Shown here: positions 1 to 37,563 of the stretch, piece by piece
Layout of the letters: each line of letters starts with the position of its first letter
Numbering within the stretch: the first letter of the stretch is position 1
Source: a virus
DNA length: 37,563 nucleotides
Strand: one strand, 5' to 3'
Virus record (IMG/VR): IMGVR_UViG_3300043823_000113
Span: 1-37,563 of that record
Program-made: the position numbers and the translations under genes
Notes under the pieces: generated by a model
What the model was told of the DNA's origin: nothing
Databases searched by the model: none
What the model saw: only the letters and a program-made list of their open reading frames with translations

Positions 1-207
1 AACTCATCAGTTGCTTACCCAGTTGGGACTATTCTTAACTTTACTTCTTTAGGTGCAGGAATTGCATCCTTTGCTCAAGGATCAGGCGTAACCATTGTAT
101 CTACTGGTGCTACCGCATCAGCTCCTATAATTCGCGCACAATATTCTTCGGCAACTGCAATTCAAACTTCTGCCAATAACTGGCTAATAGCAGGTGATAT
201 AGCATGA
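1..207 (+). CDS. C-terminal end of a tail fibre or tail structural protein (partial)
   Basis: An open frame enters from the left edge and stops at TGA 205-207, giving 68 residues. The composition (S, T, A, G, few charges) and the ending NNWLIAGDIA resemble C-termini of phage tail-fibre or collagen-like structural proteins. The stop overlaps the ATG of the next gene (ATGA), as expected within a tail-fibre operon. The N-terminus lies outside the window, so the exact family cannot be named. Confidence 0.6.
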   Translation, partial: NSSVAYPVGTILNFTSLGAGIASFAQGSGVTIVSTGATASAPIIRAQYSSATAIQTSANNWLIAGDIA

Positions 208-743
208 CGCCGATTCTTGGGATACTTGACTCAGCTAAGTATGGGGCATTACATGCTGGCAATTATTATTCTATTGCTACGGCTACTGTAACGAGTGGTG
301 GAGCAAGCGCAATTACATTTAGTTCTATTCCGCAAACATTTACACACCTTCAACTGCGAGCAACATATATAGGTAGCGATGTGCCTACTCCACAACTTAA
401 TGGTGATACAGGTACAAACTATGTATTTCATGGTCTGCGTGGAAATGGAAGTACTGCTTCTGCTTATTCTATTACTGGAGCAAATAATTTACAACTTGGT
501 ACTGCTATCGCGCCAACTTCCACATATCCGTTTTCTTTTATATTTGACATACTTGACTACACAAATACAAGTAAATATAAAACTACAAGAGCAATCGGAG
601 CATCTGACCAAAACGGTTCTGGCGGTTTAGATTTTTCTTCTGGTCTTTGGTTAAACACTTCAGCAATAAATTCCATTACAGTTAAAATTGGAACTGGAAG
701 TGCAAACCAGTACAGTTCATTCGCCCTTTATGGAATTAAGTAG
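204..743 (+). CDS. Tail-fibre-like structural protein, paralogue 1 of 3
   Basis: This 179-residue protein shares a layout with the next two genes: an N-terminal GGASAITFSSIPQTFTHLQ motif and a C-terminal tail of aromatic and beta-type residues ending FALYGIK. The rest is rich in S, T, N and G, as in beta-structured receptor-binding or decoration proteins. It is coupled to the preceding gene by ATGA. I infer a virion surface role from position and composition. No enzymatic motif is visible. Confidence 0.7.
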   Translation: MTPILGILDSAKYGALHAGNYYSIATATVTSGGASAITFSSIPQTFTHLQLRATYIGSDVPTPQLNGDTGTNYVFHGLRGNGSTASAYSITGANNLQLGTAIAPTSTYPFSFIFDILDYTNTSKYKTTRAIGASDQNGSGGLDFSSGLWLNTSAINSITVKIGTGSANQYSSFALYGIK

Positions 744-749
744 GTTAAA

Positions 750-1277
750 ATGGCATACACAACAACAACTAACTCAGCAACTACTTATGTGCCGATTGCA
801 ACTTATACACTTGCTTCATCTGCTTCAACTGTAACTTTTGGCTCTGGTCAAACTATTCCTCAAACTTATACAGATTTAGTTTTAGTAATGAATTTTGTGC
901 AAACAACTAGCGGCTCACCAGTTATTGTATTTAATAGCGACACAACTTCTACCTATTCAATAACAAATTTAACAGGAAGCGGAAGTTCAGCCGCATCAAA
1001 TAGAGAAACTAATATCCATAACTATTATTCTTTTGATTATATTGCTACTTCAACAACAAATCCAAATCTTTCTATAATTGATATTATGAATTATTCAAAC
1101 ACAACTACTTACAAAACTGTTTTAGAAAGAGCAAATAACGCAAGTAGCGGAACAGGCGCAATGGTTGGTTTATATCAAAATACAAACGCTATTAAACAAA
1201 TTGATATTACCCGTCAATCAGGTGGATATTGGTCGGCAGGTTCTACCTTTACACTTTACGGAATTAAGGCGGCATAG
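750..1277 (+). CDS. Tail-fibre-like structural protein, paralogue 2 of 3
   Basis: This 175-residue S/T/N-rich protein has the same design as its neighbours: a TFGSGQTIPQTYTDLVLV segment near residues 29-46 and a FTLYGIK ending. The central part, which would be the exposed variable region, differs strongly from both paralogues. It lies 6 nt after the previous stop and abuts the next ATG directly. A tandem array of diverged copies is consistent with alternative or hetero-oligomeric receptor-binding proteins. That function is inferred, not shown. Confidence 0.7.
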   Translation: MAYTTTTNSATTYVPIATYTLASSASTVTFGSGQTIPQTYTDLVLVMNFVQTTSGSPVIVFNSDTTSTYSITNLTGSGSSAASNRETNIHNYYSFDYIATSTTNPNLSIIDIMNYSNTTTYKTVLERANNASSGTGAMVGLYQNTNAIKQIDITRQSGGYWSAGSTFTLYGIKAA

Positions 1278-1808
1278 ATGGCAAACCCAACATATAAACT
1301 TATTGCTTCACAAGTTGTAGGTAGTGGCGGTGCTTCGTCAATTACCTTCAGTTCTATTCCGCAGACTTATACTGATCTTCAAGTTGTAGCATCTGCACGA
1401 AGCACTCGTACTGCCGCATCTGGTGATGGTCTTGATATGTATTTCATAACATCTGGCGGAACTTTAACAACTGGATATACATATAAAGCAGTTCAAACAG
1501 ATAGTACTACTATTTACAATACAAGCACAGGATATGAACAAGGTTGGGGTGGAGTAATTTCTACCAATGCTTCGTCATCAAATGCTTTTGGTAGTACAAT
1601 TTTTTATATTCCTAACTACACATCAAGCAATCAAAAATCTTACAGTGTTGATTCAGTTGGCGAAAATAATGCTTCATCTGGCTGGCTGTCATTTAACGCC
1701 GCATTAAATTCAACAACTTCCGCCATTACTGGTTTGCAATTTTTTGCTGGCAATGGCTCACTTGTCCAATACTCAACATTTTACTTATACGGAATAAAGA
1801 ATAGTTAA
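1278..1808 (+). CDS. Tail-fibre-like structural protein, paralogue 3 of 3
   Basis: This 176-residue third copy carries GGASSITFSSIPQTYTDLQ near residues 17-35, almost identical to paralogue 1, and ends FYLYGIKNS. The middle is diverged and rich in S, T, G and Y. It starts immediately after the TAG of paralogue 2. The conserved N-terminal motif and C-terminal strand with a variable centre point to a common fold with changing surface loops. Confidence 0.7.
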   Translation: MANPTYKLIASQVVGSGGASSITFSSIPQTYTDLQVVASARSTRTAASGDGLDMYFITSGGTLTTGYTYKAVQTDSTTIYNTSTGYEQGWGGVISTNASSSNAFGSTIFYIPNYTSSNQKSYSVDSVGENNASSGWLSFNAALNSTTSAITGLQFFAGNGSLVQYSTFYLYGIKNS

Positions 1809-1821
1809 GGAGATAAACAAT

Positions 1822-2124
1822 ATGAGCGATGTAATCGAGATAAATTGTACGACTGGTCAAGTAACTGAGCGGGCCTTCACACCAGAAGAACTTGCCGCTA
1901 ATCAACAGGCACAAGCAGACTATGCCGCTAAGCAAGCAGCTGATGCTGCTGCGGCGCAAGCTCAGGCTACGGCATTAGCAGCAACCAATGCAAAGTTAAT
2001 TGCTCTTGGCTTAACTCAAGTTGATATTAACAACTTGCTTGGAGCAGCACAAAACCCTGCCATAGCACAAGCAGCGCTTAGCACTACTGGCGCTACAGGT
2101 GCAACTGGTTCATCAAACGCTTAA
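1822..2124 (+). CDS. Small tail-associated protein, Ala/Gln-rich
   Basis: This 100-residue protein begins with a short beta-like segment (NCTTGQVTERAFTPEELA) of a type common in small proteins encoded beside phage tail fibres. An Ala/Gln-rich helical stretch (about residues 30-60) and a GATGATG tail follow. A clear ribosome-binding site (AAGGAGA) precedes the ATG. It may be a fibre chaperone or accessory protein, but only position and the N-terminal motif support this. Confidence 0.65.
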   Translation: MSDVIEINCTTGQVTERAFTPEELAANQQAQADYAAKQAADAAAAQAQATALAATNAKLIALGLTQVDINNLLGAAQNPAIAQAALSTTGATGATGSSNA

Positions 2125-2144
2125 TTAACTTTTAAGGGGTACAA

Positions 2145-4379
2145 GTGACTACACTTGACGGAAATTTTCATATTGCTGAAAGACCTGTTGATCCAATTGG
2201 CCAACCGTCTAACTCTGGCGCTACTTGGGTTAATACCAGTATCCAGTATGACGTTGCCATTGCTGGCATACCGTTTTTCTTGGCTGTAAGTAAAGAACAT
2301 CCTTACACCAGAGAAACGGCTCAATACCGCAAGCAACAGATTGATCAGCAAAAAGAACCAGGTGAACAAACACTAACTGGTTGGTGGCTACGTAGCCAAT
2401 CATCTTTTCATTATGGCGCTGGCATTAGATATGAAGAACCAGTTGAAGGCGATACAGTATCTTACCGATTCAACAAGTCCGCTGGTGTAGATGTATTTAA
2501 CATTGGTCGAGTTACCTTGTTACCAGATGTTACTGCTAACTCATCTGTAACTGTAGGCTCTGGCGTATCACCGATTCTAGTTGGTGGCACAGATACTAAC
2601 GGTGTTGATTTGTACCTAACAGCAGTTGGCTCTACGCTAACTCGTACAACCGCAGCTGGTGTAACCACAACCTTAACTTGGGGCGGAACTGGCACAATCA
2701 TTTCAGTTGCCCAAGACGGCGCTAACTATTATGTTCTAAATGCTACAGGTATTTACAAAGGCCCATTAACAGGTGCAACTAACGGAACATTGTTATTTAC
2801 TAATCCAACAATGGTTGGTACTGTAACTAGCGGTGTATTAGGTTGGGTTAAGCAACGCCTTATTGCTGGCATTAACAACTATGTATTTGAAGTTGACCCA
2901 GTTGTATCTTATAGCGTAACCAGCAAAATGGTTGATGGATCATATAACGCCACACTAACTACATCATCTGCCCATAACTTTGTTGTTGGCGATGAAATTA
3001 CAGTAGCCAGCGTTGACTCTACTTTCAACGGTACACAAACCATAACAGCAGTTGCTAACTCAACTAGCTTAACATATTTTCTAAATACCGCTGCTGTCGC
3101 TTATCAAACAACTTCCGCAGGTACAGTTGCTTTAGCGAGCAATAATAATTTGCCTATCTATGCTAATCCAAATCCAGCCTGGCAATGGACTGCCATCTGT
3201 GAAGGACCAAACAATATCTACATCTCAGGCAATGCGGGTACTTATTCCAGTATCTTCCGCTTAGCATTAGATACAACCACAGGTCAAATTCCATTACTTA
3301 TCCGTTCACTTGAAGCGGCAATTATGCCAGCTGGTGAACAGATTTATACTCTTGGTGCATACCTTGGCAAGTACATTGTCATTGGTTCTAACAAGGGCAT
3401 AAGAATCGGAACGATTGATACTTCAGGCTTTGTGTCTAATGGTTATATTACTTATGGTCCTTTGATTGTAATTACCAATGGCTATGATCCTGCAAGCGCA
3501 ACTGTATTAAATGGCTTGCCTTGTCGTAGCCTTGTCTTTAATGACCGTTATGCTTATGTTACTTGCTCAGATTATATTGATAATGGCGATGGTACATATT
3601 CATCAGGCTTAATTAAAATTGACCTAAGCCGAGACTTTGGAACATTGCAAATGGGTTGGGCTACACACTTGCGTGTACCTTCAACAGCAGAAGCAACTAG
3701 CGTATGTGTCATGGGACAAACCAATCAATTAGTTATTGGTGTTAAAGGTACAGGCATATATCAACAAGCAAATACTCTTGTCTCATCTGGCTATATCCAA
3801 ACAGGACAGATTCGCTACTTCACACTTGAAGATAAGCACTTTGAATTAGCCAAACTAAGAGTTACTTCACCACTACAAGGCAAGTTAAAACTTACTGTAG
3901 TTAATGCAGATAGTACAACTGCTGACATTATCACCGTTGATAATTCATTTGATTTTACCCAAGATATTACAGGAATGGATACTCAAGACATTGAACCGAA
4001 AGAAAGTATTGCTCTTCGTTTTACTCTTTACTCTGCTACTGGCCAGCTTGTGGGTCAAGAAGACTCGTTCAACGGCTACCAATTAAAAGCATTACCTGCT
4101 GTCAAAAGAGAAAGAATGCTAACTCTCCCACTTGAGAATTTTGATTTTAATGGTGACAGATTCAACATGTCCGAAGGATATGACGGACGTGCTGCTGAAT
4201 ATCTAGCAACATTAGAAGAGATTGAGTCTGAAGGAGATGTAATTATCCTACAAGACTTTATCAATAATGAATCTGTTAGAGGTGTTATTGATTCAATCAA
4301 GTTCATTGGGCAAACTCCACCAGAGAGAAGATTTAATAACTTTGGCGGAATTATTGAAGTGCAGTTTAGGACAGTATAG
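2145..4379 (+). CDS. Large tail protein (probable beta-propeller-type minor tail or fibre protein)
   Basis: This 744-residue protein starts at GTG behind an AAGGGG ribosome-binding site. The N-terminal region, with RPVDPIGQP and the stretch AQYRKQQIDQQKEPGEQTLTG, resembles a tail protein family I recall from actinophages. Residues roughly 130-540 contain repeated beta-strand units of the type YYVLNATGIYKG and YIVIGSNKGIRIG, suggesting a propeller or repeat fold. The C-terminal 200 residues look like a beta-sandwich with a FDFNGDRFN segment. No protease or lyase motif was recognised. A virion structural role is likely. Confidence 0.75.
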   Translation: MTTLDGNFHIAERPVDPIGQPSNSGATWVNTSIQYDVAIAGIPFFLAVSKEHPYTRETAQYRKQQIDQQKEPGEQTLTGWWLRSQSSFHYGAGIRYEEPVEGDTVSYRFNKSAGVDVFNIGRVTLLPDVTANSSVTVGSGVSPILVGGTDTNGVDLYLTAVGSTLTRTTAAGVTTTLTWGGTGTIISVAQDGANYYVLNATGIYKGPLTGATNGTLLFTNPTMVGTVTSGVLGWVKQRLIAGINNYVFEVDPVVSYSVTSKMVDGSYNATLTTSSAHNFVVGDEITVASVDSTFNGTQTITAVANSTSLTYFLNTAAVAYQTTSAGTVALASNNNLPIYANPNPAWQWTAICEGPNNIYISGNAGTYSSIFRLALDTTTGQIPLLIRSLEAAIMPAGEQIYTLGAYLGKYIVIGSNKGIRIGTIDTSGFVSNGYITYGPLIVITNGYDPASATVLNGLPCRSLVFNDRYAYVTCSDYIDNGDGTYSSGLIKIDLSRDFGTLQMGWATHLRVPSTAEATSVCVMGQTNQLVIGVKGTGIYQQANTLVSSGYIQTGQIRYFTLEDKHFELAKLRVTSPLQGKLKLTVVNADSTTADIITVDNSFDFTQDITGMDTQDIEPKESIALRFTLYSATGQLVGQEDSFNGYQLKALPAVKRERMLTLPLENFDFNGDRFNMSEGYDGRAAEYLATLEEIESEGDVIILQDFINNESVRGVIDSIKFIGQTPPERRFNNFGGIIEVQFRTV

Positions 4380-4381
4380 CT

Positions 4382-4678
4382 ATGGTTAATCAAGTCAATC
4401 TTTGGACTATCATTTATTCAGTTGTATTTTCAGTAGGAGCCATAGGCTCTTTTTTTTGGGTCATTGTAAAGCGGATAGTCAACCATGTTATTGAAGAACA
4501 TATTGATCTAATGCGTGAAGAACTAGCGTCTTTTAATCGCAAGTTTGACCGAGTTGAATATGCGCTATATAACAATGGACAGACTGGCTTGATTAACAAA
4601 GTAGATGCTCTAATACAAAATCAACAGATTATTAAAACTGACGTGGAAGTGATGAAGGCTAAATATGAAAATCTCTAA
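4382..4678 (+). CDS. Small membrane protein with one TM helix and a coiled coil
   Basis: This 98-residue protein has a hydrophobic N-terminal helix (about residues 7-30, including IIYSVVFSVGAIGSFFWVIV). A charged helical stretch with a heptad-like pattern follows. It is the first gene of the lysis cassette and overlaps the next gene by 14 nt. A holin-accessory or spanin-like role is possible from position only. The family was not recognised with certainty. Confidence 0.65.
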   Translation: MVNQVNLWTIIYSVVFSVGAIGSFFWVIVKRIVNHVIEEHIDLMREELASFNRKFDRVEYALYNNGQTGLINKVDALIQNQQIIKTDVEVMKAKYENL

Positions 4679-5012
4679 GAAAAAATATATCCACCCCGAT
4701 ACTCAAGATGTATTAACCTTTTCTGAACTTATCTCTTGGAAAATCCAAGGAATAATCCGCAACTGGACATTTGTTATTATCTGGACAGTAGGTACTATTG
4801 TATGGTGGATTAAGCCACGTTGGTTTGGCGACACATCTGCTTATATCAAATGGATGAACTTAGCATCTTGGCTTGCAGTTACAGTTGAATTGATTATCGG
4901 TATTGCCATGATTGGGCAAACTAAGCGTGATGCAATGATCATCCGCCATATTCTTAAATTAGAAAAACAAGAAATTGAACATCTTGAAGAAATTATAGAA
5001 GGGGACAAATGA
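4665..5012 (+). CDS. Two-TM membrane protein, holin candidate
   Basis: This 115-residue protein has two predicted membrane helices, at about residues 35-52 (FVIIWTVGTIVWWI) and 67-86 (LASWLAVTVELIIGIAMIG). A basic N-terminus and an acidic helical C-terminus (KLEKQEIEHLEEIIEGDK) flank them. Two TM segments directly upstream of cell-wall hydrolases fit a holin. Its stop overlaps the ATG of the next gene (ATGA). Other small phage membrane proteins could look the same. Confidence 0.6.
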   Translation: MKISKKKYIHPDTQDVLTFSELISWKIQGIIRNWTFVIIWTVGTIVWWIKPRWFGDTSAYIKWMNLASWLAVTVELIIGIAMIGQTKRDAMIIRHILKLEKQEIEHLEEIIEGDK

Positions 5013-5497
5013 GTTACAGCCCACGCATTGGTGACTATGGCGTTATAGCAAGTGATGGATTATTTGCCCGCTTGATTCAATTAGGAACAAGGAGTAGATG
5101 GAACCATGCGTTTGTTTACGTTGGTGAAATTGATGGCGTTGCTAGTATTGTTGAAGCTAATCCAACTGGCGTTGCTATCTCACCAGTCTCTGAGTATCCA
5201 CGCATTGCATGGAACCAACATGAAGAACTTACCGACGAGCAAAGAGCTGGCATTGTCTTTTATGCCAGGCGAGCAGTTGGACGGCCATACAATTGGGGCA
5301 TTATTCTAATGTTGGCACTTCGCTCACTTGGATTAAAAGTATTTCCCAAATCCTTTATTCATTACTTAGCAAAGCATGAAGGTTACATTTGTTCTGAACT
5401 TGTAGCAGAATGCTACGAAAGAGCAGGATTTAAGATTGCACCTGATGCAAGTTTATGTAACCCAGGTGATTTAGCAGAAAGATTGATCTGGCAATAA
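5009..5497 (+). CDS. Permuted papain-fold (YiiX/NlpC-P60-like) cysteine hydrolase
   Basis: This 162-residue protein has His33 in RWNHAFVYVG and Cys128 in YICSELVAECYERAGF. In permuted NlpC/P60 or YaeF/YiiX enzymes the catalytic His precedes the Cys in this way, and the spacing fits. The family cleaves peptide or amide bonds, often in cell-wall peptides or lipoproteins. It sits between a holin-like gene and the amidase, overlapping both neighbours by 1-4 nt, so a peptidoglycan-degrading role during lysis is a reasonable inference. No signal peptide is visible. Confidence 0.75.
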   Translation: MSYSPRIGDYGVIASDGLFARLIQLGTRSRWNHAFVYVGEIDGVASIVEANPTGVAISPVSEYPRIAWNQHEELTDEQRAGIVFYARRAVGRPYNWGIILMLALRSLGLKVFPKSFIHYLAKHEGYICSELVAECYERAGFKIAPDASLCNPGDLAERLIWQ

Positions 5498-6027
5498 TGG
5501 CTACAACAGCAAAGAATTTTACCCCAGGAATTGGCATACGCAAACCTATACGTATGATTGTTTTGCATTCAGCAGAAAATCAACAATTAGAGGGACAAGC
5601 CCAACACCTAGCAGAGTGGTTTGCAGGTAAGACTGCACCACAAGCATCTGCTCATTATATGGTTGATGATAAGCAAGTTGTTCAATCAGTTGATGATACT
5701 GATGTTGCTTGGGCTGTAGGCGTTTGGGCTGCTAACCTAGAGTCAATTTCAATTGAAATGACTGGGCAAGCAGCCTTCACGGCCCAGGAGTGGAGCAACC
5801 AATACAGCAAGTCTATGATTAACCAAGTAGTTGGTTTAGCCAAAAGACTTAGTCAGAAGTATAGCATACCTGCTGAACATTTATCGCTTGGACAAATCCT
5901 AGATGGCAAGACTAAAGGCTTTTGTACCCATGCTGATATTACCGCTGCCTATAAGGTAATGGGTGGCCATACCGATCCTGGCCCTAACTTTCCACTACAG
6001 ACTTTATTGGATTTAATTAAAGGTTAA
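5497..6027 (+). CDS. N-acetylmuramoyl-L-alanine amidase endolysin (Amidase_2)
   Basis: This 176-residue single-domain enzyme should cleave the bond between MurNAc and L-Ala of peptidoglycan. Zinc-ligand candidates of the Amidase_2/PGRP fold are visible: His24 in MIVLHSAEN, His145 in FCTHADIT and Asp160 in GGHTDPGPNFP. The substrate-groove segment SAHYMVDD (51-58) is also typical. It has no cell-wall-binding domain and no signal peptide, so it probably needs a holin for export. The start codon overlaps the preceding stop (TAATG). Confidence 0.9.
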   Translation: MATTAKNFTPGIGIRKPIRMIVLHSAENQQLEGQAQHLAEWFAGKTAPQASAHYMVDDKQVVQSVDDTDVAWAVGVWAANLESISIEMTGQAAFTAQEWSNQYSKSMINQVVGLAKRLSQKYSIPAEHLSLGQILDGKTKGFCTHADITAAYKVMGGHTDPGPNFPLQTLLDLIKG

Positions 6028-6028
6028 T

Positions 6029-6673
6029 ATGCCAACCATACGCCTTATCAACGACAATGAACTAACTGAAGCAGACTTTGTTAATGTTACCGCTGCCGTT
6101 GCCCATTTTGTCCCGTTAATAACCAAGGCTTGGGGTTTACCTACCTACCAAGTAGTTGGTGGGGGAGTGGCACAAGCAGGTGACTGGGTAGTAAATATTA
6201 CCGAGAAAAACCGCTTAGCAGGGGCTAATGGCTACCATGAGGATATAAACGGCATACCAGTTGCCTATTGCTCTTTACGGGGCGCAGGGCGCATTTATGG
6301 TACATATCTAAAACCGTTTACTTTTCAGGGTAAGTTAGTCCATCCAGCTATTTATAGTGAAGGAATAGTCACCGTCATCTGCCATGAGATTGCAGAGATG
6401 TTATGTGACCCACAAGTGGTTAACTATTCCAAGCCAGATGCTCAAGGGCGAGAATGGCTTATTGAAGTTTGCGACCATGTCTTCGGCTCATATTCCTTCT
6501 ATGTAGTTGATGGACAGGTGGCAGTTCTGCCAGATGTAACAACTCCTGCATTCTATGAAGTAGGATCAAAAGCACCATATAGCATCTTTGGCGGGGCTAC
6601 TGCTCCGTTTACTATGACCAAATCAGGCTATGGATATTACAAAGATTCTCATGGCGTGTTGCAACGCTTGTAA
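6029..6673 (+). CDS. Zincin-like metalloprotein with an HExxE motif
   Basis: This 214-residue protein carries CHEIAEMLCDP (His119, Glu120, Glu123, Asp127) and a downstream EVCDHVFGSY segment (His150). An HExxE core preceded by a hydrophobic strand (GIVTVI) is a metallopeptidase-like arrangement. I recall similar uncharacterised proteins in actinobacteria and their phages. It lies 1 nt behind the amidase and ahead of a holin-like gene, so it may act on the host envelope or on proteins at lysis. The substrate is unknown. Confidence 0.65.
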   Translation: MPTIRLINDNELTEADFVNVTAAVAHFVPLITKAWGLPTYQVVGGGVAQAGDWVVNITEKNRLAGANGYHEDINGIPVAYCSLRGAGRIYGTYLKPFTFQGKLVHPAIYSEGIVTVICHEIAEMLCDPQVVNYSKPDAQGREWLIEVCDHVFGSYSFYVVDGQVAVLPDVTTPAFYEVGSKAPYSIFGGATAPFTMTKSGYGYYKDSHGVLQRL

Positions 6674-6728
6674 ATCTTAACAAGTGCTATCCTCATCTTG
6701 TCCAAATAGGACAAAGATAAGGAGCAAT

Positions 6729-6911
6729 ATGAAAATTAGCAAAGCGCTGGTAGAACATTATGCAGTTGCATTTGTAGTTGCATCAGTTGCCATCTGGCAA
6801 ACTGGTCAACATTCATTCAAGAAATTGGCTTGGGCAGCAGCTATTGCTGTATTTGGACCTGTTATTTCCGCAGCGTACAATCACCTAAAGTCAGGTAACA
6901 CAACTAAATAA
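6729..6911 (+). CDS. Small hydrophobic protein, holin-like
   Basis: The chosen start (ATG 6729) has an AAGGAG ribosome-binding site and gives 60 residues; an upstream in-frame start lacks one. Two short hydrophobic stretches (about 10-23 and 31-46, including AAIAVFGPVISAAY) are separated by a charged turn, with a polar, basic tail. It is the last gene of the lysis cassette, immediately before the terminator. It could be a second holin or antiholin. Confidence 0.6.
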   Translation: MKISKALVEHYAVAFVVASVAIWQTGQHSFKKLAWAAAIAVFGPVISAAYNHLKSGNTTK

Positions 6912-6922
6912 TTAAAATAATT

Positions 6923-6952
6923 AAGGCCGTCCTTCGGGGCGGCCTTTTTTTG
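6923..6952 (+). terminator. Rho-independent terminator of the lysis/tail operon
   Basis: A 10-bp stem (AAGGCCGTCC / GGGCGGCCTT, one G-U pair) with a TTCG tetraloop is followed by a run of T. It lies 12 nt after the last lysis gene. This is the strongest terminator in the window. Confidence 0.95.
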
Positions 6953-6977
6953 TTTGCTTAAAATCAAGTGACAGTTT

Positions 6978-6995
6978 TATACCGTTTTCGGTATA
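6978..6995. promoter_or_regulatory. Perfect inverted repeat, possible operator
   Basis: The sequence TATACCG-TTTT-CGGTATA is a perfect 7-bp dyad. Its half-site TACCG recurs in the four-copy motif of the leftward arm, so both may be recognised by the same regulator. No T-run follows, so it is unlikely to be a terminator. Confidence 0.4.
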
Positions 6996-7060
6996 GTTCT
7001 GCCATTTTTTTTACAAAAATAAACAGAATTATCCTTAAGCCTCACTATCGTTCGGCTTAC

Positions 7061-7110
7061 CGTAAGCGCCCTTAGAGGCGCTTTCCGTTTAACTCGCTTC
7101 CGCGCTTACG
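7061..7110 (+). promoter_or_regulatory. Competing hairpins in the early leader region
   Basis: The segment CGTAAGCGC (7061-7069) can pair with GCGCTTACG (7102-7110), a perfect 9-bp stem. Alternatively AAGCGCC (7064-7070) pairs with GGCGCTT (7077-7083) around a CTTAGA loop. The two pairings exclude each other. This could be an attenuator-like switch or a structured DNA site. Confidence 0.35.
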
Positions 7111-7155
7111 CTCGTATTGTAATCCATTTGAAGCATTTTCACCCACTTGCATAAA

Positions 7156-7179
7156 GCGACACGCCGATTGGCGTGTTGC
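7156..7179. promoter_or_regulatory. Long dyad overlapping the -35 region, candidate operator
   Basis: GCGACACGCC-GATT-GGCGTGTTGC is a 10-bp inverted repeat with one G-T mismatch. Its right end overlaps the -35 candidate TTGCAA (7176-7181). The half-site GCGACACGCC recurs exactly at 17825-17834 and, on the other strand, at 22535-22544, which argues for a binding site rather than chance. Confidence 0.4.
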
Positions 7180-7204
7180 AATTTCACGCGCCAGTTTTTA
7201 TCTG
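7176..7204 (+). promoter_or_regulatory. Candidate promoter of the early/middle operon
   Basis: TTGCAA (7176-7181) and TATCTG (7199-7204) are separated by 17 nt. The first ATG (7218) follows 13 nt later and has no Shine-Dalgarno sequence, so the transcript would be leaderless or nearly so, which is common in actinobacteria. An alternative -10, TACGCT (7206-7211), lies 6 nt before the ATG and would give an exactly leaderless mRNA. Confidence 0.4.
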
Positions 7205-7217
7205 CTACGCTTTTCCT

Positions 7218-7409
7218 ATGGAAACAACGATACAACATAGATCATTCTCATCATTTACATCGTGGACTAGGTGCGGTAAAGCATGGCAACTAGAGCGATT
7301 ATTAAAAGCACCAAGTGAGCCTGCTTGGTGGTTTGCAGGTGGCTCAGCATTTCACTTAGCCGCAGAAAAATATTTACGCACATTAGTTGAAGGGACGGAA
7401 AGTGAGTGA
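7218..7409 (+). CDS. Cas4/RecB-like PD-(D/E)XK nuclease, N-terminal fragment
   Basis: This 63-residue product carries the N-terminal part of the Cas4/RecB-type exonuclease family seen in actinophages: SFSSFTSWTRCGKAWQLERL followed by WWFAGGSAFHLAAEKYL. Cys19 matches the first of four cysteines that bind an Fe-S cluster in such enzymes. The stop at 7407 cuts the family short, and the remainder is encoded at 7837-8505 after two unrelated genes. The start is ATG 7218; the longer frame from 7173 looks non-coding. It probably co-folds with the C-terminal fragment, or it is a decaying relic. Confidence 0.75.
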   Translation: METTIQHRSFSSFTSWTRCGKAWQLERLLKAPSEPAWWFAGGSAFHLAAEKYLRTLVEGTESE

Positions 7410-7650
7410 CAATTACAAAGATCCAGAGTACGGTGAAATTGCAAAACTCCGCCCAACCGCTGGAAAAGAAGCAGACTATCGGGAACTTGGACCAATCTCA
7501 GTATGTCCATGTGGCTCTGAGTTATGGAACCTCAAAGTCAAATTTGATGATGAAGGGGAAGTTGGAATGTACTTTCTCGATATGCGATGTGCATTATGTG
7601 ACAGCCTTGCAACAGCTCCTACACCAAGTGACGCAGAGGATGGTGAATAA
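7402..7650 (+). CDS. Small zinc-ribbon-like protein inserted in the nuclease locus
   Basis: This 82-residue protein starts at GTG 7402, with AAGGGA six nt upstream, and overlaps the end of the nuclease N-fragment by 8 nt. It has two Cys pairs, CPCGSELWN and CALCDS, likely a zinc ribbon, separated by a beta-hairpin segment (MYFLDM). Proteins with this CPCGS...FLDM...C..C pattern are familiar small proteins of aquatic phages with no known function. The gene ends ATGA-style on the next start. Confidence 0.7.
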   Translation: MSDNYKDPEYGEIAKLRPTAGKEADYRELGPISVCPCGSELWNLKVKFDDEGEVGMYFLDMRCALCDSLATAPTPSDAEDGE

Positions 7651-7847
7651 TGGGTAAGAAACGCGCTAAGATTATTAGTCGTGATGCTTTTGCCCAAGCA
7701 TTTGTTGAAGCAGAGATGGTCATGCGACGCAACTTAGGACGACAAATCATAAACCTAATTGACAATACTGATAATGAGGATATTATTAAGGGATTGGAAA
7801 TGGCTAGAGATGTTGTTATTGGAAAGGTTATTGCAGATGGATCTTGA
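7650..7847 (+). CDS. Small helical protein inserted in the nuclease locus
   Basis: This 65-residue, mostly helical protein has a basic N-terminus (MGKKRAKIISRDAF). It overlaps the preceding stop by one base (TAATG) and the start of the nuclease C-fragment by 11 nt. The family was not recognised. With the zinc-ribbon gene it forms a two-gene block that separates the halves of the nuclease. Confidence 0.6.
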   Translation: MGKKRAKIISRDAFAQAFVEAEMVMRRNLGRQIINLIDNTDNEDIIKGLEMARDVVIGKVIADGS

Positions 7848-8505
7848 AAAGATTTGGGATGAATCATTCCAACAGGCTGTAACTGAAGTTACAGAAAAGA
7901 CTGGCACCGCACCTGATAGTTGGCGCGTTGGTGGCAGAGCAAGCAAAGCAAATCCTGATAAGGAAAATGGAACTTGGTGGTATGCCAATGGTAAAGAGAT
8001 GTTTCAAACATTTATTGATTCATGGCGCAATCAAAAGTTTCAAGTATGGCAAGCGCCTGATGGCAACTATGGCATTGAAATGGAATTTAATGTTATGTTT
8101 GGTGACTCGCTCATCAAGGCTTTTCCTGATGCAATAGTTGTAATGCCAACTGGTGAACTAGCAGTTGTAGATTTTAAGACTGGTAGTTACACACCTGACA
8201 GTGGTATGCAACTAGGTTTATATGCCAGCTGTATTGAATCAGTCTTTGGCATTAGACCAACTCGTGGCTTTTTCTACTCAGCCCGTAAGGCTGAGTTTAT
8301 TGAAGTGTTTGACCTTAATCGCTGGACAATCCCTGTATTTACAGCATTGTTCAAAGATTTTAACACCGCCTTGAACAATCAAATATTTTTACCTAACATT
8401 GGTATGGCGTGTAGCACCTGTGGCGTGGCAGATTATTGCTATGCTAAGGGTGGACAATTAGCAGAGTTATATGATCCACTAACACAAACAAACAAAGGAG
8501 AATAA
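7837..8505 (+). CDS. Cas4/RecB-like PD-(D/E)XK nuclease, C-terminal catalytic fragment
   Basis: This 222-residue fragment has its ATG at 7837, nine nt after GGAAAGG. It holds the catalytic core: E81/E83 in GIEMEFNV, D98 in FPDAIVV, D112-F-K114 in VVDFKTG, and the QLGLYA motif (Q125, Y129). The three C-terminal cysteines C192, C195 and C201 (ACSTCGVADYC) correspond to the Fe-S cysteines of Cas4/AddB, and the fourth is on the separate N-fragment. It begins DLEKIWDESF, the helix expected to follow the N-fragment. The two parts sum to 285 residues, a normal family length. A role in DNA end processing during replication or recombination is inferred. Confidence 0.8.
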   Translation: MDLEKIWDESFQQAVTEVTEKTGTAPDSWRVGGRASKANPDKENGTWWYANGKEMFQTFIDSWRNQKFQVWQAPDGNYGIEMEFNVMFGDSLIKAFPDAIVVMPTGELAVVDFKTGSYTPDSGMQLGLYASCIESVFGIRPTRGFFYSARKAEFIEVFDLNRWTIPVFTALFKDFNTALNNQIFLPNIGMACSTCGVADYCYAKGGQLAELYDPLTQTNKGE

Positions 8506-8506
8506 A

Positions 8507-8977
8507 ATGCCAGCACCAGATACAACCAAATTGCAAATTAATTACAAACTTGCAGATGGTACATTAGTTAATGCATATGCATTAAATGCAGGTGAATTAC
8601 AAGCACAGCTAGAATCAATTGAGAGTTTAGCTCAACAAATTATTAAAGTTGGTGCTACATTAAATGGCAAAGGCCCAGTTCCAATCTTTGGTCAAGGCCA
8701 AAATCACTCATCACAATTTAGTGGTTCAGCAGTGCCATCACTTCAATCACCATTAAATGGTTCAGCAGTAGCAGCAGTTCAATCACAACTAGGTGGAGAA
8801 GTTATTAGCGTAACTACAACACCAGCTGCACCAATTACAGATGCTCGTCATTGCAAACACGGTGAGCGTCAATATCGTGAATCAAAGCCAGGCGCACCAA
8901 AGCCTTGGAAGGGTTATTTCTGCCCATCTCCAAAGGGTACACCTGATCAATGCGAGCCAAACTTCGTAAGAGGTTAA
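8507..8977 (+). CDS. Conserved phage protein with a C-terminal Cys/His motif
   Basis: This 156-residue protein has a strong ribosome-binding site (AAAGGAG). The N-terminal 60 residues are a beta strand followed by a helix (GELQAQLESIESLAQQI). A low-complexity S/Q/G linker (about 65-110) follows, then a C-terminal zinc-binding-like motif: HCKHGERQYRES, WKGYFCPSPKG and QCEPNF. I recall this C-terminal signature in actinophage proteins beside nuclease and helicase genes. A DNA-replication accessory role is likely, but its function is unknown. Confidence 0.65.
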   Translation: MPAPDTTKLQINYKLADGTLVNAYALNAGELQAQLESIESLAQQIIKVGATLNGKGPVPIFGQGQNHSSQFSGSAVPSLQSPLNGSAVAAVQSQLGGEVISVTTTPAAPITDARHCKHGERQYRESKPGAPKPWKGYFCPSPKGTPDQCEPNFVRG

Positions 8978-8983
8978 TCGCCA

Positions 8984-9814
8984 ATGCTGTCCTTATATCA
9001 AGCGGCAGCGAAAAGTACAAATGAAAATGCGCTATTACCTGACCTATTCCCTTCGCTAGTAAAGGAAGGGATTAGGTTCCGCAGAGGACAATTAACCATG
9101 ATTGCAGGTCAGCCTAATGCTGGTAAATCATTACTGGCACTATGGATGGCGGTGCAGATGAAAGTACCTACGCTTTATATTTCAGCCGATACAGATGGCT
9201 ATACAACCGCAATTCGTGCAGCAGCAATGGTAACAGGTAACAAAGTTTCTACCATTGAAGAATCGTTTACTAGCGGTGCTGGTTATGAATTTTATGTTGA
9301 TGAGCTACAAGCCATATCTCATGTTAGATTTGACTTTGCACCATCACCAACATTAGATGAAATTGATCTATCAGTTCAAGCATACGCTGAGATGTATGGA
9401 GAATATCCACACATGATTATCGTAGATAATGCTATGAACGTAGTATCTTTTCATAATGATGAGTGGGCAGGGCTTAGAGAAATTGCTAAGGCTATGCACC
9501 ACATGGCTAGAGAAACTGGTGCAGCTATGGTTTTGCTACACCACACAACTGAGAATGAAGGTAAGCCTGATATTCCACCTAGTCGTAAAGCAATTCAGGG
9601 AAAGATTGCACAACTACCTGAAATGATTTTAACTGTCGCACTTGTATCTTATTCAGGTGAATATCGTGTTGCCTGTGTCAAGAACAGATTTGCAAAGAAT
9701 AGTGCTGATGGTTCCCAATATGTTACACTTTGGTCAGACCCAAGCCGTATGTCTATTTACAATGATAGATCAGACCTTGGCATAGCAAACAGTTGGAGTA
9801 ATATCAATGGCTAA
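8984..9814 (+). CDS. DnaB/RecA-fold replicative helicase-like ATPase
   Basis: This 276-residue protein is a RecA-fold ATPase with Walker A GQPNAGKS (42-49) and Walker B MIIVDNAMN (Asp148). The following LLHHTTE and the ISADTDG segment are typical of the DnaB/RepA/KaiC-like group. It is shorter than full DnaB and has no primase-binding N-terminal domain, as in many actinophage helicases. It lies between a nuclease/zinc protein and a resolvase, followed by primase genes, so it is most likely the fork helicase or a loader. Confidence 0.85.
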   Translation: MLSLYQAAAKSTNENALLPDLFPSLVKEGIRFRRGQLTMIAGQPNAGKSLLALWMAVQMKVPTLYISADTDGYTTAIRAAAMVTGNKVSTIEESFTSGAGYEFYVDELQAISHVRFDFAPSPTLDEIDLSVQAYAEMYGEYPHMIIVDNAMNVVSFHNDEWAGLREIAKAMHHMARETGAAMVLLHHTTENEGKPDIPPSRKAIQGKIAQLPEMILTVALVSYSGEYRVACVKNRFAKNSADGSQYVTLWSDPSRMSIYNDRSDLGIANSWSNING

Positions 9815-10172
9815 TCCGTCATATAGTCGCCGTAAAGGTGCATCATTTGAAACTGCCGTATTGAAATTACTTCGTGCTAAGAAGTTTGTAGCAGAACGTT
9901 TGCGCTTAGCAGGTAAAGATGATGAGGGCGACATAGTGTGTATGGTCGCTGGTCGTCCTTTCATCTTTGAATTAAAAGCAACAGCCAAGATGGATTTACC
10001 ACAGTTTTGGCGTGAAGCTACTACAGAAGCATTTAACTATGCAAAGGCAAGAGGTTTAGATGTAGCCCCACCTGCTTATGTAATTGTCAAGCGTCGCATG
10101 GCAAGCATTGAACAGGCTTGGGTAATACAGGACTTGAACCAATGGATCAGTCAGGCACAAAGTGCAGAATAA
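9807..10172 (+). CDS. Holliday-junction-resolvase-like PD-(D/E)XK nuclease
   Basis: This 121-residue protein matches the archaeal Hjc-like fold: RRKGASFETAVLKLL with Glu15, GKDDEGDIV with Asp42, and FIFELKATAK giving E55-x-K57. It should cut four-way junctions or branched DNA before packaging. It overlaps the helicase gene by 8 nt and the primase zinc-domain gene by 11 nt. Confidence 0.85.
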   Translation: MANPSYSRRKGASFETAVLKLLRAKKFVAERLRLAGKDDEGDIVCMVAGRPFIFELKATAKMDLPQFWREATTEAFNYAKARGLDVAPPAYVIVKRRMASIEQAWVIQDLNQWISQAQSAE

Positions 10173-10530
10173 GCCAGACATTACACCCGTCCTTGAACAT
10201 TATGGAATAAATGTAATTGACAAGCATGGGTGGGTGGCTTGCAAGTGTATCTTGCATGACGACACACACGCTAGTGCTGCATATAATTTAGATATGCAAC
10301 TGTACAATTGTCTTGTATGTCAGATACTAGGTGACTCTATTGAATTAGTAAAGCGCATGGAAAGGTTGGAATTTAAGGATGCTAAGCGAAAAGCAGAGAC
10401 AATCGCTCACGGAAGCAGCAGAAAAGTATTGCAACGCAATCACACCACAGGCTCAGTCTTACCTATCGGAACGAGGAATAACACAAGAAGTGGCAAGTAT
10501 GTTCCATCTTGGAAGCGTCGTGGAGCCTAG
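10162..10530 (+). CDS. Primase, CHC2 zinc-binding domain polypeptide
   Basis: GTG start, 122 residues. Residues 25-55 form a CHC2-type zinc finger (Cys27/Cys29, His32, Cys50, Cys53: CKCILHDD and YNCLVC), used by DnaG-type primases for template recognition. The helix IELVKRMERLEFKDAKRKAET follows as in primases. After about residue 78 the sequence turns basic and low in family character, and the TOPRIM domain continues in the +1 frame from 10379. The real product may be a frameshift fusion or may act with the TOPRIM polypeptide in trans. Confidence 0.8.
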   Translation: MQNKPDITPVLEHYGINVIDKHGWVACKCILHDDTHASAAYNLDMQLYNCLVCQILGDSIELVKRMERLEFKDAKRKAETIAHGSSRKVLQRNHTTGSVLPIGTRNNTRSGKYVPSWKRRGA

Positions 10531-11017
10531 TGCTGGACATGAACATTCAGTTGGTAGATTATCAATCCCATACCGTACACCAGCTGGTGTGGTTGGATTA
10601 AAGTTTAGAGCAGTTGATAATGAAACAACTCCTAAGTATTTGTATCCTACTGGTCAGAAGGTTGGCCTTTACAATGTTAATGATCTGCATCGCATTTCTG
10701 ACACTATTGCCATTTGTGAAGGTGAAATTGACACGATTATTTTATCAGGTGTGGTTGGTGTACCTGCTGTTGGAGTTGCGGGGGTTGGGCAATGGAAATT
10801 ACATTTCCCAAAACTATTTGAATCGTATGCCAAAATTCTTGTTTTTGCAGATAATGATGTTAAAGAGGATGGACGCAATCCAGGCCAAGAGTTGGCGAAA
10901 AAAATTAAAGAGGATTTACAACAAGCAACGATAATTAACATGCCACCAAATTGTGATGTAAATGAAACTTATTTACAGTATGGAGTTGAGTGGTTCTACG
11001 AGAGGTTGGAAGCGTGA
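10379..11017 (+). CDS. Primase, TOPRIM catalytic domain polypeptide
   Basis: This 212-residue polypeptide lies in the +1 frame relative to the CHC2 gene, which it overlaps by 152 nt. It has a helical linker (TEAAEKYCNAITPQAQSYL), the RNA-polymerase-like basic segment IPYRTPAGVVGLKFRA, and the TOPRIM motifs ICEGEIDTI (Glu114) and LVFADNDV (Asp158, Asp160). This is the nucleotidyl-transfer core of DnaG primases. The internal ATG has only a weak ribosome-binding site, so ribosomal frameshifting from the upstream gene is a real alternative. The stop overlaps the dcm GTG start (GTGA). Confidence 0.85.
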   Translation: MLSEKQRQSLTEAAEKYCNAITPQAQSYLSERGITQEVASMFHLGSVVEPSAGHEHSVGRLSIPYRTPAGVVGLKFRAVDNETTPKYLYPTGQKVGLYNVNDLHRISDTIAICEGEIDTIILSGVVGVPAVGVAGVGQWKLHFPKLFESYAKILVFADNDVKEDGRNPGQELAKKIKEDLQQATIINMPPNCDVNETYLQYGVEWFYERLEA

Positions 11018-11634
11018 GTACATTTGTATCTTTGTTTGCTGGCGTTGGTGGTTTTGATCTTGGCTTAGAACAAGCAGGTCATACTTGTGTTGGGCAAGTG
11101 GAAATAGATAAACATGCACAAAAAATATTAAAAAAGCATTGGCCACATGTGCCTTTGCATGATGATGTAAGAACAGCAGTAGAATGGGCAGAAAGGGAAA
11201 ATTTAATTGGACGAGTGGACATTGTTTGCGGGGGCTTTCCCTGCCAAGACGTATCAGTTGCTGGCAAAAGAGCTGGAATTGCTGGGGCAAGAAGTGGATT
11301 ATTCTTCGACGCCATACAATTTGCAAAGCAAGTCAAAGCACAAACTATCATCTTGGAGAATGTGCCAGGACTTTTATCAAGCAACAACGGACGCGATTTT
11401 GGAGTCGTCATCTCTGAATTGGCCGACGCAGGGTATAGCCACATCGAGTGGCGCATTCTTGATTCGCAATTCTTCGGAGTGCCACAGCGACGCAGAAGAG
11501 TCTTCATTGTCGGAAGTTCTATTGACAGAAGCGGACAGCCGATACTTATTGACAGCCAAAGCAGCGGAAGGGGTGCTTCGCAGATCCAATCGAAATGGCA
11601 AAACTCTGCCAGAGCATTTGCAGAAAGCTCTTGA
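11014..11634 (+). CDS. dcm: DNA cytosine-C5 methyltransferase, N-terminal (catalytic) part
   Basis: The chosen start is GTG 11014, overlapping the primase stop; it gives 206 residues beginning at the SAM-binding motif I (FVSLFAGVGGFDLGLEQAG). Motif IV is GGFPCQDVSVAG with nucleophile Cys77, motif VI is ENVPGLLSS (Glu115), and motif VIII is QRRRRVFIVG (158-167). The frame stops before any target-recognition domain or motifs IX and X, which are encoded at 11637-12023 in another frame. From about 11200 on, the codons are unusually often C-ending (GTC, ATC, TTC, GCC, GAC), unlike neighbouring genes, consistent with the second gene read in the +1 frame here. Phage cytosine methylation usually protects DNA from host restriction. 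Confidence 0.9.
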   Translation: MSTFVSLFAGVGGFDLGLEQAGHTCVGQVEIDKHAQKILKKHWPHVPLHDDVRTAVEWAERENLIGRVDIVCGGFPCQDVSVAGKRAGIAGARSGLFFDAIQFAKQVKAQTIILENVPGLLSSNNGRDFGVVISELADAGYSHIEWRILDSQFFGVPQRRRRVFIVGSSIDRSGQPILIDSQSSGRGASQIQSKWQNSARAFAESS

Positions 11635-11671
11635 GCATGTGGTGGGTCAAGGGACGCAGGGCGCAGAATGA
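11207..11671 (+). CDS. Nested +1-frame protein inside dcm (phage family of unknown function)
   Basis: This 154-codon open frame lies in the +1 frame of dcm. Its TTG start has AAAGGG about 9 nt upstream. It contains FAGAFPAKTYQ (7-17), LSSWRMCQDF (47-56), SSLSEVLL and EGVLRRSNRNGKTLPEHLQKA. From memory, patterns such as FPAKT, SSWRxSQ and GILRRAxxRGKxLP define real phage proteins found beside or over dcm genes. FPAKT here is the shifted reading of the dcm FPCQD motif. This length without stops is unlikely by chance in AT-rich DNA. It could be overprinted, or part of a frameshifted methyltransferase product. No function is known to me. Confidence 0.55.
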   Translation: MDEWTLFAGAFPAKTYQLLAKELELLGQEVDYSSTPYNLQSKSKHKLSSWRMCQDFYQATTDAILESSSLNWPTQGIATSSGAFLIRNSSECHSDAEESSLSEVLLTEADSRYLLTAKAAEGVLRRSNRNGKTLPEHLQKALEHVVGQGTQGAE

Positions 11672-12023
11672 TAAAGACCATGAAACTTGGATTGAATATG
11701 GCATTTGCCCAACGCTTAATGCATTTGAGAATAATACAGAATCGAGGGCGACTGTGTTAGTTTTGTTTGAAGCAACACGCGTAGATGATGTACGCATACA
11801 TAATAATGTAAGTCCAACTGTTCCTACATATTGGGGAACTGGTGGAGCAAGAGTACCGTATTGGTCAACTAATCCTATTCGTCGCTTAACACCAGTTGAA
11901 TGTGAGCGTTTGCAAGGCTTCCCTGACAATTGGACAGAAGGCCAAGCTGACTCACATAGATATAAACAAATGGGAAATGCGGTTACGGTTAATGTAGCAA
12001 AATGGATAGGTTCAAGATTATGA
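11637..12023 (+). CDS. dcm: DNA cytosine-C5 methyltransferase, C-terminal (target recognition, motifs IX-X) part
   Basis: The chosen start is ATG 11637, three nt after the N-part stop, giving 128 residues; ATG 11595 would add 14 residues without family character. The segment contains motif IX (IRRLTPVECERLQGFPDNW, 81-99) and motif X (RYKQMGNAVTVNVAKWIG). A short target-recognition region precedes them (YGICPTLNAF, PTYWGTGGA). It lacks motifs I-VIII, which are on the separate upstream polypeptide in another frame. The same division occurs in two-subunit enzymes such as M.AquI. A -1 frameshift joining the parts is the alternative. Confidence 0.8.
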   Translation: MWWVKGRRAQNDKDHETWIEYGICPTLNAFENNTESRATVLVLFEATRVDDVRIHNNVSPTVPTYWGTGGARVPYWSTNPIRRLTPVECERLQGFPDNWTEGQADSHRYKQMGNAVTVNVAKWIGSRL

Positions 12024-12343
12024 AGCGACCTACAACTGTCAAGGTGCAGGGCATTAAGTATAAGATTAAGTATGATGAGCAATTAGAGGATGCTTATGGC
12101 ATCACCGATTCTGATACTAATACCATATCGCTTTGCCCTATGCCTGAAGATAAACTGATCCGCGTCTTTGTCCATGAGCTAACTCATGCCGTCATATTTG
12201 AAACTCCTATGTATTTACGCAAGAGATTTGACCTAGAGGAAGTATGCGATTTGGTTGGCTTACACTTCTTGGCTATGTTGCGGGACAATAAACATGTCCT
12301 GGAATATATTTTATCTGAGATGGATGAGGAACCAAATGAGTGA
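12020..12343 (+). CDS. Small HExxH zinc metallopeptidase-like protein
   Basis: Start ATG 12020 overlaps the dcm stop (ATGA), giving 107 residues. The motif VFVHELTHAVIFE (His52, Glu53, His56) is the zinc-binding helix of zincins, and the downstream helix with EEVCDLVGLHFL (Glu or His as third ligand) fits SprT/ImmA-like small phage metallopeptidases. It may cut a host protein or act on DNA-protein crosslinks. The substrate is unknown. Confidence 0.7.
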   Translation: MKRPTTVKVQGIKYKIKYDEQLEDAYGITDSDTNTISLCPMPEDKLIRVFVHELTHAVIFETPMYLRKRFDLEEVCDLVGLHFLAMLRDNKHVLEYILSEMDEEPNE

Positions 12344-12560
12344 ACCATTTGAACAGAAGTATAAACAAGCTAAAAAAGATTTACTTATTCTTCGCGCACA
12401 ATATAGAGAATTAGAAAAACGCAGCGCTGAAAAAGTGACTAAAGAAATTGAACTTTTTAGACAATTGACTATTGCTCGTACAGTTTTATTTGGACTTGGC
12501 TGGCGAATGGTTGATAATAAATACTGGACTAATGAACCATTGGAACATGATGATGAGTGA
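12336..12560 (+). CDS. Small coiled-coil protein
   Basis: Start ATG 12336 overlaps the previous stop, giving 74 residues. Residues 5-45 form a charged helix (KQAKKDLLILRAQYRELEKR), then a short GLGWRMVDNKYW segment and an acidic tail. The family was not recognised. Translational coupling on both sides suggests it is expressed with the operon. Confidence 0.55.
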   Translation: MSEPFEQKYKQAKKDLLILRAQYRELEKRSAEKVTKEIELFRQLTIARTVLFGLGWRMVDNKYWTNEPLEHDDE

Positions 12561-12765
12561 ACAATATACCTTTGTAGGCGGGATTAAAGATGGCTCAAAA
12601 GTACCTGATGTATTTTGGATTTTAGACACGATTGAAGTGGTGCAGCACTTATCCACAGGTCAGCATGTGATATACTATTACTCGTTAAACAACGAGGATC
12701 GTAACTGGTATTTAACAAATACAGTTACCCAAGATGGAATAGAGGATGATTGTGGGAGCAATTAA
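12553..12765 (+). CDS. Small hypothetical protein
   Basis: Three consecutive ATG codons (12547, 12550, 12553) overlap the previous gene's end; the last gives 70 residues starting MSEQYTFVGGIKDG. It is beta-rich, with aromatic and Val/Ile strands (TFVGG, HVIYYYSL, WYLTNTV) and an acidic end. The compact repeat-free sequence resembles small single-domain phage proteins. No family was identified. Confidence 0.55.
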   Translation: MSEQYTFVGGIKDGSKVPDVFWILDTIEVVQHLSTGQHVIYYYSLNNEDRNWYLTNTVTQDGIEDDCGSN

Positions 12766-13057
12766 GAACCTTAATAATAACGACTTTGCCGCCAATATGT
12801 GGGAAGTGTTTGATGAAGCTGGCAATTTGCTTCTAAAAAAACATGACGATTATGGCCCAAAGAACATTTCACAATCACCTGGTGGGGCATTAAATGGCTT
12901 GCGTGTACGCATGTGGGACAAGATTGCTCGCATAAATAATCTCATTGACGCTGGTGTTGATCCAAAGAATGAATCTTTAGAGGACAGTTTCAAAGATTTA
13001 TTAAACTATAGCGCCATTGCAATGATGGTACTGAGGGGACAATGGCCTAATGAATAA
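12752..13057 (+). CDS. DUF1599-like nucleotide-modification-associated protein
   Basis: GTG 12752 has AGAGGA six nt upstream (ATG 12746 is the alternative start) and gives 101 residues. The core KKHDDYGPKNIS, ALNGLRVRMWDKIARI and SLEDSFKDLLNYSAIA is the helical signature of DUF1599 / nucleotide-modification-associated domain 1, common in phages and related in fold to MazG-type pyrophosphohydrolases. A role in nucleotide pool or modified-base metabolism is suggested by family, and it lies near dcm. It overlaps both neighbours. Confidence 0.75.
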   Translation: MGAIKNLNNNDFAANMWEVFDEAGNLLLKKHDDYGPKNISQSPGGALNGLRVRMWDKIARINNLIDAGVDPKNESLEDSFKDLLNYSAIAMMVLRGQWPNE

Positions 13058-13214
13058 ACATACTTGGTTTAGAATTAGGTTAAAAATTGGATTGTTTCTT
13101 ATTAAACTAGGAAATTCTAGATTAAATATTGGATTATTTTTTATTAGACTAGGTAATTCTATTTCGTACGGCGCTTGGCTTGAGGACGATTGTAATGAAG
13201 GGCGCGATTGGTAA
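13050..13214 (+). CDS. 54-residue protein with an internal 14-residue duplication
   Basis: The frame runs from ATG 13050, overlapping the previous stop, to TAA 13212-13214, whose last A is the first base of the next ATG. It encodes two consecutive copies of a 14-residue unit, IGLFLIKLGNSRLN and IGLFFIRLGNSISY, matching a 42-bp direct DNA repeat starting at 13086 and 13128. The units are amphipathic or hydrophobic with regular Lys/Arg, so membrane association is possible. The ending is acidic (WLEDDCNEGRDW). Tight coupling on both sides supports it as a real gene. Confidence 0.6.
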   Translation: MNKHTWFRIRLKIGLFLIKLGNSRLNIGLFFIRLGNSISYGAWLEDDCNEGRDW

Positions 13215-13951
13215 TGAAAAGAATCGTAGTCATTTCTGACCTTCAAGCTCCGTACCATGATGTGGGCGCAACTGATACTATTGCAAAATTTATTAAAGCA
13301 TATAAACCAGATGAGGTGGTAAGCGTTGGTGATGAAATTGACTTTCCGCAAATCTCTCGTTGGGAAGAAGGCTCAGGCGGAGAATGGAAGTATGACATTG
13401 GTAAGCACAGAGACACAACTGTTGCACTTCTTGAATCGCTGCAAATTAAACATATTAGCAGGTCAAACCACAGCGACAGACTTTACAATAAACTTCGTGC
13501 AAAAGCCCCAGGACTGCTCGGTTTACCTGAACTTGAGATTGAAAAATTCCTTAAACTCGATGACCTTGGCATCACATATCACCATCAGCCCTATGAACTT
13601 GCCCCTAATTGGATCTTGGTACATGGGGATGAGGGTAACGTACAACCAACTGCTGGAGCAACTGCTCTCGGACTTGCAAAACGAGCTGGTGCAAGTGTCG
13701 TCTGTGGACATACGCACAGAATGGGACTTACCCACTGGACGCAGTCATGGGCTGGCAAATCCAAAACTGTATGGGGACTTGAAGTAGGTCATTTAATGAA
13801 TTTGAAACACGCAAGATATATCAAGGCTGGGTTGTTCACATGGCAACAAGGCTTTGCTATTTTGTATGTTGATGGCAAAACAGTAGTACCAAATCTAGTA
13901 CCAATTGTTAATCGTTCATTTGTAGTTGAAGGTAAGGTTTGGTCTTGGTAG
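13214..13951 (+). CDS. Calcineurin-like metallophosphoesterase
   Basis: Start ATG 13214 (TAATG with the upstream gene) gives 245 residues. The metal-binding motifs are in order: D9 in VVISDLQAP, GDEID (39-43), SNH (84-86, in place of GNHD), a VHGDE segment, and GHTHR near residue 160. The usual DxH first motif is DxQ here, as in some phage members. It likely hydrolyses phosphodiester or phosphomonoester bonds of nucleotides or DNA ends. It sits in the replication operon. Confidence 0.85.
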   Translation: MKRIVVISDLQAPYHDVGATDTIAKFIKAYKPDEVVSVGDEIDFPQISRWEEGSGGEWKYDIGKHRDTTVALLESLQIKHISRSNHSDRLYNKLRAKAPGLLGLPELEIEKFLKLDDLGITYHHQPYELAPNWILVHGDEGNVQPTAGATALGLAKRAGASVVCGHTHRMGLTHWTQSWAGKSKTVWGLEVGHLMNLKHARYIKAGLFTWQQGFAILYVDGKTVVPNLVPIVNRSFVVEGKVWSW

Positions 13952-14408
13952 AAATAACTTTATCACCTGGCGATGTTGCGTGGGCAATTACTGAAGGTAC
14001 ATCTCGCTATAACTACAATCGAGCTAGAGGATTTAATCCATCTAGCAATGCACCTACCTGGGTTGAAGGCTTAGCAAGAGAAGTATCAGGTTGCTTAGGT
14101 GAAATTGCAGTTGCAAGATGGACAGATAAGTTTCCATTTACTTTATTCTCAGATAGAAAAGATGGAGATGTTGGCCCATTTGAAGTTAGAACAACTGCCT
14201 ATCAAACAGGTCGTTTGCTACTAACTGAAAAAGATAATCCTGATAGAAAGTATTTACTGGTTACTTTACCTACTCACTACAAGGCTGTTATTCAAGGCTG
14301 GATGTGGGGTTATGAAGCATTGACTGATAAGTATTACAACACATCCTTACGCAATCCATGCTACATGGTGCCACAAGAGGATCTATATGAGCCAAGGAGT
14401 TTGTTTGA

Positions 14409-14412
<4 letters not shown>
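13945..14412 (+). CDS. Putative PD-(D/E)XK-fold nuclease-like protein
   Basis: The chosen start is TTG 13945 with GTAAGG at the right spacing, giving 155 residues; an upstream TTG at 13939 is also possible. A helix with Glu53 (GCLGEIAVARW) is followed by Asp75 in KDGDVGPFEVRTT, giving E80-x-R82, and a beta strand (RKYLLVTLP). This order of Glu, Asp and Glu-x-Lys/Arg fits a restriction-endonuclease-like fold. Similar proteins occur in phage replication modules. The specific function is unknown. Confidence 0.55.
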
Positions 14413-16822
<2,410 letters not shown>

Positions 16823-16826
<4 letters not shown>

Positions 16827-17050
16827 AAAAGAAAAAGAAGCCGTCATATAAACAACTTTATCGCTACCTTTATGGCGAGGGAGAATTTAGCAAAGGTTTA
16901 ATCCGAGAGTATGACTTTATGGTTGATATTTTAGGCGGTTGGAAAAGTGCTTATCAATTCCTCCTAAATCAACATCAAGAATTAAAAGAAAAATATAATG
17001 AATTAAAGCAAAATTATGATAAATTAAAGGCTGAAAATGACACACGATGA
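16823..17050 (+). CDS. Small Lys-rich coiled-coil protein
   Basis: This 75-residue protein is coupled by ATGA to the previous gene. It has a strongly basic start (MKKKKKPSYKQLYRYL) and a C-terminal coiled coil with heptad spacing (LKEKYNELKQNYDKLKAE). It lies between the two MTHDELL paralogues and overlaps the second by 14 nt. The function is unknown; the basic head suggests nucleic-acid contact. Confidence 0.6.
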
Positions 17051-17270
17051 ACTGTTAGAAAAGATTAACAAGGTATTTGATGAACCACATATTCGCCCAG
17101 ACTTTACTCCTATACAAGCGGTAGAGGCATTAAAAGCAGTAGTTGACTTGCACAAGCAAGTCCGTGAGTGGTGCAACGTCTGCTTAGAAGATGATGGTGG
17201 CGGTTGGGAATGGACAAATACTTTATACCCTTGCCGCACTATTAAAGCCATAGAGAAGGCGTTGAAATGA
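17037..17270 (+). CDS. Small conserved phage protein, MTHDELL paralogue 2
   Basis: This 77-residue protein starts MTHDELLEKINKVF, with a helix VEALKAVVDLHKQ and a Cys-bearing C-terminal part: REWCNVCLEDDGGGW and LYPCRTIKAIEKALK. Compared with paralogue 1 it keeps a CxxC pair plus the later Cys, so it may bind zinc while paralogue 1 has lost part of the site. It overlaps the coiled-coil gene. Confidence 0.7.
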   Translation: MTHDELLEKINKVFDEPHIRPDFTPIQAVEALKAVVDLHKQVREWCNVCLEDDGGGWEWTNTLYPCRTIKAIEKALK

Positions 17271-17476
17271 TAGAAGGAGAAGTGCCTGTAACGGGTTTTG
17301 ATGGCGAACCTAAAAAATCAAGCAAAATGTTTAGAGACTCAATAACTTACAATGAAAAAACCTTTGATATACGCATATTGTTTTCTCCTAGTGAATTTTT
17401 TATAGGTGTTTATTCTGTAACTGATGAAAAAATTATACTTGAAAAAGCATTTGAGATAGAGAAAGGCTTGTTTTGA
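17267..17476 (+). CDS. Small hypothetical protein
   Basis: This 69-residue protein is coupled by ATGA to the preceding gene. It is beta-rich and starts MIEGEVPVTGFDGEP, with strands TFDIRILFS and FFIGVYSV and an acidic-basic helical end. No motif was recognised. It is the penultimate gene of the rightward operon. Confidence 0.55.
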   Translation: MIEGEVPVTGFDGEPKKSSKMFRDSITYNEKTFDIRILFSPSEFFIGVYSVTDEKIILEKAFEIEKGLF

Positions 17477-17479
17477 TAA

Positions 17480-17650
17480 ATGCCTACCTATGAATATATT
17501 TGCGATATATGTAATGAGTCTATTGCAGTAACTAGATCGGTGCACGATGAGGAGAATATCCCGTTCCATTGTGGACAGTTTGCTCGTCGTGTTTATACAG
17601 GTTTGCCCATTAGATTTAATTCTAGTGGCTTTTATTCAACTGGTGGATAG
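17480..17650 (+). CDS. FmdB-type zinc-ribbon small protein
   Basis: The frame ATG 17480 to TAG 17648-17650 gives 56 residues. It starts MPTYEYICDICNESI, the hallmark of the FmdB/CxxC-CxxC regulatory zinc ribbon. The second pair is degenerate (FHCGQF, one Cys), while the typical ARRVYTGLPIRFNSSGFY ending is present. Such proteins are frequent in actinophages and may be transcriptional regulators. It is the last gene before the bidirectional terminator. Confidence 0.75.
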   Translation: MPTYEYICDICNESIAVTRSVHDEENIPFHCGQFARRVYTGLPIRFNSSGFYSTGG

Positions 17651-17699
17651 GGGAATAAACTAGTTGATTGTTGGTGTGGGGAAGCACTAACAGCAAAAA

Positions 17700-17734
17700 A
17701 CCCGCTAGAGATTTATCTAGCGGGTCTTTTGTTT
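17700..17734. terminator. Bidirectional terminator between convergent operons
   Basis: A perfect 10-bp stem, ACCCGCTAGA / TCTAGCGGGT, encloses GATTTA. On the plus strand CTTTTGTTT follows. On the minus strand the six A's upstream give TTTTTT after the stem. It separates the rightward operon (last gene ends 17650) from the leftward cluster (last gene ends 17797). Confidence 0.9.
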
Positions 17735-17796
17735 GCTGGCGGAAAGTATAAGACCAGCATACGCGGAAGGAAAGGACAAAGAACCTTCAAGCGCAA

Positions 17797-18105
17797 TTAT
17801 ACAGTATCGGGGTGCTTCAATAGAGCGACACGCCATTGAGTAGTAATATCACCGCCAATACCAAATACTTTTTTCTCACCTTCTTTGCGAGCTTTATCGT
17901 AAGTTGGATATGGGCCAAAAGACTGCAATAGAGCAGTCTGTTTGGTTGAATTATCAAAGCGTTGGATAATTACAATATAATGTTCACGGGTCCAAAGCAT
18001 TTCCTCTACTGCCTTGAATAGATCCTTAGCGCAGTCAGTTGCTGACTCATAATCGCCTTCTAATATAGCGGCTAGTCTTTTAATCTCAGTTGGTTTACCT
18101 GCCAT
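17797..18105 (-). CDS. Hypothetical protein, last gene of the leftward cluster
   Basis: This 102-residue protein has an N-terminal helical part (IKRLAAILEGDYESATDCAKDL would be one long helix when split) and a C-terminal beta part (HYIVIIQRFD, ALLQSFGPYP, WRVALLKH). The FGPYPTYDKARKEGEKK segment looks like a small single-domain phage protein. The family was not recognised. The 10-mer GCGACACGCC of the early dyad lies inside its 3' end. Confidence 0.6.
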   Translation of the reverse strand: MAGKPTEIKRLAAILEGDYESATDCAKDLFKAVEEMLWTREHYIVIIQRFDNSTKQTALLQSFGPYPTYDKARKEGEKKVFGIGGDITTQWRVALLKHPDTV

Positions 18106-18107
18106 TG

Positions 18108-18362
18108 TTATGCCCTTTCAAAGATAATGCCATCGCAGCCAAAAATAAATGTGCCTTCAAAAAATCCTGACTCATCATCACCTGACTCATCTAGGATTAA
18201 ATCCCATAACCAATCTTTAGGAGCTAGAGCGTCAATCATTTGCCTAATCTTGCAATCATCTTGTTTGCAGTAGATATAATAATCACCAAAGTCAGACTTA
18301 TCAAAGTGAATTTCGTGTGTCCAATCTTGTCTATCTATATATATGCTGTATTTATTGTCCAT
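18108..18362 (-). CDS. Small acidic hypothetical protein
   Basis: 84 residues, rich in Asp, Trp and Tyr (QDWTHEIHFDKSDFGDYYIY, ALAPKDWLWDLILDE). Such strong negative charge is seen in DNA-mimic and anti-restriction proteins, but also in ordinary small proteins. It overlaps the glycosyltransferase gene by 11 nt and the next gene starts 3 nt after it. The function is unknown. Confidence 0.6.
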   Translation of the reverse strand: MDNKYSIYIDRQDWTHEIHFDKSDFGDYYIYCKQDDCKIRQMIDALAPKDWLWDLILDESGDDESGFFEGTFIFGCDGIIFERA

Positions 18363-19125
18363 TTGTTATTCCTTTCATCGCTTTTACAAGTTCATTTGTA
18401 CGTTCCCTAAGTGAAAGATGACCATAAATTTCACGATTATCAAGATATTGCGGTATTTTTTTAGCCCTTAATACTCTTGAAAAAATTACATATTCATAAT
18501 CATCTGTTCCATCTAAATAGCGTACATGCTTTAGAATATCATTGCGTAGTAAATAAGTACAGTGGATTACATCGCACAAGATCAAACCTTTTATCTCTTG
18601 GCGCACTACCTGGTAATATCTCATATCATCTAGGTAATATCCATTTACATTAGCAAGTAAATGGTAGTTTGAATAAGCTGGTTGCTCATCATCAACGCAC
18701 CTTAATAACGGGGCCACCGCTGGTAGGTTTAATTCAACTAGCTTTGTGAGCGTATCAGGTTTAATGAAATTATCCACATCTATCACAAAATAAAAATCTG
18801 CCATTTGTTGCTGCGCCATGCGTACACTTTTTTCGCGTATAGCACCTAATGCTTTGAACCTTGTGGCATTCCACTCATGGACTTTATATTGCTCTAGGTT
18901 AATATCTAGGTCAGAATAATCCTCAATTACCAAGGCATATTCTTGCCTATGTTCATTAGCCCATTGCTTTAATATATCGCTAGTTTCATCAGTGTTGTTG
19001 TTACTGCGTATATATAGAGTTATTTGTTCTTTTGGATAATCCCATTTGGATAAACTTTCAAGCCAAGCAGGTAACATTGGAGCTTTTTGCTTGGCTAGTA
19101 TCGCTACAAATATTGTTGGCTTCAT
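18352..19125 (-). CDS. GT-A-type glycosyltransferase
   Basis: The chosen start at 19125 (MKPTIFVAILAKQ) has a GGGTGG upstream; the longer frame from 19176 adds 17 residues without family character. The 257-residue protein has a Rossmann-like start, ITLYIRSNNNTDETSDIL, and the DxD motif in FYFVIDVDNF (116-118), resembling the N-terminal domain of collagen-galactosyltransferase/Anp1-like enzymes. It would transfer a sugar from an NDP donor to host surface glycans, phage DNA or proteins. It lies next to a secreted transglycosylase, so a cell-envelope role such as exclusion of other phages is possible. Confidence 0.75.
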   Translation of the reverse strand: MKPTIFVAILAKQKAPMLPAWLESLSKWDYPKEQITLYIRSNNNTDETSDILKQWANEHRQEYALVIEDYSDLDINLEQYKVHEWNATRFKALGAIREKSVRMAQQQMADFYFVIDVDNFIKPDTLTKLVELNLPAVAPLLRCVDDEQPAYSNYHLLANVNGYYLDDMRYYQVVRQEIKGLILCDVIHCTYLLRNDILKHVRYLDGTDDYEYVIFSRVLRAKKIPQYLDNREIYGHLSLRERTNELVKAMKGITNGQ

Positions 19126-19126
19126 T

Positions 19127-19564
19127 TTAGTACCACCCATAATTAAATTCATGTCGCAAGGCGCGGCATGAGTCATTATTATAGCGCATTTTGATATATC
19201 CTAAACCCCATTTGATTTGGGTTAGTGGATCAGTTTTGTAGTTCTTTGACACGCTCCCCATACGACTAGCGGGGAGGGCTTGCGCTATTCCTAAAGCTCT
19301 GCCCTTGCTTGTGGCATAGCCAAGTGATTTATAGTTCCAATCACTCTCCATAGTCCATAATAAATCAAGACACTCAAACTTTATATCACTTTTGCCATAA
19401 GTCTTTTGAGCGTAGTCTTTGAGCTGGGTAATGGAATAGGTCGGAGCCACCTTGATAGTGGCTTTATGAGGCTCTAAATGCGTATGAGGGGCTATTGCTA
19501 GCCCCGTCAGTACGCCTATTAGATAGATTATTCCTGTGGAGTAAAGTCGCTTTTTGTGATACAT
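19127..19564 (-). CDS. Secreted transglycosylase-like (Apf/Rpf-type) cell-wall protein
   Basis: This 145-residue protein has an N-terminal membrane or signal segment (GIIYLIGVLTGLAIAP, 11-26) and a C-terminal lysozyme-like domain: DLLWTMESDWNYKS with catalytic-Glu candidate E73, then ALGIAQALPAS, WGLGYIKMRY and a final NYGWY. This is the aggregation-promoting-factor/Rpf-type transglycosylase pattern of actinobacteria. The start has a perfect AAAGGAG site 8 nt upstream. It overlaps the end of the whiB-like gene by 37 nt. It could remodel peptidoglycan early in infection. Confidence 0.8.
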   Translation of the reverse strand: MYHKKRLYSTGIIYLIGVLTGLAIAPHTHLEPHKATIKVAPTYSITQLKDYAQKTYGKSDIKFECLDLLWTMESDWNYKSLGYATSKGRALGIAQALPASRMGSVSKNYKTDPLTQIKWGLGYIKMRYNNDSCRALRHEFNYGWY

Positions 19565-19917
19565 GAGTAAATCTCCTTTGGTGGGGCGGGAATTTCATAA
19601 GTGGGGACATTATGAGCATTTGCGTAGGCTCTAAGTGTTTTGCTTAGGTTTAGGCGCTTACCGATATAGCCAGCTACCTCTTGTCTTTCGCCTTCTAAAG
19701 TTCCGCCATATATGCCATACATAATAGTCTCTCGGCAGGTCATGGCATATTCCAAGCATTCTTGGCGTATCTCACAGGAGCTACACAAGCGCAGCGCTAA
19801 AACCGTGTTGGCTTTAATATCATTGCTAAGTGTTGCTTGACCTTTTTCAATAGTGGGAAAGAATATTTCAGGGTCGGTCATAGCACAGGGTGGCGTATAA
19901 TCTAATTTTCTAACCAT
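19528..19917 (-). CDS. whiB: WhiB-family iron-sulfur transcription factor
   Basis: 129 residues with the four cluster cysteines of WhiB proteins: Cys11 (PPCAMTDPEIFF), and Cys45, Cys48 and Cys54 in CSSCEIRQECLEYAM. The turn motif is GIYGGTLEGER (68-78). WhiB is restricted to actinobacteria and their phages and acts with sigma factor region 4 to alter promoter choice. The C-terminal extension (after about residue 95) differs from cellular forms. It is preceded on the minus strand by AGGAG and overlaps the upstream 46-residue gene. It probably reprogrammes host transcription. Confidence 0.93.
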   Translation of the reverse strand: MVRKLDYTPPCAMTDPEIFFPTIEKGQATLSNDIKANTVLALRLCSSCEIRQECLEYAMTCRETIMYGIYGGTLEGERQEVAGYIGKRLNLSKTLRAYANAHNVPTYEIPAPPKEIYSCITKSDFTPQE

Positions 19918-20042
19918 TGTGGCACATCTCCTGTAATAACATCTTTGCGGCCTTGTTCATAGCCAATTGTCCAAGCCTTTTCGATTAACTTCTCAAGAGC
20001 TGGAGTTATATCCTCTATAAGAATATCAGTAACTTTAAGCAT
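19902..20042 (-). CDS. 46-residue hypothetical protein upstream of whiB
   Basis: The frame from ATG at 20042 (complement) to TAG at 19902-19904 is preceded by a strong AAGGAAA site. The product is a short helical protein (ITPALEKLIEKAWTIGYEQG) ending DVPQWLEN. It overlaps the whiB start by 16 nt, suggesting coupling. A promoter candidate containing the repeated motif lies about 30 nt upstream. Confidence 0.6.
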   Translation of the reverse strand: MLKVTDILIEDITPALEKLIEKAWTIGYEQGRKDVITGDVPQWLEN

Positions 20043-20073
20043 TATTTTCCTTTCCTAGTTGGTGTTGCTATTA

Positions 20074-20099
20074 CATTACGCCTATTTGATCGGTATTGC
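20074..20099 (-). promoter_or_regulatory. Repeated motif copy 1, candidate promoter/operator for the whiB operon
   Basis: On the minus strand TTGCAA and TAATGT are separated by exactly 17 nt, and the spacer TACCGATCAAATAGGCG is the conserved motif. It lies about 30 nt upstream of the first gene of the whiB group. Conservation of the spacer, not only of the hexamers, suggests a regulator or an alternative sigma factor. Confidence 0.55.
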
Positions 20100-20157
20100 A
20101 AGTTTATAGACCGATAATGGCGGGTAGATTATTCAAAAATTCTCCCGCAGGCGTAGG

Positions 20158-20180
20158 TCGCCTAGCGGGTCGGTATTACC
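20158..20180 (-). promoter_or_regulatory. Repeated motif copy 2
   Basis: TCGCCTAGCGGGTCGGTATTACC on the plus strand shares the core CGCCTA...GGTCGGTA with the other copies. The flanking -35 and -10 are poor, so this may be an operator only. It lies 80 nt from copy 1. Confidence 0.45.
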
Positions 20181-20320
20181 ACCCGTTTAAGCAGTTATTC
20201 CTAGAGTGGTGGAGCCTATTCTTGCGGGCTATTTTGAGCGTGGGGACATATTCTCGCCAGCTGCAAGAGTGGCAGATGACTAGCCACTCCTGCGCTTTTG
20301 GGAGATATATATAGGCGTGT

Positions 20321-20452
20321 CTATTCCTCATCTTTTGCTTTTACTAAATCGTCAATTTCAGGCTTGCAGTTATGCTCTAAGTTATTATCCTCGTTAAAAT
20401 CGTGGATAAGGTCGGCGATTAGTTCCCACGGGTTAGTTGCTGCTAGGTTCAT
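20321..20452 (-). CDS. 43-residue acidic protein
   Basis: ATG at 20452 (complement) with a GAGGGGG site 7 nt upstream. It starts MNLAATNPWELIADLIHDFN and ends with acidic and Lys residues (DDLVKAKDEE). Its start overlaps the stop of the next upstream gene by one base (TAATG). The function is unknown. Confidence 0.55.
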   Translation of the reverse strand: MNLAATNPWELIADLIHDFNEDNNLEHNCKPEIDDLVKAKDEE

Positions 20453-20631
20453 TAGTTCACCCCCTCGCAATCGCAAAATTCAATTTCATATAAGCAAGAG
20501 TGGCATATGCCAGCTCCAATTTCACAATTAACCTCACCGCATGGGCATAGATTAGGGTTAAAATCATTAAACCCTGACCCGTCATCACCGTTATTTTGCT
20601 TATCTTGTACCCATTTATCTAACTTGCTCAT
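20452..20631 (-). CDS. 59-residue Cys-rich (zinc-binding) protein
   Basis: ATG at 20631 (complement). The polar N-terminal half is followed by a dense Cys cluster: LCPCGEVNCEIG, ICHSCLYE and FCDCEG, eight cysteines in about 27 residues. Binding of zinc or an iron-sulfur cluster is likely. It abuts both neighbours with overlaps of a few bases, so it is probably co-translated. Confidence 0.6.
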   Translation of the reverse strand: MSKLDKWVQDKQNNGDDGSGFNDFNPNLCPCGEVNCEIGAGICHSCLYEIEFCDCEGVN

Positions 20632-21078
20632 TTATGCCACCTCCTCGTCATAATCTGCTGGTGAAACTGTAAAAGTTGCGCCCATTGGCTCATCATGGCT
20701 ATATCGTGTTATGCTTATTAGGTTATTCTCATCTTTTGTAATTTTTAGCGTGTATGAACCGTTAATGCTCAACACCTTGCGCAATTGTTCACCCGTTGCG
20801 GGGATAATGTCCGTACTACCCTCTAAGTTCATCCAGCCCATGCGTGAACCGTTCACGCGCATATACTCATGTCCGTTAAGGCGTGAGTATTCTTCCATTA
20901 GTTCATCTATTCCTTCCAGTTTGTACTCATAGCAAAATCCATCGCAGTATTCCACTTCACGAGTAGGTTGTTTACACTCCTCACAGATAGTTACATCTGT
21001 AACAATTCCGCAAGTTTCACAATATCTACAGGTGCAATCTGTGGATAGTTCTATATCCCATTTATCTATTAGTTCCAT
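20632..21078 (-). CDS. Cys-rich N-terminal domain protein, hypothetical
   Basis: This 148-residue protein has a Cys-rich head (CTCRYCETCG, ICEECKQPT, YCDGFCYEYK; nine cysteines before residue 52), probably one or two zinc ribbons. A helical part (GIDELMEEYSRLNG) and a beta-rich C-terminal domain (GSYTLKITKDENNLISI) follow. It is the first gene of a three-gene block whose promoter candidate is motif copy 3. The function is unknown; a regulator is plausible. Confidence 0.65.
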   Translation of the reverse strand: MELIDKWDIELSTDCTCRYCETCGIVTDVTICEECKQPTREVEYCDGFCYEYKLEGIDELMEEYSRLNGHEYMRVNGSRMGWMNLEGSTDIIPATGEQLRKVLSINGSYTLKITKDENNLISITRYSHDEPMGATFTVSPADYDEEVA

Positions 21079-21100
21079 TTTCTTACTTTCCTTTCCAATT

Positions 21101-21126
21101 CATTACGCCTATATGGTCGGTAATGC
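21101..21126 (-). promoter_or_regulatory. Repeated motif copy 3, candidate promoter/operator
   Basis: Plus-strand CATTACGCCTATATGGTCGG (21101-21120) continues TAATGC. It matches copy 1 at 22 of 26 positions. On the minus strand the 17-nt spacer TACCGACCATATAGGCG lies before TAATGA. It lies 23 nt upstream of the Cys-rich gene at 21078. Confidence 0.55.
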
Positions 21127-21171
21127 CTAGTTTAATACTAGGTAGCAGTTCACCGGCCGCTTAGCCGGTGA
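21126..21171 (-). promoter_or_regulatory. Two adjacent hairpins upstream of motif copy 3
   Basis: CCTAGT/ACTAGG (21126-21142) and TCACCGGC/GCCGGTGA (21150-21171) form two perfect stems just upstream, on the minus strand, of the promoter-like motif. They may be operator dyads, or a weak terminator of the gene at 21186-21323. No T-run follows on either strand. Confidence 0.4.
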
Positions 21172-21185
21172 GCCACTATCCAATA

Positions 21186-21323
21186 TTAAAGAGTTTTGAG
21201 ATACTCTCTAAATTTAGCTTTAGCCTCTCTTAGTGTGTAGCCGATATACCGCTGCTCCACTCTGTAGCCCTTATATATGGTGGATATGCTAAATCCATCC
21301 GTAGCGTGTCGTGTGATAGTCAT
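21186..21323 (-). CDS. 45-residue basic protein
   Basis: ATG at 21323 (complement) with GAGG six nt upstream, stop TAA at 21186. The sequence is basic and amphipathic (MTITRHATDGFSISTIYKGY, then YTLREAKAKFREYLK). The N-terminal strand plus C-terminal helix could be a minimal DNA- or RNA-binding fold. No family was recognised. Confidence 0.6.
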   Translation of the reverse strand: MTITRHATDGFSISTIYKGYRVEQRYIGYTLREAKAKFREYLKTL

Positions 21324-21367
21324 TTATTCCTCTTTCCTAGATAATCCCACTACTTTAGTGAGATAGT

Positions 21368-21412
21368 GCGCTAGTAGGTCGTGAGCCTATGCCGTCATTA
21401 ACGGGCTAGCGC
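21368..21412. repeat. Inverted repeat in a short intergenic gap
   Basis: GCGCTAG (21368-21374) and CTAGCGC (21406-21412) are perfect arms around a 31-nt loop containing a weak half-match to the repeated motif (AGGTCGTGAGCCTA). A smaller dyad, CACTA-CTT-TAGTG (21348-21360), lies just before it. It may be regulatory for the 45-residue gene. Confidence 0.35.
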
Positions 21413-21419
21413 GTGAGTT

Positions 21420-21626
21420 TTAATCCTCGCAGTTACACTCGTCCACTTGAGAGATATATCTCCCGCAATTCTCGCAGTTAATAATCCACTCTAATAGTCC
21501 GCCCTCATCGCCACAATTTGAGCATTTCCAATTTATCTTATTCCATGCCTCATCGAAAATCGCGCTAGTAATTTCAGCCTCACAATTCTCGCAAGTGGTG
21601 TAGTAATTGACCTTATTTTGATCCAT
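21420..21626 (-). CDS. Cys-rich zinc-ribbon protein
   Basis: 68 residues with CENCEAEI, WKCSNCGDEG, NCENCGRYIS and a CNCED end: four CxC/CxxC pairs, enough for two zinc ribbons. A good AGAGGAAA site precedes the ATG. It sits 1 nt after the small membrane-protein gene. It may be a transcription or translation regulator; no specific family was recognised. Confidence 0.65.
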   Translation of the reverse strand: MDQNKVNYYTTCENCEAEITSAIFDEAWNKINWKCSNCGDEGGLLEWIINCENCGRYISQVDECNCED

Positions 21627-21794
21627 TTATTTATTTCCTCTCCAGATAAACTCGCAATAATTTTGATTGTAAAATTCAGGGTTTTTATAGGTGCAGACCT
21701 TAACTGCGTGGTGCGTTGAATAAAACCATATTCCTAGCCCTATCAGCAGGGCTAGGATAGTGCGAAATAGGCGAAACTTTCGGCGGTTACTCAT
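21627..21794 (-). CDS. 55-residue single-TM or secreted protein
   Basis: ATG at 21794 (complement) overlaps the stop of the upstream gene (ATGA), and the stop is followed directly by the zinc-ribbon gene. A basic start (MSNRRKFRLFR) and a hydrophobic segment (TILALLIGLGIWFY) form a membrane anchor or signal. The outer part has two cysteines (VCTYKNPEFYNQNYCEF), which could form a disulfide. A superinfection-exclusion role is conceivable but unsupported. Confidence 0.6.
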   Translation of the reverse strand: MSNRRKFRLFRTILALLIGLGIWFYSTHHAVKVCTYKNPEFYNQNYCEFIWRGNK

Positions 21795-22093
21795 TTGAAT
21801 AATTCGCTCTTCTTGCCATATTGGGAGACTTTATAGAGGTTAATTCCCATTTCATCTCTTGCCTCCCATATTGAAGGACATTTGGCAACATCACCAAAAT
21901 ATCCGCGTGAGTGTAATTCTTGCATAGCGCGGTGAGCGTATTGCTCCTCATAGCCATATTCCATAGGCATAATAAACGCTATTTTCCCATCTACCCATAC
22001 GCGATTAGCGAAATAAGTGTTTCCATAGGTTTTGTCGAACCATAATCTACCCTCGATAAAGATAGATTTTTCCGCTTTCGTTAGTGTTTCCAT
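21791..22093 (-). CDS. Conserved phage hypothetical protein
   Basis: This 100-residue protein contains FIEGRLWFDKTYGNTYFANR followed by VWVDGKIAFIMPM, a pattern I recall in many aquatic phage hypothetical proteins. It then has a helix (EEQYAHRAMQELHSRG). The conserved aromatic motif suggests a small beta-hairpin/helix fold. It is the second gene of the leftward cluster. The function is unknown. Confidence 0.7.
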   Translation of the reverse strand: METLTKAEKSIFIEGRLWFDKTYGNTYFANRVWVDGKIAFIMPMEYGYEEQYAHRAMQELHSRGYFGDVAKCPSIWEARDEMGINLYKVSQYGKKSELFK

Positions 22094-22097
22094 TAGT

Positions 22098-22442
22098 TTA
22101 GTTCCTTTCCTTTAGTGTTTTAATGCGCTTAGTGTAAGCATTAAATAAATTAGTCGTGTATTCCTCATTTATGGCTATTCCTTCACTTCTGGAGTAGTTG
22201 ATAAAGTCTTTTAGAATTTTGAGGTTTTTCTCCAGAGAATAAGTACTGTCATAGCTCAAAATTGAACAATCAAAACAAGTAAACGAGGTGTGAGTTTCGC
22301 TGTCTTGAGAGATTATTCCTTGTTCAGGGGTAAATTCATCTCCACAGTTTCCGCACATATGGTACAGAGTTTCCTCGTTGCAATTAAAACATTGACCGTC
22401 TAAACCTACGGTACACTTGCAATTTTCGCACATTAGAGCCAT
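22098..22442 (-). CDS. Cys-rich zinc-finger-like protein, first gene of the leftward cluster
   Basis: This 114-residue protein has MCENCKCTVGLDGQCFNCNE, MCGNCGDEF and FTCFDCS: about ten cysteines in the first 60 residues, suggesting two or three zinc ribbons. A helical C-terminal half (LEKNLKILKDFINYSRSE, then NLFNAYTKRIKTLK) follows. ATG 22442 has AGGA 8 nt upstream. As the first gene after the origin-like region it is likely expressed early. Confidence 0.65.
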   Translation of the reverse strand: MALMCENCKCTVGLDGQCFNCNEETLYHMCGNCGDEFTPEQGIISQDSETHTSFTCFDCSILSYDSTYSLEKNLKILKDFINYSRSEGIAINEEYTTNLFNAYTKRIKTLKERN

Positions 22443-22562
22443 TTTTTTGTCCTATTCTATCGAGCGACCATCGCCCAATAGGTAAAAGATAGTCTCTATT
22501 TTCAACAATTGCAAGTTATTTTTTAAGATATTTTGGCGTGTCGCAGGGTAGCTGCAAGGGTT

Positions 22563-22625
22563 AATTGGTAGGCAATTGGTAGCGATTGGTGGTGATTGGT
22601 GGTGATTTAGTGGCTATTGGTGGCT
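22563..22625. repeat. Iteron array, candidate replication origin
   Basis: Six contiguous 10-11-bp units: AATTGGTAGGC, AATTGGTAGCG, ATTGGTGGTG (twice), ATTTAGTGGCT and ATTGGTGGCT. The period of about one helical turn places all copies on the same DNA face. An AT-rich stretch lies just before, and inverted copies occur 70-100 bp downstream. This resembles iterons bound by replication initiators. Confidence 0.5.
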
Positions 22626-22775
22626 CTAATAGCGGTATGGACAGTCTCCACCGCTCTATCACTCAACACCATAAACGCCGATTAAACACCCGTTTACCAC
22701 CGATTATCGTGTCGTAACTACCAATAAAGAATAGATTATGACCCTCTTTCGATAAGCAATTCCAACGCTTACGGA

Positions 22776-22804
22776 TTATCTCGCCTATCGGGTCGGTAGG
22801 GCAA
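22776..22804 (-). promoter_or_regulatory. Repeated motif copy 4, candidate leftward promoter
   Basis: On the minus strand TTGCCC is followed after 18 nt by GATAAT, the best -10 of the four copies; the spacer begins TACCGACCCGATAGGCG. It points left, through the iteron array, towards the gene at 22442. The transcript would have a long leader and could also prime replication. Confidence 0.5.
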
Positions 22805-23017
22805 AACTAAACAAAATCGGTGCGAATTGTCCAAATTCAACCCGTGGGTTTTAATATAGCGGGTGACTACTATTTACTATCACCCCATAAATTTTTTCTA
22901 AATATAGGCCGCGCATCAGCTAGATCCGTCTCATATTGTAAGACGCCGTCTCAATATATGGACCATTTGTAAAAATATTTTTGCGCTATAACCAGTATAA
23001 AATACTGCTTTTAGAGC

Positions 23018-23035
23018 GTGTGACGAATATCACAC
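23018..23035. promoter_or_regulatory. CRP/GlxR-type palindrome
   Basis: GTGTGA-CGAATA-TCACAC matches the TGTGA-N6-TCACA consensus of CRP-family regulators perfectly; in actinobacteria GlxR/Crp uses this site. It lies about 15 nt after a TATAAAAT box (22996-23003) and about 300 nt before the terminase gene. Confidence 0.55.
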
Positions 23036-23045
23036 ACCTTAGGTA

Positions 23046-23142
23046 GGGATAAACCCGTTTTATCCCGCCTTAGTATATATGGGGGGTTTTTCAAAACCCC
23101 ACTTCCCGTTCGGCTCACGACAGAGTGAGCCTCAAGCGAACG
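23046..23142 (+). repeat. First group of hairpins in the late leader
   Basis: Three stems in succession. GGGATAAA/TTTATCCC (23046-23066). GGGGTTT/AAACCCC (23083-23100). A long imperfect hairpin with CGTTCGGCTCAC pairing to GTGAGCC plus CGAACG across a bulge (23107-23142), extended by CACTT/AAGTG outside. Structured RNA, attenuation or a packaging site are possible. Confidence 0.5.
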
Positions 23143-23170
23143 ATGGCAAGTGAGACGAACTATGGTAGGA

Positions 23171-23313
23171 GCTGCCTTTAAGGGCAGCGACGGTAAGGGT
23201 CAGCAAGCCTTTAGAGGGCTTGCTTCCCACTTGAAATGAGGGGCTTGCCCTTTAGGGGGCAATGCCCCGAATAACCATAGCAATGCCCCTAGGCGCAATT
23301 TTGGGGCATTGCT
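23171..23313 (+). repeat. Second group of hairpins, with competing pairings, before terminase
   Basis: Stems: GCTGCC/GGCAGC (23171-23188), AGCAAGCC/GGCTTGCT (23202-23224), GGGGCTTGCCC with GGGCAATGCCCC (23240-23268, one bulge) and AGCAATGCCCC/GGGGCATTGCT (23279-23313). The 10-mer GCAATGCCCC occurs in both of the last two, so the final arm can pair with either copy. Loops share the pattern CC-TTTA-GG. The terminase start is 19 nt after the last stem. Confidence 0.55.
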
Positions 23314-23331
23314 TATAGAGGGAAGTTAATT

Positions 23332-25245
23332 TTGAGTAATAAATCCAATTCTTACAAATTGGCCGAAGGCGCAAGCCTTCCCGCGCCAGAGGCTAAACGC
23401 CGTCTGCTCGCGCTGATTCAAGACGGCGTTACTATTGCTGATGCATGTCGCGCTGTTGGTAAGTCAGTAAAGTCTTATGAGTATTATCGCTCTTCTGACC
23501 CACAGTTCAAAGAAGCTATTGATCTGGCCAAGACCATCAATAAGCGCCAAGGTGTAGTAAGCGATGAAGATGCCAATATCGGCTTTGAAGAATTTTCTGA
23601 GAAATTCCTTAAATCTAAAGTTTTTGCTCATAGCCGAAATATTATAGATTTGTTAGAAGGTCGTGAGCCTGGATGGATACATGGCTCTATGACTTATGAG
23701 CCTGGGTACCCAAATTACATTATGTGTAATGTGCCACCTGAGCACGCTAAGTCAATGGTGGTAACTATCAACTATGTGACAAAGATGATTGCCACAAATC
23801 CGAACATCCGTATCAAGGTTGTATCTAAGACCCAACAGATGGCCAAGGATTTTCTTTACGCTGTTAAGCAAAGATTGACCAATCCCAGTTGGGCAGAACT
23901 TCAAAGAGCTTACGCTCCAGTTGAAGGCTACAGAGCCACCGCTGATAAGTGGACACAAGATGCTATTTACCTAGACCGTGACTCAGGTGAAAAAGACCCA
24001 ACCTTACAGGCACTTGGTATTGGTGGACAGATTTACGGCGCACGTGCAGATATTATCATCTTGGATGACTGCGTTACTTTGACCAACGTCGCTGAGTATG
24101 AAAAGCAAATCCGCTGGATTCAACAGGAAGTTTTGACACGTGTTGGCCCAACTGGAAAGATTCTAGTTGTAGGTACACGTGTAGATGCAATTGACATGTA
24201 CAAGGAACTGCGTAACCCTGAGCGTTACCCAGATGGCAAATCCCCTTGGACATATCTGGCTATGCCAGCTGTATTAGAGTTTAAGGATGATCCAAAAGAC
24301 TGGGTTACATTATGGCCCAAGTCTGATAAGCCTTGGGATGGCGACCCAACACCACCCGATGAGAATGGATTGTATCCACGCTGGGACGGTTACCACTTAA
24401 GACGAAGACGCGGTGTTTTAGATCCTAAGACATGGGCGATGGTCTATCAGCAACAAGACGTAGATTCAACTGCTGTCTTTCCTGCTGAGTGTGTACGAGG
24501 CTCAGTAAGTGGAATGCGTAAACCTGGTCCACTTATCCCAGGCGCCCCTGGACATCCTGAAAGTTTACAAAGCCAATTCATAATTTGTTCTATGGACCCA
24601 GCCATGTCTGGAGATACTTTCTCAATTGCCTACTCAGGTGATAGGTCAAATCAAAAGCGTTATGTGCTTGAAGCATCTAGGATGCCAGCACCTACACCAC
24701 AACAGATTCGTGAATTGATTTTCGCTTGGACTGAGAAATATAATCCACAAGCATGGGTTATTGAAAAGAATGCTTTTCAGTTGTTCTTAACCCAAGATAC
24801 TGAAGTTAGAAATTACTTGTCATCTCGCGGTATTAGACTTATCGAGCATTACACAGGTAAGAACAAAATGGATGCTGAGTTTGGTGTAGCATCTATGGCT
24901 CCTTTGTTTGGCATAAGCAAAGATAATAAATTCATTCGAGATACAAACTTGATTGAATTACCACACGCTGACAATGAACATATCAAGGCTTTGATTGAGC
25001 AATTGATTACTTGGTCAGCTGGAACTAAGAACAAGCAAGACGGTCCTATGGCTTTGTGGTTTGCTGAAACTCAAATGAGAGATTACATCAACCAACTAGG
25101 TTCATATGGTACAGGATTTATACGCAACCCATTTGCTACACGCGGGCAAATGTCAAAGCGTAAAGTTATTAACATTGAAGAATATCAAGAACTTCAAAAG
25201 AAGTTAGCCGCCAACGGAGGGACATTCTATGGCAATAGATATTGA
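23332..25245 (+). CDS. terL: Terminase large subunit (packaging ATPase-nuclease)
   Basis: This 637-residue protein starts at TTG 23332 behind AGAGGGAAG. An N-terminal helix-turn-helix-like segment (GVTIADACRAVGKSVKSYEY, 32-51) may supply the DNA-recognition function of a small terminase, for which no separate gene is seen. The ATPase has a Walker A variant, PPEHAKS (135-141), and Walker B, ADIIILDDC (239-247). The RNase H-like nuclease has Asp422 in ICSMDPAMSGD and Glu478 in AWVIEKNAF. It pumps DNA into proheads through the portal. It overlaps the portal gene by 17 nt. Confidence 0.95.
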   Translation: MSNKSNSYKLAEGASLPAPEAKRRLLALIQDGVTIADACRAVGKSVKSYEYYRSSDPQFKEAIDLAKTINKRQGVVSDEDANIGFEEFSEKFLKSKVFAHSRNIIDLLEGREPGWIHGSMTYEPGYPNYIMCNVPPEHAKSMVVTINYVTKMIATNPNIRIKVVSKTQQMAKDFLYAVKQRLTNPSWAELQRAYAPVEGYRATADKWTQDAIYLDRDSGEKDPTLQALGIGGQIYGARADIIILDDCVTLTNVAEYEKQIRWIQQEVLTRVGPTGKILVVGTRVDAIDMYKELRNPERYPDGKSPWTYLAMPAVLEFKDDPKDWVTLWPKSDKPWDGDPTPPDENGLYPRWDGYHLRRRRGVLDPKTWAMVYQQQDVDSTAVFPAECVRGSVSGMRKPGPLIPGAPGHPESLQSQFIICSMDPAMSGDTFSIAYSGDRSNQKRYVLEASRMPAPTPQQIRELIFAWTEKYNPQAWVIEKNAFQLFLTQDTEVRNYLSSRGIRLIEHYTGKNKMDAEFGVASMAPLFGISKDNKFIRDTNLIELPHADNEHIKALIEQLITWSAGTKNKQDGPMALWFAETQMRDYINQLGSYGTGFIRNPFATRGQMSKRKVINIEEYQELQKKLAANGGTFYGNRY

Positions 25246-26998
25246 TGAGTTAAGCGTCAAGGTACGCAAACTCAGAGATAGGTACCACAAGCGAGATGCT
25301 CGCTGGATGGACCTATTGGCTATTCGCCAAGGGGATATTCAACAAGTCTTTCCACAGCAATTCTCTGAAGACTATCCTAAGTCTATGGCTGCAAACTTTA
25401 TTGATATTGCAGCAAGAGATGTAGCAGAAGTTATTGCTCCACTACCAGCATTTAACTGCGACACAACTGATGTTGTATCAGATCGTGCGCGCAAGCGCGC
25501 TGACAAGCGTACAATGATTGCAGCAGGATACAGAGATTCTTGTAACCTACAAACTCTTATGTATCGTGGTGCTGATATTTATGTAACTTATGGAATGCTG
25601 TCATTTGTTGTAGAACCAGACTTTGAAAATAAGCGACCAATGATTCGCATTGATAATGCAATTGGAACTTACCCAGAGTTTGATAGATTTGGTAAATTAC
25701 TTTCTTACATTAAGCGTTACCAAAAAACTGTACGTGAATTATGTAATGAATTTCCTGAGCATGAAGCAGTCCTTCGTGGACCTTATGAAAGTCGCAACTC
25801 AGAGCGTATGCTTGAGATGTTCCGCTACCAAGACAAAGATGATATTATTCTATTTGTCCCAGAGCGTCAGAATTTAATCCTAGAGCGTACACAAAATCCA
25901 CTTGATGAACTACCTGTAGTTATTGCTACTCGTCCTGGATTAGATTCAGACGAAAATCCACGTGGACAATTTGATGATATTATGTGGGTACAAGTTGCTC
26001 GCTCACGTATGATGGCTTTACAATTAGAAGCTGCACAAAAATCTGTTCAAGCACCATTTGCATTACCAGCAGATGTTAACGTACTTGAAATTGGACCAGA
26101 TGCAACTATTCGTTCATCTAATCCTGAAAAGATTCGTCGCATTGGTCTTGATATTCCTAATGGAATTTTTCAAGAGAATCAAGAACTTGAATCAGAACTT
26201 ATGGTTGGTTCACGCTACCCACAAGGTCGCTTAGGCGCACAGTCAGGTTCTATTGTTACAGGTCGTGGCGTTGAAGCATTAATGGGTGGATTTGATACTC
26301 AAGTTAAAACAGCGCAAGCAGTATTTGCTGAATCATTCCGTCACTTAATGCGTATCTGCTTTAAGATGGATGAAACACTATGGCCAGATGTAACTAAAGA
26401 AGTTCGTGGCGTAAACGCTGGTGCACCTTATGAAATTACATACTCACCAAGCAAAGATATTAACGGTGATTATTGGTGTGATGTTACCTACGGTATGATG
26501 GCAGGACTTGATCCAAACCGAGCATTGGTATTTGGATTGCAAGCACGTGGAGATAAACTAATCTCACGTGATTATCTACGTCGTCAAATGCCTTGGGAAA
26601 TGAACATTACATTTGAAGAACAAAGAATTGAAGTTGAGGAACTTCGTGAAGCACTATTGCAAGCAACAGCTAGTTATGCACAAGCATTACCAACTCTTGC
26701 GGCTCAAGGTCAAGACCCAACTAGAGTTATTAACGCATTAGCACAAGCAATCAAAGACCGTCAAGGCGGTGCTGAGATTGAAGAAGCAGTAGCAAATGCT
26801 TTTGCATCACAAGTTTCTCCAGCAGTTGCAGCCCCTGGTGAGGCACAGGCCCCAGGACAGATGGCTCCTGCTGGAGGCCCAATGGCACCAGCACCACAGC
26901 AAGGTGGCGGATCATCGCTACAGAATCTGCTTGCTGGACTATCATCTTCTGGCCAAGCGAATTTATCCGCTAATGTGGCTAGAAGGCAACCAGCATAA
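25229..26998 (+). CDS. Portal protein
   Basis: This 589-residue protein directly follows terL with a strong GGAGG site. The N-terminal part (KRTMIAAGYRDSCNLQTLMY, then YVTYGMLSFVVEPDF) and central helical part (MWVQVARSRMMALQLEA, then GRGVEALMGGFDTQVKTAQA) are typical of actinophage portal proteins. The C-terminal 90 residues are low-complexity A/P/Q/G. Twelve copies should form the ring through which DNA enters and leaves the capsid. Length and location fit. Confidence 0.9.
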   Translation: MAIDIDELSVKVRKLRDRYHKRDARWMDLLAIRQGDIQQVFPQQFSEDYPKSMAANFIDIAARDVAEVIAPLPAFNCDTTDVVSDRARKRADKRTMIAAGYRDSCNLQTLMYRGADIYVTYGMLSFVVEPDFENKRPMIRIDNAIGTYPEFDRFGKLLSYIKRYQKTVRELCNEFPEHEAVLRGPYESRNSERMLEMFRYQDKDDIILFVPERQNLILERTQNPLDELPVVIATRPGLDSDENPRGQFDDIMWVQVARSRMMALQLEAAQKSVQAPFALPADVNVLEIGPDATIRSSNPEKIRRIGLDIPNGIFQENQELESELMVGSRYPQGRLGAQSGSIVTGRGVEALMGGFDTQVKTAQAVFAESFRHLMRICFKMDETLWPDVTKEVRGVNAGAPYEITYSPSKDINGDYWCDVTYGMMAGLDPNRALVFGLQARGDKLISRDYLRRQMPWEMNITFEEQRIEVEELREALLQATASYAQALPTLAAQGQDPTRVINALAQAIKDRQGGAEIEEAVANAFASQVSPAVAAPGEAQAPGQMAPAGGPMAPAPQQGGGSSLQNLLAGLSSSGQANLSANVARRQPA

Positions 26999-27036
26999 CG
27001 TTACTGGTTGACCTAACCAAACCTATAGGAGACAAA

Positions 27037-27252
27037 ATGGCAGGAACAATGAAAGCATCATTGACTACCAAGGTACCTTCACCAAAGCTGCAAGGTGGAC
27101 ATAGTTCATCTGATGCAGTAACTCAAAAGACTAAGATTCAATCTAAGTCTGGTGCAACTAAGCCTGGTGCGTCAAATATTCTTTATAGCAAGCAACCATC
27201 TGGCACAAAAGGCGTTGGAAGCACCGCTGGCAAGCCAATGAGCAGCAAGTAA
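27037..27252 (+). CDS. Small basic Ser/Lys/Gly-rich virion-module protein
   Basis: 71 residues after a good AGGAGA site; nearly all S, K, G, T, P and A, so largely disordered. A basic disordered protein made beside the portal might be packaged with DNA or act in prohead assembly. No family was recognised. A hairpin follows the gene. Confidence 0.55.
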   Translation: MAGTMKASLTTKVPSPKLQGGHSSSDAVTQKTKIQSKSGATKPGASNILYSKQPSGTKGVGSTAGKPMSSK

Positions 27253-27266
27253 TAAAATAGTTGTGG

Positions 27267-27290
27267 CAAGGCGGTGAAAGCCGCCTTGTT
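27267..27290 (+). terminator. Hairpin after the small basic gene, possible attenuator
   Basis: CAAGGCGG (27267-27274) pairs with CCGCCTTG (27281-27288) around TGAAAG. Only TT and a mixed sequence follow, so it is probably a weak terminator or mRNA-stability element that tunes expression of downstream genes. Confidence 0.5.
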
Positions 27291-27332
27291 CATGCAGATT
27301 CAATCGTCGAATAAGAAAAGAGGTAACTGAAA

Positions 27333-27794
27333 ATGCCACAGGCAGCAAAGCCAGCATTAGTATCAGGCCCTGGGGCTATGAGCCGAAGAACAGACGGTGG
27401 ACCAGCATCAAAGCAAGCACAACGTTACATTTCAGGTATGCCAAATTATGGTGATGGCCAAGAGTTAGCAGATCTACAAGCATCTGCACCAATGGCTGCA
27501 ACACCATCTGCAAAACCTGTATCTGCTACAGCAGTTAATCAAGCAGCTTCAGCACCAGCACAAAGCGCACCTGCTCAAGCATTAACTCCATTAAATGCAC
27601 CAACACAACGTCCTAATGAACCAGTTACAACTGGTTTAACTAATGGACCAGGTATGGGACCAAGCATTCTTGGTATGCCACAAGGAGTTGCAGCACAACA
27701 AGGACAATCTGCAAAGCAGTTAGTACAAACATTAGCATCTCGTCCTGATGCTTCCCCAGTATTACAAAAACTTGCAGCAACGTTAGGACGATAA
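27333..27794 (+). CDS. Low-complexity virion-module protein
   Basis: This 153-residue protein is rich in A, P, Q and S (ASAPAQSAPAQALTPLNAP), largely disordered, with a short conserved-looking N-terminus (ISGMPNYGDGQELADLQ) and a C-terminal helix (AKQLVQTLASRPDASPVLQKL when split). It lies in the portal-to-capsid interval with the other probable ejection proteins. The function is unknown. Confidence 0.6.
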   Translation: MPQAAKPALVSGPGAMSRRTDGGPASKQAQRYISGMPNYGDGQELADLQASAPMAATPSAKPVSATAVNQAASAPAQSAPAQALTPLNAPTQRPNEPVTTGLTNGPGMGPSILGMPQGVAAQQGQSAKQLVQTLASRPDASPVLQKLAATLGR

Positions 27795-28103
27795 ATGTCA
27801 ATGGCTCAACCGATGCCACAAAGTCCTAATATTGACATGGCAAATATATTTGTACAAAACAATCAAGATTTTGTTAATCATAATCCTCAATTGGCAGCAG
27901 ACGCTATTCAATCAGGAGACATAAATACAGCAAACATTATTGCTGCTACATCTAATATTTCTGATATGGCACAAGCCATAGACAAACATCAACAAATGTA
28001 TAATTCAAATCTTTGGGTTGCTAATACTCTAAAAAACGCACCTGACGTAGTAAACGCTACATTGCGTACCGTTAGAGACGGGTTAATGAATGTCAAATAC
28101 TAA
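27795..28103 (+). CDS. Small helical virion-module protein
   Basis: This 102-residue protein is Asn/Gln/Ala-rich and helical (NNQDFVNHNPQLAADAIQSG, then DMAQAIDKHQQMYNSN). It starts immediately after the previous stop and overlaps the large ejection-type gene by 14 nt. No family is known to me. Confidence 0.6.
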   Translation: MSMAQPMPQSPNIDMANIFVQNNQDFVNHNPQLAADAIQSGDINTANIIAATSNISDMAQAIDKHQQMYNSNLWVANTLKNAPDVVNATLRTVRDGLMNVKY

Positions 28104-31100
28104 TATTTCACCAACAGTAAATTTACCTATTACATCAACATCTACAGAATCAAATACTCCAGTTGCGCCACAAGCGCAAAATGGAATAATGGGTGTTGCT
28201 GCCCGCGTACCTGGTGATATTGCTAAAGGTATATCTGACGTTCCAGTAGTTGGTAAAGCAACTGCCACAGCAATGAATTGGGCTGGTAAGCCATTACAAG
28301 AAGTACAAAAAGACTATAAATTTATTCATAGCCTTTATGCAGATCATGGAATTGCTGCTGGTATTTTAGGTACACTTGGCGTAATTGCTGGTGGTTTTAT
28401 TGGTTCATTTGCTGGACCAGAAGGAATTGCACTTGGCGCTGGTCTTGCAGCATCGGCTGAACGTAACATTCTTGGCCGTGTAGTTCCATCATATAAAGAT
28501 TCTTTCAATAAGTCTAATGACCCAAATTATCAAGTTTCATTTGGTAGAGATTTAGCACATGGTCTATCTAATGTGCCTGGCTTTGGAACTTTAGCAAATA
28601 CCAATACTGGCGTTGGCCAAATTGTTTCAGGTATTGCAGATGCTTCATTTGACTTTGAAGCAGACCCATTGGCAAACCTTGGCAAGGTAAAAGCTGGTAT
28701 GCGTAATGGTGATTATATCGCAGAGGCTAAAGATAAAACAGGAGACACTATCCTTGACGGTTCAGGCAAACCTGTTGCTCAAGCAACATTGCCTTTAGCA
28801 TCATCTCGACCTGGTTTGCAACAATTCTTTTTAGAAAATTCTAACAAGATTGCAAGTGTAGATCAATTTGATGCTGCAATAGCTAATCGCGTTGGCGGTG
28901 CATCATTAAACAGAGCAATTGATGATATTGCGTCGATGAAAAATCCTGTTGAAATTACTAATACCTATGGCGCACGTTTAGGTTGGTCAAGAAACTTAAC
29001 TAATGCTTTAGCAAAAGCAGATGATGCTGATCAAGTTAAACAAGTATTTCGTCAAGCAATTTATTCAAGTGAATTAGCAGATGATGCTAAAAGTCCATTG
29101 GCAGAATTGCGCTTACCTACCAAAACATTTGGTAAAGTATTAAGCGAAAAAATTGGCGTTGATCGTATAAAAAATAGCGTACAGGGTACTACGCTTAATG
29201 ACCAACAAAACTTTTTATTACCAAAACGTTCACCTATTTTAGACCCAGTTCTAAATGAAGATGGTACACAAGCAGTTGGTGAAAATAATGAGCCTTTATT
29301 TAATCAACGTCTTGGCTCAAATGGTGAGCCATTATATAAAATTAACAAGCCTGTTTGGGCAAGCCCAAGCAAAGAAGCTGTTATGAATGCACTTGCTGGT
29401 AAAGTACGTACCTTTACAGGTCGTCGTCCATTATCTTTTATCAAAGATGATAATGCTTTATCTAGCAGAGAGATTGATTTTTCAGACCCAAATGCAGGTC
29501 AAACTTTGTACGACATTGCCTATCTTGCAATGCCACACCGAGTTGCACTAGAACGTGCATCTGATATTTTAACTGCTACTGATGAAGAAGCTCGTTTATC
29601 AAAGACTCGCGCTTTGTGGAAAGAAGTTGCTAAAAACTACGGAATTGCTGACCAACAAGCAAATAAAATCTTTGGTCAAATTGATGATGCAGTTGGTGGT
29701 AATGGTATTTCAAATGCTACCTACCTTGTAAATAAAGGTCAGACTGGTGGCCATGTAGATTTGCTGCCTGAATATGGTGGAGAAACAAAGCCTATGGCTA
29801 TTGTTCAAGATCAACGCTTCAAAGGCAAAATGTATGATTTGCATGAATTGCGTCAAGGGCTACGTGAATCACGCGCTTATGGAGCTTTATACAACAAAGC
29901 GGACGATTTTTTCACCAACTTTACAAATCGTATCTTTGCGCCATTGACTCTTTTATCTGGCGGTTTTGGTCTGCGCGTATCTGCTGGTGAGGCGCTACAT
30001 CAAGTAATGCGTAAGGGTTTACCTGATTATCTTAATAATGTTCTTTCTGGAACATTAAGCAAAATGTCAAAAGATTATCAACAGGCACATAAAGATGCTA
30101 TTGCTCAAGGTTTATCTGAAACAGATTTAGATGCTATTGAAAAAGAGCAAGCAACTGGCGTACCACAAAAAGTAACAAATACTGAAATTACTGATGAACT
30201 TCATGCCAAGGAAACTGGTATTAAAGCAGCATTTAATAAAGCCAATCAAGCAATTGGTTCTAAGCAATCTTGGAACAATGCAATCAATTCAACAATTGAT
30301 GCTCGTAACCGCTTTATGCCATTTGGTTGGGCTGCTAATAAATTCTTAAAATCTAATCTTGTTCCTTATTTCATCCGAGATAAAATTAAATATATGGATG
30401 AATTTCACAACCTATTTGGCACTTCATCTCATTTGCCAACTGGTATTGATGGTGGACATGAGTTAGCATCTGATCTAGACGCTGATTCAAAGTTTGATAT
30501 TTTTGCCAAAGTTCATGGTCATGGCAATGTTGCTAAAATGGAAATGGCTGGCTTAACAGCTGATGATCCTAACTACTACCGCTATTGGGCTAAGAATATT
30601 AGCATGGCTCGTAACGATTTAGCACAACGAGATATTGCTAAAGATTATTACATAATGAATCGCAACCCACAATGGCGAGCAATGTCAGAAGATGAAAAGT
30701 TTGCATCTTTAGTTGATAAGCAAGTAGCACGTTTGAAAAACCCAAACGTCTATAAAGAATATCGTGATTCAATGGATGGCTATAAAAAGGCTGTGCCAGA
30801 ATCATTTGCTAAAGCGCAAGTAGATTATCTGCAAGGCTTAGTACATGGTCAAGGTAATGTGGTTAATGAAGACATTATTAAGTCCATTATGGATAATGAG
30901 CCATTAACCGCTAAAGACTTAAAATCAATTCCTAATGAGCAATTGCCTATCAAGGTACTTGGCCATCAAGTTCAACCTACTTTATCTGATGCTTTGCGTC
31001 GTGCTGAGAATGTTGGCTACCGTACATTTGTTACTCCAGTTATTAACTATGTATCTCGCCATCCGCTATTTACAGACTTTTATACTCGTCGTCGTGTAGC

Positions 31101-32754
31101 AAATCAACCTTTGGTTGATATGGGCTTACTTGACAAAGATGGTGCTGCAAGATTATCTGCTACCCAAGCTACAAGAGATATGGTTCCAGCAATCCACAGC
31201 CCTGCTATTCGTAGTCAGTTTGCTGTAATACACCGTAACTTACTTCCTTTTTATTTTGCCCAAGAACAAGCGATGCGTCGTGTTGGTCGTTTGATTATGT
31301 CAAACCCACAAGCATTTAGAGATTTTCAGATTATTCAACAAGGATTAAATAACCCAGGATTTGTGCATACAGATGCAGATGGACAAAAGTATATTGTTTA
31401 TCCAGGCTTAGGTGAGTTTGGCAATGCTGTAGCACGTGGCTTAAACGCACTTGGCATGAAGCAATTTACTGGTTTGCCAGAATCTATTACTGGTAACACT
31501 TCATCATTGTTGACTGTACTTCCTGAAATGAAAATGCCAGGAGTCGGCCCATTTGTAAACCTTGGTTTAAGTGAAGTTTCTAAAATGTTTCCTTGGACTA
31601 GCAATGTTATTAACTCTGGGTTAAATGGTTACACATCTCAAAACTGGATTGATACTCTTATGCCTAACTCAGCCATGAGAGACTTTTTCAACTCCATGAA
31701 CATGGATGATCGTGAATCAGCGGTTTACAATTCAAAACTGTCAGCAATTGCAGCGGCTTATTATCATGGCGATTTGCCTGATAATTATGCCAGCCTTGCT
31801 CCTTATCAACAACAAGCAATTCTTGACAGGATTGAAAATAATGCCAAGTCAAACCTTATCATCAAAGGTATATTATCTTTCTTCTTGCCACTTGCTCCAA
31901 CTGTAAGCAATGACTATTATGACAAGAATTTGCAGACTTTACGCTCTGAGTATCTAAACCTACTCAAGACTAAAAACCCTGCAACTGGCGTAAATTATAC
32001 TTTGCCAGATGCGTTAGATAAGTTCTTAGCAGAGCATGGAAATGGTGCTATATCTTATACAGTAGCACGTACTGAATCTGAATCAGGTGGAGCTACTGTA
32101 GCATTAACAGACCAAGCAATGAACTTTATTAACAATAATCAATCATTGCTTAACAATCCTGCTTACTCCAATGCAGCGCCTTATCTAATTCCTTATAGCA
32201 ATACTTCAAGCCCAGATGCTTTGAAATTAGAAACTGATTTAGTTGCTAAAGGCTTTAGATCCAAGGTTACACCACAGGCATTCTTGAATAACATTTATAT
32301 TCAAAAAGGATGGACTGATTTAGGTCAAGACTATAAAGATTATCAAAACGTTATGAATCAAGCCCGTAGCCAAAATAATCGTTATATGGAATATCAAGCA
32401 AGCCAAGCATGGAAAATTTTAACTGCTGATTATGGCACAAGCAATCCAATATGGTATGCAGATTATACAAATCCAAGTAATTTAGATCATGCTCAAAATG
32501 CAGTAAGCGAATTTCAAAAAATGAATCAAAATGGTTTACTTGGCAAATCTGTAATAGGTCAAAAGATTCAAGGTTTGCTTGCTGAATATGACATTTATCA
32601 TAAAATGTTACTTGCAAATACTTTACCAAATGGCCAACATACGCCACAATATGGAATGGCTCAAGATGCTTGGTACACATTCATGGATCAAACAGTTGCT
32701 CAAGATCCAAGCCTTACAAGCGTAGTTAATAGCGTATTTAGAAGGGTTAAATAA
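28090..32754 (+). CDS. Very large internal virion / DNA-ejection protein candidate
   Basis: 1554 residues, the largest gene in the window. Near the N-terminus a glycine-rich hydrophobic stretch (about 87-120: GILGTLGVIAGGFIGSFAGP and LGAGLAASAE) could insert into a membrane. The rest is mostly helical with many Asn, Lys and Ala; a second hydrophobic patch (about 1258-1275, ILSFFLPLAPTV) lies in the C-terminal third. No lysozyme, protease or polymerase motif was seen. Size, position between portal and capsid, and composition match proteins carried inside podovirus capsids and ejected with DNA, by analogy with T7 gp16-type proteins. It might instead be a giant structural protein of another kind. 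Confidence 0.65.
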   Translation: MSNTNISPTVNLPITSTSTESNTPVAPQAQNGIMGVAARVPGDIAKGISDVPVVGKATATAMNWAGKPLQEVQKDYKFIHSLYADHGIAAGILGTLGVIAGGFIGSFAGPEGIALGAGLAASAERNILGRVVPSYKDSFNKSNDPNYQVSFGRDLAHGLSNVPGFGTLANTNTGVGQIVSGIADASFDFEADPLANLGKVKAGMRNGDYIAEAKDKTGDTILDGSGKPVAQATLPLASSRPGLQQFFLENSNKIASVDQFDAAIANRVGGASLNRAIDDIASMKNPVEITNTYGARLGWSRNLTNALAKADDADQVKQVFRQAIYSSELADDAKSPLAELRLPTKTFGKVLSEKIGVDRIKNSVQGTTLNDQQNFLLPKRSPILDPVLNEDGTQAVGENNEPLFNQRLGSNGEPLYKINKPVWASPSKEAVMNALAGKVRTFTGRRPLSFIKDDNALSSREIDFSDPNAGQTLYDIAYLAMPHRVALERASDILTATDEEARLSKTRALWKEVAKNYGIADQQANKIFGQIDDAVGGNGISNATYLVNKGQTGGHVDLLPEYGGETKPMAIVQDQRFKGKMYDLHELRQGLRESRAYGALYNKADDFFTNFTNRIFAPLTLLSGGFGLRVSAGEALHQVMRKGLPDYLNNVLSGTLSKMSKDYQQAHKDAIAQGLSETDLDAIEKEQATGVPQKVTNTEITDELHAKETGIKAAFNKANQAIGSKQSWNNAINSTIDARNRFMPFGWAANKFLKSNLVPYFIRDKIKYMDEFHNLFGTSSHLPTGIDGGHELASDLDADSKFDIFAKVHGHGNVAKMEMAGLTADDPNYYRYWAKNISMARNDLAQRDIAKDYYIMNRNPQWRAMSEDEKFASLVDKQVARLKNPNVYKEYRDSMDGYKKAVPESFAKAQVDYLQGLVHGQGNVVNEDIIKSIMDNEPLTAKDLKSIPNEQLPIKVLGHQVQPTLSDALRRAENVGYRTFVTPVINYVSRHPLFTDFYTRRRVANQPLVDMGLLDKDGAARLSATQATRDMVPAIHSPAIRSQFAVIHRNLLPFYFAQEQAMRRVGRLIMSNPQAFRDFQIIQQGLNNPGFVHTDADGQKYIVYPGLGEFGNAVARGLNALGMKQFTGLPESITGNTSSLLTVLPEMKMPGVGPFVNLGLSEVSKMFPWTSNVINSGLNGYTSQNWIDTLMPNSAMRDFFNSMNMDDRESAVYNSKLSAIAAAYYHGDLPDNYASLAPYQQQAILDRIENNAKSNLIIKGILSFFLPLAPTVSNDYYDKNLQTLRSEYLNLLKTKNPATGVNYTLPDALDKFLAEHGNGAISYTVARTESESGGATVALTDQAMNFINNNQSLLNNPAYSNAAPYLIPYSNTSSPDALKLETDLVAKGFRSKVTPQAFLNNIYIQKGWTDLGQDYKDYQNVMNQARSQNNRYMEYQASQAWKILTADYGTSNPIWYADYTNPSNLDHAQNAVSEFQKMNQNGLLGKSVIGQKIQGLLAEYDIYHKMLLANTLPNGQHTPQYGMAQDAWYTFMDQTVAQDPSLTSVVNSVFRRVK

Positions 32755-33224
32755 TGGCTGCCACAACACCACCACCTAGCGCCACACCATCAACACCAAC
32801 AAGTCAAAGCCAATATATTCAAACTCTTAATGGAATAAACGGTATTGGTAGTCCATTGTATAATCCTACAACTACCAAAACAACTTATCTTACTCAAACA
32901 TCTCAACCAGATATTGCTGCAATGGTAAATGGACTTATGCAACAATTAGTTGGACGCAATGCTACTGCTCAAGAAATTCAACAATACGGCGCTGAATTAT
33001 TAGCAGCCGAAAGTTCCAATGTTGGAACTTATAGTGGACTTACTACATATGGTGCATCTGGTAAGCGTAACTTAGTAAGCGGTGAACAGGTTACTGCTGG
33101 CGTTGACCCAAATGCTTTTTTAACAAATCTTATTGAAGGTACTGCCGATGCTAAATCTTATCGAGCAGCAACTCAATACTTTGATGGAATGACTCAAGCT
33201 CTACAAAATATGAAGGTGGAATAA
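32754..33224 (+). CDS. Hypothetical virion-module protein
   Basis: This 156-residue protein overlaps the preceding stop (TAATG). A disordered T/P/S-rich head (first 30 residues) precedes a helical region (IAAMVNGLMQQLVGRNATAQ) and a C-terminal helix (AATQYFDGMTQALQNMK). Probably an internal virion component, by location. Confidence 0.6.
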   Translation: MAATTPPPSATPSTPTSQSQYIQTLNGINGIGSPLYNPTTTKTTYLTQTSQPDIAAMVNGLMQQLVGRNATAQEIQQYGAELLAAESSNVGTYSGLTTYGASGKRNLVSGEQVTAGVDPNAFLTNLIEGTADAKSYRAATQYFDGMTQALQNMKVE

Positions 33225-33225
33225 T

Positions 33226-34452
33226 ATGGCAGATACTACCAAACCTTCAGTTAACTCAAAACTTTCTGGAAAAGCTTTAGAGGAACAAGTCGCTAAAGAA
33301 GAAGCAGTGGTAAAAGAAGCTGAAGCACAAGCCTCAAAAATTACAGCTCCACCTGCTACTACAGAGCCTGAGCCTTCAAATCCCACTACAAATAATAGCG
33401 GATATAAGTTAACTAAAAATAATTTAACCTTAAACGGTACAGAATATACTGGCGAATATAACGGCAAGTTTTACAACCAAGGTAAAGTGCAAACGGATGC
33501 TCAAGTTAAAGCAGCATTTCTTGCAAATTATGCCGAACAAGCCCGCTTTATTCAATCAGTTCCAGAATTAAGTGACTTACTTTCACAAGCAATTTCAAAC
33601 AATTGGTCTAAAGACCAATGGAATGCAGCGTTTACTAATACTCAATGGGCGCAAGCACATCCTGGTGATATTGGTACGGCTGAGATTAAACGCATTTCAG
33701 ACCCAAAACAATACAACATCGAGTATAATGCACAACAAAATAGACTTGCTACATTAGCAAATCAACTTGGCGTTAAACTAACTCCACAGCAACTTGGTCA
33801 ACAAATTAACCCTGACCAAATGGAAAATCCTACTGCTTCTAATATAGATCAAAAGGCTATTGATAATGGTCAAGACATTGTCAACTGGATGCTACAAAAT
33901 CCAACTGCTTCTGACCAAGCAGTTCAACAACGCCTTGCCAAATATGGAGCAATTGATCCAAATGCTGCTGGCGGTACAATATTTCAAACCGCTCAACAAT
34001 TAGCACAAACTGCTAAAAACTACGGAGTATCTGGATATTACAATCAACAAAACCTTAACCAATATGCTCTAAATATTGCAGCTGGTACACAAGGTTATGA
34101 TGTAAATACATTTGAAGCGCAACAAAAACAATTGGCTATGCAACTATACAAGCCATTTGCTGACCAAATTGCAGCAGGTGCCAACGTTGCACAATTGGCT
34201 ACTCCTTATGTAAATACACTTACTAATCTTTTAGAAATAGATCCAAGCACAGTTGACCTTGGTTCACAAACTGGCTATGGTGCAATGATTGGCAAAGCCA
34301 TGATGGGTGACGGAGAAACAGCAACTAACCCTTATGACTTTGCAGCGCAAGTACGTTCAAGACCAGAATGGTTAAATACTCAAAATGCTCATCAAACAAT
34401 TATGGGTGGAGTTGACCAACTTCTTAGCGCATTTAACTTTAAGGGAGCATAA
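33226..34452 (+). CDS. Gln/Asn/Ala-rich probable internal virion protein
   Basis: This 408-residue protein has an N-terminal coiled-coil-like part (ALEEQVAKEEAVVKEAEAQA, 16-35), a P/T/N linker, a beta-hairpin segment (LTLNGTEYTGEYNGKFYNQG) and a long helical Gln-rich region. The C-terminal part (PYDFAAQVRSRPEWLNTQNA) recalls a motif I have seen in ejection-type proteins of actinophages. It is coupled to the next gene by TAATG. The enzymatic role, if any, is unknown. Confidence 0.65.
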   Translation: MADTTKPSVNSKLSGKALEEQVAKEEAVVKEAEAQASKITAPPATTEPEPSNPTTNNSGYKLTKNNLTLNGTEYTGEYNGKFYNQGKVQTDAQVKAAFLANYAEQARFIQSVPELSDLLSQAISNNWSKDQWNAAFTNTQWAQAHPGDIGTAEIKRISDPKQYNIEYNAQQNRLATLANQLGVKLTPQQLGQQINPDQMENPTASNIDQKAIDNGQDIVNWMLQNPTASDQAVQQRLAKYGAIDPNAAGGTIFQTAQQLAQTAKNYGVSGYYNQQNLNQYALNIAAGTQGYDVNTFEAQQKQLAMQLYKPFADQIAAGANVAQLATPYVNTLTNLLEIDPSTVDLGSQTGYGAMIGKAMMGDGETATNPYDFAAQVRSRPEWLNTQNAHQTIMGGVDQLLSAFNFKGA

Positions 34453-35732
34453 TGGCTAAAGCATCTATAAGCGGAGACGCATTAGAAAGTACAGACGCAG
34501 TTAATCAAGGTAATGCAGATATTGCAAGCGATTATTCTGCTATGGCTAATTATTATACTGGTGCATCTGCAAATGGTGTAACTCAAACTGGCGCACCTGC
34601 AAATGCTACAGGTGATTATCTAGTTAATGGTACTTATACCGCAGCTACTGCTCCTGCCACTACAGCATCTACAACTTCATCTACTGCCTCATCAACTTCT
34701 ACTGGCTTAAATTCTGCTCAAGTCCAAGCTATGATTAACGCTTCCATGTCTAGTCAGCAAAGCCAAGCACAGATTCAAATGCAAAATGCTGAGAATGAAG
34801 CAACTTCATTACTTACATCTTATGGCTTAACTGGTAATATCGGCGCTGGTGTAACTTCATTATTCCAAGCAGGATTAGATGCTACCACTATTACAACTAT
34901 TCTTAATTCTCCAAATCCACAATCCGCAATCAACGGATTAGGATTATCAGGCGCTGCTCAAAGTGCAGCGACTAATCTTGTAGCTGATTGGCAAACACGA
35001 TTTTCAGGCAACCAAACACGTATTGCTCAAGGACTTGCTCCGCTTGACCCTGCGACTTACATTCAATATGAACAAACTTACAAGCAATTACTTAGTGCCT
35101 CTGGCGTAGCAAGTACCAGCCCATTGATGGATAATTCATATATTGGTCAATTGATTGGCGCAGATGTATCTACCGCTGAAATGCAACAACGCGTAAGTGC
35201 AGCGCAAACTGTTATTCAAAATGAAGATCCTTACGTTCTTGCCCAATTGCAATCACAATATGGTTTAACTCAATCTACAATTATGAGCCATTTGCTAGAC
35301 CCAACTGTATCAGCGGCAACTGTTAACCAAGAAGTTAATGCGGCACAAATTGCTGGTGCAGCAGTTAAGACTGGTGCAGGTATTGCATACGGCCCAGGTA
35401 CTGGTGTAGGACAAGGTGATTTAACTGCTATGCAATTAGCAGCACAAGGCGTATCACAAGCCCAAGCGCAAACTGGCTTCCAAACAATTGCTACTCAACA
35501 ACCAGCGCTACAAGGCGTAGCCAATCTATACGGAGCAGGAATATTAAATCCTAATCAAGTGGGTCAAGCTTTGCAAGCATCTACATTTGGTACAACCGTA
35601 GGTGGCATTAGTGCAGGACAAGCACAAACAGAATTACAACGTTTACAAGAAGCGCAATCAAATGCGTTTAGCGGATCCGCAGGAGCATCAACTGGTTCAC
35701 TTGGTGCTAAAGACATTAGCGGTTCGCTCTAA
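34452..35732 (+). CDS. Ala/Gln/Thr-rich probable internal virion protein
   Basis: This 426-residue, strongly helical, low-complexity protein (A, Q, S, T, G) has a flexible T/S/A linker at about 62-90 and repeated AQ-rich helices (GVSQAQAQTGFQTIATQQPA). It resembles the preceding gene product in style but not in obvious sequence. It ends GAKDISGSL. Its place just before scaffold and capsid genes suggests a core or ejection component. Confidence 0.65.
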   Translation: MAKASISGDALESTDAVNQGNADIASDYSAMANYYTGASANGVTQTGAPANATGDYLVNGTYTAATAPATTASTTSSTASSTSTGLNSAQVQAMINASMSSQQSQAQIQMQNAENEATSLLTSYGLTGNIGAGVTSLFQAGLDATTITTILNSPNPQSAINGLGLSGAAQSAATNLVADWQTRFSGNQTRIAQGLAPLDPATYIQYEQTYKQLLSASGVASTSPLMDNSYIGQLIGADVSTAEMQQRVSAAQTVIQNEDPYVLAQLQSQYGLTQSTIMSHLLDPTVSAATVNQEVNAAQIAGAAVKTGAGIAYGPGTGVGQGDLTAMQLAAQGVSQAQAQTGFQTIATQQPALQGVANLYGAGILNPNQVGQALQASTFGTTVGGISAGQAQTELQRLQEAQSNAFSGSAGASTGSLGAKDISGSL

Positions 35733-35855
35733 TAGTATCCAACAGGACTGACCAGCATCCTGCTTGCGTATTAAGACTGGTAGTAAGAGCCAACAACTCA
35801 CGCCCCTTTGAGAAGTTGAGGCTTACGCATCCATCAACAAGAAAGGGAGTGCCAC
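35733..35855. other. Intergenic leader before the scaffold gene
   Basis: 123 nt without a gene. It contains an imperfect hairpin (AGCCAACAACT with AGTTGAGGCT, about 35788-35823) and the ribosome-binding site AAAGGGAG before the scaffold ATG. A promoter or processing site raising capsid expression is possible. No clear -10/-35 pair was found. Confidence 0.4.
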
Positions 35856-36329
35856 ATGGCAAACCAATATGACGAAGACGACTTCGATGAAGTCGAAGTA
35901 GAAAATCAAGACGGCCCTGCTAATTTGCGCAAAGCATTGAAGCGAGCTGAAAAAGAAAAGAAAGAACTTGCTGAGCAATTGGCAAGCATTCAATCTGACC
36001 TTCGCAATCGAAGCGTTAAGGAAGTATTGGCAACGAAAGGCGTACCTGATAAGGTCGCCAAGTTTATTCCTGGCGATATAAGTACGCCAGAACAGATTGA
36101 CGCATGGCTAAATGAAAATGCAGATGTATTTGGATTTAAGCCAGCTGAGCCTGTTCAAACCGAGGAACAAGTAGCAAACCAACGAGCATATCAACGCATC
36201 AATGCGTCTGAACAAAATGCTGGTACACCATCACGCGACCAAGATGTAGCATCTAAACTCGCTGGTGCAAAAAGCATTGAAGAATTAAATGCAATTGTCG
36301 GTTTACCTAATCAACGTTTCCGAGGTTAA
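35856..36329 (+). CDS. Capsid scaffolding protein
   Basis: 157 residues directly upstream of the capsid gene. The acidic N-terminus (YDEDDFDEVEVENQDGP) is followed by a charged coiled coil (LRKALKRAEKEKKELAEQLA), a small folded part (VLATKGVPDKVAKFIPGDIS) and a disordered C-terminus. This layout is typical of actinophage scaffolds, which bind the capsid protein and shape the prohead. A good AAAGGGAG site is present. Confidence 0.85.
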   Translation: MANQYDEDDFDEVEVENQDGPANLRKALKRAEKEKKELAEQLASIQSDLRNRSVKEVLATKGVPDKVAKFIPGDISTPEQIDAWLNENADVFGFKPAEPVQTEEQVANQRAYQRINASEQNAGTPSRDQDVASKLAGAKSIEELNAIVGLPNQRFRG

Positions 36330-36375
36330 TTCAACCAATCCATCAAGCACAAACCTTAGAAAGAGGTGACACAAC

Positions 36376-37413
36376 ATGTCAAACGCATACACAGACACAT
36401 CATCTGGTTCGTTAGGTACTTCTTTAGTACAAACAGCTTATGATCGTTATGTAGAGTTTGCACTACGTGCTGTTCCACTAATCCGCGATATATCGGACAA
36501 GCGTCCAGTACAACAAGCAATGCCAGGTTCTTCTGTAGTCTTCCAGATTTACACAGACCTATCTCCAGTTACCAGTCCTTTGTCAGAAGACGTTGATCCA
36601 GATGCAGTAGCCCTTGGTAACACCACACCAATTACCGTTTCATTAAATGAATATGGTAACGCTTCTCTTGCTACCCGCAAGTTAGAACTATTCTCATTGT
36701 CCGATGTTGATCCTGCAATTGCAGACATTATCGCATTCAACATGGCTGACTCTTTAGATACAACTGTACTAAAGACCCTTGTTGGCGGACCAAATGCTAT
36801 CGCTGAAGTTAACGGTAGCCAAGTTTCAACCTATGCTGGAACTTACACAAATGGTACAACTCAAGCATCAATCCTTGGAACTGACACAATTCACTCACGT
36901 GACATTCGTACCGCAGTTGCTAAGCTACGTGCTAACAAGGCTGTACCTCGTCAAGGAGAATATTACTGGGTCGGTATTCACCCAGAAGTATCTTACGACC
37001 TTCGTTCTGAGACTGGCTCAGGCGGATGGCGTGATGACCATAAGTACTCCGAAACTGGTGCTGGTGAATTTTGGCCAGGAACCATTGGAACTTATGAAGG
37101 TGCAATGTTCGTTGAATCACCACGTTTGTTCAACGCAGCTGACGGTACTGGCTCATCTGGAGCAACTGGTACTTTCGGTACTACTTCTTATGTTAACGCT
37201 TCTGGCGGTGTACGAGTATTCCGTACAATGGTTGCTGGTAAGCAAGCACTTGCAGAAGCAGTTGCTGAAGAGCCACACGTAATCTTCGGTCCAATTGTTG
37301 ACAAGTTAATGCGTTTCCGTCCAATCGGATGGTACGGCGTATTAGGATGGTCACGTTACCGTGACGCTGCTTTGGTTCGTATTGAATCAACTTCAAGCAT
37401 TCACAATTCCTAA
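36376..37413 (+). CDS. Major capsid protein, N4-gp56 family (HK97-like fold)
   Basis: 345 residues. The early helix (DRYVEFALRAVPLIRDISDK), the beta segment SSVVFQIYTDLSPVTSPLSE followed by VDPDAVAL, and ITVSLNEYGNASLATRKLEL match the N4-gp56 family of major capsid proteins. A conserved middle (YYWVGIHPEVSYDLRSETG) and the C-terminal FGPIVDKLMRFRPIGWYG also fit. Codon use is cleaner and more C-ending than its neighbours (TTC, AAC, ATC), as expected for the most highly expressed gene. An AAAGAGGTG ribosome-binding site precedes it. Confidence 0.93.
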   Translation: MSNAYTDTSSGSLGTSLVQTAYDRYVEFALRAVPLIRDISDKRPVQQAMPGSSVVFQIYTDLSPVTSPLSEDVDPDAVALGNTTPITVSLNEYGNASLATRKLELFSLSDVDPAIADIIAFNMADSLDTTVLKTLVGGPNAIAEVNGSQVSTYAGTYTNGTTQASILGTDTIHSRDIRTAVAKLRANKAVPRQGEYYWVGIHPEVSYDLRSETGSGGWRDDHKYSETGAGEFWPGTIGTYEGAMFVESPRLFNAADGTGSSGATGTFGTTSYVNASGGVRVFRTMVAGKQALAEAVAEEPHVIFGPIVDKLMRFRPIGWYGVLGWSRYRDAALVRIESTSSIHNS

Positions 37414-37425
37414 TTAAATAGGATT

Positions 37426-37453
37426 TAGCCCCGTCATATATTGGGCGGGGCTA
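37426..37453 (+). terminator. Hairpin after the capsid gene, possible attenuator
   Basis: TAGCCCCG (37426-37433) pairs perfectly with CGGGGCTA (37446-37453). No T-run follows, so partial termination or mRNA 3'-end protection of the capsid transcript is more likely than full termination. Confidence 0.55.
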
Positions 37454-37474
37454 TATCCACCAACAAGGAGAAAC

Positions 37475-37563
37475 ATGGCATACGTATTTACACCACCTAC
37501 AGTTGATGAAGCACCTGCTGGTTTTGGTTGGCTATTCTGGCGTTTTAGAATTGCACGTGGCGA
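37475..37563 (+). CDS. Start of a head-tail connector-region gene (partial)
   Basis: ATG 37475 with AAGGAG 9 nt upstream opens a frame that runs off the right edge. The 29 visible residues begin MAYVFTPPTVDEAPAG and continue FGWLFWRFRIARG. Similar starts occur in small proteins encoded just after capsid genes in actinophages. Too little is visible to name it. Confidence 0.6.
   Translation, partial: MAYVFTPPTVDEAPAGFGWLFWRFRIARG

Follow-up and report, generated by a model that had tools for sequence, protein, structure and literature searches.

A conserved gene nested in a split phage C5 DNA methyltransferase gene and its possible role as a third subunit

The C5 DNA methyltransferase (MTase) gene of the phage contig analysed here (the window, a virus record of 37,563 bases) is divided between two polypeptides, alpha and gamma, and a third gene, beta, is nested in an alternate frame of the first half. 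Comparison with viral and bacterial loci indicates that the nested frame 2 is a real overlapping gene. It recurs across many bacterial hosts in prophages and in phages, among them P1, and has mostly been left unannotated. Alpha, beta and gamma probably form one C5 DNA methyltransferase made of three polypeptides from three frames, in which beta would serve as a stabilising or docking subunit. The locus is laid out as follows.

11014..11634, plus strand: alpha, C5-MTase N-half with motifs I, IV, VI and VIII (PF00145, phrog_116, TIGR00675)
11192..11198, plus strand: Shine-Dalgarno-like AAAGGGA, 5' of the nested gene (duplex energy)
11207..11671, plus strand: beta, nested +1-frame gene of 154 codons (stop depletion, conservation, start and Shine-Dalgarno enrichment, phrog_16143)
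11504..11644, plus strand: conserved C-terminal module of beta, residues ~100-146, a predicted two-helix hairpin
11637..12023, plus strand: gamma, C5-MTase C-half with a short variable region and motifs IX and X (PF00145, TIGR00675, dN/dS)

The genes 5' of the locus encode an exonuclease, a DnaB-like helicase, a RusA-like resolvase and a two-piece primase. Alpha starts at a GTG (11014) that overlaps the stop codon of the upstream primase part; it has 206 residues in frame 1 and ends at TGA 11632-11634. The primase likewise consists of two overlapping ORFs in different frames (10162-10530 and 10379-11017), a zinc-binding N part (phrog_360) and a Toprim part (phrog_849), and these parts are in different frames in every relative where both were found. 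On the other side, a putative small metallopeptidase (12002-12343; DUF6782-like, phrog_1233) overlaps the end of the gamma gene. Further along, a sigma-factor-like protein (14409-15026; phrog_354, E 6.2e-16) is encoded immediately 5' of a phage-encoded GroEL-like chaperonin (15026-16624; phrog_5725, E 1.6e-169).

The original prediction, made from the letters of the window, placed motifs I, IV, VI and VIII in frame 1 before a stop and motifs IX and X in frame 3 just after it. Profile searches recovered both parts. Alpha matches PF00145 over positions 2-165 (E 7.8e-54), TIGR00675 over positions 1-161 and phrog_116 (E 1.7e-67), and gamma matches PF00145 over positions 269-321 (E 1.1e-15) and TIGR00675 over positions 276-328. 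The C5-MTase motifs I, IV (PCQ), VI (ENV), VIII (QRRRR), IX and X thus follow in order over two polypeptides, with I-VIII on one chain and IX-X on a second chain from a separate gene, as in an M.AquI-type layout. Gamma starts in frame 3 at ATG 11637, two bases 3' of the alpha stop (TGA GC ATG), and this spacing suggests that its translation is coupled to that of alpha. A separate C-half ORF is present in 23 of the 26 informative non-redundant loci of the window's clade (loci with an N-half at least 58% identical), and its frame relative to alpha takes all three values (rel 0, 1, 2). Two independent contigs, L007 and L037 (N-half protein identity 79% and 82%), have the same three-frame layout and stop position as the window, and gamma of the window shows a dN/dS of 0.05-0.08 against them. 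The clade-wide separate C-half and this low ratio support the M.AquI-like split that had been proposed. Judged by these comparisons, the split is a feature of the clade and not an indel.

The prediction had also pointed to a frame 2 of 154 codons and to MTase codons ending unusually often in C where the frames overlap. Frame 2 is open from 11207 to 11668, with its stop at 11669-11671. In the window, C-ending codons make up 3% of frame 1 before the overlap and 30% within it; frame 3 past the overlap has 9%, and two other genes have 11-12%. Synonymous sites are suppressed in the overlap: identity at four-fold sites rises from 0.337 before the overlap to 0.654 within it in the close group, and pS of the MTase frame drops from 0.53-0.56 to 0.35-0.37 in the window against L007 and L037.

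Because beta had served to pick loci L007-L036 and L134-L213, the main test of stop codons was restricted to 80 viral loci picked by frame 1 only (L037-L116; 64 non-redundant). The MTase protein was held fixed while synonymous codons were permuted from motif IV to motif VIII. Across the 64 loci, 7 stops were observed in the +1 frame against 105.9 expected, and the frame was fully open in 61 loci against 13.7 expected. The control frames behaved otherwise: the +2 frame of the same loci had 209 stops against 214.2 expected, and in the stretch before motif IV the +1 frame had 129 against 145.2. Ordinary chromosomal C5-MTases showed no depletion (135 stops in the +1 frame against 141.9 expected; n=23, from a search by regular expression that recognised just 24 of about 64 loci). 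The window alone has no +1 stop between motifs IV and VIII, where synonymous permutation gives 2.98 (P about 0.02). Openness by chance, through amino-acid or codon composition, was ruled out by the permutation together with the chromosomal controls.

The alternate-frame protein is also conserved where the DNA has diverged. In pairs with less than 50% MTase identity, whose synonymous sites are near saturation, +1 identity reaches 0.414 over residues 165-182, where the null gives 0.171 and the MTase frame itself 0.301; over residues 131-164 it is 0.357 against a null of 0.227. Over MTase residues 75-130, the N-terminal part of beta, diverged pairs are close to the null (0.246 vs 0.208 and 0.207 vs 0.211), and this part stays open despite so little conservation. 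Conservation of the +1 protein exceeds that of the MTase protein over the final third of the overlap. Over residues 173-200, position 1 of the MTase codons (position 3 of the +1 codons) is the most variable and position 3 is better conserved, a pattern that rules out nucleotide-level constraint. Alternate-frame conservation in diverged pairs and the inverted codon-position pattern both point to selection at the protein level. By this comparative evidence, selection acts on the +1 protein and most strongly on its C-terminal module.

A start of its own is the further expectation for a gene. Beta of the window probably starts at TTG 11207, right after TAA 11204-11206. In close relatives AAAGGAG is followed by TAATTG, with the TTG abutting the upstream TAA stop of this frame; the AAAGGGA of the window is weaker, with a duplex energy of -5.3 against about -8.7. 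Other lineages start beta at ATG with strong Shine-Dalgarno sites. Over 71 loci the best combined Shine-Dalgarno and start score averages -5.16 (null -2.16), and a score of -5 or below is reached at 38 of the 71 where 10.4 are expected (1 against 3.5 in the +2 control). This enrichment makes independent initiation of beta likely, and beta is presumably translated in the cell. Stop depletion, alternate-frame conservation, inverted periodicity and start enrichment together bear out the nested gene that had been predicted.

The 53 aligned members of the beta family share the consensus LSxVLExxVxxRYxLSxKAAxGILRRAxxRGKxLPxxLxxALxxVA. This module is basic and helical, with L101, L115, G122, R126 and P135 invariant. 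For the homologue of locus L079, AlphaFold2 predicts helices at 122-135 and 141-155 (block-mean pLDDT 97-98 over residues 121-150), and its confidence is limited to this C-terminal part. The profile phrog_16143, labelled 'DNA methyltransferase', is matched by 51 of the 53 alternate-frame proteins (best E 9.5e-16); beta of the window matches it weakly (E 0.0022, residues 43-120). Beta had no match in Pfam or NCBIfam and nothing significant in PDB by sequence and fold searches. A viral fold search returned nothing at E up to 0.001, the best hit being a protein of Mycobacterium phage Thibault (1.8e-3), and a PADLOC search gave nothing of use.

With one beta family member as the tblastn query, 177 GenBank phage records were matched. 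Where frames were read out (P1, CobraSix, CP-T1, MM1, Drs3, MA12, Chantilly, TPDSL_ph1 and Dove), the module is read in a frame one base ahead of that of the MTase. The family also occurs in an archaeal virus. In bacterial genomes, a scan with a beta alignment of limited diversity confirmed 438 loci in many phyla; an open MTase frame was overlapped by the module in the +1 register in all 80 of those retained for the frame check, and no standalone copy of beta was present among these 80. Thibault gp104, considered as a separate beta gene, proved to be the tail of a broken locus. An HNH endonuclease gene is inserted there 3' of motif VIII (L125:1359-3160), the MTase is also frameshifted, and the surviving tail of the nested frame is annotated as gp104. 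Literature searches did not find an overlapping gene in phage dcm.

What connects beta with the methyltransferase is the content of the nested frame in some relatives. In loci L064, L070, L072, L076 and L103 the nested ORF extends past the GILRR module and carries motif IX, and motif X is in the MTase frame. Locus L107 divides IX and X likewise, although its nested ORF has another C-terminus. The +1 ORF of L033 extends through a variable region, IX and X, as a fusion to the C-half. In these lineages a complete enzyme requires translation of the nested frame. Most single-chain relatives carry beta although both IX and X stand in their MTase frame, so that beta is not needed there for motif IX. 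The +1 ORFs of some lineages, with motif IX or a fused C-half, lead us to read beta as an MTase subunit; this is the best reading of beta in general, and it would extend to the window, where beta ends before motif IX. The third subunit suggested by the original prediction is favoured to that degree. Two related observations concern the nested ORF. Across L032-L035 (about 3959-4717) it is in frame with the C-half, giving one beta-gamma ORF of 253 codons. A second type with another C-terminus occurs in L099, L104, L107, L109, L113, L115 and L116; most of these end motif-IX-like (WVEWLMGFP..WT in L107 and L113), with motif X in the MTase frame.

Some relatives have more than one C-half. Two stand behind one alpha in L025 and L026, three in L050, L051, L283-L285 and L287, and five in L049 (2676-4550), L052 (4754-6839) and L278-L282; L288 has four, with no alpha (N-half) detected. 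An upstream C-half occurs in L014-L016; the array counts include it for L014, which has one C-half on each side of alpha. The array members of L052 average 30% identity in the part before motif IX and 67% in the IX-X part, and between orthologous members of L052 and L049 pN is far below pS. The arrays may be sets of exchangeable specificity subunits. The window has a single C-half and so, unlike a multispecific enzyme, does not combine several recognition domains with one catalytic domain.

The pieces of this arrangement have precedents. Alpha of M.AquI (CYCGRG) holds motifs I-VIII, whereas IX-X are on the second polypeptide together with part of the variable region (PMC3404938). The window divides motifs I-VIII and IX-X in the same way; the difference is a third protein, conserved and nested in alpha, and relatives with two to five tandem C-half genes per alpha. 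In phage P1, the C5-type part of Dmt has the same ORF nested in its +1 frame, module included (codons 99-262), yet its MTase is unsplit at the point where that of the window divides, and the known activity of Dmt is DNA-adenine methylation (PMC12707154). Streptococcus phage MM1 has ORF14 annotated inside ORF13, in the same alternate frame as beta. Together with the phrog_16143 matches, this confirms the link, made in the original prediction, between the frame-2 motifs and phage proteins that accompany dcm. MM1 ORF14 and PHROG 16143 differ in bearing a 'methyltransferase' label on a frame without MTase motifs, and the MM1 module is shortened; the sources searched describe no overlap, selection or function for either.

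M.EcoHK31I (YGGCCR) is completed by a second polypeptide, reportedly encoded within the alpha gene in another frame, and M.EaeI is similar. The window resembles M.EcoHK31I, compared here by its published description, in having a nested polypeptide in an alternate frame within the alpha gene, and relatives L064, L070, L072, L076, L103 and L107 resemble it in dividing IX and X between frames. In M.EcoHK31I, alpha carries I-VIII, X and the TRD, and beta carries IX (PMC3404938). The window does not place IX on the nested chain and X on alpha: its beta ends before IX and has a helical GILRR-type module, with IX and X on a third polypeptide. As for arrays, one catalytic domain serves several recognition domains in the multispecific phage C5-MTases of SPbeta, SPR and phi3T, as it would in the array relatives. 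These enzymes, for which PMC12707154 cites Trautner 1996, have their recognition domains in one chain; in the array relatives each is encoded by a separate gene that also supplies IX and X.

In the model that we favour, alpha would supply the AdoMet site and the catalytic Cys (motifs I-VIII), and gamma would supply the recognition region with IX and X and complete the enzyme in trans, in the manner of M.AquI. Beta, a small conserved protein with its own start in the +1 frame of alpha, would most likely bind the alpha-gamma enzyme as a stabilising or docking subunit, chiefly through the C-terminal two-helix module, in a role comparable to that of M.EcoHK31I beta. With up to five gamma genes behind one alpha-beta pair in relatives, one catalytic half could gain several specificities, presumably to shield phage DNA from several host restriction enzymes. 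The split, the selected +1 protein, the motif IX or C-half in the +1 ORF of some lineages and the tandem gammas have been established at the level of sequence; translation of beta in the cell, its binding to the alpha-gamma enzyme and the anti-restriction role are what we infer. A wider form of the model, which we hold only tentatively, would make beta a widespread overprinted third subunit and a docking hub through which one catalytic half takes up a changing set of separately encoded specificity halves, as many as five in tandem, in a C5 analogue of the HsdM/HsdS logic known from Type I systems.

Beta could instead be real and selected and yet do a separate job, for example in anti-restriction, in host takeover or as a DNA-binding regulator, and simply be carried in the MTase gene. 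This is unlikely, though it is the most serious competitor: most relatives have a complete one-frame MTase, so that beta is not obviously needed for catalysis there, and its conserved module is basic and helical. Against a separate job, the module overlaps an open MTase frame at every bacterial locus of the frame check and never stands alone there, several lineages have motif IX inside the beta ORF, and L033 has beta and the C-half as one fusion. A purely translational role is improbable. Ribosomes in the nested frame, or those that terminate at 11634 or 11671, would then fix the ratio of alpha to gamma through coupling or reinitiation, and the beta peptide would matter little. The two bases between alpha stop and gamma start, and a beta stop 32 bases beyond the gamma start, suit such a device; the conservation of the alternate-frame amino-acid sequence at less than 50% MTase identity does not, nor does the equal presence of beta where IX and X share the polypeptide of alpha and coupling is needless.

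Programmed frameshifting, which would join alpha to beta or gamma without separate initiation, is more doubtful still. The three frames overlap and a shift could join them, but separate starts with Shine-Dalgarno sites are enriched, and frameshifting could not serve a gamma whose frame varies (rel 0, 1, 2) or that is upstream (L014) or in several copies. Least probable of all is that sequencing indels broke a single-frame dcm and that the nested frame arose by chance, through codon use or a constraint on DNA or RNA. What speaks for this view is that the window, a viral contig from a metagenome, comes with no reads. The same layout is nevertheless found in diverged independent contigs, the C-half is under purifying selection, and stop depletion and the codon-position pattern are specific to the +1 frame, unlike nucleotide-level constraint. 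An indel artefact is excluded in practice because L007 and L037 share the three-frame layout and stop position, and sequencing error or a pseudogene was likewise ruled out by the shared layout in independent contigs with the dN/dS of the C-half.

What the original prediction observed holds throughout, and what it inferred is the favoured explanation. Beyond it, the nested gene is widespread and selected, also in P1, and the split enzyme can have C-half arrays. A selected overlapping gene thus sits within one of the commonest phage genes, usually unannotated or misnamed 'DNA methyltransferase', and its role could be tested in phage P1 through changes that are silent in the MTase. If beta is a subunit, it would generalise the odd single case of M.EcoHK31I and account for these methyltransferases keeping two frames. 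The C-half arrays, a possible tool, suggest a natural modular system of C5 methylation with which phages could counter several restriction enzymes.
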